Part shown: one piece after another, positions 1 to 64,000 of the stretch
Layout of the letters: every line of letters starts with the position of its first letter
Position numbering within the stretch: the stretch's first letter is position 1
Assembly: GCA_022711465.1 (NCBI GenBank)
Contig: JAKLEZ010000003.1
Location: 186,001-250,000 of the forward strand
DNA from: Planctomycetota bacterium
GTDB lineage: Bacteria; Planctomycetota; Phycisphaerae; UBA1845; PWPN01
DNA length: 64,000 bases
Direction of reading: 5' to 3'
Program-made: the position numbers and the translations under genes
Notes under the pieces: generated by a model
Databases searched by the model: none
Seen by the model: only the letters and a program-made list of their open reading frames with translations
Told to the model about the DNA's origin: nothing

Positions 1-60
1 TCCATCCGCCGCGATTGGGCCACGCTGAAGACCATGCTCGGACGTGCGGGCCTGGCGTGA
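1..60 (+). CDS. C-terminal end of an ECF-type sigma factor-like protein (partial)
   Basis: Frame 1 is open from the window edge to a TGA at 58-60 and gives 19 residues, with an Arg-Arg-Asp-Trp followed by a short helix. Planctomycete ECF sigma factors commonly end region 4 with a similar 'RDW' helix that recognises the -35 element. Only the tail is visible, so the assignment rests on this short similarity and on the next gene reading in the opposite direction. It could equally be the end of an unrelated protein. Confidence 0.35.
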   Translation, partial: SIRRDWATLKTMLGRAGLA

Positions 61-96
61 CGACAGGTCTTCAGCCTCGATGCCCTCCCCAGTTCC

Positions 97-1053
97 CTAC
101 TTGACCAGCTCGACACCAGCCTTCGGGGCCTGAGCCAGAATGAAGGTCCGTGCCTGGTCGTACTCCTGTTCATTGGCACAATGCTCGATCATGAGCGGCG
201 GCTGATGCTTCACGCCGGCCAGACGGCGCAGATAGGTATCGAAATCGAGCTTGCCCTTGCCGGCCGGGACTTCGCGGAAATGGACGTTCATCTCGATGTC
301 CCAGACGAGGTCCTTGGCGTGGCAACTGGCGATGTGCGGGCCGAGCTTGTCGAAGCACTCGTTGAGCAGGTCGGTGTTGCGGTAGAAGCGCTCCGGCGAG
401 TTGACCAGATTGCACGGGTCGAGATGCACGCCGAAGGCCGGGCGATCGACCGCCTTGAGGAGCCTGAGGTACGAATCCGGGGAGTCCGGGATCGCCCAGC
501 CCATCATCTCGAAGCAGAACTTGGCTCGCTTCGGCTTGACCGCGTCGATGATCTTGCGGGCATGCTCGACGGTTGCGTCGAAGAACTTCTGGCTGAGATT
601 GTCGGGATGCGGCCCGAACCAGGACTCCTTGTTGTACGACCCGGCAATGTCCACGCAGCAGCGCGCCCCGATCGCCTCGGCCAGGGCCAGCCCCTCGGTC
701 ACCGTCCTCAGATGGTCGGCCCGCTTCTTCTCGTCCGCGTCCAGGAGATTACACCACCGGCCGACCTCGGCGATGACCACGTTGTGCTTGGCGAACGCCT
801 TGGCAATGGCCTCGATCCGGGCGGCATCCTTCAGATCGACCCCGGGACAGTACGCCGCCCGGTAGCCGAGCTTGACATGAGCCAAAGCCAGCTCCTCAGG
901 ATCGTTGGTTTTGGCGAAGACCGGCCCGCCGAGGCGGATACCCTTGGATGGCCCGGCGTCCGTCGCCTGGGCAAGGGAGAAGGACGACATGCCCGCCAGG
1001 CTGGCGGCCGCCGCGGTGCCCATAGACCGTTGGATGAAGGTACGCCTGTTCAT
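97..1053 (-). CDS. Tat-exported sugar phosphate isomerase/epimerase (xylose isomerase-like TIM barrel)
   Basis: A 318-residue protein. The start at 1053 was chosen because it is preceded by AGGAG and opens with a twin-arginine signal (MNRRTFIQ, then an Ala-rich hydrophobic stretch ending near SLAQA). The reading frame stays open further upstream, but that extension has no signal or domain. The mature part has the AP-endonuclease-2/xylose-isomerase-like pattern: strands with metal-ligand-type acidic and His residues (FEMMGW, GVHLDPCN, SCHAKD, MIEHC). Relatives isomerise or epimerise free or phosphorylated sugars using a divalent metal; the substrate cannot be read from sequence. Export as a folded protein points to periplasmic sugar catabolism. 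A second exported member of the superfamily, this one a lipoprotein, lies at 15557-16492. Confidence 0.85.
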   Translation of the reverse strand: MNRRTFIQRSMGTAAAASLAGMSSFSLAQATDAGPSKGIRLGGPVFAKTNDPEELALAHVKLGYRAAYCPGVDLKDAARIEAIAKAFAKHNVVIAEVGRWCNLLDADEKKRADHLRTVTEGLALAEAIGARCCVDIAGSYNKESWFGPHPDNLSQKFFDATVEHARKIIDAVKPKRAKFCFEMMGWAIPDSPDSYLRLLKAVDRPAFGVHLDPCNLVNSPERFYRNTDLLNECFDKLGPHIASCHAKDLVWDIEMNVHFREVPAGKGKLDFDTYLRRLAGVKHQPPLMIEHCANEQEYDQARTFILAQAPKAGVELVK

Positions 1054-1510
1054 GTGCTCGCTCCTGTTTGAGTCGGACAGGTGAATGCCGACGTCATTAT
1101 ACAGATCCGCCGCCCGTTCAACAGGCAGGTGCGTCATCACGGCGCCGGCCATGAAGCGATCCTCCTGCCTGGAAGACTCACCCGCCGCCTGGTTCACTCG
1201 GCAGAGTCGCAGGGGTGACGGACCCTCCGCCGGGGCCACAGGCTGACCCTGACCACAGACCATTGCGAGCATACCGATCCCCAGGACGACCACGCGGGCT
1301 GGGCGATGCCTCCATGTTCGCTCTGCGGTGAACACGGGCGTGTTTTCCGAGGACGGCGATGCGGCGCTGTGCGGCTCGGCGGTGAGCAGCATGCCGGGGT
1401 GACAGGCGTAAAAAAACTCTTTCTCGTGTCGCGTTCCCGGCCGACACGGGGTATACTCGGCCTCCCGGCCGGCCAACCGGCCTGCATCCTTGTCTGACAG
1501 GAGTCCGACG
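1054..1510. other. Divergent intergenic region, 457 bases
   Basis: This region separates the divergent isomerase and DUF2961 genes. It holds the Shine-Dalgarno of the isomerase, a run of seven A (about 1410-1416), a -10-like TATACT and a GGCCGG/CCGGCC hairpin (1467-1482) in the leader of the downstream gene. Open frames crossing it have no start signal or recognisable domain, so no gene is called. Confidence 0.5.
1452..1457 (+). promoter_or_regulatory. Candidate -10 box (TATACT) for the DUF2961 gene
   Basis: TATACT stands out in a very GC-rich context 53 bases before the ATG at 1511. No convincing -35 is seen 16-18 bases upstream. A 6-bp GGCCGG/CCGGCC hairpin with a 4-base loop follows in the predicted leader. 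The same hexamer lies before the genes at 2896 and 22397. Confidence 0.4.
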
Positions 1511-2737
1511 ATGACCAGCATGTTGACGCTGACGGCACGAACCTTGGGATTCGGGTGCGCGATCCTGATTTCCGGTTGCGCGCTGACCGGCCAGCGCAGC
1601 TCGCCATACGGCGGGGCGCCGCTCGATACGTTGTGCACCATCCCGCCGGCAGTCGAGACGCGCTGGGCCAGCGCCGAGAATCCGCGGGGCAGCAAGGGCG
1701 CCGCCGGCCAAGCCAACTCGGGCCGCAAGGGCGCCCCCTTCTATTCCTTGAAGGCCGGTCAGCGTCAGACGCTCGCAGAGGTCACCGGCCGGTCCGGCAC
1801 CGTGCGGCGGATCTGGGTTACCATCAGCGAACGCGACGCCGCCATGCTCCGCGGCATCCGAGTGGACATGTACTGGGATGGAGCCGCCCAGCCGGCCGTC
1901 TCCGCCCCGATCGGCGACTTCTTCTGCCAGGGACTCGGCCGCATGGCCACCTTCGAGAACGCCTTGTTCGCCAGCCCTGAAGGCCGCAGCTTCAACTGCT
2001 ACATCCCCATGCCGTTTCGCACCGGTATGAAGATCGAGGCCACCAACGAGAGTGGACGCGATCTGGCCATGTTCTTCTACGATGTGAACTACACCCTCGG
2101 CGATGTCCACGGCCCTGAGACTCTGTACTTCCATGCTCACTGGCGACGCGAGAATCCCACCACCCTGCAGCGCGACTACGAGCTCCTGCCCAAGGTCGCC
2201 GGTCGCGGGCGGTACCTCGGCGTCAACTTCGGCGTCATCGCCAACACCGGCACGTACTTCAGGTCATGGTGGGGCGAGGGCGAGGTCAAGGCGTACATCG
2301 ACGGCGACGAGTCGTGGCCCACGCTCTGCGGCACCGGCACCGAGGATTACATCGGCACCGGCTGGGGCCAGGGCCGGTTTGCCCTGCTCTACCAGGGCTG
2401 CCCGGTGGCCGACCGGGAGAAGTACAACTACTGCTTCTACCGGCTTCATGTTCCCGACCCGATCTACTTCCACAAGGACATTCGCGTCACCATTCAGCAG
2501 ATTGGCTGCTGGGATCCGAGCGTCAAGAAGCCCATGCACGAGTCCGGCCGCGAGTATTACGCCGCCGGTGAAGGACGGAAGAAGATTGACTTCTCGCCGG
2601 ATAAGAACAAGGCGGACTACGGCCTTTTCGAGCGGCACGACGACTGGTCGAGTTGCGCGTATTTCTACCTGGACCGGCCGACGAACGACCTGCCGCCGCT
2701 CGCTCCAGTCCAGCAGCGGGTCGCAGGGCTGCAGTAG
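1511..2737 (+). CDS. DUF2961 family lipoprotein
   Basis: A 408-residue protein. The ATG at 1511 is preferred over the upstream in-frame TTG at 1490 because AGGAG lies at 1499-1503, seven bases before it. The N-terminus is a lipoprotein signal with the lipobox ISGC near residue 20, so the protein should be anchored in a membrane facing the periplasm. The body matches DUF2961: an early RRIWVTI segment, a middle AYIDGDESWPT with GTGTEDYIG, and a late YCFYRLHVPDPI. DUF2961 proteins form a double jelly roll; members are associated with polysaccharide degradation, and some act on fructose-containing glycans. The substrate here is unknown. Confidence 0.85.
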   Translation: MTSMLTLTARTLGFGCAILISGCALTGQRSSPYGGAPLDTLCTIPPAVETRWASAENPRGSKGAAGQANSGRKGAPFYSLKAGQRQTLAEVTGRSGTVRRIWVTISERDAAMLRGIRVDMYWDGAAQPAVSAPIGDFFCQGLGRMATFENALFASPEGRSFNCYIPMPFRTGMKIEATNESGRDLAMFFYDVNYTLGDVHGPETLYFHAHWRRENPTTLQRDYELLPKVAGRGRYLGVNFGVIANTGTYFRSWWGEGEVKAYIDGDESWPTLCGTGTEDYIGTGWGQGRFALLYQGCPVADREKYNYCFYRLHVPDPIYFHKDIRVTIQQIGCWDPSVKKPMHESGREYYAAGEGRKKIDFSPDKNKADYGLFERHDDWSSCAYFYLDRPTNDLPPLAPVQQRVAGLQ

Positions 2738-2838
2738 GTAGCTGAGCCCCGCAAACGGGAAACGGACCAGGGCGGGCCGCTTGTGCCCGGAGTGTGGCCG
2801 GGGGTCGAACGCAGGTCGCATTCGCCAAGGCGTCACCG

Positions 2839-2844
2839 TATACT
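2839..2844 (+). promoter_or_regulatory. Candidate -10 box (TATACT) for the small membrane protein gene
   Basis: TATACT lies 51 bases before the ATG at 2896. It has the same sequence as the boxes at 1452 and 22385. No clear -35 partner is visible. Confidence 0.3.
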
Positions 2845-2895
2845 GGATGCGGCCCCATGGGGTGCCGGAAGCCCCGGGCCGGAGCAACGATTGAG

Positions 2896-3345
2896 ATGAG
2901 CAAGCTCAGCTACTACTTCCCGTTTCTGATCGGGATCATCCTGGGCCCGGTCATCGCCTACTTCAAGCTGACGGAGCTATGGGCCTCGGCGTCCGACGGA
3001 TGGCATCTGCTCATGGTCCCGTGTGCCCTGCTCGCCGGGGTGCTGGGCGCTGCTTTGCTCCAACTCCTGATGATCGGCCTCCAAGGTGTGATCGCGGGCG
3101 TTATACCTGTCTACCGTGGTCGATCGATCCGCGGAACCAGCGCCGTGGTGATCGGCCTGCTGATCCTCATCCTGAACGGCGTCGGCCTGACCGTACTGTT
3201 GTCCCTCCAAACGCTCAGAGAATTGCCCGCCGGCTGGTTCTGGTTCGTGTCCATCGCAGGCATCGTCAGCCTGGTCGGCTTCATCGGCACCTACCTTTGG
3301 TGTCTCCCCAACGCGGTCCAGGATTTCGTCGACGAACCCCTCTGA
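2896..3345 (+). CDS. Small integral membrane protein of unknown function
   Basis: A 149-residue protein with about four hydrophobic segments (residues 5-22, 35-62, 77-100 and 110-132) and no catalytic motif. The start at 2896 was taken because GGAG lies at 2881-2884 and a membrane segment follows directly; the frame is open further upstream, but that extension is polar and Pro/Gly-rich. I do not recognise a family. The gene follows the DUF2961 gene after 158 bases and converges with the membrane protein gene ending at 3436. Confidence 0.65.
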   Translation: MSKLSYYFPFLIGIILGPVIAYFKLTELWASASDGWHLLMVPCALLAGVLGAALLQLLMIGLQGVIAGVIPVYRGRSIRGTSAVVIGLLILILNGVGLTVLLSLQTLRELPAGWFWFVSIAGIVSLVGFIGTYLWCLPNAVQDFVDEPL

Positions 3346-3435
3346 GTCGCCCGGTGCGTGAACCCGGCGAGTACGCCGGAACCGCCTGCCCCACACTCCT
3401 GGCCTTCACCGGATAACCGGCCGGGCAGCCGGTCG

Positions 3436-5847
3436 TCATCCCGCCGGTTCCCGCGGGCGTGTGATGACCAGGATCGCGGCGGAACCCAATTTCACCGCGA
3501 CCAGAAGACCCGCGGTCGTCGGGATGCCGAATACCGGAACGAGGACGATGCCGGTGAGCAGGGCCCCGGCGCAGGCCCCGGCGTGGTCGGCCCCGATGAT
3601 GCTCCCGGCGGCCGGTCCCACTTCCCGGCAGAGCTCCACCTGCACCGCCCCGGCCAGGGCGAATGCCGCCCCGCCCATCACGCCAGCCAGCGCCATGAGA
3701 ATCGAGACCGCCAGCTCCGCCCCGGCCGCACCCAGCCGTCCTCCGCCCGGGCCGTTCACCCCGGCGAGCACCATCGGTGTCGCCAGGGCCAGGGTGGCAA
3801 GCAGCAGATCAACCGCGACCAGGGTTCGCCACGCCCGACCGCAGGTGCCGGCGTCGGGAATCGGCGACGACCGCCGCCGAACCGACTCGCAGCCGATGAC
3901 CAGGCCGGCCATGAACAGGGCGACGAGCCAGCCGATCCGCTGGTAGACGTAGCCGTAAAGGCTCTGAAAAGCAAACAGCAGGATGAGCGTCAACGCCATG
4001 GTGGCCAGGCCGGTCGTACCGATGGAACAGGCGATGGCGGCATGCCGCGTACCGCGGCGACCACCGAGTCGGAGCGGATGCCACAGAAACGGAATGCCAC
4101 ACAGGGCGGCAAGCACCATCCCCGCGACGGTCAGAGGCACGCTTCGAACACGTTCCAGCCCCCGGCTCGACGCCGGGCTGGTCATCCGCTCCCAAAGGAT
4201 CAATCGCTTCAGATAGATGATCGGGCGCAGATCGGTGCTCACCTCGACGTTCGGGGCGGCGTCAAGATCCTCGGACCGCTGTCGAAGCTTGTCCGGCTCA
4301 AACGATTCAGCCGCCGTCTCGAACCAGAGCGGCTCGAAGGACGAGCCGGTGACGCGGCGCGCACCGTACCGCCGAGTCAACTCGGCAGCATCGGTGGCGA
4401 TCAGGTCAGGGGCGGTGGCGGCCAGCACCGGGGCGGGGTCGCCCCAGCCGACCACCACGGCCGGGAAATGCTCGCGCAGCGTCGCCCGGATTGACGCCAG
4501 GTACTCGGCCGAGTCCGGCGACAAGCGCGCCGGAGCGGCCGCCGCGGTCATGCACAGGACCGCCCGGTCGGTCATCGCTTGCCGAAGCTCCGAATAGAAC
4601 TCCTTGGTGTAACACCGAGCCCGGAGCGCCGAGGTCGGCTCCGGCAACCGGGCAATCACCAGGTCGTAGCGATCCCGCTGGCTCTTGAGCATGAAGCGGA
4701 GGTCCTGATAAACCACGGAAACCCGGGGATCCGCCAGGGCCAGCCGGTCCTGCGGCCGGAGGAAAGGCTCGATGAGTTCAAGTTGACGGGCGTCGGGCTC
4801 GAGGTAGTCGACCACCCGCTGGATCGGCGGCCGGGCCGCGTCAAAGTGGCGAAGAACCTCGGCCAGGAGTCCTTCCGCCCCACCGCCGATGACCAGCACG
4901 CGGCGCGGCGCGGGATGCTGGCACATCCAAACGTGAGCAAGCGGCACAACGCCGTAGGGATCCGGGAAGGTCGTCGCCATGTGCCCGTCGCAGTAGAGGG
5001 CGTACTGCTCCTCCCGCTGGCCGATCGCGAGGTTCTGATACTTGGATTCCGCTTCGGCACAGAGCCGATAACCGGGGGCCAGGGCAAGCCAACGGCGGGC
5101 GACCAGCCACCGATTCAGCGGATCGCCGGGGGAGAAGGCAAACGCCAGCGCAGCTCCGCTCACGGCGCCCAGCAGGAAGCCAGACCGCCTCCTCGAACGG
5201 TCCGTCGCCAGCAACGCCCCGCACGCACCCAGCGTGATCGCGGCCCAGACCAGCGCCGTCTGAATCGGCGAAAGCCGCTCCACCGCCCAGAAGCTGAACG
5301 CCGCTCCGCCCGCCAGCCCTCCCGCCGACTCCAGCGTGTAGACATGACCGAGCGCACCGCTGCCCGGCGGAGCTCCGGATGGGCAGCCCGACGGACCCTC
5401 GTCCGACACGCGGACAGCCAGGGGAAAGGCCATACCGATCAGAATGCCGGCCGGCGGCACCAGCAGCAGGGCCGCCAGCAGCGTCCGCGGCAAGGGCACC
5501 AGCTCGCCCGGCTCCACGCCCAGCCAGGCCCGGGCCCCGCGAAACAGCCACATCTCCAGGCCGGGCAGCAAGGCCAGCCCCAGCAGCACTCCGACCAGAG
5601 CCATGACCGGCCGATGTACACGCCGCGACGCCCGGCCACCCAGACCGCCCCCCACGGCCACACCCGCCAACCAGGCGAAGAGCACGACACCCCAGGCCAA
5701 CTCGCTCCCGGACATGAGCACCACCGATTCCCGAAGCAGCAACGACTGGGTGACCATCGCCTGGCCACCCCAGACGAAGATCAGAATGCTCAACCAGAAG
5801 CGAGCGGATCGGCGTGCAGACCGGCCAGGCTGGGACAGAGGCGTCAT
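3436..5847 (-). CDS. Polytopic membrane protein with spermidine synthase-like methyltransferase-fold domain
   Basis: An 803-residue protein. The N-terminus has about six to seven membrane segments (roughly residues 15-240), followed by a soluble Rossmann domain with the nucleotide-binding turn VIGGGAEG near residues 319-326. A second block of about seven membrane segments fills the last 250 residues. This matches the 'fused MFS/spermidine synthase' proteins common in bacteria with large genomes. Canonical aminopropyltransferases have an aspartate in the strand before the substrate gate (D-x-P-D-P); here the segment reads ARLPEPTS, so that residue is missing and polyamine synthesis should not be assumed. 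A TAGAAT box on the minus strand lies eight bases before the ATG, with no Shine-Dalgarno. It is divergent from arsR. Confidence 0.75.
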   Translation of the reverse strand: MTPLSQPGRSARRSARFWLSILIFVWGGQAMVTQSLLLRESVVLMSGSELAWGVVLFAWLAGVAVGGGLGGRASRRVHRPVMALVGVLLGLALLPGLEMWLFRGARAWLGVEPGELVPLPRTLLAALLLVPPAGILIGMAFPLAVRVSDEGPSGCPSGAPPGSGALGHVYTLESAGGLAGGAAFSFWAVERLSPIQTALVWAAITLGACGALLATDRSRRRSGFLLGAVSGAALAFAFSPGDPLNRWLVARRWLALAPGYRLCAEAESKYQNLAIGQREEQYALYCDGHMATTFPDPYGVVPLAHVWMCQHPAPRRVLVIGGGAEGLLAEVLRHFDAARPPIQRVVDYLEPDARQLELIEPFLRPQDRLALADPRVSVVYQDLRFMLKSQRDRYDLVIARLPEPTSALRARCYTKEFYSELRQAMTDRAVLCMTAAAAPARLSPDSAEYLASIRATLREHFPAVVVGWGDPAPVLAATAPDLIATDAAELTRRYGARRVTGSSFEPLWFETAAESFEPDKLRQRSEDLDAAPNVEVSTDLRPIIYLKRLILWERMTSPASSRGLERVRSVPLTVAGMVLAALCGIPFLWHPLRLGGRRGTRHAAIACSIGTTGLATMALTLILLFAFQSLYGYVYQRIGWLVALFMAGLVIGCESVRRRSSPIPDAGTCGRAWRTLVAVDLLLATLALATPMVLAGVNGPGGGRLGAAGAELAVSILMALAGVMGGAAFALAGAVQVELCREVGPAAGSIIGADHAGACAGALLTGIVLVPVFGIPTTAGLLVAVKLGSAAILVITRPREPAG

Positions 5848-5890
5848 CAGTGGCCATTCTACCGGAACTTGAGAAGGCCGGAACTCGCAT

Positions 5891-5918
5891 TTGACCATCC
5901 GGACATTTGTGGTATAAT
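5891..5918 (+). promoter_or_regulatory. arsR operon promoter (TTGACC - 16 bp - TATAAT)
   Basis: The -35 TTGACC is at 5891-5896 and a consensus -10 TATAAT is at 5913-5918, separated by 16 bases. The start codon at 5925 lies six bases after the -10 box, so transcription should begin at or within a base or two of the ATG, giving a leaderless mRNA. The promoter is the best sigma-70-type match in the first 10 kb. Confidence 0.75.
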
Positions 5919-5923
5919 TACCA
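5910..5923 (+). promoter_or_regulatory. Candidate ArsR operator, inverted repeat TGGTA-N4-TACCA
   Basis: A 5-bp inverted repeat with a 4-base spacer (TAAT) surrounds the -10 box, immediately before arsR. ArsR/SmtB repressors bind AT-rich dyads over their own promoters and leave when metalloid binds. This position would block RNA polymerase directly. Inferred from symmetry and position only. Confidence 0.5.
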
Positions 5924-5924
5924 T

Positions 5925-6251
5925 ATGGCTATGAAACGGAGATCAGCCGCCTACTACGAAGCCCGGGCCCGCGTCGCCAAAGCCATGGCCCACCCGACCC
6001 GCGTGTTCATCCTCGAAGTCCTCCAGGAGCGCGAGTGGTGCGTCTGTGAACTCACCGATCTGATCGGCGCAGACCAGTCTACGGTTTCCAAGCATCTGGC
6101 CCTGCTCAAGCAGGCCGGCCTGGTCGAGGTTCGCCGCGAAGGCACGATGGTCTTCTACCGCCTGCGGTGCAAGTGCATCCCCAACTTCTTCAACTGCATC
6201 GAGTCCGTACTAAAGGCCAATCTCCAGGCCCATCAGGAGGTGATGAACTGA
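5925..6251 (+). CDS. arsR: ArsR-family metalloid-responsive repressor
   Basis: A 108-residue winged-helix regulator. The start at 5925 fits the promoter geometry; an in-frame ATG at 5931 is the alternative. The helix before the recognition helix carries CVCEL (Cys39, Cys41), corresponding to the ELCVCDL arsenite site of enteric ArsR. The recognition helix reads STVSKHLALLKQAG, followed by the wing VEVRREGTMVFY. Three further cysteines near the C-terminus (Cys82, Cys84, Cys91) may add metalloid ligands. It heads the operon through about 10017 and likely represses it when no arsenite is present. Confidence 0.9.
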   Translation: MAMKRRSAAYYEARARVAKAMAHPTRVFILEVLQEREWCVCELTDLIGADQSTVSKHLALLKQAGLVEVRREGTMVFYRLRCKCIPNFFNCIESVLKANLQAHQEVMN

Positions 6252-6368
6252 CCCCAAGGAGGGAGGACTCTCTTTTTTTGAGCGGTCTATGGCGATGTGG
6301 CCATATAGCAATGGCTGCCCCGGGTGACCGCAGGGGAATGCACCGTCCGGACCGGGAGACACGACGGA

Positions 6369-7931
6369 ATGACGTTGGACTGGAGATCCGAGTACAAGAA
6401 GTTCCTCTGGGGCGTGGCGGTCTTCGCCACCTGCTTCGCATTGCCGATCGAGTGGCCCCGGTTCAATAAGGCGGTCTTCGAGTCACTGGCCCTGCTCAAG
6501 TGGTATGCCCGGGAGCATGTGCTTTTGTGCCTGGTCCCGGCGTTCTTCATCGCCGGGGCGATCGGGGTGTTCGTCAGCCAGGCTTTGGTCATGCGCTACC
6601 TGGGGCCAAAGGCACCCAAGGCATTGGCCTACGGGGTGGCTTCGGTCAGCGGCACGATTCTGGCGGTGTGCTCGTGCACGGTGCTCCCGCTGTTCGCCGG
6701 CATCTGGCGCCTCGGCGCCGGGCTCGGGCCGGCTTGTGCGTTCCTGTACTCGGGTCCGGCCATCAACGTGCTCGCCATCATTCTGACCGCCCGCATCCTG
6801 GGACTGGACATTGGCGTGGCCCGCGCCATCGGAGCGATCTCCTTCAGCATCATCATCGGCCTCATCATGCACCTGATCTACCGCCAGGAAGAGGCCACCA
6901 AGGCCGAGGCCGCGGACATGACGCCCGCCCCAGAGACTGGCCGGCCCTTGTGGCAAACCACGCTGTATTTCGCCAGCATGATCGGCGTTCTGGTCTTCGC
7001 CAACTGGGGGAAGCCAGACCAGACGTCAGGCTTCTGGTTCGTGATCTGGAGCTCGAGACGGGCGATCACGGCCGGGTGTGCCGTCGCCCTGGCCGCGTCT
7101 CTGGCGATGTGGTTCAAGGTGAAATGGTGGAAACTGGCCCTGGTGGCGGCGGCAACGCTGGGCGCCTGGGCGTTGTCCGAATCGATCGTCACGCCTGGGC
7201 TTCGTGCCTGGCTGCACGCCGAGCACCTGCCGTTGCGTGCGATGATGGCCTTCGCGGCGGCGTGCGTCGGCCTGTCGATCGTCCTCGGCTCACGGCGGGA
7301 CGAAGCGGGCGAGTGGTTCAGTCAGACCTGGTCCTTCGCCAAGCTGATCACGCCGCTGCTGCTCGGCGGCGTGCTTGTGGCCGGGCTACTGCTCGGCCGC
7401 CCGGGTGAAGAGGGAATGATTCCCAACCAATGGGTCACTGATCTGGTCGGCGGCAACTCGGTGCGTGCCAACCTGTTCGCCTCTGTATTCGGGGCGTTCA
7501 TGTATTTCGCCACCCTGACGGAGGCTCCAATCCTCCAGGGCCTGATCGGCTCCGGAATGGGCAAGGGGCCGGCCCTGGCACTGCTTCTTTCCGGGCCGGC
7601 GTTGTCCTTGCCGAGCATGCTCGTGATTCGCTCCGTGCTGGGAACCGGCAAGACGATCCGTGTGCAGACGTTGACGGGCAGCGTCGCCTCGCTGGAACCG
7701 AAGACGGCCGTGGCCTGGGCCGGCGGCAAGAAGAACGCGGACGGCACCTGGGCCTCGACCGGTTGCTTCAAGCAGGCCTTCATCATCAATGAGGCCAACC
7801 TGAAGGCGTGGTTGGAGAAACACCCGACCGCGACCGGCCGCATGGTCACGGTCGGCCAGGCCCTGGCGGCCAAGACGAAGATGACGCCTGCCCAGATCGC
7901 CCGGGCCTGCAAAATCGGTGAATGCAGATGA
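6369..7931 (+). CDS. ArsP/DUF318-type permease with extended C-terminal tail
   Basis: A 520-residue inner-membrane transporter with roughly ten hydrophobic segments. The start at 6369 follows GGGAG by about ten bases; an in-frame GTG lies at 6324. The signature CSCTVLPLFAGIWRLG and the later FLYSGPAINVLAI are typical of the DUF318 permease family, which includes ArsP, an exporter of trivalent organoarsenicals. A second motif pair, ATLTEAPILQGL and LLLSGPALSLPSM, mirrors the first half. The last 90 or so residues form a soluble tail with two cysteines (STGCF and the terminal KIGEC), not part of the usual ArsP core. The stop codon overlaps the next start as ATGA at 7928-7931. Context supports arsenic or methylarsenic export; another metal cannot be excluded. 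Confidence 0.85.
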   Translation: MTLDWRSEYKKFLWGVAVFATCFALPIEWPRFNKAVFESLALLKWYAREHVLLCLVPAFFIAGAIGVFVSQALVMRYLGPKAPKALAYGVASVSGTILAVCSCTVLPLFAGIWRLGAGLGPACAFLYSGPAINVLAIILTARILGLDIGVARAIGAISFSIIIGLIMHLIYRQEEATKAEAADMTPAPETGRPLWQTTLYFASMIGVLVFANWGKPDQTSGFWFVIWSSRRAITAGCAVALAASLAMWFKVKWWKLALVAAATLGAWALSESIVTPGLRAWLHAEHLPLRAMMAFAAACVGLSIVLGSRRDEAGEWFSQTWSFAKLITPLLLGGVLVAGLLLGRPGEEGMIPNQWVTDLVGGNSVRANLFASVFGAFMYFATLTEAPILQGLIGSGMGKGPALALLLSGPALSLPSMLVIRSVLGTGKTIRVQTLTGSVASLEPKTAVAWAGGKKNADGTWASTGCFKQAFIINEANLKAWLEKHPTATGRMVTVGQALAAKTKMTPAQIARACKIGECR

Positions 7932-8629
7932 TCGAACAGCTCTTCGATACGCTGACGCACGCCGTGGAAGGTACGCCCCTGATCGCCCTGGCGGCCGCTT
8001 TCCTCTGGGGCATTCTGAGTATCATTCTGAGTCCCTGCCATTTGGCGAGCATTCCGCTCATCGTGGGCTTCATCGACCAGCAGGGGCAAATGAGCGCGCG
8101 GCGGGCGTTCGGGATCTCGACACTTTTCGCCGTGGGCATCCTGATCACCATTGCCGCGATCGGGGCGATCACCTCCGCGGCAGGCCGGATGATGGGCGAC
8201 GTGGGGGGCTACGGCAACTACTTCGTCGCGGCACTGTTCTTCCTGGTCGGCCTGGTGCTCCTGGAAGCCATTCCCGTGCCCTGGTCGGGGCCGGGGCAAG
8301 TCAACATGAAGCGCAAGGGCCCGCTCGCGGCGTTCATCCTCGGCCTGGTGTTCGGCATCGCCCTGGGACCATGCACGTTCGCATTCATGGCCCCGATTCT
8401 GGGCGTCACCTTCAAGGTTGCGATGACCCACAGCTTGTATGGGGCGACGCTGCTGCTGGCCTACGGCGTAGGGCACTGCTCGGTGATCGTGGCCGCGGGA
8501 ACGTCGACCGGCATGGTGCAGCGATACCTGGACTGGAACGAGCACTCCAAGGGCGCGGTGATCCTCAAGAAGGTCTGCGGTGTTCTGGTTCTGCTCGGCG
8601 GGTTGTATCTGTTGTATACGGCCCATTGA
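7928..8629 (+). CDS. CcdA/DsbD-like transmembrane thiol-electron carrier
   Basis: A 233-residue membrane protein with six predicted segments. The start at 7928 was chosen because GGTGA at 7917-7921 is well spaced to it and the ATGA overlap gives translational coupling; an ATG at 7922 is the alternative. Segment 1 holds SPCHLASIPL and segment 4 holds GPCTFAFMAP, the paired Cys-Pro-type motifs of CcdA/DsbD transmembrane domains. These domains pass electrons from cytoplasmic thioredoxin to periplasmic thiols. A third Cys (GHCS) lies in segment 5 and a fourth (KKVCG) in segment 6. In this operon it may power a periplasmic redox step, possibly one involving the Tat-exported flavoprotein encoded next. 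Confidence 0.85.
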   Translation: MIEQLFDTLTHAVEGTPLIALAAAFLWGILSIILSPCHLASIPLIVGFIDQQGQMSARRAFGISTLFAVGILITIAAIGAITSAAGRMMGDVGGYGNYFVAALFFLVGLVLLEAIPVPWSGPGQVNMKRKGPLAAFILGLVFGIALGPCTFAFMAPILGVTFKVAMTHSLYGATLLLAYGVGHCSVIVAAGTSTGMVQRYLDWNEHSKGAVILKKVCGVLVLLGGLYLLYTAH

Positions 8630-8683
8630 TTGATGAGCCATGCCAGAGCATGTGAACATTGACCCTTTCCAAGGAGACATGCG

Positions 8684-9394
8684 ATGAAAAAGAACTGGTC
8701 ACGACGCGGATTCCTGGAAGCGGCCGGAACGGTGGTGGCCGCCGGCGCGGTTGCGGGCGCAAGCACGGCCAATGCCGCCGAGGAAGCTCCCCGGGGCAAG
8801 ATCAAGATCGTCGGCGTGTGCTGCAGTCCGCGGAAAGGCAAAACGACCGCGGCGGCGATGCAGATCTGCCTGGATGCCGCCAAGGCGGTGTCGCCGGAGG
8901 TGGAGGTCGAACTGATCGAACTGGCCGGTCTGAAGATCCCCGGCGGCGTGGCGGCCGGAGTACCGCTGGAGCCGGGCGAGAAGGACGATTTCCCGGCACT
9001 GGCCGAGAAGCTCGGCAGCCCCGCGGTGGCCGGCATCGTTGTTGGAACGCCGGTCTACTTCGGGAACATGAGCTCACTGTGCAAAGCGCTCATCGATCGG
9101 TGCATGACCTTCCGCAAGAACAATTTCGGACTCAGCAACAAGGTCGGCGGCGTGTTGGCGGTCGGCGCTGCCCGCAACGGCGGCCAGGAGTTGACCACTC
9201 AATCCGTCCTGGCAGCCCTGTTGTGCCAGGAAATGATCGTGGTCGGCGACGGCAAGCCCACCGCTCACATCGGCGGCACGCTGATCAATGACGGCAAGGA
9301 CAGTATCAGCGGCGACGAGTTCGGCACCGCGACCGCGAAGAACCTCGGCCGCCGCGTGGCGGAAGTGGCTCTGCTCGTCAAACGACCCAAGTGA
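8684..9394 (+). CDS. Tat-exported flavodoxin-fold/NADPH-FMN reductase family protein
   Basis: A 236-residue protein with a strong Shine-Dalgarno (AAGGAG, 8671-8676). The N-terminus is a twin-arginine signal (SRRGFLE, hydrophobic core, cleavage after STANA). The mature domain begins with a strand and phosphate loop for [14 protein letters not shown], then the insertion common in iron-sulfur-flavoprotein-type reductases, and [11 protein letters not shown], a second FMN-contact loop. There is no ferredoxin cysteine cluster. ArsH, a relative of this fold, oxidises trivalent organoarsenicals in the cytosol. Here the Tat signal would place the flavoprotein in the periplasm, beside the CcdA-like carrier. 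The arsenic role comes from the neighbourhood; the reaction is not established. Confidence 0.8.
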
Positions 9395-9447
9395 AACCGC
9401 CCGTCTCAGAAGCCGGAGGGCGGCATCGACCGCTGCACGAGGAGAAC

Positions 9448-10017
9448 ATGCCCAAGCTGCGAATCCTGTTCCTGTGTACCGGCAACTCGTGCCGGAGCCA
9501 GATGGCCGAGGGCTGGGCACGCCACCTCAAGGGCGATGCCGTCGAGGCCTACTCCGCTGGCATCGAAATCCACGGCCTGAATCCGAACGCCGTGAAGGTG
9601 ATGGCCGAAGCGGGCGTCGACGTGGTCATCTCCAACTGTGTGATCAACCTGTCGCCGGACAAGGCCCAAGTGTGGCGCGAGATCGCCCGGGTGCTCAAGC
9701 CGGGCGGACGCGTGGCGGTGTCAGACTTGCCCCTGCTTCAGGCACTGCCCCCGTCGATCGCCCAAGGGGTCGAGGCTCTCGTCGGCTGCGTGGCCGGCGC
9801 GGTCCAGCTGAGCGACACCGATCGCATGGCCCGGGAAGCCCGCTTGGTCGACATCAACCGCGAACCCAAGAGCGACTACATCCGGGCAATGACCGATTTC
9901 CAGGATCCGCTGTATCGGAGCATCGTCGAACAACTCCCGCGTGGCACGACGCCGGCCGACTACATCACCAGTCTGACCGTCACCGCGCGGAAGGCCGGCC
10001 GCGGTTGTCGTGCCTAA
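9448..10017 (+). CDS. ArsC/ArsM hybrid: N-terminal half of arsenate reductase joined in frame to C-terminal half of arsenite methyltransferase
   Basis: A 189-residue protein starting after GAGGAG (9439-9444). Residues 1 to about 57 are a low-molecular-weight-phosphatase-type ArsC: the P-loop CTGNSCRSQ (Cys10 to Arg16) and [21 protein letters not shown]. From about residue 58 the sequence is the second half of Ars[37 protein letters not shown] and [12 protein letters not shown]. Two ArsM-type arsenic-binding cysteines (Cys63 and Cys113) remain, but the SAM-binding motifs are lost. The ArsC part lacks its distal resolving cysteines. The join lies near 9613-9624, where ArsC 'AGVD' meets ArsM 'VDVVISNC'. 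It looks like an internal deletion between adjacent arsC and arsM genes, or an assembly error. Neither enzyme activity should be assumed. Confidence 0.85.
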
Positions 10018-10052
10018 ACCACCGTGGTGGCATCACGCTCGGGAGCCGGGGG

Positions 10053-10101
10053 TTGCCGGAATACCGGTGGAATGTTATCATTATAGTATAGATGTAATCA
10101 T
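10053..10101 (+). promoter_or_regulatory. Toxin-antitoxin promoter and paired operator repeats
   Basis: An AT-rich island precedes the antitoxin. TTGCCG (10053-10058) and TATCAT (10076-10081) are separated by 17 bases. Two nearly identical 10-mers, ATGTTATCAT (10072-10081) and ATGTAATCAT (10092-10101), lie exactly 20 bases apart, about two helical turns, and the first overlaps the -10 box. Ribbon-helix-helix antitoxins bind such tandem sites cooperatively, so autorepression is likely. Confidence 0.5.
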
Positions 10102-10115
10102 GATGAGGTGCCACC

Positions 10116-10364
10116 ATGGTACGAACGCAGATACAACTCGACGAGAAGCAGGCCGCAACATTGAAGAAAAAAGCCGCATCCGAGGGTGTCTCGATGGCGG
10201 AACTCATTCGCCGAGGAGTGGAACTCTATCTGCGAACGTCGGGAACCGCCGGTGAGGATGAGGTGCGCAAGCGGGCGTTAAGTGCGGCGGGGCGATTCCG
10301 TTCGGGCCGAGGAGATCTGTCGGTGCGGCACGACCGATATCTCGCCGAGGCGTACAAATCATGA
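10116..10364 (+). CDS. Ribbon-helix-helix antitoxin (CopG/VapB type)
   Basis: An 82-residue protein. The N-terminus MVRTQIQLDEKQ forms the DNA-binding ribbon strand, and KAASEGVSMAELIRRGVELYL the two helices. The C-terminal third is basic and probably wraps the toxin. GAGG lies a few bases before the ATG. The stop codon overlaps the next start (ATGA, 10361-10364), the usual coupling of antitoxin and toxin. Confidence 0.88.
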   Translation: MVRTQIQLDEKQAATLKKKAASEGVSMAELIRRGVELYLRTSGTAGEDEVRKRALSAAGRFRSGRGDLSVRHDRYLAEAYKS

Positions 10365-10759
10365 TTGCTTTCGTGGACACGTCGGCGTTCCTGGCCGTCC
10401 TCGACCAGGATGACAGACACCACACTCAGGCTTCGCGCAAGTGGTCGGCCCTGATCGAAGGTGGCGCCACGCTGGTGTGTACGAGTTACGTGCTTTGTGA
10501 GATCGTTGCCCTCCTCCAGCATCGATTGGGAATGGACGCCGTGCGAGTCTTCCACGATGACATCATGCCCCTCTTGGCGGTTGAATGGGTGTCGGCCGAA
10601 TTGCATCGTGTCGGCGTCGCGGGTGTGTTGGCTGCCAGGAGGAGAGACCTAAGTCTCGTGGATTGTGTCAGCTTCGAGGTGATGCGGCATCAAGGAATCC
10701 AAGCCGCTTTTGCGTTCGACAAGCATTTCAGGGAACAGGGATTCGTCGATGTGTCGTGA
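10361..10759 (+). CDS. PIN-domain ribonuclease toxin (VapC type)
   Basis: A 132-residue PIN domain with the four expected acidic positions: Asp6 (FVDTSAF), Glu47 (LCEIVALL), Asp101 (SLVDCVSFEVM) and Asp120 (FAFDKHF). Together these coordinate the magnesium needed for RNA cleavage. The protein appears intact and is translationally coupled to the antitoxin. VapC toxins usually cut initiator tRNA or rRNA; the target here is unknown. The pair sits directly after the damaged arsenic operon, where it may have helped fix the region. Confidence 0.9.
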   Translation: MIAFVDTSAFLAVLDQDDRHHTQASRKWSALIEGGATLVCTSYVLCEIVALLQHRLGMDAVRVFHDDIMPLLAVEWVSAELHRVGVAGVLAARRRDLSLVDCVSFEVMRHQGIQAAFAFDKHFREQGFVDVS

Positions 10760-10881
10760 GGTCCTGTGAGGCTGAAAACGGGCCGACCTTCGAGACCGGA
10801 TCGACCGACTGATTCGATAGTCCTCCGAGAGATCCTGTCGCGACACCTGACCGTGTCTCGTCCCACCGAGCTTGAGCGGTA

Positions 10882-10887
10882 TACAAT
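10882..10887 (+). promoter_or_regulatory. -10 box (TACAAT) seven bases before a start codon
   Basis: TACAAT ends seven bases before the ATG at 10895 and there is no Shine-Dalgarno between them. This predicts a leaderless transcript of the metallophosphoesterase gene. Confidence 0.45.
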
Positions 10888-10894
10888 AGCCAGC

Positions 10895-12415
10895 ATGATG
10901 AATCGTTCCGAAACCAAATGCACATGGCGTTTGTGCGGATGGATGACCGTTTTCGCGATACTCTCGCTGTCACCGGCCTCGGCGCAAGAGCGCAGCTCTC
11001 GGACGGCTCAACCAAGCCAAGACACTGCTTCCACATCCCCTTCGACTCCCGAAGCTACCGTCAGCCGCTTCATGCTCATGACCGTCACCGACACGACGGC
11101 CGTGTTCACGTGGGAGACGAGCCGACCGGCCGAGACCTCGATTCGCTATGGCACCGAGAAGGATCAACTGGATCAGACCGCGAAGCCCGGAGCCCCCAAG
11201 CGCGGAAACGATCAGGCTCCGCCAGGCGCAAGCCGCTTCCAGTCGTGCGAACTTCGCAACCTGAAGCCGGGCACGCAGTATTACTACGTCTGCCACATCG
11301 AGAACGCGGCGGCGAGCAACCAGGCGGCCGGCCGGTTCACAACCCTGGCTCCGCCGCCCGGCGAGGAGCTGTTCTCCTTCGCCACGATGACCGACACGCA
11401 CGTCGGCCAGCAGATCGTCGCCCGGCTTAGCCTTCGCGGGAAGCTCATCAGCCCAGGCATACGTTGGCCCGAGCCCCATCGGCCCTTCTGGCGCCTGGCG
11501 GTCGGAGCCGCAATCGATGAAATCAATGCCAGCGGCGCCGCCTTCACCATCATCAAAGGGGATCTCACCGACGGATCGACCGCCAACGAGTTCCCGCAAG
11601 CCAGGCAACTCTTCGATCGACTGACTCGTCCCTATCGCGTCGTCCACGGCAACCACGACGCGGCCGCCCCTTTCCTGCGGACATTCGGCCTGGCCAAGCC
11701 TTGGTACACTTTCGACCACCAGAATATCCACTTCGTCATTCTCGACACCGAGCCGCTGGCGAGCGACAAGGACCCGGTTCTGGACGCCGAGCTGGACTGG
11801 CTGGCCCGGGACCTTCGCGATCATGCAGACCAGTGGACCTTCGTGCTGCTCCACCGCCCCATCCTGCCCAAGCTGGAAAGAGCCTCGGGAGAAGCCTTGA
11901 CCGAGGAACTGCTCCAGCTGGGAAGCGGTTTGCTCGGCAGAATCTACGGGAGCGGGGCCTCGCACACCATCGACCTCGCCACGGGCAAGACCCCGAGCGT
12001 CTCGCCGAACGCCGCCCGGAAGCTCGCCGCCCTCCTCCGCGCGCATGGCCGGATCGCCGGCGTCTTCGCGGGCCACCTGCACCGCAACTACGTCGGTCAC
12101 TGGCCAGAGGAGACGGGCAACCTCCCGTACGTCGAGACGGCCTCGACCAAGGAGTACCCTTGCGGGTACGCCATCACCCGGGTCTTCACCGGCGGCTACA
12201 TGCAGAGCTACCACACCCCGCGCGATCCGCAGTGCCTGCACTGGTCGGCCATGACTCAAGACGCCTACGCCCGGATTGGTCTGCGCAGCAAGGCCGGAGA
12301 TCTCACCGAACGCAACTTCGTCGTGCCTTTCGACGGCCTGCGCCTGTCGCCCAAGCGGCCGTCCGGCGACAGCTCCCGGCCCGGCCGGTCAGAAGAAAAC
12401 CTTCGCCAGCCGTAG
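10895..12415 (+). CDS. Secreted calcineurin-like metallophosphoesterase with N-terminal Fn3-like domain
   Basis: A 506-residue protein with a signal peptide (cleavage near PASAQE). The ATG at 10895 is chosen over an earlier in-frame ATG because it starts the signal and follows a -10 box. Residues of about 60-165 resemble the purple-acid-phosphatase Fn3 domain ([20 protein letters not shown]). The catalytic domain has the metallophosphoesterase motifs in order: TDTHVG, KGDLTDG, GNHDAA, LLHRPI and FAGHLHRN. It should hydrolyse phosphomonoesters or diesters outside the cytoplasm with a two-metal centre. The last 27 bases overlap the 3' end of the convergent epimerase gene. Confidence 0.85.
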
Positions 12416-13486
12416 GATGCCCTGCTTCCAGGGAACGCGGTGGGATACGCCTGAGGTGCCGACGAACTGGTCCAGATGCTCCAGGTACCAGCGGTAGTTG
12501 CGGACCAGGGCCTGCTTGTTCGAGTATCGGGGCTGGAATCCCAGCACCCGCTGGGCCTTCTCGATCGAGACGAACGAATCCTCACAGGCCGTTTCGTACA
12601 CCCACTTGTACAGCGGCGAGAGCCCCAGCCGCTCCAGTTGCCGCAGCGTCCAGATGAGCGGACGAGCGGGAAAAGGCTTGATCTGCCTGCCAAAACCGGC
12701 TTCGTCCAGAACCGCCTGAAAATCCTCGCCCATGGTGGTGAACTCGGCCGCACCGATGTTGAACACGTCGTTGACCCGCTCACCATCCAGTGTGCAGCAG
12801 AGGTAGATCGCTTCGCAGAGATCCTCCACGTCGAGAAGCTGGTAGCGATTCCGCCCCGAGCCGATCATCGGGAAACCGTGACCCTCGTGGGCCCAATCGT
12901 AGAAAATGGCGAACACGCCGAGCCGCTCGGGGCCGATGAATGACTTGGGCCGCACCATCGGAATGCACAGCCCGTGGCGTCTGCGGTACTCGAGGCAGAC
13001 CTCTTCCGCCTCGACCTTGGCCTGCCCATAGGGCCCCACGCCCTGCTTGCGATCATCCTCCCGGAGAGGATGATGGTCGGGGATGCCGTACACCGCGGTC
13101 GAGGAGACGTGAACGACGCGCTCGACGCCCGCCTCCAACGCGGCTTGAAGCACGTTCCGCGTGCCGTCCACATCGGTCGAGAAGATGTCCTCGGGCTTGT
13201 ACAGCGGCAAGGCCGCCGCGGCGTGAACCACGCATCGCGCACCGCGCACGGCCGTGCGGACGTCCTCCGGCCGCCGGATGTCACCGAGGTGAACCTCCAC
13301 CCGGTCACGACAATCGGCGTAATCGAACGGGGCCACGTCCAGCGAGGACACCTGATGCCCTCGGGCGAGGAGGTACCGCACCAGATTGACACCCAGAAAC
13401 CCCGCACCACCGGTGATCAGGTAGCGGCCACCGGTCGATCCCGGCTTGCTGAAGGGGTCTCCCTGCGCATCCTGCTGAAGATTCAT
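12389..13486 (-). CDS. NAD-dependent epimerase/dehydratase (extended SDR)
   Basis: A 365-residue protein. The start at 13486 follows GAGGG, and an upstream in-frame extension is rejected because it is Arg/Gly-rich. The Rossmann glycine motif is [11 protein letters not shown] near residue 23, an acidic residue (SLDVAPFD) binds the NAD ribose, and VSSTAVYG and the active-site YGQAK (Tyr-x3-Lys) complete the SDR set. The C-terminal part ([10 protein letters not shown], then a conserved [11 protein letters not shown]-like segment) resembles nucleoside-diphosphate-sugar epimerases and 3-beta-HSD-type members. Likely role: sugar-nucleotide conversion for envelope polysaccharide. It is followed upstream on the same strand by the KdsD-like isomerase. 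Confidence 0.85.
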
Positions 13487-13598
13487 GCACGTCCCTCTCG
13501 ACACAGGATCTCGAGCGGATGCGGTCCTGCCATGACCGCGTGATCCCCCGGGCGCAACACGGGGTGCGAGGCCGACCATCTGGCTGAGGAATCGCCGC

Positions 13599-14222
13599 TC
13601 ACAGATTGTCCGTGCGGGCCTTCCGCCCCAGGTACCCGCCGTGATGCCGCAGACCGTAGTCGTGCTTGGTGACCCCCTTGAGCTCCATCAGGGCCAGGGC
13701 GATGGCGTCGCTGATCGCCAGCATCACCGCGATGCTGGCCGACGGCGTCATACCCAGTGGGCAAGGCTCCTCGACGATACCCATGTCCAGAATGATGTCG
13801 GCCAGATCGCGGAGGTACGAGTCGGGATGCGAGGTGATGCCGATGATCGTCTTGAGACCGAGGTGCCGGCCCAGATCGAGCATCTCGATGACCTCGTTGG
13901 TCTTCCCGCTGGTCGAGAACGCGACGATGCAGTCGTCTTTGTCAACCAGCCCCAGATCGCCGTGGGCGGCCTCGCCCGGGTGAATGTAGGCCGCCGGCGT
14001 CCCCGTGGAACAGAGGGTGGCGGCGAACTTGCGGGCAATGTGCCCCGCCTTGCCCATCCCGGTGGTCAACACCTTGCCCCCGCAGGCGTTGATCGCCCGC
14101 ACCGCCTGCTCGAACTCGGCAGTCACATTCACCGCGGTAATGGCCGCCGCCTCGCGGGCCAGGATCTCCCTCATTCGCTGTTGTATGTCCACGTCGATGT
14201 GATAGCCGCGTTCGCCCCCCAT
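13599..14222 (-). CDS. SIS-domain sugar phosphate isomerase, KdsD/GutQ type without CBS domains
   Basis: A 207-residue protein. The sugar-isomerase fold shows [44 protein letters not shown] and the KdsD-type [22 protein letters not shown], ending with a HHGGYLGRK segment. KdsD converts ribulose 5-phosphate to arabinose 5-phosphate, the first step toward Kdo; most homologues carry two C-terminal CBS domains that are absent here. The start at 14222 is the most upstream ATG that keeps the helical N-terminus; 14174 is an alternative and neither has a clear ribosome site. It is divergent from the DNA glycosylase gene, with 45 bases between starts. Confidence 0.8.
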
Positions 14223-14267
14223 GGCAAGAGCGTTGCCCGGCCTCGGACCCGCCGCTACCTTCTTGAC

Positions 14268-15212
14268 ATGCGAATCGCCTTGGACACCCCGCCCGATTTC
14301 GACTTCGGCGGCGCCGTCTGCTCGCACGGCTTCTTCGTCTTGGCTCCCAACGCGTGGGAGCCCGCCACCCGGACGCTGCGAACGGTGATCACCCTCGACG
14401 AGAACGCCGCCGTGGGTATCGCCGTCCGCGAGTCGGACAGGAAGCAACTGCTCGTGACCTGCCCCGCCAGGCTATCACGGCCACAGGCGATGACCGTCCG
14501 GACCACCGTTCGCCGGATGCTCCGGCTCGACGAGGACTTCTCCCGCTTCCACGCCCTTTGCCGTGATTCGCCGTCCCATCGCGCCGCCGCCGACAGACGC
14601 TTCGGCCGGCTGCTCCGCAGTGCCACACTCTTCGAGGACGTCATCAAGGTCATCTGCACCTGCAACGTCGCTTGGCGGCAGACCGTGACCATGATCGCCA
14701 AGCTGGTCGAACACTGGGGCGTACCCACCGACCAGGGAACGGGGCAAGGCTTCCCCACCCCGGTCCGCCTCGCCGCCGCCGGTCCGGCCGACCTCAAACG
14801 GATCGCCCGCGTGGGCTACCGGGCCGACTACCTGCACGCCCTGGCCGTCGACATCGCCGAGGACCGGACCGACCTGGCCGCTCTGGAACACTTCCCCGGA
14901 CCGACCGACGAACTGTACCGCAGCCTCCGCCGCATCCGCGGTGTCGGCGATTACGCGGCCAGCAACCTCTGCATGATCCTGGGACGCTACGACCGACTGG
15001 CCGTCGATACCGAAATGCTCCGTCTCCTCAAGGCCCGCCATCCCCGCCGCCGGTTCACCCCCGCCTCGCTCCGCCAGTATTACGTCGCTTGGCAACCCTA
15101 CCAGTTCCTCGCCTACTGGTTCGAACTCTGGCAGGACTATGTCGCCCGCCATGGCGACTCGAGCTCCTGGTCAGCTTCGGACGAGGGCCGCCGGATCACC
15201 ACCGGCCGGTGA
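14268..15212 (+). CDS. HhH-GPD DNA glycosylase (3-methyladenine/8-oxoguanine type)
   Basis: A 314-residue base-excision repair enzyme. The N-terminal 100 residues form a beta-rich domain like that of OGG/AlkA-type glycosylases. The central helix-hairpin-helix LRRIRGVGDYAASNLCMILG is followed by the catalytic Asp247 in AVDTEM. There is no Lys of the bifunctional OGG1 kind in the hairpin, so a monofunctional glycosylase is more likely. No iron-sulfur cysteines follow. The start codon lies six bases after a TACCTT box (14256-14261) with no Shine-Dalgarno, a possible leaderless start. Confidence 0.82.
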   Translation: MRIALDTPPDFDFGGAVCSHGFFVLAPNAWEPATRTLRTVITLDENAAVGIAVRESDRKQLLVTCPARLSRPQAMTVRTTVRRMLRLDEDFSRFHALCRDSPSHRAAADRRFGRLLRSATLFEDVIKVICTCNVAWRQTVTMIAKLVEHWGVPTDQGTGQGFPTPVRLAAAGPADLKRIARVGYRADYLHALAVDIAEDRTDLAALEHFPGPTDELYRSLRRIRGVGDYAASNLCMILGRYDRLAVDTEMLRLLKARHPRRRFTPASLRQYYVAWQPYQFLAYWFELWQDYVARHGDSSSWSASDEGRRITTGR

Positions 15213-15556
15213 CAACCGCGGCCGCCGTTCTGCGCGAAACTGCCGCCGCCCCCGGCCATGCCTTCACCCGCCGGGTCGATGTCTCCGATAACCCGGGGGC
15301 ACCGGCTCGATGGCCGACGACGCCCTCCGTTCTCGGCCCCACAGAATCACAATCGGGGTTTTTACCCACATCCAAGACTGTTGTTTTCAGCTTGTTTTGA
15401 TCGATAGGATTACACAGCAGTATTCAACCCGGCGGGAAATAGGCGGAACAAAGAGAGCAGCGGCGTGGAGTTCTCTTCCACCCGATCATGCTCTCTGTTT
15501 TTGCGCCCCGCGCGGCCGAATGCACCGAACCCTGCCACGATCGCCGACGGCCACGC
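15213..15556. other. Gene-free gap with AT-richer stretch and hairpin
   Basis: This 344-base gap lies between the convergent glycosylase and lipoprotein isomerase genes. From about 15340 to 15450 it is much richer in A and T than its surroundings and includes a GGGG-TTTTTA-CCC mini-hairpin. It ends with the stem-loop listed separately. No convincing reading frame was found. Confidence 0.5.
15452..15502 (+). terminator. Rho-independent-like terminator (nested stem-loop with T run)
   Basis: The outer arms AGAGAGCA (15452-15459) and TGCTCTCT (15489-15496) enclose an inner GTGGA/TCCAC stem (15465-15469 and 15477-15481), followed by GTTTTT (15497-15502). This is a plus-strand terminator about 240 bases beyond the glycosylase stop. 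The distance leaves room for a small RNA in the AT-rich stretch before it. Confidence 0.55.
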
Positions 15557-16492
15557 TCACAATCCCTTCGCCCAGGCGAGAAACTTGCGCGCCTCGGCCA
15601 AAGGATCCAGGGTGTTGAAGCCTTCCAGGTACTCGACCACGTAGAAACCCTTGTACCCCGCCGCCTCCAACTTGGCCACGATGCCCGCGAAATCGATCGG
15701 CCCCTCGCCCCACGGCATCTGAATCGTATCCCAACTCATCCCCCCGGCCCGAAAACCGGTGCCCTGGACCAGCGGGTACAAGGCATCGAAGCTCCGGCCC
15801 TGATTCGGGCCCGCGTAGTAATGACTGGGGTCGAGCGTCAGACCCAGACCGGGCACCTCCTTGCACAGCCTCTCAGCATCAGCCGGCAGTTCAGTGATTT
15901 GGTTGGCGTGTGTCTCGACGGTCAGAATCACCCCCGATTCGGCCGCGATCGCCTGCAATGCCTTCAGCTTCTTGACCTGGTCGGCCCAGTCAGCACCCTT
16001 GGATGGAGCCATGATGTTGATCAACCGGGCCTTCAGTCGGGCGGCCAGCTTGACCACCAGCCGGAAATCCTCCTCGTATTCCGCGTACGGCTTGATCTCC
16101 ACCGCATCCAGCGTCAGGTTCGACACCTTCAAGCGGTTGGCCGCCAGCACCGATTCGACCCGGCCGGCCTCCTTCTCGAAGTCCTTGCCCATCTCGACCA
16201 CCGAAGCGTGCGGGGCCCACGACAGACAGGACAGGTCCAGGTAAGGGTAACCCATCTCGGAAATCGACTTGGCGACAGTCTCCAGCGGCTGCTTGATCTG
16301 GACCAGCGACGAACACGACGCCCGGCCGGCAATGCTCAACCTGGCCGGCGCCGCCAGGGTTCCCGGCTTGGACGCCGCCCGATCCGCGCTCACGCTCTGG
16401 CTGGTGGACACATCTCTTGAATCGCAGCCCGCCAGGACAACCACCACTGAACAGAAACCACCCACCATGATAGCCCGCGCGATCACTCGCAT
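15557..16492 (-). CDS. Lipoprotein sugar isomerase/epimerase (xylose isomerase-like TIM barrel)
   Basis: A 311-residue protein with GGAG eight bases before its ATG. The N-terminus is a lipoprotein signal with lipobox VLAGC near residue 23. The TIM-barrel pattern includes LDLSCLSW, VETHANQ, GLTLDPSHYYAG and FYVVEYLEGF, with Glu, Asp and His residues typical of the divalent-metal site. Family members isomerise or epimerise sugars such as ketohexoses. Membrane anchoring on the periplasmic face suggests work on sugars released by exported hydrolases, as for the Tat-exported relative at 97-1053. Confidence 0.82.
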   Translation of the reverse strand: MRVIARAIMVGGFCSVVVVLAGCDSRDVSTSQSVSADRAASKPGTLAAPARLSIAGRASCSSLVQIKQPLETVAKSISEMGYPYLDLSCLSWAPHASVVEMGKDFEKEAGRVESVLAANRLKVSNLTLDAVEIKPYAEYEEDFRLVVKLAARLKARLINIMAPSKGADWADQVKKLKALQAIAAESGVILTVETHANQITELPADAERLCKEVPGLGLTLDPSHYYAGPNQGRSFDALYPLVQGTGFRAGGMSWDTIQMPWGEGPIDFAGIVAKLEAAGYKGFYVVEYLEGFNTLDPLAEARKFLAWAKGL

Positions 16493-16998
16493 GTCCGTTC
16501 ACTCCGTCGGCTCGAGCCTCAATCCACGTTTCCGATGAACCACGGGGCTCAGACTACCCCCGCTCTCCTCGCCGGACAAGTGGACTTCGTCGCGGTCCTC
16601 GGCCAAGGGGATTCGTAACTCTCCGCATCGGCGGCAGGAAGCCCATTGCACACCCACCGTGAGCATGCCGGAGTATCCTGAAGACATCTTCCGCGCCGCA
16701 GATGTCCCGGAACGTCCGCCGCGGCTGACGAACGCGACCGCCCCAAGACCACCGCGGGCGGCGACGCCGGTGACCCGTCCCGGCATGGTCTCCGGCGGTT
16801 CATCCGGTCGGGATCCGGAAAAGGAAGCAACTCAGTTACGGGACGTTTCCCAACCGTTTCATCACCCGGCGGAAAACTGAGCGGGTCCATGTTCATGGAG
16901 CCTCGGGTTCCGACCGATACAGCCTTCGGGTGGCCGTGGTGCGTAGCCCGCGAAGTACCCGGTTTGGGAAGGCTCCCAGCAACGAAGAGGCAGGGATC
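16493..16998. other. Divergent intergenic region before cheX, 506 bases
   Basis: This region separates the start of the lipoprotein isomerase from cheX. It presumably holds both promoters, but no clear -35/-10 pair could be picked. Short inverted repeats occur just before cheX, but they did not match a riboswitch that I can recognise. Short open frames crossing the region lack ribosome sites. Confidence 0.4.
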
Positions 16999-17508
16999 AT
17001 GGACGTCAGATTCATCAACCCTTTCATCGGGTCTGTGAAAAACGTGTTCAAGACCATGCTGGCGACGGACATTATCGTCAGCAAGCCGGTGATCAAGGAA
17101 CACGATGAGGCCAACGCCGATGTCTCCGCCGTCATCGGGCTGTCCGGCGATGCCAGCGGCTGCGTGGTGCTGTCATTCCCCACGCGGACAGCAGCCGCCG
17201 CGGCCAGCAAATTCGCCGGCGCCGAGATGGATGAGAAAAACCCCGACTTCGCCGACGCCCTCGGCGAACTCGCCAACATGGTGGCCGGTCACGCCAAGGC
17301 AAACCTCGAAGGCCTCAGCCTGAGCATCTCGTTGCCCAGCGTGATCATCGGCAAGGAGCATACCGTGTCTCAGTCAAGGATCGCCCCGCGACTGTCGCTG
17401 CCCTGCGATTCGTCGCTCGGGCGGTTCGCTGTGGAAGTCGTTCTGGTGGTCGAGAAGAAGCCGGCCGCGGTGAACGCCGCACCCGTTCCAGCGGCGGTGG
17501 GCGCCTGA
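16999..17508 (+). CDS. cheX: CheX-type chemotaxis phosphatase
   Basis: A 169-residue protein that starts after GAGGCAGGG. It carries the CheC/CheX/FliY phosphatase signature: Glu90 and Asn93 in DALGELANMVAGHAK, with LSISLP following as the second conserved element. These residues dephosphorylate response regulators. The last 15 residues are a low-complexity Ala/Pro/Val tail. It is followed after 43 bases by a CheY-like regulator, so the pair probably forms its own signalling unit. No other chemotaxis or flagellar gene is visible in the window. Confidence 0.85.
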   Translation: MDVRFINPFIGSVKNVFKTMLATDIIVSKPVIKEHDEANADVSAVIGLSGDASGCVVLSFPTRTAAAAASKFAGAEMDEKNPDFADALGELANMVAGHAKANLEGLSLSISLPSVIIGKEHTVSQSRIAPRLSLPCDSSLGRFAVEVVLVVEKKPAAVNAAPVPAAVGA

Positions 17509-17551
17509 GGCATCAGGGACGGTTGGTGTCTGGATCAGGAGCAGGTGGACC

Positions 17552-17947
17552 ATGAAGATCCTGTTGGTTGATGATTCGCGGACGATCCGGAATATTCAGA
17601 AGAACGTCTTGGCCCAACTCGGCTTCAAAGACGTGGTCGAGGCGGCCGATGGAGTCGAGGCTCTCAAGATGATCGGTGAGAGCAAACCCGATATGGCCTT
17701 GGTGGACTGGAACATGCCCAACATGGACGGCATCACCCTGGTTCGCAAGATCCGCGAGACCGACAAGCAGATGCCGCTCATCATGGTCACCACCGAAGCG
17801 GAGAAGCGGCGGGTCATCGAGGCCATCCAGGCCGGGGTGAACAACTACGTGGTCAAACCCTTCACCGCAGAAACACTCGGCGAGAAGATCAACGCCACCC
17901 TGGCCAAGGCCGGCATGGCCCCGACCGCCGCAGCGGCTCCAGGCTGA
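17552..17947 (+). CDS. CheY-like single-domain response regulator
   Basis: A 131-residue receiver domain. The acidic pair Asp7-Asp8 (LLVDDSR), the phosphoacceptor Asp52 (VDWNM), Thr80/Thr81 (MVTTEA) and Lys102 (VKPF) are all present. A GGAG lies a few bases before the ATG. With CheX as the likely phosphatase, it may control a motor or a cytoplasmic target; no kinase lies adjacent. The last nine residues are Ala/Pro-rich like the tail of CheX. Confidence 0.9.
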   Translation: MKILLVDDSRTIRNIQKNVLAQLGFKDVVEAADGVEALKMIGESKPDMALVDWNMPNMDGITLVRKIRETDKQMPLIMVTTEAEKRRVIEAIQAGVNNYVVKPFTAETLGEKINATLAKAGMAPTAAAAPG

Positions 17948-17982
17948 TCCCCGGACCAAGCCCACTCCAAGACTCAATGTGG

Positions 17983-18024
17983 CATGCCCGCACGCCGTCC
18001 GCGAAACGGAGACGTGCGGGCATG
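17983..18024 (+). terminator. Strong hairpin after the cheX-cheY unit
   Basis: Perfect 12-base arms CATGCCCGCACG (17983-17994) and CGTGCGGGCATG (18013-18024) enclose an inner CCGT/ACGG stem. The hairpin starts 36 bases after the cheY stop. No T tract follows, only a pyrimidine-rich TCTCTCT, so it may be a terminator of GC-rich type or an mRNA-stabilising end. Confidence 0.5.
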
Positions 18025-18106
18025 TCTCTCTGGAACACGACCACGCCCCCCCTGCCCGACAGCCATCCCCGCATCCGCCTCACGAAATCCGGCATAAAGC
18101 AAAAAC

Positions 18107-18511
18107 CTATTTCCTGTCCAAAAAGGACAGGCGGACGACAACCTCGCCGTTGGCAGGCGGCATGGGCAGAGCGGCCAGCTCGCTCAGCGTAACAAAGCGA
18201 ACCGCATCGACCGCCGGACTGCACACCGCAGGCATGCCTTCCACGACTTGACAATGAACCAGGTGAAGGACCACCCTCTGTCCGTCATGCTCCGTCGCTA
18301 CCTGCCCGACATCCCCCACCGCAACAACCCTCAGCCCGGTCTCCTCCCGCACCTCCCGAACCGCCGCCTCCGCCGGCGTTTCCGCTCCCTCAACCTTCCC
18401 GCCAGGGAACTCCCAATGACCGGCGAAAACCCGTCCTGGGGCGCGTCGGCTAACCAGCCAGGAGCCTTGGCACCCCACCAAGGCGAGCGAAACCTGGATG
18501 TCCCGAGGCAT
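18107..18511 (-). CDS. mutT: MutT-type Nudix hydrolase (8-oxo-dGTP diphosphatase-like)
   Basis: A 134-residue protein that starts after an excellent AGGAGGT. The complete Nudix box runs over residues 37-59: Gly-Gly-Lys-Val-Glu-Gly at its start, REVREETGL at its end. WEFPGGK before it and the short length fit MutT, which removes oxidised nucleotides from the pool. The C-terminus ([17 protein letters not shown]) is also MutT-like. A frame extending upstream is rejected because it is low in coding character. A TATATT on the minus strand near 18611-18616 may be its -10 box. Confidence 0.88.
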
Positions 18512-18790
18512 GCCAACACCTCCTGAGCCCCCGAGAGCTCGGCCGGCAGGACACGCCCCCGGCAGCTCCCATCCAACCCACTCCGGCCAGATGCAGATAC
18601 CCAACAACGGGTAATATAGCCCGATCAGCTTTTTGCAGATTTTGTCAGATTCTTTTCCGAAGAGCAACCTCCTACGCCAGCGGCACTTGCGTCGCGGGCT
18701 CGGAAAGGGCCAACTCGCGATCTTCATAACTCTTTTAATAGCATGATGTTAGCGCATTCATGATCCGTGGCCGTTTCGCCGATGGATTGG

Positions 18791-18820
18791 TTGACATGGC
18801 GGCGAAAATCGTGCTATATT
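18791..18820 (+). promoter_or_regulatory. Consensus sigma-70 promoter (TTGACA - 18 bp - TATATT)
   Basis: A perfect -35 TTGACA (18791-18796) and TATATT (18815-18820) are separated by 18 bases. No gene starts within 270 bases, but a terminator lies 50-90 bases downstream, so this promoter most likely drives a small RNA. Confidence 0.65.
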
Positions 18821-18826
18821 CGCCCC

Positions 18827-18913
18827 CAGAGCAATAACGCTCCCGATTCTCGGCTGTCTTAGCCGTGGCGCACTTCCGGGATGGGACATCAGTCCTGGCC
18901 CGGAAGTTTTTTG
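18827..18913 (+). ncRNA. Candidate small RNA of about 87 nt with own promoter and terminator
   Basis: Transcription from the promoter at 18791-18820 should start near 18827. The product folds into three hairpins: GAGC/GCTC (18829-18842), CGGCT/AGCCG (18851-18865) and a long terminator stem, ACTTCCGGG (18872-18880) with CCCGGAAGT (18899-18907), containing an inner GGAC/GTCC. Six T residues follow (18907-18912). No start codon with a ribosome site lies inside. The next gene, at 19098, has its own -10-like box, so this looks like a separate transcript rather than its leader. I cannot match it to a known RNA family. Confidence 0.55.
18872..18912 (+). terminator. Rho-independent terminator of the candidate small RNA
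   Basis: Nine-base arms ACTTCCGGG and CCCGGAAGT, with an inner 4-bp stem, are followed directly by T6. This is the clearest intrinsic terminator in the window. Confidence 0.75.
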
Positions 18914-19097
18914 CGCCCCGCACCTCTGATCGTTCATCTTCCATGGCTTCAGCATTCATCATCTCGAGGATCGTCGCACGAGCTTCGCGTTGCCATCGCC
19001 GACTCGTCCTCATGTGCCTGTGCGGTCCGCACCACGCGAAACCGACCGACATCCGCCGCTGTTGTGATCGGCAGGCGATGCGGCCATACTGTGGACC

Positions 19098-20195
19098 ATG
19101 AAAGTACCACTCCTTGACCTTGCGGCTCAGTATCGATCGGTCGAATCCGAGGTCCGCGCCGCCGTCATCCGCGTGCTCGACGCACAGCAGTACATCCTCG
19201 GCCCCGATGTGGCCGCTCTGGAAGCCGAACTGGCCGCGCTCACCGGCGTCCCTCACGGTATCGGCGTCAGCAGTGGCACCGACGCCATCCTCGCCTCACT
19301 CATGGCCCTTGGTATCGGACCGGGCGACGAAGTCATTGTTCCGACCTTTACTTTCTTCGCCACCGCCGGTTGCGTCAGCCGTACCGGCGCCAAACCCGTA
19401 TTCGTCGACATCTTGCCGGACACGTTCAACATCGATCCGGAAGCCATCGAGGCGGCCGTCACGCCGCAGACCAAGGCGATTATCCCCGTCCATCTGTTTG
19501 GCCAATGCGCGGACATGGACCGCATCATGGAGATCGGTAATCGTCATGGTCTCTATGTGATTGAAGACAATGCCCAGGCAATCGCGGCCACCTACAAGGA
19601 CAGGTCGGCCTGTAGTTTCGGGATCGTCGGCACGCTCTCGTTCTATCCGACCAAGAATCTGTCGGCCGCCGGCGAAGGGGGCATGATCCTCACCCGCGAT
19701 GAGGCTCTGGCCCAGAAACTGCGGTTCATCCGTGATCACGGCCAGAATCCGCGCTACTACTACCACTTCATCGGCGGCAACTTCCGACTGGGTGGGATTC
19801 AAGGTGCGGTCCTTCGGGTCAAACTCAAACGGCTGGCCGACTGGACGGCCGCCCGCCGCCAGCGCGCCGCGCGCTACGACGTCGGCCTCCGGGGTTCGTC
19901 GGTCCAGACCCCCGCAGTCCTGCCTTGCTGCGAGCATGTCTACCACCAGTACACCATTCGTTCGCCGCGCCGGGACGCGCTGCAGAAGTACCTGACCGAC
20001 GCAGGGATCGGATCGGGCATCTACTATCCGCTGCCGCTCCACCTCCAGCCGTGCTTCAGGGACCTGGGCTACAAGGAAGGTGCCTGCCCCGTGGCCGAGA
20101 AAGCCGCCAAGGAAGTCCTGTCGCTCCCGATCTCCCCCGAAATGACCGAGGACCAGCAAGACGACGTGATCCAGACCATCCGACAATTCAAGTAG
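19098..20195 (+). CDS. DegT/DnrJ/EryC1/StrS aminotransferase
   Basis: A 365-residue PLP enzyme. The active-site Lys186 lies in FYPTKNLSAAGEGGM, and the family motifs GVSSGTDA, FFATAGCV, HLFGQCADMD, VIEDNAQA and FIGGNFRLGGIQGA are all present. These enzymes transfer an amino group, usually from glutamate, to a keto sugar nucleotide for O-antigen, capsule or antibiotic sugar synthesis. No ribosome site is seen; CATACT (19085-19090) lies seven bases before the ATG, another possible leaderless start. It is convergent with the PCMT gene. Confidence 0.9.
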   Translation: MKVPLLDLAAQYRSVESEVRAAVIRVLDAQQYILGPDVAALEAELAALTGVPHGIGVSSGTDAILASLMALGIGPGDEVIVPTFTFFATAGCVSRTGAKPVFVDILPDTFNIDPEAIEAAVTPQTKAIIPVHLFGQCADMDRIMEIGNRHGLYVIEDNAQAIAATYKDRSACSFGIVGTLSFYPTKNLSAAGEGGMILTRDEALAQKLRFIRDHGQNPRYYYHFIGGNFRLGGIQGAVLRVKLKRLADWTAARRQRAARYDVGLRGSSVQTPAVLPCCEHVYHQYTIRSPRRDALQKYLTDAGIGSGIYYPLPLHLQPCFRDLGYKEGACPVAEKAAKEVLSLPISPEMTEDQQDDVIQTIRQFK

Positions 20196-20295
20196 GCCGC
20201 CTCAGGGGCAAGCAGCGATCCGTCTGATCTCGGAGCCGCGGTTCCGGGTGACGGCCTGCGCCCGACATGCCACCCGTCCCGGATGACTCGGCACT

Positions 20296-20946
20296 TCACT
20301 GGCTCCACGCCTCCCGGCCAATCAGCTTCACAAACCGGCACAGAAAACGCGGCGTCTCCTCGATGCGGCCGGCCGAGCATTGAACGATGGTGAGAGTCTG
20401 CTCACCTTCCTGGCCGACGGGAATGACCATCCGTCCCCCCTCCGCGAGCTGCTCGATCAGCGATTTCGGCACATCCGGGGCGGCCGCTGTGACCATGATG
20501 CGATCGAAGGGGGCCATTTCCGGCCAACCCAGACTCCCGTCCCCGGTTCGATAGACGACGTTTCCGATGTCCAGCGAATCCAGCAGGGTCTGAGCCTGCT
20601 GCCGGAGAAGCGGGAGGCGCTCGACGGTGTACACTTCGCGAGCCAGTCGTGCCAGGATCGCGGTCTGGTAGCCCGAGCCAGTGCCGATTTCCAGAACGCG
20701 GTGTTCCGGCTCGACGTCGAGGTACTCGGTCATGACCGCGACCATGAAGGGCTGAGAGACCGTCTGGCCGCATTCCAGGGGCACCGCACGATCGCTGAAC
20801 GCTCCATGCTGCTCCGCGGCCGGGATGAACCGCTCCCGTGGTATCTCGGCCATGAGTCGGAGCACCCGCTCATCCACAACGCCGCGGGCCCGGATCTGCT
20901 CCTCGACCATTCGCTGACGGGCTTCAAGACAAGGATCGGTGACCAT
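20296..20946 (-). CDS. pcm: Protein-L-isoaspartate O-methyltransferase
   Basis: A 216-residue protein. It shows the PCMT motifs: an N-terminal RMVEEQIRARGVVD, VPLECGQTVSQPFMVAVMTEYL before the SAM site, LEIGTGSGYQTAILARLA as motif I, and GGRMVIPVG near the C-terminus. The enzyme methylates damaged isoaspartyl residues to start protein repair. The ATG at 20946 fits the family length; an in-frame ATG at 20976 adds ten residues and cannot be ruled out. It is divergent from rlmN. Confidence 0.92.
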   Translation of the reverse strand: MVTDPCLEARQRMVEEQIRARGVVDERVLRLMAEIPRERFIPAAEQHGAFSDRAVPLECGQTVSQPFMVAVMTEYLDVEPEHRVLEIGTGSGYQTAILARLAREVYTVERLPLLRQQAQTLLDSLDIGNVVYRTGDGSLGWPEMAPFDRIMVTAAAPDVPKSLIEQLAEGGRMVIPVGQEGEQTLTIVQCSAGRIEETPRFLCRFVKLIGREAWSQ

Positions 20947-21048
20947 CGCGGACCTGCTTCCTGGCACGACCTGCATCTTATCGCCGTCGGTTTAGGTATG
21001 TCCATTCCTCGCCCCCGCGGGTGTGTCGCACCCTGGTCACGACGACCG

Positions 21049-21054
21049 TACAAT
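21049..21054 (+). promoter_or_regulatory. -10 box (TACAAT) six bases before rlmN
   Basis: TACAAT ends six bases before the rlmN ATG and no Shine-Dalgarno is present, which again predicts a leaderless mRNA. Confidence 0.45.
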
Positions 21055-21060
21055 GAGACC

Positions 21061-22161
21061 ATGAACAACCCCGCACGCCGACATCTCCTGGAGACGACCC
21101 TGGACGATCTCGGTCGATACTGTGCCCAGAGCGAACTGCCCGCCTACCGGCCTCGGCAGGTGCTGGACTGGGTCTATAAACAGGGCGCGGCCGATTTCGA
21201 GACCATGACCAACCTGCCTAGAAGGCTGCGCGAACAACTGGCCAAGGACTGGGTGATCCATACCGCAACCGAGGCCAGGCGGCAGGTGGCCTCCGACGGC
21301 ACCACCAAGCTGCTGTTGGCATGGCCAGACGGGGCAACCAGCGAGTGCGTCCTGATCCCGGACCACAAGCGGCGCACGGCGTGCATCTCCAGCCAGGTGG
21401 GATGTCCGGTCGGGTGCGCGTTCTGCGCCAGCGGACTGAACGGCCTGCAGCGCAACCTGACCGCCGGACAGATCGTCGAACAGGCCATGCGAGTCCGCCA
21501 GCTGTGTGCGGCCGACCCGGCGACTCCCGAACGGCTGGGTAACATCGTACTCATGGGCCTCGGCGAACCGCTGGCCAACTACGACGCGGTGCTCCAGGCG
21601 GTGTCGATCATCAACGCTGAATGGGGTATGGGCATCGGAGCGCGGAGCATCACCCTCAGCACCGTCGGCCTGCCCACCCGGATCCGCCAGCTGGCCGGCG
21701 AGGGGCTGCAGGTCAATCTGGCCGTCTCCCTTCATGCTCCCACCGATGAGCTGCGGCAGGAGTTGATCCCATGGGCCCGCAACGTCTCTATCGCCGAGTT
21801 GACCGATGCGGTCCGCAACTTCTTCGAACGGACACACCGCGAAGTCACCCTCGAGTACATCCTGCTCGGCGGCGTAAACGACACCCTCGAACACGCCAGT
21901 CAACTGGTCACCATCTGCCGGCGGATGCGATGCAACGTCAATCTGATCCGGTACAACCCGGTGCCGGGCCTGCCCTTCGAGCGACCCACATCCCAGACCA
22001 CGCACGCTTTCGTCGATCGGCTCCGCGAACGCGGCGTCAATGCCCACGTAAGAAAAAGTCGCGGCCTGGACATCGACGCGGCCTGCGGACAGCTTCGCCG
22101 GACCACCGGCAAGCCGGTCACAGCTGACCTTGTTCCGGGTCCCAGCCAGCCCACTCCCTAG
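21061..22161 (+). CDS. rlmN: Dual-specificity RNA methyltransferase RlmN
   Basis: A 366-residue radical SAM enzyme that methylates C2 of adenosine in 23S rRNA (A2503) and some tRNAs. The radical SAM cluster motif is CPVGCAFCASG. The preceding SSQVGC, GLGEPLANYD, SLHAPTDELR, EYILLGGVND and VNLIRYNPVPG are family hallmarks, and Cys near the C-terminus (DIDAACGQL) fits the RlmN methyl-carrying cysteine. The length is normal for the family. The C-terminal 17 residues are an unconserved Pro-rich tail. Confidence 0.95.
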   Translation: MNNPARRHLLETTLDDLGRYCAQSELPAYRPRQVLDWVYKQGAADFETMTNLPRRLREQLAKDWVIHTATEARRQVASDGTTKLLLAWPDGATSECVLIPDHKRRTACISSQVGCPVGCAFCASGLNGLQRNLTAGQIVEQAMRVRQLCAADPATPERLGNIVLMGLGEPLANYDAVLQAVSIINAEWGMGIGARSITLSTVGLPTRIRQLAGEGLQVNLAVSLHAPTDELRQELIPWARNVSIAELTDAVRNFFERTHREVTLEYILLGGVNDTLEHASQLVTICRRMRCNVNLIRYNPVPGLPFERPTSQTTHAFVDRLRERGVNAHVRKSRGLDIDAACGQLRRTTGKPVTADLVPGPSQPTP

Positions 22162-22384
22162 TCGCCCTCCGATTCCGACCCCGAGGCAGCCACGCCGACA
22201 TCAACCGTGATCCCGAAACCGCAGATGACAGCCCCCATGAAGGACCAAACCGGCGATCTCGAGTCGTTCCGACAGCGCGTCCGACGGGCAGCGCCCGCGG
22301 CAGAGGCGGGACGACGGCTTACTCGTGCCTCCCTCAGTTGAGCGGCACCCGTCGCTCGGATTCCCCATGGCATCGCGGAGTCAC

Positions 22385-22390
22385 TATACT
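22385..22390 (+). promoter_or_regulatory. -10 box (TATACT) six bases before the DUF4091 gene
   Basis: TATACT ends six bases before the ATG at 22397. A GGAG at 22376-22379 is too far away to act as a Shine-Dalgarno site. A leaderless start is predicted. Confidence 0.45.
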
Positions 22391-22396
22391 CCCGCC

Positions 22397-25222
22397 ATGC
22401 ACCGAGCAGGATCCGCCCGTGCCTGTCGCGTCGTTCTGTTGACGAGCATTCTCTCCAACCAGATCGTTTTCGGTAACCCGGGCCCGCTGGAGAGCGACGC
22501 GGGACATGTCATCACCATCCCGCAGGTGGCGTCTTCATCCGTGGGTGCCGATTTGAGTCGCCCGCCGTGGACACAAGCGGCCGTCGTCACCGGTTTCACA
22601 AGGCTGGGGGAACACCGGTTGGCGACCGAGCAGACCTGGGTGTACCTCGCCTACGACGCCGAGGCCCTGCGGGTGGCGTTCCGATGCGAGGGACGAAGCG
22701 GGGCCCAGTTGAAGCAATCCGCTAGCCAGCCTGATGACAGGACCTGGCGCGATGACAGTATCGAACTGCTGCTCGACCCTTGGCACTCGCACCAGCGATT
22801 CATCCACTTCGCGGTGAATTCGGCCGGCGTGGTCTATGACGCGTGGGAGCGCCGGCGAGAGTGGAACGGCCGCGCGGAGGCCCAGACCGCGTCCGACGAC
22901 CAGGGATGGACACTGGCCATGAGCATCTCGTTTGCCGAGCTGCGGCGGTCCATGCCCGTGGAGGGAGACGCCTGGGCGGTCCAATTCTGCCACAGCAGTT
23001 CGCGGCCGGAGCGGAGCACCTGGGCACCGACGCGGGGCAGCTACCAGACACCCGAGGCGTTCGGGCACATCGTCTTCGGGGGACAGAGAGCGGCCGTGGC
23101 TCGGTTCCGGAAGGTCGATCCGGTGACGATGGGTGAGAACCGGCTGATGCTGGATCCGCGCGGAGACCTGCGCTTCCTGGCCGAGGAGAAAAAGAACGGC
23201 GAGACCAGCGGCCGGGCAATCACACGCCGACAGGAAGGAACCGTCGGGGCGGACGGCAGTGTGTCCTTTGCCCTGCATGACGATCGAATCCGCAAGATCG
23301 ACTTGCGCCTGATCGATGCGACCGGCACCGCCTTGGCCCGGTGCTGGTACCCGATGACCTCGCCGGAAGTGGCCGCCAGAGTGCCGATCCTGCGAAAGCG
23401 GTGCAACGAGACCAGAGCCGGCCTCAGCCAACTCCCCAGCCTCACGCGCCACCCGCTCAGCGAGGTGCTGGTAGAGGCCGAGCGGCCGCTCAATGAGGCC
23501 GAGCGCATCATCGGGGATCCAAGCCTGCATGGCGGCAAGAACTGGGAGCGGCTCCAAAGGCTGGTCACCGACCTGGCCCTGAAGCTGGACCAGCCCTGGT
23601 CATACGCTCGAACACGGGCCGTGATCCCGAAGGCCGGCTTCGCCGTTGGGCTGGCCAGCCCGATGGAAAAGGTCAGGATCAGAGACTTGCCCTTCGAGGG
23701 GACCATCGACAGCCACTATGACCTGTCACTGGCCCGCAACGAGCATGAAGGGTTCCAGGTGATCGTGATCCCGGTGCTCTCAGCGCTCCGCAAGGCATCG
23801 GTGGCCGTGTCGCCGCTCAAGTCCGCGAGCCGCGCCGGCGATTGTGCGGGCATCACAGTGAGCGTGGCCCTGGTCGGTCACGTCGATGTGGCCGACCAGG
23901 TGCGCTACGACGCGGACTACCACGGCTGGTGGCCGGACCCGCTGCTGGACTTCCAGACCGCCTGTGACGCCCGGCCCGGCGAGCACGTCGCCTTCTGGAT
24001 CGACGTCGCCACGTCGGCGCAGACGCCGGCTGGCGACTATCAGGGCACGGTGACGGTCAAGGCCGACGGGCAGGACCCGATCGAACTGCAACTGAACGTC
24101 CACGTCTGGGATTTCGAACTGCCCCGGCGCGGACACCTGCCCAACGCGTTCACCTACAACGAGCCCGTGACCCGGACGTTCTATCGCGGAACCTGGAACG
24201 ATGAGCTGGCTCGCAAGTACCACGACCTGATTCTCGATCACGGTCTGAACATCGATCATCTCTACCGCGGCGACGCCCCGGACATCGAGGTCGTGAAATA
24301 CGGCGTGTCCAGGGGCATGAACGCATTCAACGTCGGCAGCGAGTTTCGGCACGATCAGCCCAGAGACCCCGAGGGCCTCGCCCGATATGTCGAGAGGCTC
24401 AAGCAGGAGGGGCTGTTCGACTACGCCTACGTGTACGGCTTCGACGAGGTCCAGGCGGAGAAGTTCGCGGAGATGAAAGAGACCTTCGCCTTCGTGCATC
24501 GGCGATACCCGGGGCTGGAGACGATGACCACCGCCCAGGATCGCTCCTTTGGCGCCCGGACCGGGCTGCGCGAGGTGGTGGATATCTGGGTCCCGTTGAC
24601 CGATGCGTACGATCGCACCGAGGCCCGCCAGCTTCGAGCCGAGGGAAAGAAGATGTGGTGGTACATCTGCATTGTGCCATCCCACCCCTCCGCGAACTGG
24701 TTCATCGAGTATCCGGCTATCGAGTCGCGGCTGCTCACCGGCGCGATGAGCTACAAGTACGAGGTCGACGGCTTCCTCTACTACCTGATCAACGAATGGC
24801 AGCCGAACCGCCGGCCGATCGCCCGGGGGCCGTATACCGAATGGAACCCGGCCAGCTACAGCGAGAGGAAGGACCCCAACGACAGGGAGAAGATCACCGC
24901 CTACGCCAACGGTGACGGCAGCCTGATCTGCCCCGGCCCCGACGGACCCCTCTCGACCGTGCGGCTGGAGAACATCCGCGACGGGTTCGAGGACTACGAA
25001 TACCTGTACCGGCTCAAGGAGTTGATCGGGAAGATCGCCACATTGCCGGAGACCCCGCAGCGCAAGGCCTGGCTGGAGCGGGCAGGCCAACTGCTGGCCG
25101 TACCGGACAACGTGGTCCGCACCACGACGGACTACACGCACGACCCCACCCGGCTGGCGGCCTTCAGGGCGGCGGTGGCCAAGACCATCATCGAGGCAAC
25201 GAAGCCGGACGTCGGGCCATGA
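22397..25222 (+). CDS. Exported CBM9-like + DUF4091/GH123-type glycoside hydrolase
   Basis: A 941-residue protein with an N-terminal signal peptide (residues 1-28). Residues of about 50-240 form a CBM9/DOMON-type sandwich (WVYLAYDAEALRVAF, WRDDSIELLLDP). After a linker of about 200 residues, a beta-sandwich leads into a TIM barrel (about 570-860) matching DUF4091, part of the GH123 group. Known GH123 enzymes cleave N-acetyl-beta-galactosaminides by substrate-assisted catalysis with an adjacent Asp-Glu pair; YGFDEVQ places such a pair at Asp683-Glu684. Other conserved blocks are YKYEVDGFLYYLINEW and RLENIRDGFEDYEYL. The substrate is uncertain. It converges with the sulfatase-modifying-like gene with 27 bases between stops. 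Confidence 0.82.
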   Translation: MHRAGSARACRVVLLTSILSNQIVFGNPGPLESDAGHVITIPQVASSSVGADLSRPPWTQAAVVTGFTRLGEHRLATEQTWVYLAYDAEALRVAFRCEGRSGAQLKQSASQPDDRTWRDDSIELLLDPWHSHQRFIHFAVNSAGVVYDAWERRREWNGRAEAQTASDDQGWTLAMSISFAELRRSMPVEGDAWAVQFCHSSSRPERSTWAPTRGSYQTPEAFGHIVFGGQRAAVARFRKVDPVTMGENRLMLDPRGDLRFLAEEKKNGETSGRAITRRQEGTVGADGSVSFALHDDRIRKIDLRLIDATGTALARCWYPMTSPEVAARVPILRKRCNETRAGLSQLPSLTRHPLSEVLVEAERPLNEAERIIGDPSLHGGKNWERLQRLVTDLALKLDQPWSYARTRAVIPKAGFAVGLASPMEKVRIRDLPFEGTIDSHYDLSLARNEHEGFQVIVIPVLSALRKASVAVSPLKSASRAGDCAGITVSVALVGHVDVADQVRYDADYHGWWPDPLLDFQTACDARPGEHVAFWIDVATSAQTPAGDYQGTVTVKADGQDPIELQLNVHVWDFELPRRGHLPNAFTYNEPVTRTFYRGTWNDELARKYHDLILDHGLNIDHLYRGDAPDIEVVKYGVSRGMNAFNVGSEFRHDQPRDPEGLARYVERLKQEGLFDYAYVYGFDEVQAEKFAEMKETFAFVHRRYPGLETMTTAQDRSFGARTGLREVVDIWVPLTDAYDRTEARQLRAEGKKMWWYICIVPSHPSANWFIEYPAIESRLLTGAMSYKYEVDGFLYYLINEWQPNRRPIARGPYTEWNPASYSERKDPNDREKITAYANGDGSLICPGPDGPLSTVRLENIRDGFEDYEYLYRLKELIGKIATLPETPQRKAWLERAGQLLAVPDNVVRTTTDYTHDPTRLAAFRAAVAKTIIEATKPDVGP

Positions 25223-25249
25223 GCCCCAAGGGTACGACCCGCCGCCGGC

Positions 25250-28200
25250 TCATCGCGGATGGAACAGCTCCGCCGGGTCGCTGGCCCAGTAGGGCGAGAA
25301 ACCTTCGATCGACAGGACCCTGGCCTCGTCGATCTGCAGCGACCAGCCTGCGACCTCACCTCCGACCGGAGCCTTGAGTTCAAGCTCGTATCGGCCGGGA
25401 TCCTGGAAGTCGATGAAATGCCGCACCGCGGCGACCGGTTTGCCGGCCGGGTCGTAGAGGGTGACCCCGTGGAAGCCCTCGCCCACTGCCTCGAAACGAA
25501 CCTTCACCTGCCCGACGCCCTCGGTCAGATAACCGTAGGCCCGAGGAAACAGAAAGGGCAACTGGACGCAGCCCGGATCGTGCACCGTCATTCGCCCGCT
25601 TGCATCGCGCTGGATCTGCCAGCCCCGGACCCCCGCCCCGGTCAGGCGAAGGCGATAGGTGTCCTGGCCCGAGAGCGTGAACACGGCTGCTTCAAAGAAA
25701 CGGGCCGCGTCGCGCAGTTCGAAGACCCGCACCCTCCGGCCGGCGCCGTCGATCAGCTCTGCCTTGCCCTCCGCGAGCCCCTCCCGGATCACCATGACCG
25801 GGGCAGGGCTCTGCCCGGCGGGTCGCAGGCCCACCTCGACTTCCGCGCTTCTGAACCGCGTGGCCTTCCACGTGGTCGGCTCGGGCAGCGAGCCGGGCAC
25901 CGCGTCGAACAGCGGCAGCAGGTTGTACCGGGCGGCGAACCGTGGGAACCGCCAGGCGTGGGTCTCCTCAGCCTCGGCCGAGCGCTCCATGAGAAACTCG
26001 AGCGAGCTCCGCCAGGTGCGCTCCACCGCGTCGATGAACCGCGGATCGCGCGTCCGCCCCGCCGCCCAGCAGTACGCGTTCAACGTCCGACAGGCGTACT
26101 CCGGGTAGAACCCCAGGGTCCGGCCGGCAACCTTCAGAATGCCCTCGGCCAGCTGGGGATCGCCGTTCAGCTCCTGCACGCTGAGCATCCCGTTCATGGC
26201 GATGCCGTTGAAGAAGGCGATGCGGTTGTCCCAGCGGATCGCGAACTTGCCCGTCGGAGATTGCCCGGCGATGAGGCGGTGGCACAAAGCCTCGGCGGCG
26301 CGAAGGTAACGCGGCTCGCGGGTGACCTCGTAGAGCCCGGTGAGAGCGTACAGCGACCAGCCGATCTGCCGCTCGTTGCCGGTGCCCTGGCCCCTCTCGA
26401 GGTTCCCGGCGATCCAGTCGCCGACCCGCATGGCCACCTCCAGCGAGCGACGTTCGCCGGTCAGCAAATGGTGCAGAAGCATGCCGCGCACAAAGACGTG
26501 GCCGAGGTCGGCTTCGGTCGTGGTGTGCTGGGGGCTGTGCTTCCACGGGTGCCCGCTGTGGTGATTGACGTCGATGTCCGCCTGGTGGCGGGCCATCGGC
26601 TCGGCCGCGTCGACGTACCACGTCTCACCCGTGCGCAGATACTGAAACATGAAGTTCAGATGCACGTCGTATTCGAGATCGGCGTAGGCGTTCTTGCCCT
26701 TGTAGGGCCCGCCCATGTAGGCGTCGCCAAAATCGCGCATGCCGAACGGCATCGCGTTGAGCCAGGCCCGCATGGCCGAGTCGCGCCAGCATTCCCAATA
26801 GGGCAGGAGCGCAATGACCTCGCGGGTTCGGGGCAGAATCCCACCAGCCGCCTCCGTGCCGCACATCCACGCCGGCGGCATCGTGATCCGCAACGGATCG
26901 AGAACAACCTGCGCCGGCGGTGTGGCCGCGCATTCGATCACCAGTTCGTGCGTCTTGGCCAGGCCGGCCTCCCATTCGAAAGGCTTGTCCCCCGCCCACA
27001 GCCTCACCCCCACCGCACCTGCCGTCACTAACAGGCTCTTGGGGCAGTTCTGCCAGAAGTGCCGCAGGCCGAGCGTACACCAGCCCTCGTCGAGCTCCAC
27101 CGCCAGCCAGCCGGGGTGGCGACGGCCTTGGTAGTCCTTGCCGCCGGGCTGACGAACCGCGTAGCTGAGATCATCAGCCTGGAGCACCTCGGTCCGCTCC
27201 GCGGCCGGCAGCACCAGAGCCTCCTGCTCCGTGCCGACGAGAACTCGAGCCGGCGCACCGCCCGGAACGAAACGCACCGCCAGATCCGCCACCCGAATGA
27301 CCGGGGCAGGTTCATCGAATGGCTGCCTGCGGGGAGCCAGATGAGTCACGGTCAGCAGGAGACCCAGCCGTCCGCAACCCGCCGCCGCCAGGACCCGCAA
27401 CTCATACCCCAGGGCCGACTTCCGGCCGTTGACGTCACCCAGCCAGCCGCTCAGCCGGACCGTGGCATGCTGCTCGCCACTCTCTTCGACCTCAATCCTC
27501 TCCGCAGCAAGAGCGCGCAACGAGAGCGGCACGCCTTCGGCATCCACCTGGGCTTCAATGCTCATCCTGCCGAGTACCGGCGAACCGTCGCCCGACCCAT
27601 GCTCCCGAATCGTCACCCGCTGAACAAGATCGGCGGGCGTGAGGCGGGCGACGATGCGGCCGGTGTCGATCGTGACCACGTCGCCGGTCTGCTGAAAGCG
27701 CAAACCAGGCGCAAGCGGGGAGGCGACCGGGCCCTCGCCGGAGACCTCCACCTGAAGCGGTTGTCCCGCTTCACCGGCAAAGTCGAGCAGGGCCCACCGA
27801 ACCGAGCCGTCTTCCCACTTCGAGAGAGCCCTGGCCGTCATGGGCACAACCGCTCCGTCGGCCTTCACCAGCCGTAGACTCGCCCCATCCTGGATTCGAC
27901 CTTCGGGAAGAGGGAACCCGGCACGCACGTGTCCCCGCTGTCCCCGTTCACCTACGATCGTGATCGGCACGCGACCGGTCTTGAGTAAGGCCTCGTATTC
28001 CCGCTCGTAGGACAGCCTGGCAGGTTCACGCAGCGAGGCTTGAAGGCCATCCTCCGCCTCCTTCAGCACCGCCTTCGGATCGTATGCCCGATGTTCCGGC
28101 TCCGCATCCATGACACAGCGGAACCCGAGCGCGTCGTGGGCTCCGTACGGCACCAGGCGTGCCCGCTGAGCACATCGGCCGGTGTTCGGCTGGCCGTAGA

Positions 28201-28870
28201 AGTAGGTCGCGCCGCCGCCGCGGATGATCTTGTATTGCCTGCCGAAGTGGATCGACCGGGCAGCCGAACCCGGGTAGACCTCGAACCAGTCGGCGGTCCA
28301 CTCCCAGGCATTGCCGGCCATGTCCAGACAACCGCACGGCGACGCGCCTGCCGGATGGGCGCCGACCTCGGCCACATCCTTGTCCTCCGCCAGATTGCGC
28401 CGGGTCACTTCGTCGATCTGGCCCCACGGAAACCGCCGTCCGTCGATCCCGCGCGCCGCCTTCTCCCACTCGGCCTCCGTCGGCAGCCGCTTGCCCGCCC
28501 AGAGGGCGTAGCCCATGGCGTCGTACCAGGTGATGTTTGTGACCGGCAGCCGCTCGCCGACCCGGGGCGGCCGCTGCTCCGCCCAGCCCGTCGGCGGCCT
28601 GCTGCCGGTCTCCTGTAGGAAGCGGGAGTACTGCCCGACGGTCACCTCGGTCTTGTCGATGTAGAACCCAGGCAGGTCCACCCGACGAGACGGCCCCTCC
28701 TCAGGCCTGCCTTCCCCGGTGCCCATGATGAATGAGCCGGCAGGCACCAGGACCATCGCCCCCCCGTCCTTGCCGATCACGGAAACGGGCGGCCCCTGGC
28801 CGGCGCCGAAGGCCGCCCCAACCAGGATGGCCGGGCTGGCCGCGACAAGGCCCCACCAGCAGAGGTTCAT
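25250..28870 (-). CDS. Secreted fusion of formylglycine-generating-enzyme-like domain and exo-rhamnogalacturonan-lyase-like region
   Basis: A 1206-residue protein that starts after GGGAG with a signal peptide. Residues of about 30-270 are FGE-sulfatase/SUMF1-like: MVLVPAGSFIMGTG, YIDKTEVTVGQYSRF, RLPTEAEWEKAARG, DMAGNAWEWTADW and GFRCV. True formylglycine enzymes need two catalytic cysteines near the C-terminus; only GFRCV and one CAQRA Cys are visible there, so this may be a binding module. From about 300 on, the layout resembles PcRGLX/YetA-type proteins: an N-terminal RIFT barrel (LSKWEDGSVRWALLDF), a beta-sandwich, and an alpha/alpha toroid (HHSGHPWKHSPQHTTTEADLGH). This predicts a pectin-like polysaccharide lyase or binder. 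Confidence 0.7.
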   Translation of the reverse strand: MNLCWWGLVAASPAILVGAAFGAGQGPPVSVIGKDGGAMVLVPAGSFIMGTGEGRPEEGPSRRVDLPGFYIDKTEVTVGQYSRFLQETGSRPPTGWAEQRPPRVGERLPVTNITWYDAMGYALWAGKRLPTEAEWEKAARGIDGRRFPWGQIDEVTRRNLAEDKDVAEVGAHPAGASPCGCLDMAGNAWEWTADWFEVYPGSAARSIHFGRQYKIIRGGGATYFYGQPNTGRCAQRARLVPYGAHDALGFRCVMDAEPEHRAYDPKAVLKEAEDGLQASLREPARLSYEREYEALLKTGRVPITIVGERGQRGHVRAGFPLPEGRIQDGASLRLVKADGAVVPMTARALSKWEDGSVRWALLDFAGEAGQPLQVEVSGEGPVASPLAPGLRFQQTGDVVTIDTGRIVARLTPADLVQRVTIREHGSGDGSPVLGRMSIEAQVDAEGVPLSLRALAAERIEVEESGEQHATVRLSGWLGDVNGRKSALGYELRVLAAAGCGRLGLLLTVTHLAPRRQPFDEPAPVIRVADLAVRFVPGGAPARVLVGTEQEALVLPAAERTEVLQADDLSYAVRQPGGKDYQGRRHPGWLAVELDEGWCTLGLRHFWQNCPKSLLVTAGAVGVRLWAGDKPFEWEAGLAKTHELVIECAATPPAQVVLDPLRITMPPAWMCGTEAAGGILPRTREVIALLPYWECWRDSAMRAWLNAMPFGMRDFGDAYMGGPYKGKNAYADLEYDVHLNFMFQYLRTGETWYVDAAEPMARHQADIDVNHHSGHPWKHSPQHTTTEADLGHVFVRGMLLHHLLTGERRSLEVAMRVGDWIAGNLERGQGTGNERQIGWSLYALTGLYEVTREPRYLRAAEALCHRLIAGQSPTGKFAIRWDNRIAFFNGIAMNGMLSVQELNGDPQLAEGILKVAGRTLGFYPEYACRTLNAYCWAAGRTRDPRFIDAVERTWRSSLEFLMERSAEAEETHAWRFPRFAARYNLLPLFDAVPGSLPEPTTWKATRFRSAEVEVGLRPAGQSPAPVMVIREGLAEGKAELIDGAGRRVRVFELRDAARFFEAAVFTLSGQDTYRLRLTGAGVRGWQIQRDASGRMTVHDPGCVQLPFLFPRAYGYLTEGVGQVKVRFEAVGEGFHGVTLYDPAGKPVAAVRHFIDFQDPGRYELELKAPVGGEVAGWSLQIDEARVLSIEGFSPYWASDPAELFHPR

Positions 28871-29322
28871 GAAGCGATCTCCCGCGACCATCGAACGAAG
28901 AACCGCACCCTCACCCCGTGCGGCTGTTGCACCAGACCGCCGGCAGCAGCCCGGACTGCCCATGCCCCAATGCCCCGACCGACTCGTCGCAGTGCAGGGG
29001 CCCACCGTCCCGAATGGGATGAATGTCGGCCATCAGCGGTTTCGACGCTCGCGACCCGGGACACCGGAGGAGCCCGGTCAGGTGTGAGCCGTATTCTATC
29101 GCCGGGTCCACCGGAGGCAATTCCGCGGATCACCGTTCTGCTCATCCGGCGCGAGATTATCAGACCCGTCCCTAATCCTCCCCGCGCCCGATGCACCCCG
29201 GCACAGCTTGAGCTGGGCCTCCGGCCCCGGCCCGCCGTTTGCTCAGCATGTGCCATCGGTCAGCCGATGAAGAACAGGTCTTCTGCATGGTGAACCGGCC
29301 GGACCACGACTGAGGAGCTCGC
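28871..29322. other. Divergent intergenic region, 452 bases
   Basis: The region lies between the SUMF1-like gene and the hydrogenase-like kinase gene. It holds the candidate minus-strand promoter listed next and a GGAG just before the kinase ATG. No small gene with a ribosome site was found. Confidence 0.45.
29093..29120 (-). promoter_or_regulatory. Candidate promoter for the SUMF1-like gene (TTGCCT - 16 bp - TAGAAT)
   Basis: Read on the minus strand, TTGCCT (29120-29115) and TAGAAT (29098-29093) are separated by 16 bases. Transcription would start near 29086 and leave a leader of about 215 bases before the ATG at 28870. Confidence 0.35.
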
Positions 29323-32300
29323 ATGAATCCCAAGGGGCGTGCGGCGCGAACACAGCCGCAGGTGATCGACGTTGACAAGGACAAGTGCGTCAACTGCCAT
29401 GCCTGCATCTCGGCCTGTCCCGTCAAGTTCTGCAACGACGGCAGTGGCTCCTACGTCAAGGTCGACCCCGACACCTGTATCGGCTGCGGCCACTGCCTGA
29501 GAGCCTGTCTCCATCAGGCCCGACGGTTCGTCGATGACCTCGGCGCCTTCACGACCGACCTGGACAGTGGCCTTCCGATGGTGGCGATCGTCGCCCCCTC
29601 GGCCGCGGCCAATTACCCCGACACCTACATGAACCTGGTCGGATGGCTCAAGAAGCGCGGGGTCAAGGCCGTCTTCGACGTCAGCTTCGGCGCTGAGCTG
29701 GCCGCTCATGCCCTCGTGGAATTCATCCGGACGCGCGACCCCAGGCTGGTCATTGCTTCCCCATGCCCGGCCATCGTCACCTACATCCAGACGTATCAGC
29801 CTGAGCTGTTGCCGCATCTTGCCCCGGTCGATTCACCGATGGTCTGCACCATGAAGATGATCCGGGCCCATTACCCGCAGTATGCAGACTGCCGGATCGC
29901 GGCCATCTCGCCGTGTGTGGCCAAGAAGCGGGAGTTCGCCGAGGCCGGCCTCGGGGACTACAACGTCGCTTTCGAGTCGCTGAACCACCTCTTTCGGCAG
30001 GAGAACATCGACCTTTCCCAGGAGCCTTTGGGGACTTTCGAGAATCCACCGGCGGAGCTGGCGGTCTTGTTCTCGACCCCGGGGGGTCTTCTCCGCACCG
30101 CCCAGCGCTGGATGCCGGAACTCGCCCAGCGAACCCGAAGGATCGAGGGCATTCCCATCGTCTACGACTACCTCCGACATCTCCCGGAGGTCCTCGATCA
30201 CGATCGGGCCCCTCTTCTGGTAGACTGCCTGAGCTGCGCGTTCGGGTGCAACGCAGGCCCGGCGACGCACATGGCCAGCAAGTCACCGGACGACATCGAG
30301 TACTGGATCGAGAAGCGCTGCCAGGAAGCAACAGCCTGCTGCGAGCAGCAGCCACTCCTCGCCGGCCAGCCCGGGCGACCCAATATCAACACCCTGGTGT
30401 CCGCCTACCGGCCGGAAGGAATCGCCAGCAGACAATACGCCGATCTGCGAAACAGAAACCGGACCCAGATCCCAGACGAGAGAACCCGCTGGGTCATCCT
30501 CGGCCAGATGCACAAGTACGCGGAAACCGACCTCTACAACTGCACCTCCTGCGGATACCTCTCCTGCACGGGAATGGCCACGGCCATCTACAACGGCAAG
30601 AACAAGCCCGACAACTGCCATTTCTACCTGGCACGAGAGCGGGAGATCACCCACCGTGAGATGGTCGAAAGAGAGAAACGGTTCCGCACTATCCTGACCA
30701 CCTGCATCGAGGGCTTCGTCTCCGTCGATAACGATTTCGTCATCACCGAAGTCAACCCGGCCTTCTGCCGAATGCTGGCCATGGGTCCGGATCGGATCGT
30801 GGGTCGGAGCCTCCAGGATCTGACCGACGACGCGGGCCGAGACCAACTCAATCGCCAGATTCAGCTCCGCCAGGCGGGGAACTCGAGCGCCTACGAGATC
30901 CGGCTGGTTCGCGGAGACGCCAAGACGGTCGACTGCCTCTTCAGCGCCTCGCCCATCCGCGACAGCACCGGGCGGAAAACCGGCTCGTTCGCCATGGTCA
31001 CCGACATCACCGCCCGTAAGCAGGCCGAGGCGGATCTGCACAAGGCCCACGACGAGCTGGAGCAGCGCGTACGCGACCGAACCTCCGAGCTCGCCCGGGC
31101 CAATAGCGACCTCCAGGTCGAGATCGCCGAGCGGGAGCGGGCCGAGGCAGCACGCCGACTGAACGAGGTCCGATTGGTCGCCATGCTCCGGCTCCACGGG
31201 ATGAAGGAGCGGAGTATCCAGGAGATCACGGACTTCGCCGTCGAGAACGCCACCGTGATGACCGAGAGCGAAATCGGCTACCTGGCATTCCTCAACGAGG
31301 ACGAGAGCGTGCTCACCATGTGCTCATGGTCCAAGAACGCCATGGCGGAGTGCACCATCATCGACAAGCCCGTCGCCTATCCGGTCCATGCGACCGGCCT
31401 GTGGGGCGAGGCCGTTCGGCAGCGAAAAGCCATCATCACGAACGATTACCCGGCCCCCAACCCCTACAAGAAGGGAACCCCCCCCGGCCACGTCAAGATC
31501 GTCCGCCACATGAATATCCCCGTCTTTGACGGGGACAAGATCGTGGCCGTGGTCGGAGTGGGCAATAAGAGCACGGACTATGACGAGACGGATGCCCGCC
31601 AACTGACCCTGTTCGCGAACGGCATGTGGGATCTGATCCGCCGCAAGCGCGCGGACGAGGCCCTCCATGCCGCCAAGGAGGCCGCTGAGGCCGCGACCCG
31701 GGCCAAGAGTGAGTTCCTCGCGGTCATGAGCCATGAGATCCGGACGCCCATGAGCGGCGTGATCGGCATGCTCGACATCCTGCTCCGATCCCCGCACCCG
31801 CCCCAGGAACAGAACTACCTGGAAATGGCCAGCGACAGCGCCAAATCCCTGCTGGTCCTCCTGGAGGACATTCTGGACACCTCGCGCATCGAGGCCGGCA
31901 AACTCAAACTCGAGGCCATCCCCTTCCGCCCGCGGCAGGTCCTCACCGAAGCGATCGAGACCTTCCGCATCCGAGCCGAATCCAAAGGCCTGCACCTCAC
32001 CTGCGACAGCAGCCCCGGCGTGCCGCAGGTGTTGATCGGTGATCCGACGCGGCTGCGCCAGATCCTGGTCAATCTCGTCGGCAACGCCGTCAAATTCACC
32101 CAGCACGGCGGCATCAGAATCGCGGCCCGCTGCGACTCGCGCGCCGAGAACAAGGCCGTGATTCGAGTCACGGTCCGTGATTCGGGCATCGGCATCCCCC
32201 TGGAGGCCCAACCGCATCTCTTCCAGAAGTTCCAGCAGGCCGATACGTCGACAACACGCCAGTACGGCGGCGCCGGACTCGGGCTCTCCATCTGCAGGAG

Positions 32301-33327
32301 CCTGGTCACCATGATGGACGGCACCATCAGCGTCGAAAGCGAGCCCGGCCGCGGTTCCGCGTTCACGTTCACCGTCCGGCTGCCGCTGGGCGACGACAAG
32401 GACGCGGAACGCTCGGGCTTGCTCCAGGAATCAGCCGCGCGGCGGCCATACCACGCGGCGCGCCTGAAACTCCTCGGCGCCGAGGACAACCCCGTCAATC
32501 AGACCATCGCCCGCGTCCTGGTCGAGGGTATGGGACACCAGATCGACTTCGTCGACAACGGCCAGCAGGCGGTCGAGGCCCTGTCCGCCCAGCCCTACGA
32601 CGCAGTCCTCATGGACGCACGCATGCCGGTCTTGGACGGTCTCAGAGCCACCGGCATCATCCGCGATCCCGAATCACCCGCCCTTGACCACGAAATCTAC
32701 ATCATCGCCATGACCGCCAACGCGTCGGCGGCCGACCGCGAACAATGCCTGGCAGCCGGAATGAACGAGTATGTCCGCAAGCCGGTCGATGAGGCCTGCC
32801 TGTACGCCGCCCTCGCCAATGCCATCGAACATCAGCGCAACCGGGGAATGATCCTCGATGCCATGCCCGGCTCCGCGAGCACACCAGCCCCGTCTCCACG
32901 CTCCGAGCAGGAAAGGCCATCTTCCCCCTCGGGCGTATCGGCTGGCATCGCCTTCTGCCAGAAGCAGAACGACGCACCATCGGAGTTCGCCGATGTGGCC
33001 GGCCAGTTTTCACCCGAGGCCCTGCACGAAATCACCGCGCAGTACTTGCAGGACACCCCCGATCGCATCGCCGAGATGAAAGCCGCATTCAAGAACCGCG
33101 ACACCGAGACCCTTTCCCGCGCCGCCCACACCCTCAAGAGCTCCTCGCGCTACGTCAGGGCCGCGGGGGTCAGCAGACTGGGAGCGGAGATCGAGCAGCG
33201 GGCCGATCGGGGTGAATGGGCGGAGATGGAACAGTGGATCGCCAGGCTGGAAGTGGACTTCCAGAAGGTCAAATCGTGTCTGCTCGCGTCCGGCGACCCC
33301 TCGGAAGCAGGAGAAGCGAAGCCATGA
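29323..33327 (+). CDS. [FeFe]-hydrogenase-like sensor fused to a hybrid histidine kinase (4Fe4S-H-cluster domain-PAS-GAF-HK-REC-HPt)
   Basis: A 1334-residue soluble protein. Two [4Fe-4S] ferredoxin motifs (Cys22-25-28-32 and Cys52-55-58-62) precede a [FeFe]-hydrogenase large-subunit domain (about 85-320). The four H-cluster cysteine positions are kept: Cys148 (SPCPA), Cys198 (SPCVAKK), Cys305 and Cys309 (CAFGC). The proton-relay cysteine beside the first is a proline. A third cluster (Cys407-410-415-432) follows, then PAS (about 440-565), coiled coil, GAF (about 625-775), HisKA with His804 (MSHEIRTPM), HATPase (about 900-1020), receiver with Asp1098, and HPt with His1269. Group C/D-type hydrogenase-like sensors are known; a single-chain phosphorelay of this size is unusual. 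It probably senses hydrogen or redox state. The stop overlaps the next gene by four bases (ATGA). Confidence 0.85.
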
Positions 33328-34073
33328 AGATACTGCACGCCGACGACGATGCGACCTCGCGCATCGCGCTGCGCCATATTCTCAAGGCCGAGCCAACGTG
33401 GCAGATCACCGAGGCTCAGGATGGCCAGGTCGCCTGGGAGTTGCTGAAGGGCGGATTCCAGCCGGATCTGTGCCTCTTCGATATCAAGATGCCCCGGCTG
33501 AGCGGTCACCAGCTCGTCCAGCGAATACGATCCGATTCCCGATGGCGCAACCTGCACGTGGTCATGATCTCCAGCATTCGAAGCCGCGAGATGATCCTGT
33601 CTTTGGCCGCCCTGCAGATCTCCGCCTATCTGCTCAAGCCCTACGTCGCCGCCAAAGTGCTGGACACCCTGCGCCGAGCCCTCCGCTTCAACGTCACCGA
33701 CTCCTTGACCAACCCCGAATCCGCCATCCAGCGGCTGTGCCTGACACCCGCACGCTACCTCGAAGTGCTCACCAAGCACCTGATCGTCCTCGACAGCCGC
33801 CTGGCCGAGGTCCGCGAGGCCGCTCAACACCATGACCGAATGAAGGCCGCAGAACAGCTCGACGATATGGCGGTGGACTGCATCAGACTCGGCGCCGAGC
33901 GCTTCGGCGCATTCGCCATCGATGCCGGCAAGGCCTTGCGAACCCCGAACACCGATCCACCCGACCTGCATCCGCTCGAGGAGGAGCTGATGAATCTGCA
34001 GGCGGCGTGCGAACGACTCAAGGAGAGCTTCTCCAGAGAACGCCGCGCCGTGCTGGGCGGCTCCTATCGATGA
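33324..34073 (+). CDS. Response regulator with degenerate HPt-like C-terminal domain
   Basis: A 249-residue protein translationally coupled to the sensor kinase (ATGA overlap). Residues 1-122 are a receiver: Asp8-Asp9 (HADDDA), phosphoacceptor Asp53 (LFDIKMP), Ser83 and Lys105 (LLKPY). The remaining 125 residues are helical and have no DNA-binding or enzyme motif. Residues 175-198 line up with the HPt helix of the partner kinase (compare AAHTLKSS with AAEQLDDM, then G..R.GA), but the phosphorylated His is a Glu (Glu177). It may dock with or cap the phosphorelay instead of carrying phosphate; this is inference. Confidence 0.8.
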   Translation: MKILHADDDATSRIALRHILKAEPTWQITEAQDGQVAWELLKGGFQPDLCLFDIKMPRLSGHQLVQRIRSDSRWRNLHVVMISSIRSREMILSLAALQISAYLLKPYVAAKVLDTLRRALRFNVTDSLTNPESAIQRLCLTPARYLEVLTKHLIVLDSRLAEVREAAQHHDRMKAAEQLDDMAVDCIRLGAERFGAFAIDAGKALRTPNTDPPDLHPLEEELMNLQAACERLKESFSRERRAVLGGSYR

Positions 34074-34130
34074 CCACCCCCCATTCCACCCAAACCTGAG
34101 GACCAGGCCCCGGGCGACTCCACCTCCGGA

Positions 34131-36320
34131 TCACCCCGGCGCCAGCTCCCGCACCTCCGCCGCCTGCTCCAGGAACCGGTCGGTGTAACGCAGATCCACC
34201 CGACGGCAGGCCACGGTGGCAAGCTCGGAAATGCGCCGGTAGTCCGGATCCTCGGTGTGGAGGTAGAACTCGCCAGCCAGGATGACCAGCCGCAGCAGGT
34301 GCCGCAGGATCAGCCCTTCCTGCTTGACCAGATCGCGGAACTTGACCAGCTTGTAGAAGTCATTCGCCACGTCGGGCAGGGCCCCGCCGATCCACTTGGG
34401 CTGCACGTACACCGGCTCCGGAGCGGCCAGCCGAGCCTCGAACACGATCTTCAGCATCTCCGGAAACGTCGGCGGACGCTGCTCCTCCTCGGCCAGCAGC
34501 CCTTCAACTCCATAGTCGTCGTCATTGTCGCTGGCCTCCGCATTCACCTGGGCAATAACCACACCCATCTGAATCAGCAGCGGCTCAATGACCTGAGTCT
34601 GAAGCGGCCCGGGCGGCAGATCCTCCGGAATGCGCACGTGCCGCTCAATGACCGGCGGAACCTGGAGCACCGACTCCAGGGCCATGACCTTCTCCTCAAA
34701 ACTGCTGCGCACCAGCTGCTCGACCAGGAACATGCCGTACAGCGGATCCACGCTCCGGAAGCTGAGCAGCTTGTGAATGCTGTCGTCCAGGGTGACGTGA
34801 TCGCCGTCCTCGGATCGGGTCAGGTAACCGAAGCCGGCCAGATTGTCGAGCATGAAACCGAGCTGCTCCTGCCAGCGCTCGATGTGCTCGACGGTCTCGA
34901 ACCGCTTGGACAGGAACGAACGCACCGCCTGCTGCGCCCCGGTCTTGGTCAATAGGTAGCACAAGACCGGGTACGGGATCATCGAACGGCTGTACAGCCG
35001 GGCGGGGCCCGCCTCGATGAGCTGCTTGAACTGGCCCTCGTGCCAGTACTGCTCGGTCTTGCGGCGCGCGGGCTTCTTCCGCTCCAGCTCCTTGCGCGCC
35101 CGGAGAATGCCCGGGTCTTTGGATCGCGGGTCGATCTGGTCAAACTTCTTGTGCCACTTGACCAGCTTGGCGTCATCTTCGTGAGCCACGACGAAAACGT
35201 AGCCCTTGGTGTCGAACTGCGGCCGGCCGGCACGCCCGAACATCTGATGGGCACTGCTCGAAGCCACCAGCTTCTTCTCGCCACGCTTGCCCTTGAGCAG
35301 AGTGCTCAAGACCACCGACCGGGCAGGCAGATTGACGCCCGCGGCCAGGGTCTCCGTACAGATCACAAACGGCACCAGCTTGCGGTTGAACAACGCCTCG
35401 ACGATTTCCTTGTGCTTGGGCAGCACGCCCGCATGGTGCACGCCCACGCCGCGGAGCAGCATCTGCCGCAGCTTCGGACCCACCCCGTCCTCCAAATCGC
35501 CCCTGACCGTGTCAAGGTACGCCTCGATCTGCGTCCGGACGACGGCGGTCACCAGGGAAAGACCCTTCATCTGCTCCGCCACTTCCCAGCATTCGTCGCG
35601 GTTGAAGCAGAAGACCAACGCGGGCGTGCGGTTCTCGACATCGTCGGCCGAAACCATGGACAGCAGATGCTCAGTCAGAAGCTTGTCGCCGACCCAGACA
35701 AACTCGAGCGGCACACGACGCTCGTTGGACAGCACCATGGTCAGGTCACGCTCGTGCTGCACGCGCAGCCAGCGGCAGAAGTCGTACGGGTTGCCCACCG
35801 TGGCCGACAGCAGCATGACCCGGACGTGCTTGGGCAGCAGGACGAGCGAGAGCTCCCAGACAATGCCTCGCTCCGGATCATTGAAACTGTGAAACTCGTC
35901 CATGACCACCGCCCCCACGTCCTCCAGGCCGGAGAGCGCGGGGTCGGTCGAGAGCAGATGGTTGAGCAGGATCTCGGCCACCACCACCCTGACGGTCGCC
36001 TCGGGGTTGACCCGGCGGTTGCCGGTGATGAGCCCGATGTCGTCGCGCGAGAATCCCCACCGCTCGGCCAGATCCTGCATCTCGCGGAACTTCTGGTCGG
36101 TCAGGGCAATCAGCGGCGTGGTGTAGTACAGCCGCTTGCGGGTGTGAAGGGCCTCGAAAACCGCGGCCTCGGCGATCAGCGTCTTACCCATGCCGGTCGG
36201 GGCGCAGACCATCGCTCCGCCGGCCGAACCGAACCACGCCAGCAGGGCCTCCTCCTGGAAGGGATAGAGCTCGAACGTCAGCGACTCGAGGAACTTCGAG
36301 CAGACTCCGTCACGATCCAT
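34131..36320 (-). CDS. Ski2-like DEAD/DEAH-box helicase
   Basis: A 729-residue superfamily 2 helicase. The motifs are Walker A APTGMGKT near residue 40, Ia TTPLIAL, II MDEFH, III LSATVG, IV-like ALVFCFNRDECWEVA, V ETLAAGVNLPA and VI QMFGRAGRPQFD. The DEFH box and the long helical C-terminus fit Ski2/Hel308-type RNA or DNA helicases, as found in Planctomycetes and Actinobacteria. The start at 36320 is uncertain: an in-frame ATG at 36332 is four residues upstream and neither has a ribosome site. Residues after 580 include an acidic stretch (SDNDDDYG) of no known role. It lies last in the minus-strand block, 196 bases after the HEAT-repeat gene. Confidence 0.85.
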   Translation of the reverse strand: MDRDGVCSKFLESLTFELYPFQEEALLAWFGSAGGAMVCAPTGMGKTLIAEAAVFEALHTRKRLYYTTPLIALTDQKFREMQDLAERWGFSRDDIGLITGNRRVNPEATVRVVVAEILLNHLLSTDPALSGLEDVGAVVMDEFHSFNDPERGIVWELSLVLLPKHVRVMLLSATVGNPYDFCRWLRVQHERDLTMVLSNERRVPLEFVWVGDKLLTEHLLSMVSADDVENRTPALVFCFNRDECWEVAEQMKGLSLVTAVVRTQIEAYLDTVRGDLEDGVGPKLRQMLLRGVGVHHAGVLPKHKEIVEALFNRKLVPFVICTETLAAGVNLPARSVVLSTLLKGKRGEKKLVASSSAHQMFGRAGRPQFDTKGYVFVVAHEDDAKLVKWHKKFDQIDPRSKDPGILRARKELERKKPARRKTEQYWHEGQFKQLIEAGPARLYSRSMIPYPVLCYLLTKTGAQQAVRSFLSKRFETVEHIERWQEQLGFMLDNLAGFGYLTRSEDGDHVTLDDSIHKLLSFRSVDPLYGMFLVEQLVRSSFEEKVMALESVLQVPPVIERHVRIPEDLPPGPLQTQVIEPLLIQMGVVIAQVNAEASDNDDDYGVEGLLAEEEQRPPTFPEMLKIVFEARLAAPEPVYVQPKWIGGALPDVANDFYKLVKFRDLVKQEGLILRHLLRLVILAGEFYLHTEDPDYRRISELATVACRRVDLRYTDRFLEQAAEVRELAPG

Positions 36321-36516
36321 GCCCGGTAGCATGGCCGCGACCAGCCGAAATGTCGAGAGACGCCGGCAACGACCAGGCCTTGACCGCCGCCGACGGGAGC
36401 CGCGCTTCAGCCCGGCCGCGGCGACGCGGAACTCCCGCCCGCGCGGCCGCTCCCCGCAGTCCACGACTCGCTGCCCGGGCCGCCCACCCCGGTCGTTCTC
36501 ACCGGAACCCACCACG

Positions 36517-39500
36517 TCACCTCAACCGGTCGATGCCCACCTCATCCCGGATTCGGGCCCGCAGCTTCTTGATCTTGTCGCCGGGGGCCATGGTCTGGAT
36601 CGTCCAGTAGAACTCGCGGAGAGCGTTGTCGTCCTTCCCGTAGCGGCCGTAGATCTCCTCGAGAAGTGGAACCTGCTGCTCGTTGTTGACCGCGGCCGCG
36701 GCCCGATAGACCAACCGCGTCCAGGTCTCGTCGCCCATGGCATGGGTCCGCCAGTAGGAGACCAGGGGAGCCAGCCCCTCCGGCCGGCTGAAGAGACTGA
36801 CCAGATACCCCGCATAGGCGGCCGCTTGCGGATCAGGATCGGTGAGTATCGGCCGCAGCATCCCCAGCCGGAGCGGTCTGGGCGGCTGAAGATTGATCCT
36901 GCCGCTGACGTCGTACCCGGATTCTGCATCCCCGGCCCGCGCCGCGCTGTACAACCAGATCCGGTTCCGCAGATGGAGCAGGGCGCTGGGGCCCAGACTC
37001 AGGTACGCCAGGGCCAGGCGACGAACCTCGACCAAGGGGTGCGTCATGTTGGCCACGGCCAGCTCTCTCGCACTCGTGCTCTGCCGACTCAGGAGCCACG
37101 CCTGGAATGCATCCGCGCGAACGTTGTCCGGGAGCGAAGCATCCTCGAACATCCCACCGGCCACCTCGCCGGCGGCGTCGGGCGCAGTTCCCAAGAGCAG
37201 GACCAGGGCGATCAATCGCTGCATGGGCGGGCCGGAAGCGACCTTGTCCTGGGCAACAATGGTCACGTAGCGGCGCTTGGCCACCGGGATGGCCGGCGGG
37301 TCGAAGTTGTCGTCGCCGAAGTAAACCTTGACTAAGCCAGTGAACGCCTGGGCGCCGACCTCGATATCGGCCGTCGGACTGGCCAGCAGGGCCCACAAAG
37401 GATCATCGGCATCGTCGTCCGGCACCTGGGCGATGGCCGAGACGAGGGCCGTGAGGGCCTCACCATCGGGCTTCATTTGCCGCAACTGCTCGAGGAACTC
37501 GCGCCGCGTCTCGATCGGCAGCCAGGGCAGGATCGCAACGATGCGAGCGTAACCGGACTCGGTGACGCGGACATCGGCCAACAAGACCGGGAGGGCAAGG
37601 TCCTCCCGCCCCAGCCCAACCAGCGGGCGGCAGGCGGCGACGCGTTCGTCGACCTGTGGAGCCGCAAGCATCTTCTCCAGCAGGGGAATCGCAGCCCTCA
37701 TCCACGAGGGCCGGCTCCGGCCGGATCGCCACAGCGCGATCAGGGGATCCTCGATAGCCGGACCCGTGGAGACCCTGCGGCGCTGGTCAGGCCGAGTCCT
37801 GCCCGGCTGCGTCGGGGCAGGCTGAGTGTCGATGTCCCGAGCCGAACCTGACGGTTCGCTGCCGGAATCGGCGACCGCAGAGCCCTCTCCCCGATCCCGT
37901 CTCGACGGCCCGCCCAGACTGCCCGGAGACAAGGAGGGGGGCTGCACGGCCAGGAATCGACTGTCCGAAGAAACCCGGCATGCATCCATGATCTGGAACA
38001 GCGTGTTGGCGGCGGCGATGCGAACCTGGCTCTCCGGGTCGGCCAGCGTAACCAGCATTTCCTTCTCGATCTGGTCAGGGGCAGCGCCGCCCAGGCCGGC
38101 GATGGCCGCCGCTCGGACCGCCGGCTCGGCGTGCGCGCAGAACGATCGCAGATGAACGACGGCCTCGTACCTCAGGCCCACGTCGCTCGCCAGGGCTGCC
38201 ACGATCTCGGCGGCCAGTTCGGGATGCGCGCCCACAGCTCTGACCAGGGGCTCGACCGCAGCGACCCAACCCGTTCCACGCAGACCGGCGACCGCCCGGC
38301 TGACCACGAATCCATCCTCGTCCTCGAGCAGCCCGATCAGGGCTGCGTAAACATCGGCCGCCTCCACACCACTCATGCCCGAAGATCCGTTCGGCATCAC
38401 ACTCAGAGCCTCGGCGGCCTCGGCCCGCACCTGCCAGGCGGGGTTCTTCAGCAGGCCGATCAGGCAAGCGGCCGCCGCCCGGCTCCTGGCGGCGCGCAAC
38501 GCTCGAATTGCGTACACGATCAGATCGGGATCGGCTTCGCCGGCCACATACGCGGCAATTGCCGAAGCGAGGGATGGAGAGGGTTCCTCCGCCAACTGCT
38601 TGAGGACCGCAGCCCGAACGTTCGGCTCGGGGTCAGCAAGCAGCCGGACCAGGGCGTCGGCGGTCTGCGCACCACCCGTCTCGTTCAGCAGGCGAAGACC
38701 GATCTCGCGAACCAGAGCGTCCGGGCTGCTGAACAGCTCGATCAGTAGAGACACGTCCGCGGGACCGGCGAAGCGGCCGAGCTCCTCGGCGGCCCGCCGA
38801 CGGGTGCCGGCATCCGTCGACGCTAACCGCTCGAAGCCCGATGGCCAGCGCACAGCCAGAGCGCCGCTGGCCGCAAGTCGGTAGCGAAGCGCCGTCAGCC
38901 GCTCGCGGGCCTGATCGTTCTCGACGGTCCCGAGCCGGGCGCAGACCTCGGGCAGCAGCGCAACACCGAGGCGGGCCAGCCGCTCGCGGATCGCCTGGAC
39001 CTCGGTCGGGCTCCGGGCTCGCATCAGATCGGCGAGGTCTCGACCGGCACTCGCCCGCTCGTCATCGCTCAGTTCCGCCGGCCGGCTGCCGGGCTGCTTG
39101 TGGGGCCCGACCGCCCACTCGTGGAGCGCCTTGAGACGATCGTCGCTGAACGTCTCAGGGCGCCAGGGATCCATGTCCCTAACGGGTGCCTTCCACAGGG
39201 CGAGCAGCTCCATCACCGCGAGCCGAACGGCCAGCCGCTCCCGGGTCAAGGCCTCGACCACCGCCACCGTGCTTTCGTTCGGATGAGCCGCAAGGCGTCG
39301 AACGGCGGCTTCACGAATCACAGGGTCCCGGTTCCCGAGCTCCCGCACCAGGCAGGCAACGGCCTCCGCGGTCGGCGGTTCCGTTGATGTGAGATCCGCC
39401 GGCGGAGGCGCCGATGCCTGCCCGTGCGGTTGCGGCACCCAGGCCACCAGCCCGCGGTCATCGATGGCCAGACCCCAGGCGGAAAGGCCGGGCAACACCG

Positions 39501-39552
39501 GCCCGAGCAGCAGGTTCATGCCGAGGATCACGCTGAATACCAGTCGCCGCAT
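36517..39552 (-). CDS. Secreted HEAT-repeat protein
   Basis: A 1011-residue protein with a signal peptide (hydrophobic residues 5-25). From about residue 60 to 530 it consists of HEAT-type helical repeats, recognisable by recurring patterns such as DPEPNVRAAVLKQLA and NPAWQVRAEAAEALS. A low-complexity Ser/Pro/Arg linker (about 545-600) separates a second helical block. No enzymatic motif is visible. HEAT solenoids are scaffolds for protein binding; in this location it may assist the MoxR/BatA-like membrane assembly encoded upstream. The start has no clear Shine-Dalgarno. Confidence 0.75.
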   Translation of the reverse strand: MRRLVFSVILGMNLLLGPVLPGLSAWGLAIDDRGLVAWVPQPHGQASAPPPADLTSTEPPTAEAVACLVRELGNRDPVIREAAVRRLAAHPNESTVAVVEALTRERLAVRLAVMELLALWKAPVRDMDPWRPETFSDDRLKALHEWAVGPHKQPGSRPAELSDDERASAGRDLADLMRARSPTEVQAIRERLARLGVALLPEVCARLGTVENDQARERLTALRYRLAASGALAVRWPSGFERLASTDAGTRRRAAEELGRFAGPADVSLLIELFSSPDALVREIGLRLLNETGGAQTADALVRLLADPEPNVRAAVLKQLAEEPSPSLASAIAAYVAGEADPDLIVYAIRALRAARSRAAAACLIGLLKNPAWQVRAEAAEALSVMPNGSSGMSGVEAADVYAALIGLLEDEDGFVVSRAVAGLRGTGWVAAVEPLVRAVGAHPELAAEIVAALASDVGLRYEAVVHLRSFCAHAEPAVRAAAIAGLGGAAPDQIEKEMLVTLADPESQVRIAAANTLFQIMDACRVSSDSRFLAVQPPSLSPGSLGGPSRRDRGEGSAVADSGSEPSGSARDIDTQPAPTQPGRTRPDQRRRVSTGPAIEDPLIALWRSGRSRPSWMRAAIPLLEKMLAAPQVDERVAACRPLVGLGREDLALPVLLADVRVTESGYARIVAILPWLPIETRREFLEQLRQMKPDGEALTALVSAIAQVPDDDADDPLWALLASPTADIEVGAQAFTGLVKVYFGDDNFDPPAIPVAKRRYVTIVAQDKVASGPPMQRLIALVLLLGTAPDAAGEVAGGMFEDASLPDNVRADAFQAWLLSRQSTSARELAVANMTHPLVEVRRLALAYLSLGPSALLHLRNRIWLYSAARAGDAESGYDVSGRINLQPPRPLRLGMLRPILTDPDPQAAAYAGYLVSLFSRPEGLAPLVSYWRTHAMGDETWTRLVYRAAAAVNNEQQVPLLEEIYGRYGKDDNALREFYWTIQTMAPGDKIKKLRARIRDEVGIDRLR

Positions 39553-39712
39553 CGCCGTCGTTCCGGTTTCATCATCCTGCCGTCATCGGCACATCGTCCA
39601 CCGCTCCTCATCCCGAGTCCTTGAAGACGCACCGCGGGACGGTGATCGGCGAACGCGGAGAGCACCCAGACCAGACCCACTCGCCGGTGCCACACCGGTC
39701 CGGTACCCGCTC

Positions 39713-40573
39713 CTAGTACACCAACGCATACCCGAGAATATTGACGTTGACCTCGAGCGCGTTGGTGATCTCGTTGCCGCCGCAGCAACAGCAACCCTGC
39801 GCGTGGGCCGTGTCGTTGAGACCTTCCTGCGAGTACAGAACGCCCAGACGCCCGTGCACCATGATTCCCTCCAGCGGCTTCGGCAGACCCTGGTGGGCGG
39901 TGAGCGCGGCGATCTCGTACACGGTGTGGAACACCGGGTGCTTCATTTCCAGTACTTCCAGCGAGTCCTCCGGAAACACGCGGGCCAGTTCTGCCCGGAA
40001 GCAGCGATCCCATTCCGGCGATGAACAGCCCGCCGACGCCAACAGGAAACCGCCATTCACCACGAAGGTCCGCAGATTCGCCCGTTCATCATCGCCCAGC
40101 TCGAAGGAGCCTTCACCCGTCATGATCACCAGCGGGAAACCGAACAGCTCGTCGGAATCGAGCTTCACCGCGTGGAACCTGCGACTGGTCGAAATGACCG
40201 ATTCCTTCTCCGCCTGAATCAGGAAGTGATCGGAGAAACACTTGCTGCTCCTGCTGCCCGCGTAGATGAGGTTGGCGACCTGCACGACGCTGTCCGACTC
40301 GCCGCCAACCTGCTTCGGCTCGAGAACCTGCGCCCGGGCGGCAGGCTGACTGGCCGCGGGACGGGTGGCTGACGACTCGACGACCACCGGCTGACCCGCG
40401 GTGGCCGGACGTGTCCCCGGTGCACCCGGAGCGGGCCCGCTGCCGGACGACTGGGCATAGGAAACCACCAGCCATCCGCCGCACAGACACAACCCCGTCG
40501 CCGCAAGGAAGACCGACCGGGACGACGCCCGGGCCTGCCGGGCACGCCGTCGGTTGGCGCTGTGCAATCCCAT
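39713..40573 (-). CDS. DUF4159 domain-containing exported protein
   Basis: A 286-residue protein starting after GAGGTGAGA. A membrane anchor or signal spans residues 20-42 and is followed by a Pro/Ala/Thr-rich spacer. The DUF4159 region covers about 95-285, with SDELFGFPLVIMTGEGSF and NGGFLLASAGCSSPEWDR, the glutamine-amidotransferase-like core. A run of four cysteines (QGCCCCGGNE) near the C-terminus is unusual and could bind metal. DUF4159 proteins occur next to MoxR/DUF58/VWA genes in many genomes, as here. Its ATG lies three bases after the stop of the upstream gene. Confidence 0.82.
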   Translation of the reverse strand: MGLHSANRRRARQARASSRSVFLAATGLCLCGGWLVVSYAQSSGSGPAPGAPGTRPATAGQPVVVESSATRPAASQPAARAQVLEPKQVGGESDSVVQVANLIYAGSRSSKCFSDHFLIQAEKESVISTSRRFHAVKLDSDELFGFPLVIMTGEGSFELGDDERANLRTFVVNGGFLLASAGCSSPEWDRCFRAELARVFPEDSLEVLEMKHPVFHTVYEIAALTAHQGLPKPLEGIMVHGRLGVLYSQEGLNDTAHAQGCCCCGGNEITNALEVNVNILGYALVY

Positions 40574-40576
40574 ATC

Positions 40577-43471
40577 TCACCTCGATCTCAGAGCCGGCCG
40601 GCGGTCGGGCATTTCCTCGGCGATCCGCTCGAAGTACTGGCCCACCTTGCGCCGATACTGAACCGGCACCGCCAGGACACGATCGCCACCGGCCGAGAAG
40701 TCCATCCCCGGTATCTCACCGGGCAACGCCCTCGACTGACCCGAACTCTGCCCACCCATCTGCGTCGCATCCACCACCCGGCCACGCCGTGATACGCCCT
40801 GGGCGCCGCTGGCCACGGCCGACAAGTCTCCGTACATGCCCATGTCCTGCAGCAGGCTCCGTTGAACGCTGTAACCGCTGCCGGCCGCAGTCCCTTCCTG
40901 GCCCAGAGGCGACAACCCGGCCTGACTGAGAAGCTGCTCGATGGTGCTACCCATGCCGCTGGACAACGAGGGCCGGAACGTGAGACCCGTCCGGCCCAAC
41001 TGGCCCATGCCCCGGCCGCGGACGATGAATTCGGCCATCGCCTCCCTCGCCTCGGTCGCCGCCCGATAGGCACAGACGCCAGAAAAGTCCAACAGGGCCG
41101 CCTGAACCTCCGACATCGCGGGCAATACTCGACTGGCACGGACGTCCTCAACGAACGCCGCGGCCGTCTCCCGCAGTTTACCGAGCCTCTCGTCACCAGG
41201 CAGCGCGGCCACGCGATCCTCGATATCACTCAGCAAACCGTGCAGAGCGTCGTGCAGCCGTCCCTGCTCGACCTCCAGATCGCGCATTCGCGCCCTCGTC
41301 GCGACGTCGGTCTCCCGCTCGTGGTCCTTGAGGGCCGCCAGGCACGTCGTCACCTCGCGCTGCCGTCCGTAGAGAGCGACGTACCGGGCCTCGTCTTCGA
41401 TCAGCGGATAGACGGCCACCAGGTACTCCAGCGGTTCGGTCGCTTCGGTGTCGATCGTCCTGCAACCCGCGCCGCACTTGCCGGCGGCCTTCCTGATCGC
41501 CTCCATCGCCTGGGCCACGCCGATGCCGGGCTCGCCGGCCGTCGACTCCAGCTCGCCCATCGCCTCTGCCAGCTGCCCGGCGAGCTCCTCCAGCTTCGGA
41601 TCGAGAAAGTGGTCCAGGTCATAGGGCAACTTCGTCTTGGCCGCCTTCCGGATCGCCTCGAGCGCCTCCCTGAATAGGCCCGCCAGCAACTTCAGCCTCG
41701 CACGTTCGGCCTCGCCAAGGTCACCACTGTACGGCAGAGCTTCCAGCTCTTTCCGCAGCTTCTCGATCTCGGCCAGCAGCGATTCCACTCTCCGGCCGAC
41801 CTGCTGATACTTGGCGAGCATCACTTCCAATCCGCCCTGGATTACGACCAGTTGCTCGTAGTCCGCCTGGGCAACGATGCGTATCGTCGCAATGGTGCTC
41901 TCGCCGCCCTTGACGCCGTCAGGATCATTGTCCTCCACCCGGGCAGACAGCTTGATCTCGTCGCCCGGAACGAGGCCGTGCGACGCCAGGCGAAGCTCGA
42001 CCGTATTCGACCATCGCGTCGGCGCGACGCCGGGCAGCGGCACATCCATGGGCAGCGGGCGGGAGTCGTTCAGACTCCGGAAGAGCTGTACACGCGAGAT
42101 GCCGCAGTCATCCTCGGCAGTCAGCAGGAGCGGTATCACCGCCGTCGGCGTGGCCAGCGACTCGGCCGGCGGAGCTGCCATCCGAATGGCCGGCCGCTCG
42201 TCCGCCACCACCGTCACCGGCACCGTGAACGCCTGTGACGACGATTGGCCATCGGTATCGGTGACGCGTATCGCGAGCTGACCCGAGGATAGAAGGGTGA
42301 CCACACCGCTCACTTCGTTCGGATCGGCGGTGCGATCCAGGCTCGCCGCCCGGGCCGTGGCCGCGCCGCCCGCCGAGGGCCCACTGACTGCGGCGCCGGC
42401 CGCACCAGCCGGGGTCGAGGCCGGCCCTGCCGAAGGGGTGATGAGATCAACCCATCCACCCGACAGCGGCCGATTGCTCTTCGCCCACACCTCGATCCGG
42501 GTCCCCGGAAGCCCGGTAAGGTCGCCCGGCGGCAACTCCCCGTCCTCGCTCGCCCGGTGGGAATAGGCGGGCGGCGTGACCCTGAATCGAACCGCTTCGA
42601 GCCGAGGCACCATCTGGATTCCGATGTCATACCGACGGCTCCGGGAACGGGCGGCACGCACGTAGTAGCGCCGAGAACTGGTCAGATTGGCGAGGGTCAC
42701 ACGCCACGAGCCGCTCGACTCGGGAAACATGGGCAAGACCTCGGCCTCGACCGAATCCGAGGCGAGCAGCACGAGCTCAACCCGTTCGGGAACGCCGCCC
42801 CGAGGGCGAACGCAGACCTCCAGGCCCTCGCCATAAACCACCCGCGTCGTGCCCGGCTGTACCTCAAACCAAAGGTGCGAATGCGGCGGATGATCACCAT
42901 ATGGATCGACAAACCGCAACCCCTGCGTGCGAGCCATCTGCGGCCACAGCAGACTCGCAGCGACGAGGCCGATGAGCAGCAACGCGAACAGCCCCGTGGG
43001 ACGGCGCAACGGCCGCGACGGGACGGCCTCGACCGCCGATACCCGGCTCGCCAGCGCTGCGGCCCGATCCATCGCCATCTCCGCGAGCCCGGCAGTCAGT
43101 GCACCCGCCCCACCCGGGTCGCCCCAACCCCTGGCCCCGGTCCGCAACTCGGCCATGAGCTCCACACCAGTCAGAATCTCGCCACCCGCACCCGCCGTTG
43201 CATCCAGGCGACGAGCCAGCGAACAAGTCTCGCACCGACGCCGGACTGCCCCTCGAATTAGAACCACCACCGCTGCGGATAGCAGCAGGGTGAATACCCA
43301 TGAGCCAACCCGCACAATCGGGGCGAGTTCGAGCACCAGATCAAGCCACGTCCACACCAGCAGCGAGGCAATCGCGGCGATCGCAGTCCAGACCGCTCCC
43401 GCACCCACCTCGACGGCCAGCAGGCGGCGCCGCAGTCTCTGCAAAGCCGCGGCCAGTGCTGAATGGGTCAT
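40577..43471 (-). CDS. Large membrane protein of the DUF4175-like type with coiled-coil tail
   Basis: A 964-residue protein with a good Shine-Dalgarno (GAAGGAACG). Two membrane segments lie near residues 28-70 and a third near 155-175. A large exported Ig-like region follows (about 190-480). Long heptad-rich helices (about 510-760, e.g. VESLLAEIEKLRKELEALP) precede a Gly/Ser-rich end. This matches the DUF4175-like proteins found beside BatA/VWA genes. It likely serves as a structural part of an envelope complex. Three bases separate its stop from the DUF4159 start, so the two are co-translated. Confidence 0.7.
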   Translation of the reverse strand: MTHSALAAALQRLRRRLLAVEVGAGAVWTAIAAIASLLVWTWLDLVLELAPIVRVGSWVFTLLLSAAVVVLIRGAVRRRCETCSLARRLDATAGAGGEILTGVELMAELRTGARGWGDPGGAGALTAGLAEMAMDRAAALASRVSAVEAVPSRPLRRPTGLFALLLIGLVAASLLWPQMARTQGLRFVDPYGDHPPHSHLWFEVQPGTTRVVYGEGLEVCVRPRGGVPERVELVLLASDSVEAEVLPMFPESSGSWRVTLANLTSSRRYYVRAARSRSRRYDIGIQMVPRLEAVRFRVTPPAYSHRASEDGELPPGDLTGLPGTRIEVWAKSNRPLSGGWVDLITPSAGPASTPAGAAGAAVSGPSAGGAATARAASLDRTADPNEVSGVVTLLSSGQLAIRVTDTDGQSSSQAFTVPVTVVADERPAIRMAAPPAESLATPTAVIPLLLTAEDDCGISRVQLFRSLNDSRPLPMDVPLPGVAPTRWSNTVELRLASHGLVPGDEIKLSARVEDNDPDGVKGGESTIATIRIVAQADYEQLVVIQGGLEVMLAKYQQVGRRVESLLAEIEKLRKELEALPYSGDLGEAERARLKLLAGLFREALEAIRKAAKTKLPYDLDHFLDPKLEELAGQLAEAMGELESTAGEPGIGVAQAMEAIRKAAGKCGAGCRTIDTEATEPLEYLVAVYPLIEDEARYVALYGRQREVTTCLAALKDHERETDVATRARMRDLEVEQGRLHDALHGLLSDIEDRVAALPGDERLGKLRETAAAFVEDVRASRVLPAMSEVQAALLDFSGVCAYRAATEAREAMAEFIVRGRGMGQLGRTGLTFRPSLSSGMGSTIEQLLSQAGLSPLGQEGTAAGSGYSVQRSLLQDMGMYGDLSAVASGAQGVSRRGRVVDATQMGGQSSGQSRALPGEIPGMDFSAGGDRVLAVPVQYRRKVGQYFERIAEEMPDRRPALRSR

Positions 43472-43606
43472 GCCTCGTTCCTTCTCGATACGTCCACGGC
43501 CACCTCATACATCGTAGCACTCACCCTGCACTGCGTCCCTCCAGCGCCGATCACGAAACGCTCTCCCACCATCGGCCGGACAGTGACCGGTGACCAACGA
43601 GGAAAG

Positions 43607-43652
43607 CCGGGCGAGGCGCCCTCGCCGGGGCCACACCTCGAGAGACCTCGAG
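43607..43652 (-). terminator. Two adjacent hairpins after the VWA gene
   Basis: Reading on the minus strand just after the stop at 43667, there is a CTCGAG/CTCGAG hairpin with a 4-base loop (43637-43652). A second one has nine-base arms with one mismatch (about 43607-43629, GGCGAG/CTCGCC core). No T run follows. They may end or attenuate the MoxR-to-VWA transcript before the DUF4175-like gene. Confidence 0.4.
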
Positions 43653-43666
43653 TGCAACCACCCGCA

Positions 43667-45967
43667 CTAGATCAGACCGCTGGATCGCCGCAGGCGCCAA
43701 CTCGTACCCCAGAGAACCAGGATCGCCAGCAGCACCCACCAGCGATCCCAGGCCGTCGTGCGGCGCACGGTCACCGCCCGGGTCAGACTCTGATCCGCCC
43801 GGAAACGGGTGACGACTTCGTCCGGGCTCGCCTCTGTCAGGACCGCTCCTCCGCTCAACTCCGCAACCCGGGCCATCAGCTCCGGCCGCGCCTTCAGATC
43901 CAGCGGCTCGTCGATCGGATCCGATACCACAAAGACCGTCTCCGACGCGGCCCGGCCCCCAGCCGCCCTGCCGGCTCGTATCCGGTAACCGCCCGGCAAT
44001 AGCCTGCCGAACACCACCCTGAACACGTCCGGCTCGCCCTTGATCGCGACCGGCGTAAACGCGCGAGCCTCAGCCCGACCCTCGGCGAGCAGCTCAACGG
44101 TCGGGGCGGCCCCGGCGGAATCCCGAACACGCAGCAGCGCCGTGGCCACCTCCGCCGTCGTGTAACTCAGCTTCTCCGACCGGACGACCAGGCTCTCCCC
44201 TGGCAACAACCCCTCGCCGCAGGCAAGCCAGCGCAGCAGGTTGTGCCATAGGATACCGTAAAAACCTTCTTCATCCTGGTATGGGGGCGGAAGAAACGCC
44301 CACCGCCACATGCCCACCCCTTCGATCACCACCACCCGCCCGACACCGTAGGGCTGATAACTGATCGCCGGTCGCCCCCACACCTCCGCCCCCCCAGAAG
44401 CGGTGGCCAGGACCGAGGCCAGAGGCTTGGTCCGGGCAACCCGGGCAGCCGTCGCCAGGGCGGGCAGATCGGGCAGCCCGGCCGCATCCTCGCCCTCCCT
44501 ACTACCCGACAGCCAGCCGAGATCCCGCCCCTGATCGGTCAATTGCAGGTGAAACCGCGCTTCACCCCCCGGCAGCCATTCAACCGGCAGCAGCTTCGCC
44601 AGCCGCTGGTTGACCTCGGCCACAGGACAACCACGCGAACACACCAACGCCCCTCCCTCCCGGGCAATCCAGTCACGCAGATTCTCCAGACCAGCCTCGC
44701 TGAAATACGGTTCCGCGTCACGCCCCACAACGACAACCTGGTACCCCTTCAACCCCTCCGGACCCCCCAGTACCGCGCCCCCGTCGCTCACCACCCGCCA
44801 GCTCCGCATCCGCGGAGCCGAAGCACCGTCCGCCGGTCCGGATGACGGCCCCAAACCCGCCGGTGGCCCCCCCAGCCTCGCCCGGTCGACCGAGACCACC
44901 TGCCACACGAAACGCTCGGGACTGAGCCGAACGACACTGTCCAGATCCACCAGCGGATCAGAGGCCAGCGATCGCACCAGGAACTTGCCGTCCCAGTAAG
45001 GCTTGCCCTCTATGAACAAAACCCGGATCGGCACGCTGACCACGCGAAGCAAACCGTGCCCGACGTTGTTCGCAGCCGTCGCCTCGCCCAGCAGGGGCTC
45101 AACCCGAACTTCATAGCGGTACAAGCCACTCTGCGGCCGGCTTACGTCAAAACCCACCACCTCCGGCTCCGAAGCGGCCAGCACAACCTCCTTCCGCTCG
45201 ATCTCGGCCCCCTCCAGCCGCAGGGCAACCACGGTCCGCGCTCCGACCATGCCCCGCTGGCGAACCCGGGCGGCAAGCGTCACTCGCTGCTCCGCGAAAG
45301 CCAGCTCCTGGGGTGACAATAGCTCTACCGAGAGGTCCCGGACCTCCGCGTCGCCGCCGATCGTTCGGCAGTAGACCGGCACCGCCATGGCCTTGGCCCG
45401 CCGCGAACCGCCCAGAACCGCGTTCGCCCCCCCACCCGCGTTGTGAATGCCGTCACTGATCAGCACCATCGCCTGACCCTGCGGGCACTCCTCGTCCAGG
45501 CCCGAGTCCAAGGCAAGCACCAGGTCGGTCAAAGGTCCGTCGGCACGAGAAAACCCCCCGGCAGGAGCCTCGATCGGCATGACCCGATCCGCAAATGCCC
45601 GCACCCGCACATCAAATCCGCCGGCCAGCTCCCTGGCCAGTCGGGCGGCCAAAGCCACACCTTCGTCGTATCGGCTCTTGCCCCCCAATCCGTCCACCGT
45701 GGCCATGCTCGCCGAAGAATCCACCAGCACGGTCAGCAGCGGCTTGCCCTCGGGCGGCGGCACTTCTTCCACCCAAACCGGATTCAGCAGCAGGGCAAGA
45801 ACCACACCCAAGCCCACGGCCATCATGGCCAGCATGCCAACCCATCGCCGCCAGCTCATCCCAGCCGGACGAGCCGACCCGTACCACCCCAGCACAACAA
45901 CGCCCAGCGCCGCCAAGCCAAGCCAAAGCCAGCCGGAAAACAGCGGTTCCGTGCTCAACGTCACCAT
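43667..45967 (-). CDS. Membrane protein with VWA domain and amidotransferase-like domain
   Basis: A 766-residue protein. Two N-terminal membrane segments (about residues 12-62) are followed by a von Willebrand A-type domain: VLVDSSASMA is the metal-ion motif, and SDGIHNAGGG is its later element. A CARDB-like beta domain spans about 215-310 and a class I glutamine-amidotransferase-like region about 320-560, including GYQVVVVGRDAEPYFS. A C-terminal membrane segment (about 740-760) completes the layout. Its start lies one base after the stop of the BatA-like gene, so it is part of the same operon. Such proteins are common in Planctomycetes and Bacteroidetes; the molecular role is not established. 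Confidence 0.8.
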   Translation of the reverse strand: MVTLSTEPLFSGWLWLGLAALGVVVLGWYGSARPAGMSWRRWVGMLAMMAVGLGVVLALLLNPVWVEEVPPPEGKPLLTVLVDSSASMATVDGLGGKSRYDEGVALAARLARELAGGFDVRVRAFADRVMPIEAPAGGFSRADGPLTDLVLALDSGLDEECPQGQAMVLISDGIHNAGGGANAVLGGSRRAKAMAVPVYCRTIGGDAEVRDLSVELLSPQELAFAEQRVTLAARVRQRGMVGARTVVALRLEGAEIERKEVVLAASEPEVVGFDVSRPQSGLYRYEVRVEPLLGEATAANNVGHGLLRVVSVPIRVLFIEGKPYWDGKFLVRSLASDPLVDLDSVVRLSPERFVWQVVSVDRARLGGPPAGLGPSSGPADGASAPRMRSWRVVSDGGAVLGGPEGLKGYQVVVVGRDAEPYFSEAGLENLRDWIAREGGALVCSRGCPVAEVNQRLAKLLPVEWLPGGEARFHLQLTDQGRDLGWLSGSREGEDAAGLPDLPALATAARVARTKPLASVLATASGGAEVWGRPAISYQPYGVGRVVVIEGVGMWRWAFLPPPYQDEEGFYGILWHNLLRWLACGEGLLPGESLVVRSEKLSYTTAEVATALLRVRDSAGAAPTVELLAEGRAEARAFTPVAIKGEPDVFRVVFGRLLPGGYRIRAGRAAGGRAASETVFVVSDPIDEPLDLKARPELMARVAELSGGAVLTEASPDEVVTRFRADQSLTRAVTVRRTTAWDRWWVLLAILVLWGTSWRLRRSSGLI

Positions 45968-45968
45968 G

Positions 45969-48101
45969 TCACGTCCGCATCACCTTCAGAACCACCAGCT
46001 CGAGTAGCAGGCACCCGACACAGGCCGCCGCCAGCCACACCCAGATGAAATCACTCCCGTCATCCCCGTCCGCCGCCGAACACACCTCGATCTCGCCCGC
46101 CGTCGCCAAACCCTCCTTGATCGAGGTAACATCGAGACCGCGCAGATCGCTCTCCGCAGCCGGAATCACCGAGGCAAAGGCCAGACAAACCGTGTCGCCG
46201 CTCTCGATCCGAAACACGCCCGGCCCGCCGACGGCCGGAGAACGATAGGCCACGCCGTCACCCTCGGCCACGAGGCCTCCCGGTTCGGCTACCCCCGCCG
46301 GGGCGACCACCCGCAGGGCCCTCAACCCGGCTAACTCCACCGGCAGGACCACGGACGCCGGCTCACCACATAGCAGATCGTGACCCTCGCTCCGGCCACC
46401 CACCAGCCAGGCCGCCAACTCCTGTAGCAACGGCACGAACACCGGCGAGACCGGCAGATTCGTGGCCGCCAGGTCCACGTTCAGAACCGCCAGACACGAG
46501 TCCCCCCGACTCGCAACCGCCAGAAACGCCGATCCATCGTCGTAAAGCGCCCACACGTCCTCGGCCAGCCCACCCTCGATCACCCGTGTGTCCAGACCGC
46601 CCGAGAACCGCAAAGGGGCGATCGCAACCCGAACATCGTCCCCGTAAAGACTGAACACGGCCGAATCGCGGCGCACGTCCGCCAGTCTCAGATCCCGACG
46701 CGGACGGCCGGCGGTCGGCGGCAGAAACTCGACCGGCATGCGCAGGCCTTCCCCAACCGCCTCAACCAGCAGCTTTAGGTTGGCGGCATCCACGGCCTCG
46801 GCCGCCACGTACACCAGCGATCGGCCGCGGCGGATGTGCGACGCCAGCAGCTCGACGGCATTGCCGGCCAACCGCCCCGGATGGGCAACAACGGCCAGAT
46901 CGGCCCGGGCAATGCTCTCCGGCTCAAGCTCCACGGGATCAATCCGAACCACGCGTTCGCCGTCAGCACTCTGGCCCCCTCGGCTGGGAACAAGAGCTCG
47001 CTCCAGGTAATAGCTGGCCGTCGCATTCACGACGTTCCGCTGGCGAGTCACCAGGGCGTAGATCGTCGGAGCGCGAACGGCAAGCACAAACGGCCGGATG
47101 TCGTCGGCCGGCAGGGCGTCGTCGATCCCGACCAGCCGGACCTCACCCCCCTGCCAGCCGTCTGCAGCCGGTACCACCCGGCTCGACAGCACCGTTCGGC
47201 CGAACGCCGGGCACGAACCCGACGCCCGACCGGTCACGCCCGCAACCGTGATGTCCGCCTGAACCTGGCGCGGCGCGGGCGAGAAATTGCCTACCTCGAC
47301 ATCGACCTTGATCTCCGCCCCGCGCTCCACCCGCCCCGAACTGCTCACCCCCAGCACCGCCAGGTTGCCCAGCACCCTCGCCGGCCCGACCGACTCCATC
47401 CGAATCAGCGTATCCGCGGGTAACAGCCGAAGATCCGCCTCCGCCCAACTGGTCTTCTGGAAATCACTGACCACCACGAGCTCACGCCGCGGAACACCGC
47501 CTTCCGCAACTTGGCCAAGCATCTGAGCGGCCATGACCAGCGCCGCCTGGATATTCAGCCTTTCCGGGCGGGGCCGAGTCCCGGCCAGCGCGTCCCGCAA
47601 GGCGACCACGTTGGCCGACGGCCGCTCAAAGACCGCCTCCGGCCGAGCGCCGGCCAGAATCAGATTCACCCGCAAGCCCTCGGCGTACGCCAGGTACTTC
47701 GCCGCCAGCGAACGAGCCCTCTCGAAAACCTCGAGGCTCCGCTCCCGGGCCGACATGCTCTCGCTCACATCCAGGATCACGACTCGCTGCCTGTGACCAC
47801 CCCAATCGGAGGTATCAAGAGTCGTCGACCTTGGACCCCAAAGGGGCCGAGCCATGGCCGCGGCCAGCAGCACCACCGCCATCACCCGAAGGCCCAGAAC
47901 AAGACCGTCACGAAGCCGGTGAGCCGCTCGCCGCTGGCCCATCGCGTCGCGAATGAAACGCAGCCCCGAAAACGGCAGCCGGACCGGGCGCGGCCGGGCC
48001 AGCCAGTGAATCAACACCGGCAGCCCGACCGCCAGCACACCCAACACCACCGCCCACGGATGAAGCACCACCAGCGCTCCTCGCCCAGAGCCGCCCGCCA
48101 T
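45969..48101 (-). CDS. BatA-like aerotolerance-type membrane protein with VWA domain
   Basis: A 710-residue protein. The N-terminus has the BatA-type helix pair (LHPWAVVLGVLAVGLPVLIHWL-like segment and a second near residue 60), then a VWA domain with VILDVSESMSARE and a later VVSDFQKTS. The rest is a large exported beta region ending in a C-terminal membrane segment. The start at 48101 was chosen because it places the N-terminal membrane segment close to the initiator, as in BatA. A GTG at 48158 with GGTGAGG next to it is the alternative. It is co-transcribed with DUF58 and MoxR genes upstream. Confidence 0.8.
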   Translation of the reverse strand: MAGGSGRGALVVLHPWAVVLGVLAVGLPVLIHWLARPRPVRLPFSGLRFIRDAMGQRRAAHRLRDGLVLGLRVMAVVLLAAAMARPLWGPRSTTLDTSDWGGHRQRVVILDVSESMSARERSLEVFERARSLAAKYLAYAEGLRVNLILAGARPEAVFERPSANVVALRDALAGTRPRPERLNIQAALVMAAQMLGQVAEGGVPRRELVVVSDFQKTSWAEADLRLLPADTLIRMESVGPARVLGNLAVLGVSSSGRVERGAEIKVDVEVGNFSPAPRQVQADITVAGVTGRASGSCPAFGRTVLSSRVVPAADGWQGGEVRLVGIDDALPADDIRPFVLAVRAPTIYALVTRQRNVVNATASYYLERALVPSRGGQSADGERVVRIDPVELEPESIARADLAVVAHPGRLAGNAVELLASHIRRGRSLVYVAAEAVDAANLKLLVEAVGEGLRMPVEFLPPTAGRPRRDLRLADVRRDSAVFSLYGDDVRVAIAPLRFSGGLDTRVIEGGLAEDVWALYDDGSAFLAVASRGDSCLAVLNVDLAATNLPVSPVFVPLLQELAAWLVGGRSEGHDLLCGEPASVVLPVELAGLRALRVVAPAGVAEPGGLVAEGDGVAYRSPAVGGPGVFRIESGDTVCLAFASVIPAAESDLRGLDVTSIKEGLATAGEIEVCSAADGDDGSDFIWVWLAAACVGCLLLELVVLKVMRT

Positions 48102-48174
48102 GGGCAGGACACCACCGGCCGTCGGCCGGCCATCCGACTCGAAAAACGCCCGCCCCACGCCTCACCAGGCAGAC

Positions 48175-49095
48175 CTACAAGCTTCGCTCCACCAGGAACC
48201 CGCCCAGCGTCTGAAGATACGGCACCGCGGTCGAAACCCACCGGTAATCACAACCCGCCGCCAGGGCCAGCGTGCGAACCGCCCCCGCATAGGCCGCAAA
48301 ACGCTCCTCGTACAACCCGCGTATCTCCGCCGGCGAGCAGTCCACCTGGCCCTCATCCTCCAGCCCGACGAACCGATACGCCAAACCCTCCGGCAGCCTC
48401 TCTTCGTCTGGATCAACCAGATGAAGAATCACAACCTCCCAGTGCCGATGCCGGAACAGCCGGACCGAGGCGAAGACCCGCTCGAGATCGTCCACCAGAA
48501 AATCACTCATCACCACCAGGACACCCCGGGACACCACACGGCCGAACAGCTCCCGCAAACCCGTGGCCAGATCAGTCACCGGACGCGTCTCGATTCCCTC
48601 GATCGCTCGCTGAATCCCGGCTGCGTGAGCCGGAGTCGAACCCGGAGGCACGTGGGCCTCCAGACCCTCTGCCAGGAGGGCCAAACCGGCTTGATCCTGC
48701 TGACGGGTGATAACGTGACTCAACGCCGTCGCCAGGTATTGGGCATATTCCAGCTTCGAACCGCGCACACCACCCGCGCCCCGGCCGGCAAAACGCATCG
48801 ACCCACTGGCATCAATGGCCAGCGTGCACGCCAGATTGGTCTCATCCCGGTACAGCCGCAAGTACGCCCGGCCGGTCCGGGCCAAGACCTTCCAGTCCAG
48901 CCGACGGAGATCCTCACCCTCGACGTACTCACGGAAATCGACGAACTCGCCCGCCCCACCCTGCCGGCGGGAAGAGTGACGGCCACTGTAGCTGCCTTCA
49001 ATCCGGTGCCGGGTCGAAAACCGAAGATGATCCAGGCAAGCCAGGGCTCGCAAGTCCAGAAATCGACCCGCCCGTGTTGCCCGAATGCCGTCCAT
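48175..49095 (-). CDS. DUF58 domain protein
   Basis: A 306-residue protein with the DUF58 signatures: GRHSSRRQGGAGEFVDFREYVEGEDLR near residue 45, then RLDWKVLARTGRAYLR, and a VWA-like fold around IDASGSMRF. The lack of a membrane segment suggests a cytosolic protein. DUF58 proteins are regular partners of MoxR ATPases and VWA proteins, and are thought to take part in metal insertion or complex assembly. The ATG at 49095 was taken because a plausible GGGTGGCGG lies before it and the DUF58 fold begins shortly after; the longer upstream extension has no domain. Confidence 0.88.
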   Translation of the reverse strand: MDGIRATRAGRFLDLRALACLDHLRFSTRHRIEGSYSGRHSSRRQGGAGEFVDFREYVEGEDLRRLDWKVLARTGRAYLRLYRDETNLACTLAIDASGSMRFAGRGAGGVRGSKLEYAQYLATALSHVITRQQDQAGLALLAEGLEAHVPPGSTPAHAAGIQRAIEGIETRPVTDLATGLRELFGRVVSRGVLVVMSDFLVDDLERVFASVRLFRHRHWEVVILHLVDPDEERLPEGLAYRFVGLEDEGQVDCSPAEIRGLYEERFAAYAGAVRTLALAAGCDYRWVSTAVPYLQTLGGFLVERSL

Positions 49096-49177
49096 ACCGC
49101 CACCCCAGACGTATGTCCGCGAGTCCACCCCGGCCAAAGCCGCACGATCAAGGCCACCCGCCCCGAGGCCAATGCCC

Positions 49178-50203
49178 TCAACGAGAACCTTCGGCCTGCG
49201 GCACGACCACCCCCAGCAGATGCCTGACAATGTCCTCCGTCACCACACCGTCACCCACCGCTCGATGGTTCACAATGATCCGATGGCGAAGCACCGGGAG
49301 CGCTACCGCCTGCACATCCTCAACCGTCGGAGCAGTCCGGCCCATCAACAGCGCCCGGGCCTTGCTCGCCCAGATCAGATTTTGCGAGCCGCGCGGACCC
49401 GCACCCCACGCCACGTAACCCTTCACGAAACCATCAGCGCGCGGATCCGTCGGCCGGCTCGCCCCACACAAGCCCACGGAGTAGCCGGCCACACCCGCCG
49501 ATACCGGCACCGCCCAGACCAGATCCCGCAGCCCAAGAAACGCCGCCCGGTCCAGGATCGGCGTCGGTAGCCCCGGCTGCCCCCCCGTGGTCTTCATCAC
49601 AATGGCCACTTCCTGATCCGGCAGCGGATAGTCGATGCGAATCTCCATCATGAACCGATCAAGCTGGGCCTCCGGAAGAGGGTAAGTCCCTTCCTGCTCG
49701 ATCGGATTCTGAGTCGCCACAACCAGGAACGGCTCCTCCAGACCATAGGTCTTGCCCCCCACGGTGACGTGCTTCTCGGCCATGGCTTCCAGCAATGCCG
49801 ACTGAGTCTTCGGCGCCGCCCGGTTGATCTCATCCGCCAGAACCAGATTGGCGAACACCGGACCCGGCCGAAAAACCATCGACGGCGTACCCCCCTGACT
49901 CTCACGCCCCAAAAGCTCATAGCCGGTGATGTCCGCAGGCATGAGGTCCGGAGTAAACTGGACGCGAGCGAACTTCCAGTCGAACGTCGCCGCCAGAGCC
50001 TTCACCATCAGCGTCTTGGCCAGGCCTGGAACGCCGACCAGCAAGGCGTGAGAGCCGGTCAACGCACATGTCAACAGCAGATCGACCGTCCTCTCCTGAC
50101 CGACCACTACTTGATGCAGACTGCCCCGGATGGCCTGGACCTGACGGCTGAACGCCTCCACTCGCCCACGGGCGGCCTCAACTCCTGCGCCCTCGATGTG
50201 CAT
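49178..50203 (-). CDS. MoxR family AAA+ ATPase
   Basis: A 341-residue ATPase. Walker A GVPGLAKT, Walker B LADEIN, a sensor-1 type VVATQNPIEQEGTY and the MoxR-typical LPEAQLDRFMM and FKFARVQFTPDLMP-like elements are present. MoxR proteins remodel partners such as VWA proteins. This is the first gene of the minus-strand block with DUF58, BatA-like, VWA, DUF4175-like and DUF4159 proteins. A clear promoter could not be picked upstream; the ATG fits the family length. Confidence 0.92.
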   Translation of the reverse strand: MHIEGAGVEAARGRVEAFSRQVQAIRGSLHQVVVGQERTVDLLLTCALTGSHALLVGVPGLAKTLMVKALAATFDWKFARVQFTPDLMPADITGYELLGRESQGGTPSMVFRPGPVFANLVLADEINRAAPKTQSALLEAMAEKHVTVGGKTYGLEEPFLVVATQNPIEQEGTYPLPEAQLDRFMMEIRIDYPLPDQEVAIVMKTTGGQPGLPTPILDRAAFLGLRDLVWAVPVSAGVAGYSVGLCGASRPTDPRADGFVKGYVAWGAGPRGSQNLIWASKARALLMGRTAPTVEDVQAVALPVLRHRIIVNHRAVGDGVVTEDIVRHLLGVVVPQAEGSR

Positions 50204-50776
50204 CGGCCATATCCCTTCTCAGGAAGCCTCACTGTCAACCATCGCGACACAACGGAAGCCCAGCTCCGCGGTCGGCGCCAGCCAACGCACCCCCCACACC
50301 AGACACCGCCCCCGGATCCAGACCACGAGCATACCAGATAACCGCCCCACACAGTATCTCACCCGAGCCTCACAGATCGTAGGCTGCTGCTGCAAAGACA
50401 CACCCACCCCGCAGGCAATGCCTCGATCCCGGAATCGCCCCCGCCGCCGCCTCGAAAACCTGCAACTGCCAGCCGGATCTCGGCTTCCGGCCCGCGCGCA
50501 GATCTCGACAAACCTCTTCCTCAGCACGGCGGTATCCGACCCCAGCATGGATCGCACCTCCACCGAAGCGCCCGCCGCCTTGGCATCGGGGCCTGCCAGG
50601 GGTACGGTACACGCACCATCCGGCTGGAGCGACCCCTGACCGTCAGCCGCGGTCGGCGCGTCCTTGAGCCACTCCCAGCCGCTTCGAACGCGGCCGGGCC
50701 GGCGGACTTGTGCCCAGCATGCAAAAGTGGTCCAATCCGCCGGTCGGGCTGAGCACAGGTGTAGCGAGATCGTTCC
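50204..50776. other. Gene-free gap of about 570 bases between divergent genes
   Basis: The region lies between the moxR start and the SEC-C gene. A minus-strand open frame ends in a stretch reading AELGFRCVAMVDSE, which resembles the C-terminal end of a formylglycine-enzyme-like domain, but nothing before it fits the family. It may hold a decayed remnant. No promoter was picked. Confidence 0.4.
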
Positions 50777-51775
50777 ATGGAGGACCGTCATTCAGACTTG
50801 CCTTGGCCGTCGCTGGCCATGGACGGCAAGGACATTCCCTGGAACGACCTTCACGCCCTGGCCAACGCCGCCGTCTCCTCCGATGAGGTCCGCCTCGAAT
50901 TGCTCCGCCGCGGAACGGAAAAACTCGACTACGTCGAAGGCGCGGGAGAACGCGAGCTGCCGGATCTGACCGTCCTGGGCGTTCTCGCGGTCATCGCCCT
51001 CGGCGCCGAGCGCTTCACCGAACCCGCCAGGCAAGACCTCGCCCGGCAACTCCTCGAATGGCTCAACGACGCCGGCGATATCGATGACGACGCCATGATG
51101 GAGGTCATCGTCCAGACCACCGGCCGCCTCGGACCCGCCATCCTCGAACCTCTCATGCAGGCCATCGAGAGCCAGGGCACTCGGCTGCAATGCTGGTTCC
51201 ACGCTTTCCATCTCTTGGATGTCGCCGAACAGGCCAATCCACAAACACGAGCCTCGGTCATCCGATTCTGCCGCAACATGCTCCGCCAGCTCTTCACCCG
51301 CCCTCATACGGAGACCGACCTCGCCGGACCGGCCGGTGTACTGAGCGACCTGGGCGACCGGGACTCCCTCCCGTTTCTCCGCGAGGTGCTCCGTCGCACC
51401 GACAATCCGGACATCGCCGACGTGATCGAGCAGCTTGAAGGCAAGGCCGAGCCGCTCCCCGAAGACCTCGTCAAGTCATGGATCACCCCGGTGAAAAAGT
51501 GGCTGCCCGAGTCCTGGGAATCCTGGCGCGACTGGTGGAAGACCGAATTGCCCGACTTGCTCCAGGATTGGGAGGACGCCGAGGAAAACGAGATTGGCGA
51601 CGGCTTCGAAGACGAAGAGGAAGACGACCAGGACGAGGAGGAATTCGACCCCCTCCCCGATGACGCTCCGCCCCCCTCGCCAATCCGCGGTTCGCAGCCG
51701 AAAATCGGCCGGAACGACCCGTGTCCCTGTGGAAGCGGAAAGAAGTACAAGAAATGCTGCGGGCGGCTCGCCTGA
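50777..51775 (+). CDS. Helical protein with acidic linker and SEC-C zinc motif
   Basis: A 332-residue protein. Residues of about 1-225 are helical with HEAT-like spacing, including [22 protein letters not shown] strongly acidic stretch (about 262-300, mostly Glu and Asp) precedes the C-terminal SEC-C motif, [15 protein letters not shown], which binds one zinc through three Cys and one His or Cys. SEC-C tails occur on SecA and on assorted small proteins and help binding to partners such as SecB or ribosomes. The partner here is unknown. FolD starts 11 bases downstream and may be co-transcribed. Confidence 0.85.
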
Positions 51776-51785
51776 AAGGACCTAC

Positions 51786-52670
51786 ATGACCGCAACCCTC
51801 ATCGATGGCAACCAGCTGGCGGAGACGATCCGCGCGGAGGTGCGCCGCCAGACAACGGCCCTCGCCACCCAAGGCCGCAGGCTCAAGCTCGCCACCCTGC
51901 TCGTCGGCGAGCCCGCCGCCAGCCTGGTCTATGCCCGCTCCCAGGAAAAACAATGCGAGGCCATGGGCATCGACTATCTGCTCAGCCGCCTGCCCGCCGA
52001 TTGCGATGCGAGTTGCGTCGCCGACCGCATCCAGCAGTTCAACCAGGACCCCGGCATCACCGGCATCATGCTCCACCTCCCCCTCCCCCCCTGGATCGAT
52101 GTCCACGATATGCAGTACCGCATCGACCCCTACAAGGACGTCGAGGGCGTCAACCCCGCCAACATCGGACTGGTCTTCTACGGCCAGCCGATCATCGCTC
52201 CCTGCACCGCCCTCGCGGTCGTCGAGCTGGTCCAGACCCGGAACATGCCCCTCCGCGGCATCCACGCCGTCGTCGTCGGACAAGGCGCCATCGTCGGCCG
52301 CCCAATCAGCGTCCTCCTCGCTCAGAAGGACGCAACCGTCACCGCCTGCAACGAACACACCCCCGACCTGGCCGAGTACACCCGCAGGGCCGATCTCCTC
52401 GTCGTAGCCGCGGGAAAGGCCGGCCTCATCACCGTCGATCACGTCAAGCCCGGCGCCGTGGTCATCGACGTCGGCATCAATCGAGTCAAGGGCAGCGATA
52501 TCAACGGCAACGAGGTGTCGCGAACCGTCGGCGACGTCGACTTCAGAGCCGTCCGCGAAGTGGCCGGCGCCATCACCCCCGTCCCCGGCGGCGTCGGGCC
52601 GGTCACCGTCGCCATGCTCATGCGCAATACCGTCGAGGCAGCCCGTAAACAGGCTGCCCGCAAGACCTGA
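51786..52670 (+). CDS. folD: FolD-type methylenetetrahydrofolate dehydrogenase with altered catalytic residues
   Basis: A 294-residue protein with AAAGGA just before the ATG. The FolD pattern is clear (YARSQEK, IMLHLPLPPWI, YKDVEGVNPANIG, VVVGQGAIVGRP and TPVPGGVGPVTVAML). Three active-site positions differ from the bifunctional enzymes. The lysine equivalent to human Lys56, four residues after Tyr49, is Gln53; the glutamine equivalent to Gln100 is His97; and the aspartate equivalent to Asp125 is Glu120. A nearby Lys55 might take over in part. Human Lys56 is essential for cyclohydrolase activity, so this protein may act only as a dehydrogenase. The dinucleotide-binding part looks intact. Confidence 0.9.
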   Translation: MTATLIDGNQLAETIRAEVRRQTTALATQGRRLKLATLLVGEPAASLVYARSQEKQCEAMGIDYLLSRLPADCDASCVADRIQQFNQDPGITGIMLHLPLPPWIDVHDMQYRIDPYKDVEGVNPANIGLVFYGQPIIAPCTALAVVELVQTRNMPLRGIHAVVVGQGAIVGRPISVLLAQKDATVTACNEHTPDLAEYTRRADLLVVAAGKAGLITVDHVKPGAVVIDVGINRVKGSDINGNEVSRTVGDVDFRAVREVAGAITPVPGGVGPVTVAMLMRNTVEAARKQAARKT

Positions 52671-52732
52671 ACGCCAGGACCACCGCCCACCGACACCCCG
52701 CCCACAACACCCCCCGGCAGGCCCCCCTCGAA

Positions 52733-53935
52733 CTACACGCTCCGCCCAGCCGAAGGCGCCGACTCGATCGCTTCCGCCTTCACCACCGGCCCGGGTCGGA
52801 CACGCCTCGGCCGTCGCTTCGGCTTGGCCGCCTCGGCGGCCAGCGCGTCCGGGTGCATCGGCTCCGCCAGGGCGGTCTTCGCCCCCGAGAGCGCCGCCGC
52901 ACCCGCAGTCACCGGGGCCACCGGCGACGGAACCACAACCACCGGTACCGCCGCCTCAGGAACCTCCGCCTGGGGTCCGCCAGCCGCGCACTCCTGCTCG
53001 GCGATCGCTGCCCTCGATGGCTGAATCCCACCGCTCGACGCCACAGACAGAACCGACCCCGCCTTCGCCTTCTGGTCGGCGGCCGGCAACACCACCCCCG
53101 AAGGCGCCGGATCACCCGCCCCCCCCACCTTGCCGTCGATCTCGGCGGCCAGCTCCTCGTAGTCCTTGGCTCCGTTGCTGTCCGGCGCATAGTCAAAAAT
53201 GCTCTGCCCGTGGCTGGGAGCCTCCGCCAGCTTGATGTTCCGGCGAATCACACTCTTGTACAATCGGGCCGAAGACCAAGGCATGTTCCCCGACTTCGCC
53301 GAGTCCAGAAAGGACCTCACGTCGTCCACCACCTCGGCCGCCAGCTTGGTCCCGGCTTCGTACATGCAGATCACCACCCCGCCCACCTTCAAGCCCGCGT
53401 TGATCCGCCTGCCCACCAGCAGCACGGTTTCGAGCAGCTTGCTCAAACCCTGCAAGGCCAGGTAGTGCGGCTGAAGCGGAATCACCACCTCCTGGGCCGC
53501 ACACAGGCCGTTGAGCGTCAACACACCCAGCGACGGCGGGCAGTCAATCAGAACGTAATCGTACTTGCTCGTCTTCGGGTCCCTGTCCAGCCCGACATGT
53601 TGGTCCAGCAGGTCGCGCAGAATCACCTCACGCCCCACAACGCTCACCAGCTCAACCTCCGCGGCCGCTAAATCAATGCTCGACCCGACCACCCACAAGT
53701 TGTTGGCCACCTTCACCCGGCACTTGGCGATCGAGGTCGACCCGGCGAGCAGCTCATAAGTGCCCGGACGATTGGCAGCGGGATCCACACCCAGGTGAAG
53801 GCTGAGGTGGCTCTGCGGATCCAGATCGATGACCAGAACACGATGCCCGGCCCGGGCCAGGGCCGCCGCAACGTTCGCCGTGGTCGTCGTCTTGCCCACA
53901 CCGCCCTTCTGATTGAGCACCGCAATGCGTCGCAT
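52733..53935 (-). CDS. parA: ParA/Soj-type ATPase with Pro/Ala-rich C-terminal extension
   Basis: A 400-residue protein that starts after a strong GGAGGAGGT. The deviant Walker A NQKGGVGKTTTTAN, the switch region YVLIDCPPSLG and the later GGVVICMYEAGTKLA fit ParA proteins that partition chromosomes, plasmids or protein clusters. ParA proteins are usually 250-270 residues; here about 130 more residues follow, rich in Ala, Pro and Val and ending in a basic Arg/Lys cluster. A TATAAT box (minus strand, 54017-54012) lies about 75 bases before the ATG. No parB is next to it. Its neighbours on the same strand are the Mu-like head genes. Confidence 0.88.
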   Translation of the reverse strand: MRRIAVLNQKGGVGKTTTTANVAAALARAGHRVLVIDLDPQSHLSLHLGVDPAANRPGTYELLAGSTSIAKCRVKVANNLWVVGSSIDLAAAEVELVSVVGREVILRDLLDQHVGLDRDPKTSKYDYVLIDCPPSLGVLTLNGLCAAQEVVIPLQPHYLALQGLSKLLETVLLVGRRINAGLKVGGVVICMYEAGTKLAAEVVDDVRSFLDSAKSGNMPWSSARLYKSVIRRNIKLAEAPSHGQSIFDYAPDSNGAKDYEELAAEIDGKVGGAGDPAPSGVVLPAADQKAKAGSVLSVASSGGIQPSRAAIAEQECAAGGPQAEVPEAAVPVVVVPSPVAPVTAGAAALSGAKTALAEPMHPDALAAEAAKPKRRPRRVRPGPVVKAEAIESAPSAGRSV

Positions 53936-54011
53936 CGGACCTCCTCCCCGACCGGCGCCAGCGGCCCCGGCAGGCTGCTCTTCATCCCCCACCCTCATGG
54001 AAAGCGGCGTC

Positions 54012-54017
54012 ATTATA
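54012..54017 (-). promoter_or_regulatory. -10 box (TATAAT) before parA
   Basis: The minus strand reads TATAAT at 54017-54012, about 75 bases upstream of the parA start. No good -35 is present. It lies after the end of the gpT gene, so parA may be transcribed separately from the head cassette. Confidence 0.4.
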
Positions 54018-54177
54018 TGAAAAGAGCACCACTCAGGCCAAACCGCACCCACCCCCCGTCACCCCGCACCAACAAAACCGCGGAATGACCGAGGCGAGGC
54101 GGCCGATCCCCCGACCCGGCCGCTCTCGCCATCCGTCATCCCGCGCGAATCACCCACCCTCGGCCGTCACCAGCCGA

Positions 54178-55095
54178 TCACGTGAACGTCGTCCGCACCG
54201 CGTACTGCCAGTACCCGTAAGCCATGCGGTACCGGGCCCGCACCCCAAACAGCAGCTTCTCGCGCTTGAACCCCTCCTCGCTCTCCTCCGCCAGGGCCCC
54301 GAACTCGACCGGCTCGCGATCCTGAAAAATGAACGGCCGGACCACGCCATCCGTCTTGAGCAGGTACCACACCGTGGCCGATGTCAGCCAGGGCAGGGCA
54401 ATCACCCGAGCCGCACCGGCCATGACGTTCGAGGTCTGATTGATCACCGTCGCGCTCACCGCCTCCATCGCCGTGAACAGCATCGGCGGCGGAACCACGC
54501 ATACCATCCCGTTCATGCCCACCGGCAACGGCTCGCCCTGATCATCCTTGAACGACAGCATGGCCGCGATCGCCTGCCTCAGCGCACCTTTGAACTCGTC
54601 GGTCGTCGGTAGATTGTCGCCGGCCGCCGCGGCGTAGGTCACATCATTGTCCTGCACCCCTGATCCTCCCGAGATGTGACTGCCACTGAAAAATGGTACC
54701 CCGTCGTAGCCGTGAAACCCCGCACCCGCACCGTTGGTCAGCAGCCGCCCGATCAGGAAATCCTTGTGCGTCGCCGCCCGCTGGGCCAGCTCGCCAATCC
54801 GCACCCGGATCTGCCCGGTCTGGTCATCGGCGATCTCGTCACGGTCCACTTCAATCGTGGCCTCGTACTTGAGATTCTCCACCGAGTATCGCTCCGTCCG
54901 AAGCCCCTTGGCCAGCCGGCCGTTGCCCCACTCCCGCATCCGCGGAACCGTCCCCAGCCAGCGATACGTCTCCGCGTCCGAGCTGGACGCAATTCGCGTC
55001 GCCAGATCACGGTAATGCACCACCGTCTTCTCGAAGCGATCGAAAAACTCGCTCCGAAGCCCCTTGGTCAGCAAGCCCGTGTTGATCACCGCCAT
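54178..55095 (-). CDS. Mu-like major head (capsid) protein gpT
   Basis: A 305-residue protein, the same length as phage Mu gpT, with AAAGGA before its ATG. Segments shared with Mu gpT include TYRWLGTVPRMREW, the region from YSVENLKYEATIEVDRD to DDQTG, GYDGVPFF and RPFIFQDREPVE. The end reads KLLFGVRARYRMAYGYWQ, as in Mu. It should assemble into capsomers after scaffold removal by the protease encoded by the first gene of the cassette. It is 124 bases from the decoration-like gene. No tail or packaging gene follows; parA is next. Confidence 0.92.
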   Translation of the reverse strand: MAVINTGLLTKGLRSEFFDRFEKTVVHYRDLATRIASSSDAETYRWLGTVPRMREWGNGRLAKGLRTERYSVENLKYEATIEVDRDEIADDQTGQIRVRIGELAQRAATHKDFLIGRLLTNGAGAGFHGYDGVPFFSGSHISGGSGVQDNDVTYAAAAGDNLPTTDEFKGALRQAIAAMLSFKDDQGEPLPVGMNGMVCVVPPPMLFTAMEAVSATVINQTSNVMAGAARVIALPWLTSATVWYLLKTDGVVRPFIFQDREPVEFGALAEESEEGFKREKLLFGVRARYRMAYGYWQYAVRTTFT

Positions 55096-55219
55096 GTGTG
55101 ACGTCCTTTCATGTTTCCTGGCCGATCAGCCGTCCGCAGCCGAAGATGCCCACCGTGTTCCGACCGTCAGCCGCCCACGGCCTCCTCGCTCCACGCCCCG
55201 CCCTCGATCTCCAACGGCT

Positions 55220-55975
55220 TCAGGCGATCTTCTTCGCCACCACCGCCCAACCCGTCCCATCGCAGAAAACGGTCACCGAGTCGCCGTTCGCGTCCATCTC
55301 GGCCTGCGTCGTCGCTCCGTCGATCAGCTCGCCGCCACTCGGATCGATGGTCAAGAGGCCGGAGGCTCCACTCTTGATGAAAGTACACCAGGCCCCAGCA
55401 CCCGCCGCGGCGGCCGCAGGCAAGACCAGCAGCCCCGCCGTCGTACCGGTCACGATGATCATGCCTCCCAGGTCCCCAGCCCCGACCACCATGCTCGCGG
55501 CACTCGCCTTGGTCACCACCTTGTGCTTGATGCCCGCCGAAACCAGCTCGCCGGTCATCGCTCCGCCCGCCAGCGGCGTCGGCGTGGTCTGAATCCGCAG
55601 CACGATCAAGTTGCTGCCGCATACCTCCAGCTGGAAACCAACAAAACTGTTCCCCGCGGCCGTCACCGTGAGGGTGTTGTCCGCAGAGGCATAAACCGCC
55701 GAACGGTTGCCCGCCCGCGAGGCGCCCGCCAACACGTGCTCAAAATCCCCCATCGTGAACACCCGAACCACCCGCCCGCCGTCGCCGCCCGACGCGTTGT
55801 CCATCTCCTCATAGGCAATCCCGGCGAAAGAATCACCCGCCAGAAGCGGCCGGACGTGCCCGTTGTTCCACCCCAGAAACGCACCCTTGTAGATGCGAGC
55901 ACCCGCCCGCACCGGCAGGGCGCGCAGCTCCTGGTCCACGTACCGATCCAAGTCCCGATTGGCCGTCAAAGCCAT
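55220..55975 (-). CDS. Capsid decoration-type protein (DUF2190-like), Mu gp33 position
   Basis: A 251-residue protein that starts after AAGGAGG. The N-terminal 115 residues (RALPVRAGARIYKGAFLGW, AGDSFAGIAYEEMDN) match DUF2190-type phage proteins that decorate or stabilise capsids. The second half is a beta-rich region with a glycine-rich GDLGGMIIVTGTTAG, possibly a tail-fibre-like or trimer-forming domain. It sits between the protease and major head genes, the place of the small gp33 gene in Mu. The identity of the second half is uncertain. Confidence 0.7.
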   Translation of the reverse strand: MALTANRDLDRYVDQELRALPVRAGARIYKGAFLGWNNGHVRPLLAGDSFAGIAYEEMDNASGGDGGRVVRVFTMGDFEHVLAGASRAGNRSAVYASADNTLTVTAAGNSFVGFQLEVCGSNLIVLRIQTTPTPLAGGAMTGELVSAGIKHKVVTKASAASMVVGAGDLGGMIIVTGTTAGLLVLPAAAAAGAGAWCTFIKSGASGLLTIDPSGGELIDGATTQAEMDANGDSVTVFCDGTGWAVVAKKIA

Positions 55976-56049
55976 CTCCCAAAACCTCCTTCTGCCTGAC
56001 CACGACGAGCAGCGCCCGCCATCCCATTCGTCCCCCTCTTCCCCACCAC

Positions 56050-57018
56050 TCACCGATCGCCGGAACCCGTACCTCCAAAAGCATCTCTCAACGCCTCACC
56101 CACCCAGGCCTCCTCGCTGGTCAGCAACGCCAGGCTCGGATCCGACCGAAACACGGCCCGCGCCGAGGCTGCGATCGCTTCCCGATCCCGCCCCCATTCC
56201 ACTTTCGATCGCGGCCCATCGGTCCGGCCGGGAACCACCACCTGCGGCGCTGTCGCCAGCCACCCCTCAAAACCCGCCGGATCCCTCATCGCCAGCGACA
56301 TCGCCCACTCACGCTGCGCCGGAACCAGACGACCACTCCGCATCGCCCCCAGAACCCGCTCACCGGCCTCACGCAGTAAGGACTCCCTCGCCAGCTGACG
56401 CAGCCGCTCCTCGGCCGCAACCAGAACCGCCTCCACCTCACTGTCCGAAGCCAGTCCAAGCTGAACCCGAAGACCAGCCAGACTCGCCTCCGCACGGTTC
56501 ACGATCGGCCGCATCCCCGCGATCGCCGGCTTGTTCGTCAGGGCCGCCGAATGCAGGGCGACAACCCGCCGGTCAGCCTTCCGGACCAGAACCACCGGCG
56601 AGAGGTAACGATACTCCTTGGCAGCCAGCTTCTCACGCCCCCCCGCCGTCCATTCCACCTCCGCAAATAGGCCCGCCAAAACCTCACCACCCTCACCCGG
56701 CGGCACCGCGCCAAGAGCCCGAATCCACCCCGCCGCCGGCGCCTGACCGCTCGGAGAGGAGTACGCCCCACCCAGGCTCTGATGCTCGTAATCGATGGGC
56801 ACCTCCGTCCCGTGAGCCGTGAACGCCGCAATCACTTCCCGTGCCGACAGCTCGTCGACCACAAAACGACCATTCGCCGACGTGACTTCACCCCACGGAA
56901 CGAGCAACACCCGCCCAGGTACCCCATCCACACCCACCACCGCGGCCGCCACCAGACAACGCTCCGAACCCTGGACCGCAACCGGCCCGCCACCCACCAC
57001 GCCACCACTCGGGTCCAT
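56050..57018 (-). CDS. Mu-like protease I protein (head maturation protease and scaffold)
   Basis: A 322-residue protein; the start at 57018 follows GGAGGT. The Mu I features are VDELSAREVIAAFTAHGTEV, the conserved IDYEHQSL, PAAGWIRAL, EVEWTAGGREKLAAKEYRY and ALHSAALTNKPAI. In Mu the N-terminal part is a serine-type protease that matures the head and the C-terminal part is the scaffold. The frame is open 330 bases further upstream through a hydrophobic segment, but no ribosome site is there. It is the first gene of the three-gene cassette. Confidence 0.9.
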   Translation of the reverse strand: MDPSGGVVGGGPVAVQGSERCLVAAAVVGVDGVPGRVLLVPWGEVTSANGRFVVDELSAREVIAAFTAHGTEVPIDYEHQSLGGAYSSPSGQAPAAGWIRALGAVPPGEGGEVLAGLFAEVEWTAGGREKLAAKEYRYLSPVVLVRKADRRVVALHSAALTNKPAIAGMRPIVNRAEASLAGLRVQLGLASDSEVEAVLVAAEERLRQLARESLLREAGERVLGAMRSGRLVPAQREWAMSLAMRDPAGFEGWLATAPQVVVPGRTDGPRSKVEWGRDREAIAASARAVFRSDPSLALLTSEEAWVGEALRDAFGGTGSGDR

Positions 57019-57360
57019 GCATCCACCTCCGTACCCCACCGGAACCTGAACCACCGGACTCGGGCCAGGAGCCCACGCCTCTCCTCGGCCTCTCCGAGAA
57101 TACCAAACCAGCCGTCCCGGAGATGCACCCGGCACCGGACCAGAACCCGACGCCACGCCATCGGCCTCAGGCCCGGCCGCCCTGAGAAAACCCGGTGATT
57201 CCAACCAGATGAATGCAACGCAGATCACGCTCGGCAGGATCACGACACCGCGGGAACGATACCCGGCCAAGACCCCAAAGAGTACCATGGCCAGGCGCGA
57301 ACGCGGATCCGTGGCAGGATCAGACCAACTCCGGCCAGATACCTCGATCACTCTCGCCGG
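57019..57360. other. Gap before the capsid cassette, 342 bases
   Basis: The region lies between the PfkB gene and the protease I gene, both on the minus strand. It contains a hairpin CTCAGG/CCTGAG (57166-57186) that may end the pfkB transcript. The sequence continues the frame of the protease gene upstream but without a start signal. No integrase, attachment site or repressor gene is present. Confidence 0.45.
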
Positions 57361-58317
57361 TCACTGGCGCAGCGGCGTACGCCTCTGGAACGCCTCGATC
57401 TCGGCCAGCGGAACAATCCCGGTTGAGGCACCGGGAGCCTGAATGCAGTGCGCGGCCGTCGCATTGCCCAGCAGAGCAGCATCAGTCATGGCCTTTCCCT
57501 TCGACAGGCCGGCCAGAAAACCGGCACACCAACTGTCTCCGGCTCCGGTCGTGTCAACCACTCGATCGACCACGTAGGCGGAAACGTGCGCCTCCTGACC
57601 GCCGGCATCGCGACAGAATACGCCGTCCTTGTCCAGCTTGATCACCACGTTCCTGCAGCCCCGGGCCTGGAACAGGCGGGCAATCTCCGACGGCTGGGTG
57701 AGCCCGCTGATCGCCCGGGCTTCCGGCTGCGACGGAATGAAGTAGTCGAGGTGCGGAAGGCACGGAAAGATGTTGTCGCGCCAGACCTGGGTCGAGGCAG
57801 TGTCCAGGTACACCGTGTCCAGCAGGGTCCGCACCCCCGACCGCTGAGCCTCCGCAAGCAGCCGCGCCGTCTGCGGTCCGTCAAACGCCTTCATCACCAT
57901 CGTCCCGGTCACGAAGCAGTACTTGCCCTTGCGGACGATGTCCATGTTGATGTCGTCGTAGCAGAGCGTGCCGTTGGCTCCCATGGTGTGGAAAAAACTC
58001 CGCTGCCCGCTCGATAGAACGCACACAAACGTGTACGGCGTGTGGATTCCGCTGCCCCGGATCACCCCGGCGGTGTTCACCCCGTAGCGCTTCGCCTCGC
58101 TGACCACAAAATCCCCCAGCGCATCATTCCCAACCTTGACGATGATATCGCAGGCAATCCCCATCTTGCCCAATGCAATCGAACAGTTGGTCGCGTTCCC
58201 GCCCGTGGTCAACGTCAGCTTGTCGAACAGCCGTAGACCGCCGGGAGGAGGATAATCGTCCACCGTCTGGCCGATCGCATCTACCGTGCAGATCCCAATA
58301 TTGACGATGTCACTCAT
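57361..58317 (-). CDS. PfkB-family carbohydrate kinase
   Basis: A 318-residue protein with the family motifs: GGNATNCSIALGKMG near residue 40 and DTTGAGDSWCAGFLAGL near 255, the latter holding the catalytic aspartate. These kinases phosphorylate ribose, fructose, adenosine or similar sugars. Its ATG overlaps the end of the upstream membrane protein gene by eight bases, so the pair is co-translated. The sugar cannot be inferred. Confidence 0.88.
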   Translation of the reverse strand: MSDIVNIGICTVDAIGQTVDDYPPPGGLRLFDKLTLTTGGNATNCSIALGKMGIACDIIVKVGNDALGDFVVSEAKRYGVNTAGVIRGSGIHTPYTFVCVLSSGQRSFFHTMGANGTLCYDDINMDIVRKGKYCFVTGTMVMKAFDGPQTARLLAEAQRSGVRTLLDTVYLDTASTQVWRDNIFPCLPHLDYFIPSQPEARAISGLTQPSEIARLFQARGCRNVVIKLDKDGVFCRDAGGQEAHVSAYVVDRVVDTTGAGDSWCAGFLAGLSKGKAMTDAALLGNATAAHCIQAPGASTGIVPLAEIEAFQRRTPLRQ

Positions 58318-60478
58318 GTCCAGGCACCTCGAACAACGTCGCGTAAGGAGAGCCGTCCTCGCTCAGCTTGAACACTCTGACCTCCTTCATTCCGGCGGCC
58401 ATCAGCCGCTGGATCAGGGCATCGTCCAGCCCGCTGTCCAGCCCGTAGGTCCCGTCCAGACGCCCCAGCTCCGCCCAGTGAGCCAGGACGTGCGTGCACC
58501 CCTCTTGCCGAAGCCAGTCCAGAAGCTCCTCGTCGTCCGGAATCTCCCGCGCCGCCTGAGCCAGCGGGTGGTGGTTGAACACCACCGCATAGTCACACCG
58601 CCGCCGCAGATAAAACGTCCTCGCCTCCCCAATCAGCATGACCTTGGCCCCCGCGTCCAGACCGTTGATCGCCCCCACCTCCTGCATCGACGGCCACAGG
58701 CCCTTCACGAACCACTCGAGCTTGTCATAGGCTTGGATCGGCTCGTGACTCGGACCCAAACGCGTGTGAACGTAAAACAGCCCGCCGATCGCGTAGAAAT
58801 TCCAGCCCGCACCCAGCACCAGAACGACCGCCAGCAGAACCCGCCCCAGACCGGACACCGGACGTTCCAGCAGCCGCGCCGCCAGCAAGACCAACGGCAA
58901 CAGCAGCACAACGGCAAACCGCGCAAACAAATGGGTCGCCCCAAGCCACAGGACAAACTGCACCCCCAGCATCACCGCCAGCCCCACGGTCCACCGGTCA
59001 CGCCGAACCAACGCCCCCCACGTGGCCAGCAGAATCAACACCGGCCCAATCCGCTCGTCCGCCACCGTCCGCTCCACAACCCGTGCCACCATTGGAACCG
59101 ACGAACGCTCCGCCTCCGCCGACCCGTGGGCCCGCTGCCAACGCTTCTCCAGATCCGCATCCCACACCCCCGCCCGGCTGCCGAAAACCGAGTACCCCAA
59201 CGGGTAAACCGGGTTGCCGGTGTTGATTGCGTTCCGAATCAGCCACGGCGAAAACACCACCGCCGACACCAGCCCCAACAGGACAACATGCCCCAGCTTC
59301 TTCCACCAAACCGCCACCTCAAACACCACCAGCACTGCCAGCGGAACCGCAATCAGAACCACCGCCGTGTACTTGAAGCCGCAGGCCAGCCCCGTCAGCA
59401 TCCCCGCCAGCAAAAACCATCGCCAGGAGGCAACCCGGGCCCCCGATCCGCTTCCAGCCCCGAAGCTCGCCGCACCCGCAAATGACCCGCCCACCGCCGC
59501 CGCCTCCCCACCCGCCACCCCGGTCGTCATCATGGCCCGCAACATCGCCCCCAACGCACACATGCCCATGGCCAACATGCCTATCTCAACGTACGCAATC
59601 CCCGCCAGGTACATGATCCAGGGCGTCACCCCCGCCAGCACACCGGCCAGCATCCCCGCCCGCGGCGAGAACGCCCGACCCGCCAACCACGCCGCCGCAA
59701 GCCACAGAACCGCCAGAGCAACGTTCACAAACTGGGCCGCAAACGCCGCATGAATCGCATCGCCCCGCAACGCCATCATCAGCAGGGCCAGCATCTCGTA
59801 ACTCAACGGAAAACCACTGTACACGTTGTTCGGCAGAAAGGTGATCCGACCAAGGTCATGGAAGGCCTTCGGAACGGCCAGATGATACTCCAGAATGTCG
59901 TACGCGTTCCCCTCCTCACGCCAGAGAACCCCCGGCGGCAAACACACCGCCAGAAGCGTCAGAGCCAGAAACGGTACCACCAACAACCACAGCCAGAGCA
60001 TCCGATCGCCTGGTCGGCGAACACCCGCCCTCGCCGCTTCGTCCCGGGCCCGCACACTGGCCGCAGACAAATCCCGGACATCAACCGCCAGCCGAATCAG
60101 CCCCGCCAAGCCGACAACACCCACCAGCAGGACAGCATTCCCTCGACTCAGCAGCCCCAGACAACCCAGCCCCAGAACCGCCAGAGCCAGAAAACCAACC
60201 CCCAACCCAGCCCCCAGAATCACCCGCTCATGCCAGGGCCGACCACCCAGCCCCAACAGCCAAATCAGCCATCCACCCGCCAAACCCGCCCCCGCCAGAA
60301 CCGCCGTCGCCTTCATCCCCTCAATCAAGACCACCGCAAAGGCCACTACCGACTCAACTCCCACCAGGACAAACGGCGCAACCAGCACAACCGCCGCCAC
60401 CACCCCGGGACGACTCAACACCAGACCGCGCCCCGACTTCGATCCACACCCCTCAGGAGTAGTGTCCGTTGTGACCAC
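58310..60478 (-). CDS. GT-C type membrane glycosyltransferase (ArnT/PMT-like)
   Basis: A 722-residue polytopic protein with about 12 membrane segments. The initiator is a GTG. Between segments, the loop NAYDILEYHLAVPKAFHDLG shows the acidic-tyrosine-histidine pattern of the first outer loop in GT-C enzymes that use lipid-linked sugars. The last 150 residues form a soluble domain (FYLRRRCDYAVVFNHHP, THVLAHWAELGRLDG). It probably modifies a lipid, glycan or protein with a sugar from the outer leaflet. It is transcribed with pfkB. Confidence 0.78.
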   Translation of the reverse strand: MVTTDTTPEGCGSKSGRGLVLSRPGVVAAVVLVAPFVLVGVESVVAFAVVLIEGMKATAVLAGAGLAGGWLIWLLGLGGRPWHERVILGAGLGVGFLALAVLGLGCLGLLSRGNAVLLVGVVGLAGLIRLAVDVRDLSAASVRARDEAARAGVRRPGDRMLWLWLLVVPFLALTLLAVCLPPGVLWREEGNAYDILEYHLAVPKAFHDLGRITFLPNNVYSGFPLSYEMLALLMMALRGDAIHAAFAAQFVNVALAVLWLAAAWLAGRAFSPRAGMLAGVLAGVTPWIMYLAGIAYVEIGMLAMGMCALGAMLRAMMTTGVAGGEAAAVGGSFAGAASFGAGSGSGARVASWRWFLLAGMLTGLACGFKYTAVVLIAVPLAVLVVFEVAVWWKKLGHVVLLGLVSAVVFSPWLIRNAINTGNPVYPLGYSVFGSRAGVWDADLEKRWQRAHGSAEAERSSVPMVARVVERTVADERIGPVLILLATWGALVRRDRWTVGLAVMLGVQFVLWLGATHLFARFAVVLLLPLVLLAARLLERPVSGLGRVLLAVVLVLGAGWNFYAIGGLFYVHTRLGPSHEPIQAYDKLEWFVKGLWPSMQEVGAINGLDAGAKVMLIGEARTFYLRRRCDYAVVFNHHPLAQAAREIPDDEELLDWLRQEGCTHVLAHWAELGRLDGTYGLDSGLDDALIQRLMAAGMKEVRVFKLSEDGSPYATLFEVPGHE

Positions 60479-60640
60479 GCGGACAGGTTACCCGCCCGAA
60501 AGCCCACAGAAAAGAGAATCCCACCGCTCTGGCCCCCCTCGGGCCACCAACCGCATGCCCTTCCACCAAACGAGCCGCACCCAAATACCGGCACCCTGCG
60601 CCACCCCAGAGGCCATCGCCGAAACGACATACGCACCGAC

Positions 60641-60669
60641 TTGCGCGCAGGACCCACTGGGCGTATAAT
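60641..60669 (+). promoter_or_regulatory. Promoter (TTGCGC - 17 bp - TATAAT) for the ICMT-like gene
   Basis: TTGCGC (60641-60646) and TATAAT (60664-60669) are 17 bases apart. Transcription would begin near 60676, giving a 34-base leader with GGAAAGGG before the ATG at 60710. Confidence 0.65.
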
Positions 60670-60709
60670 GCCCCCGCGCGCGCCGCGCCTTGGAAAGGGC
60701 CTCAAACGA

Positions 60710-61438
60710 ATGGGCGATATCAACCCCCCCGCACAGCCGATCGCCGAACCTCAGGAGTCAACCTCATTGTGGGGCGCCAAGTTCGCCCCCCGAGGCCTGC
60801 TCCGCGATGGGCTCATCATCGCCAGCCTCATCCTGGCGGACATGAAGCCCTCCTGGCTCATCGCCGGCCTGGCGGTGTTCATCCTTGGAGCCCTGCTCCA
60901 TTTCTGGAGCAAGGGATGCCTGGTCCGCAACCAGGTCGTCACCCAGGTCGGCCCGTACCGCCTCGTTCGCCACCCCTTCTACCTGGCCAATTTCATCATC
61001 GACCTTGGAATCTGCCTCCTCTCCGGCAGCCCCTGGGTCACCGCCCTATACCTGCCCGCCTTCCTCTTGACCTACATCCCCGTGATCCGCCGTGAAGAAA
61101 GCTACCTGCGCTCCCAGCACGGGCCGGCCTACGACGCTTACGCCCGCGAAGTACCCATGCTCATCCCCTGGAAGATCGGCCGCCTCTTCGGGCCTCTGGA
61201 CTCGACCTGGAACAACATCCGCCGCGAGAACGAGATCCCCCGCCTGATGCGGATCCTCGCCGTGCCCTGCTACATCCTGGCCGCGGACATGATCCTGCAC
61301 CACGACCTGCTCGGCCGCTTCTCCCTGCCCGTGCTCCTGGGCGCGGTGGCCGCCGCGGTCTTCTTCAACGTCGGCAGTATCGTCGTGCGAAAAGCCTGGC
61401 GCATCCGGGCAACTGAGATCTTCTCCCTGGACGCCTGA
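60710..61438 (+). CDS. Isoprenylcysteine/phospholipid methyltransferase-family membrane protein
   Basis: A 242-residue protein with several membrane segments. VGPYRLVRHPFYLANF followed by LGICL is the SAM-binding signature of ICMT-like/PEMT-like methyltransferases, and RREESYLRSQHGPAYDAY is the second family motif. A further pair of helices follows near the C-terminus. Bacterial relatives methylate membrane lipids or small hydrophobic compounds. It ends three bases before the stop of the convergent CBM9-like gene. Confidence 0.82.
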   Translation: MGDINPPAQPIAEPQESTSLWGAKFAPRGLLRDGLIIASLILADMKPSWLIAGLAVFILGALLHFWSKGCLVRNQVVTQVGPYRLVRHPFYLANFIIDLGICLLSGSPWVTALYLPAFLLTYIPVIRREESYLRSQHGPAYDAYAREVPMLIPWKIGRLFGPLDSTWNNIRRENEIPRLMRILAVPCYILAADMILHHDLLGRFSLPVLLGAVAAAVFFNVGSIVVRKAWRIRATEIFSLDA

Positions 61439-61441
61439 CCA

Positions 61442-62206
61442 TCACCGGAACTCGATCGTCCCGAATGACTTGGGCGTGTGAAAGTCCGTCCGAGGACTGT
61501 CCAGGTACGACCAGGTCAGCCAGTGCGGGTGCGAGGTCAGGTCCGCGCACTTGTAGAAATTCGCCCGCCAGACCACACCCGGAGCCGGCTTCTTCACGCC
61601 AGGATAGTACTTCGACAGGATGGACACCGGCAGCCGGTACTCGATTGTCCACGTCGTCGGCTTCTCGATCTCCGGATCCACCCGCTTGGGCAGCGAATGA
61701 GCAACCTCCATCTTCGCGATGTCCGCCGCGTCGATCGGCGAACCTTGCCGCGGAACCACCGCAAAGTGGAAGAGCATCGTCCCGCCACAGTTCATCTCCA
61801 GGTTGAAATACCCGCCGTCAACCTCGGCATCCGGCGTGAAGAAAAACTCGGCACAACTGTCCTTGTAGACCGGACCCTGGTTCTCGGTGGCCACCGCCTT
61901 GACGTACCGGTCCACGACCCGCCAGATGACGTACACATGCTCGTCGTCATAGCCCAGCTTGGCCTGAACCTTGGGCATGTGCTCCGGCTGCTTGCCCACA
62001 TAGTAGCCCAGTTCCAGTGGCTTGGTCTCCCGCCAGACGGGCTTGTCCCAGTTGGCGTCAATCACGATGGGTTCCTGGAGCCGATTGACCTGGTAGTGCA
62101 TACGTCGCTCTCCACTCGATCCTTTCCTCGGCGCGGCCGCGCAACCCGCCAGCGAGGCCGCCACCACACACACACCCAATCCGATAACCACCTTCCTGCT
62201 GAGCAT
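61442..62206 (-). CDS. CBM9-like carbohydrate-binding lipoprotein
   Basis: A 254-residue protein with GAGGTG before the ATG and a lipoprotein signal (lipobox SLAGC near residue 22). After PIVIDANWDKPVW, the sequence follows the carbohydrate-binding family 9-like pattern: LGYDDEHVYVIWRV, YKDSCAEFFFTPDAE and YFNLEMNCGGTMLFHF. It ends with WRANFYKCADLTSHPHW and SFGTIEFR. It likely binds sugars at the cell surface, as does the CBM9-like part of the DUF4091 protein. No enzyme domain is attached. Confidence 0.85.
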   Translation of the reverse strand: MLSRKVVIGLGVCVVAASLAGCAAAPRKGSSGERRMHYQVNRLQEPIVIDANWDKPVWRETKPLELGYYVGKQPEHMPKVQAKLGYDDEHVYVIWRVVDRYVKAVATENQGPVYKDSCAEFFFTPDAEVDGGYFNLEMNCGGTMLFHFAVVPRQGSPIDAADIAKMEVAHSLPKRVDPEIEKPTTWTIEYRLPVSILSKYYPGVKKPAPGVVWRANFYKCADLTSHPHWLTWSYLDSPRTDFHTPKSFGTIEFR

Positions 62207-62268
62207 GACATCACCACCTCTTCACTGAAGCACCCACCTGCCTGAATCCGGTCCCGCTCGAAAGCGGC

Positions 62269-62751
62269 TTACCTCTTCCCCCGCGAACGCTGCTGGCCAA
62301 AAAACTCCCGCAGCAAATCGCCACATTCCGGCCCCAGCACGCCGCGCTCCACCGCAACCCGATGGTTGAGCCGGCCTTCCTCGACAATGTCATACACCGA
62401 CCCGCAGGCCCCCGCCTTGGGATCGTCCGCCCCGTAGACCAGCCGCCTAATCCGGGCAAGAACAATCGCTCCGGCACACATCACGCACGGCTCAAGCGTC
62501 ACGTACAGCACACACCCCTCCAAACGCCAGGCCTTCATCGCGTCGGACGCGGCAGTCAGGGCGATCATCTCCGCGTGCGCAGTCGGATCCTTGAGCAGCT
62601 CCCGCTGGTTGCGGCCCCGGCCGATCACCTTCCCCTGGTGAACAACCACCGCCCCGACCGGCACGTCCTCGCTGCCCAACGCCGCCTCGGCCTCGGCCAT
62701 CGCCTGCCGCATCATCCGCTCGTCAAATTCCCGCTGCTGAGCGCCGCCCAC
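62269..62751 (-). CDS. tadA: tRNA adenosine(34) deaminase TadA
   Basis: A 160-residue protein. The zinc-deaminase motifs are HAEMIAL and PCVMCAGA, and the substrate-loop [14 protein letters not shown] is typical of TadA, which makes inosine at the wobble base of tRNA-Arg. GTG at 62751 was chosen as the start because it matches the usual length; an ATG at 62715 is the alternative. The C-terminus ([16 protein letters not shown]) is family-like. Confidence 0.9.
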
Positions 62752-62818
62752 GCCTGTACCCCAAGAACCCTTCGCCCGCTCGTGACCCTCGCCAGTCCTC
62801 ACCGCGGCCCAATCGACC

Positions 62819-63727
62819 TCAAGGAACAAATGCCCGCTCGCCCTGGATGCCGGCCACAATGTCCCGGGCCTTCTCGACGTTGGCCCGCGCACCTCGCCAC
62901 ACCAGCCATACCGAGCCTTCAGCACCCCCGATCCCGCCTGAGCCGGCTTCGAATGCCTCCACGTCGGCAAGGATCTTCAACGCCTCGATCTCGGTCACGA
63001 TGTGGCCCGCCAAAACCCGCATGCGCGGCAGATCCGTCACCTTGTCCACCGCCTCGATCGTCCGCTCGGCAATCGCCGTCACCTTGCCCGTCACCTGCTT
63101 CTCCAGCCCGATCGGAATCACCAGATGAGCCCGGCGCTCCGCAATCATCGGCATGATCTTGCCGGCCGTGCCCCCCGTCGCACTGCCCGTCCACACCCCA
63201 ACCGTCCCCCGAGAATAGTCCAGGGCGTTGCCACCCTTCATGACCACATCCCCCGGCCCCAGCCGCTTCAGCGCGTCGTCCAGCTTCAGATCCGGCTGCA
63301 GCTCGCCCTTGATTAACACCACCTCCGGCATCGACGCCGCCTTGGGCATCGACTTGCCCCCCTTCGCCGGCGTGACATGACCGATCACGAAGGCCCCAGG
63401 ATCAATCTTGCGGCCGAGCAGCTCCTCGGCTACGTACGTGTTCGTCGTGCCCTTGCACACGATCACCATGCCGTTCTGGAGCGCGCTCTGAACCACCGGC
63501 ATCCTGACCACCGCCTTGGCGATCAGCCGCTTGCTCTCCGCCACAGTCAGCACCGCGTGACCCTGGGCCACCCCCCCGCCGGTCGCCAGCGGACCAGCGC
63601 CGCCCGGCGACGAGCGGCGGGCCATCTGACAACCCGCCACGCCCGACAGGACCAGCAACCCCACCAGCATCCCCACCGGCCACCACACCGCAACACCCGG
63701 AAACAGACCGCCTACAGATTCAGACAT
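62819..63727 (-). CDS. Exported lipoprotein-like protein of unknown function
   Basis: A 302-residue protein; the start at 63727 follows GGAGGG. A membrane segment at about residues 12-32 ends in a possible lipobox (LSGVAGC). The rest has conserved-looking blocks, for example [35 protein letters not shown] and [15 protein letters not shown], and a predicted alpha/beta fold. I do not recognise a family. It follows the symporter fragment with 14 bases between, so the two are probably co-translated. Confidence 0.6.
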
Positions 63728-63741
63728 GGCAAAACCCTCCA

Positions 63742-64000
63742 TCAGTCGGTATCCAGTTTGTCGTACCAGTTCAGCTTGATGAAGATCGTCGTAACCACCA
63801 GCACGGCCGCAATCGCGCCAATCCAGTTCCACTGCCGCAAGACCAGGTAGATCGGCAACGCCGTCAGGCATAATTGCCAGACGATCCCGACCACGACATT
63901 GCTGGCGTCACGCCGGAAGCGGGTGTTCGGCCGGAAACTCGGATCCTCGCCCAGAACCTTGTCCCGAATCGGCCCCCAAAAACCCCACGGCCGGACCGTC
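63742..64000 (-). CDS. C-terminal part of a sodium:solute symporter-like protein (partial)
   Basis: On the minus strand an open frame runs from the window edge to a TGA at 63742-63744, giving 85 residues with two membrane segments. The text begins PWGFWGPIRDKVLGEDPSF and ends NWYDKLDTD. SSS-family symporters often end with a 'WG.WGPI..K...EDPSF.PN' segment followed by a helix pair. The start lies outside the window. The stop is followed after a few bases by the ribosome site of the lipoprotein-like gene. Confidence 0.5.
   Translation of the reverse strand, partial: TVRPWGFWGPIRDKVLGEDPSFRPNTRFRRDASNVVVGIVWQLCLTALPIYLVLRQWNWIGAIAAVLVVTTIFIKLNWYDKLDTD

Follow-up and report, generated by a model that had tools for sequence, protein, structure and literature searches.

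A Mu-like head gene cassette as part of a candidate tail-reduced, GTA-like element in an order of Phycisphaerae

Three adjacent Mu-like head genes in a Planctomycetota genome probably belong to a five-gene, domesticated head-and-packaging set that is fixed in an order of the class Phycisphaerae and that would form a tail-reduced element resembling a gene transfer agent (GTA). Few GTA lineages are known, mostly from Alphaproteobacteria, and no earlier report of GTAs in Phycisphaerae was found in the literature searched, which took in few subscription papers or preprints. The three genes lie in a stretch of 64,000 nucleotides, called the window here; its genome is designated G000 and a second genome of the same genus G001.

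Three intact head genes lie among host genes

Reading of the window and matches to Pfam and PHROG place intact Mu-like genes I, D and T at 54178-57018 on the minus strand, surrounded by host genes (Table 1). All three frames are open and ribosome sites are visible. The cassette is flanked by pfkB upstream and by a gene for a ParA-family ATPase downstream, and no other phage gene lies within 3 kb. A first-pass annotation of this DNA had described the intact cassette, its Mu order, the ribosome sites and both borders, and all of these are confirmed. The Pfam and PHROG matches and the order-wide conservation of the cassette are far above chance.

Table 1. Features of the head gene set and its 3' boundary (window positions unless a contig is named)
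Feature	Position	Strand	Basis
parA-family ATPase, host gene, sets the 3' boundary	52733..53935	-	also in G001, G003 and G004
T-parA junction; holds gp36, gp37 and tail-tip genes in relative G004	53936..54177	.	gene maps
T, Mu-like major head protein, HK97-type family, 305 aa	54178..55095	-	Pfam and PHROG
D, putative capsid decoration protein	55220..55975	-	PHROG, structure model, alignment
I, Mu-like head maturation protease/scaffold	56050..57018	-	Pfam, PHROG, motifs
Portal, Mu-type	G000:C23:261856-263070	as cassette	profile search of G000
TerL, large terminase	G000:C23:263255-264550	as cassette	profile search of G000

T matches the Pfam family Mu-like_gpT (PF10124) at 1.9e-54 and the PHROG major head protein phrog_371 at 1.5e-58, and a search across G000 found a single copy. 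The Pfam match is made of stretches that are out of order (model positions 4-135, 224-289 and 153-216). A circular permutation of T was considered on this account and rejected, as tblastn to Mu-like phages gives co-linear, one-piece alignments, and the disorder is treated as a profile artefact. I, which starts at the ATG at 57018, matches PF10123 (Mu-like_Pro) at 8.5e-53 and phrog_328 at 5.5e-51, and its motifs DYEHQ and ALTNKPA are near-invariant in an alignment of 58 rows.

D starts at the ATG at 55975, within an ORF that stays open to 56053, and matches phrog_1731 (PHROG 1731, virion structural protein) at 2.8e-16 as well as phrog_15797. Alignment divides it into a conserved N-terminal part of ~125 aa and a family-specific C-terminal domain. 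When the AlphaFold2 model of the protein (pLDDT 82) was compared by Foldseek, the N-terminal ~125 residues matched decoration proteins and head-fibre bases of the phages XM1, T1, Sf11, phiCD508 and phi29. On this structural comparison D looks like a decoration protein or head-fibre base, a resemblance that fits an expanded, DNA-filled shell. The C-terminal ~120 aa (window 55220-55600) differ among families or are missing, as expected for a displayed surface domain.

Terminase and portal complete a five-gene set

Profile searches of G000 revealed a Mu-type portal gene and a large terminase gene (TerL), each in a single copy, on the same contig as the cassette, ~19 kb upstream of I and just outside the window. 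The first-pass annotation had suggested looking elsewhere in the genome for the missing Mu genes; with TerL and portal found, its minimal three-gene module turns out to be a head set of five genes that host genes divide in two. In TerL, the Walker A and Walker B motifs and the RNaseH-like acidic residues are near-invariant in alignment. The genes between portal and I are host-like wherever a family can be assigned, and include a melibiase-type hydrolase, a sodium:solute symporter, a cytidine-deaminase-family protein, a carbohydrate-binding protein and pfkB. In G001, the genes downstream of the portal match those of G000 in lengths and order.

Operon order was taken from clustering the neighbours of T in named Phycisphaerae MAGs. 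In many relatives TerL, portal, I, D and T are contiguous, usually followed by gp36 and often by gp37 and tail-tip genes, and gene maps show the head genes in Mu order. According to match positions, at least 40 genomes of the order have TerL and T no more than ~9 kb apart, which makes a local rearrangement of a single system the best explanation of the split in G000. A second split, outside family f1, is seen in the single-contig genome G096 (L272, L027), where TerL-portal-I lies ~2 Mb from D-T-gp36-gp37.

The set is widespread in one order

T is present in 82 of 101 relatives and in 58 of the 63 good genomes, mostly in one copy. In a class-wide sample, 85 of the 98 genomes from the order carry it, compared with 8 of ~299 in the remainder of class Phycisphaerae. 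Resident T proteins share 63-82% identity with that of the window outside family f4, and ~40% within f4. TerL occurs in 50 of the 63 good genomes, and nearly all f4 genomes are without that TerL type.

The host neighbours of the set vary. parA is the 3' neighbour only in part of one family (it is common to G000, G001, G003 and G004), and in several genera of family f7 the set precedes the host gene QueD (k12) instead. parA was not judged part of the head-gene system, and the earlier idea that ParA might position the particle is not supported by this distribution.

Intact orphan TerL genes occur in three genomes where T was not found, namely G023 and G079 (L278, L279) and G029 (L277), the last of which also has a portal; gene content in these genomes indicates that parts of the set were lost in some lineages. 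Family f4 (L130, L173-L175, L261, L280) carries a second, ~40% identical set, portal-I-D-T-gp36, with no recognisable terminase. A 541-aa gene beside it was considered as a terminase candidate and rejected, being an amidohydrolase. In the T tree the f4 protein groups with phages of other bacteria, and the f4 set may be a separate domestication.

Neck and tail genes are reduced stepwise

Within family f1, gp36, gp37 and the hub are kept in G004, G006, G009 and G011, whereas G007, G008 and G010 keep gp36 with no gp37 seen, and profile searches found none of the three with the set in G000, G001, G003 and G005. In G004 the space between T and parA is precisely where gp36, gp37 and tail-tip genes sit; in G000, G001 and G003 it is only a short junction, in which an HMM scan detected no remnants of gp36 or gp37. 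The gp36, gp37 and tail genes have been lost in G000, its congener and two other genera, and the head genes there stay intact. Of the two modules distinguished, module A comprises gp37, a 714-aa protein and small proteins, and module B comprises different small proteins. The model of the 714-aa protein is similar to hubs of baseplates or tails (Mu gp44, gp27, VgrG), at a pLDDT of 70 that makes it only moderately reliable. No gp37, tail hub, cognate tail tube or lysis gene is recognisable with the G000 set in a search limited to the set's own families, and the tail tube family PF18906 is absent from resident sets; its matches are confined to mobile phages (G026:C9, G032:C2) and to a prophage that G000 carries apart from the set.

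That prophage (G000:C12:314000-333999, L262) is siphophage-like and carries a portal, a minor head protein, a head-tail adaptor, a tape measure and a tail tube. It also holds the sole gp36-like match in G000, which was considered as a relocated neck gene and rejected, as it sits in this unrelated element.

Since the window's genus is without a cognate neck and tail, either other proteins would complete the particle or bare heads would be used in some new way. The first alternative has heads made by the set and tails and release supplied by other phage-like genes or prophages in the same cell. The C12 prophage, with its portal, tape measure and tail tube, could be such a source, and GTA genes may be spread over several loci (PMC12946183). 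However, G001 keeps the head set yet has no match to the gp36-like gene or the tail tube of C12, and the C12 prophage has head genes of its own, so that we regard this arrangement as unlikely. The second alternative, that the order has fixed a Mu-like DNA-packaging capsid which some genera keep under selection without neck or tail, strikes us as possible, and we put it forward tentatively.

Stop codons interrupt gp37 of G042 (G042:C47:158051-158875), where decay is visible while the resident T is open, and fragmentary extra T copies with stop codons occur in G048 (C19, C231) and G027 (C54). The first-pass annotation had named stop codons in relatives as a sign of decay; on checking, the resident T stays open.

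A protein shell is disfavoured

The first-pass annotation had also offered an empty shell or storage compartment as possible roles. A host-kept, encapsulin-like protein shell would package no DNA, and TerL and portal would be separate leftovers. Only I, D and T adjoin in the window, the neck and tail are gone, the displayed C-terminal domain of D could bind cargo, and f4 is without a recognisable TerL, all of which would suit a shell. Encapsulins, too, are HK97-family shell proteins whose gene stands alone in the bacterial chromosome. Unlike encapsulins, T matches phage gpT families and its partners are a maturation protease, a decoration protein, a portal and a terminase; no encapsulin cargo gene was identified with the set. 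Purifying selection acts on TerL and portal as it does on the other genes; both are intact and single-copy, catalytic motifs are conserved, and in many relatives the two share one operon with I, D and T. A protein shell would need neither. Because TerL and portal are conserved as members of the set, DNA packaging appears the better reading, and a pure protein compartment is improbable.

The set is inherited vertically under purifying selection

Pairwise distances among 27 genomes were compared with those of RpoB, chosen by homology, in Mantel tests. The correlation with RpoB was 0.65 for T, 0.75 for D, 0.70 for I, 0.81 for portal and 0.82 for TerL, against a best of 0.20-0.32 in 1000 permutations. 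With a mean distance of 0.278 for T and 0.287 for RpoB, the resident head protein is about as conserved as RpoB. In the T tree f7 forms one clade, and nine of ten f1 rows form another. Between G000 and G001, dN/dS is 0.088 for T, 0.195 for D, 0.177 for I, 0.110 for portal and 0.147 for TerL; dS of the five genes is 0.15-0.22, and that of the neighbouring host gene parA 0.18. Against G003, dN/dS is 0.15-0.36. The five head genes are intact in all three of these genomes, with dN/dS well below 1. Comparison of the sequences thus indicates that the set is inherited vertically with its host across a broad clade and is under purifying selection, in line with the earlier suggestion of a capsid module kept by the host. 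In carbon cost, resident copies do not differ clearly from mobile ones, and the carbon-content bias reported for known GTAs is not clear here.

These results bear on whether the set is instead an ancient prophage remnant in slow decay. The scattered orphan TerL genes and the way f1 members have lost tail, gp37 and gp36 step by step look like decay, but five intact frames with dN/dS of 0.09-0.20 within the genus, order-wide retention, a constraint like that of RpoB and the keeping of head genes where the tail is lost largely refute this reading, to which we assign a very low probability.

Mobile relatives are distinct from the resident set

Several genomes carry a second T, with 29-64% identity, and mean pairwise identity is 71% among resident T pairs and 47% among mobile pairs. 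A MuA-type transposase lies near some second copies (in L268, PHROG transposase at 5.8e-81), and PF09299 is found within ~10 kb of T in G066:C77 and G071:C62 and at ~15 kb in G032:C2. Wherever MuA is close to a T, it accompanies mobile copies. MuA (PF09299) has no match in G000, G001 and most other genomes tested, and the matches in G003 and G043 sit on different contigs or at megabase distances. The resident set has host genes around and between both its parts, no MuA, and no linked genes for replication or integration. A complete phage elsewhere with matching sequences had been named as evidence against a host-kept module; related copies do exist in relatives, some near MuA, and they are separate from the resident copy.

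In the compact Mu-like mobile elements of L268 (G066:C77), L275 (G051:C10) and L266 (G071:C62), D and T share a strand, and I lies on the opposite strand next to a gene of MuA size, which in L268 was identified as a transposase; no TerL was recognised near any of the three.

A recently integrated, active Mu-like phage with its remaining genes missed would agree with the MuA-carrying copies in the same order, but G000 and G001 have no MuA, host genes flank and separate the parts, G000, G001, G003 and G004 have the same parA neighbour, and the nearest named phage T is only 31-35% identical. Synteny and host congruence have already refuted this reading, and its probability is negligible.

Comparison with known systems and proposed function

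The set shares with the GTAs or viriforms RcGTA, BaGTA and Brachyspira GTA phage-derived head and packaging genes, vertical inheritance, purifying selection, a low substitution rate, an order-wide spread and the lack of replication and integration genes. Unlike these, it has a Mu-type portal, protease and head protein and no tail tube or tape measure, its host order belongs to Planctomycetota, the window's genus is without a cognate neck and tail, and it is known from genes alone. The missing link to replication or transposition genes, the vertical inheritance and the strong constraint together are genomic marks of GTAs (PMC6821227, PMC8987985), and a part of a gene-transfer particle is the best supported of the roles first suggested for the cassette.

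FpGTA of Faecalibacterium is encoded at two loci and forms ~40-nm particles with ~9 kb DNA and no identifiable tails; its TerL-portal-scaffold-capsid core is present in all examined strains, its second locus was undetected in seven, and its operon includes baseplate, fibre, holin and endolysin (PMC12946183). It is like the G000 set in its split over two loci, the lack of a visible tail and the retained TerL-portal-capsid core, and is a close functional precedent for a GTA that is split and shows no tails. The two differ in that particles with DNA have been demonstrated for FpGTA, whereas the Phycisphaerae set is known from genes only, with no second locus of the kind that carries baseplate, fibre, holin and endolysin known for it.

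Mu-like phages (Pseudomonas JBD26-type, FP_Mushu) have the same order, gp28 (TerL)-gp29 (portal)-I-D-T-gp36-gp37, and homologous T and portal proteins (31-35%). Unlike them, the resident set is without a recognised MuA transposase, gpF, tail tube, tape measure or lysis genes.

For the five-gene, GTA-like set favoured here, intact TerL and portal suggest a capacity to package DNA. T and I would assemble at the portal vertex into a prohead, I would cleave and remove the scaffold, and TerL would drive DNA through the portal. Since the set is accompanied by no genes for replication or transposition, the cargo would presumably be host DNA. Trimers of D would stabilise the filled shell and may display the variable C-terminal domain. 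In most relatives the neck would be closed by gp36, often with gp37, and some would add a stub tail tip, a hub protein with neither tail tube nor tape measure. In the window's genus the product would be a bare DNA-filled head that leaves by some route or is completed with proteins from elsewhere.

We therefore propose the set as a candidate for a new, order-wide, tail-reduced GTA-like viriform. If this is true, a capsid system of Planctomycetota, conserved like RpoB throughout an order, would represent an independent domestication from Mu-like phages. If some genera do keep only the head, DNA-filled heads would serve something besides ordinary tailed delivery, possibly release by lysis followed by uptake by competent kin, or intracellular DNA handling. 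The stepwise loss of tails with heads kept turns the purpose of a tail-less phage head into a testable question.
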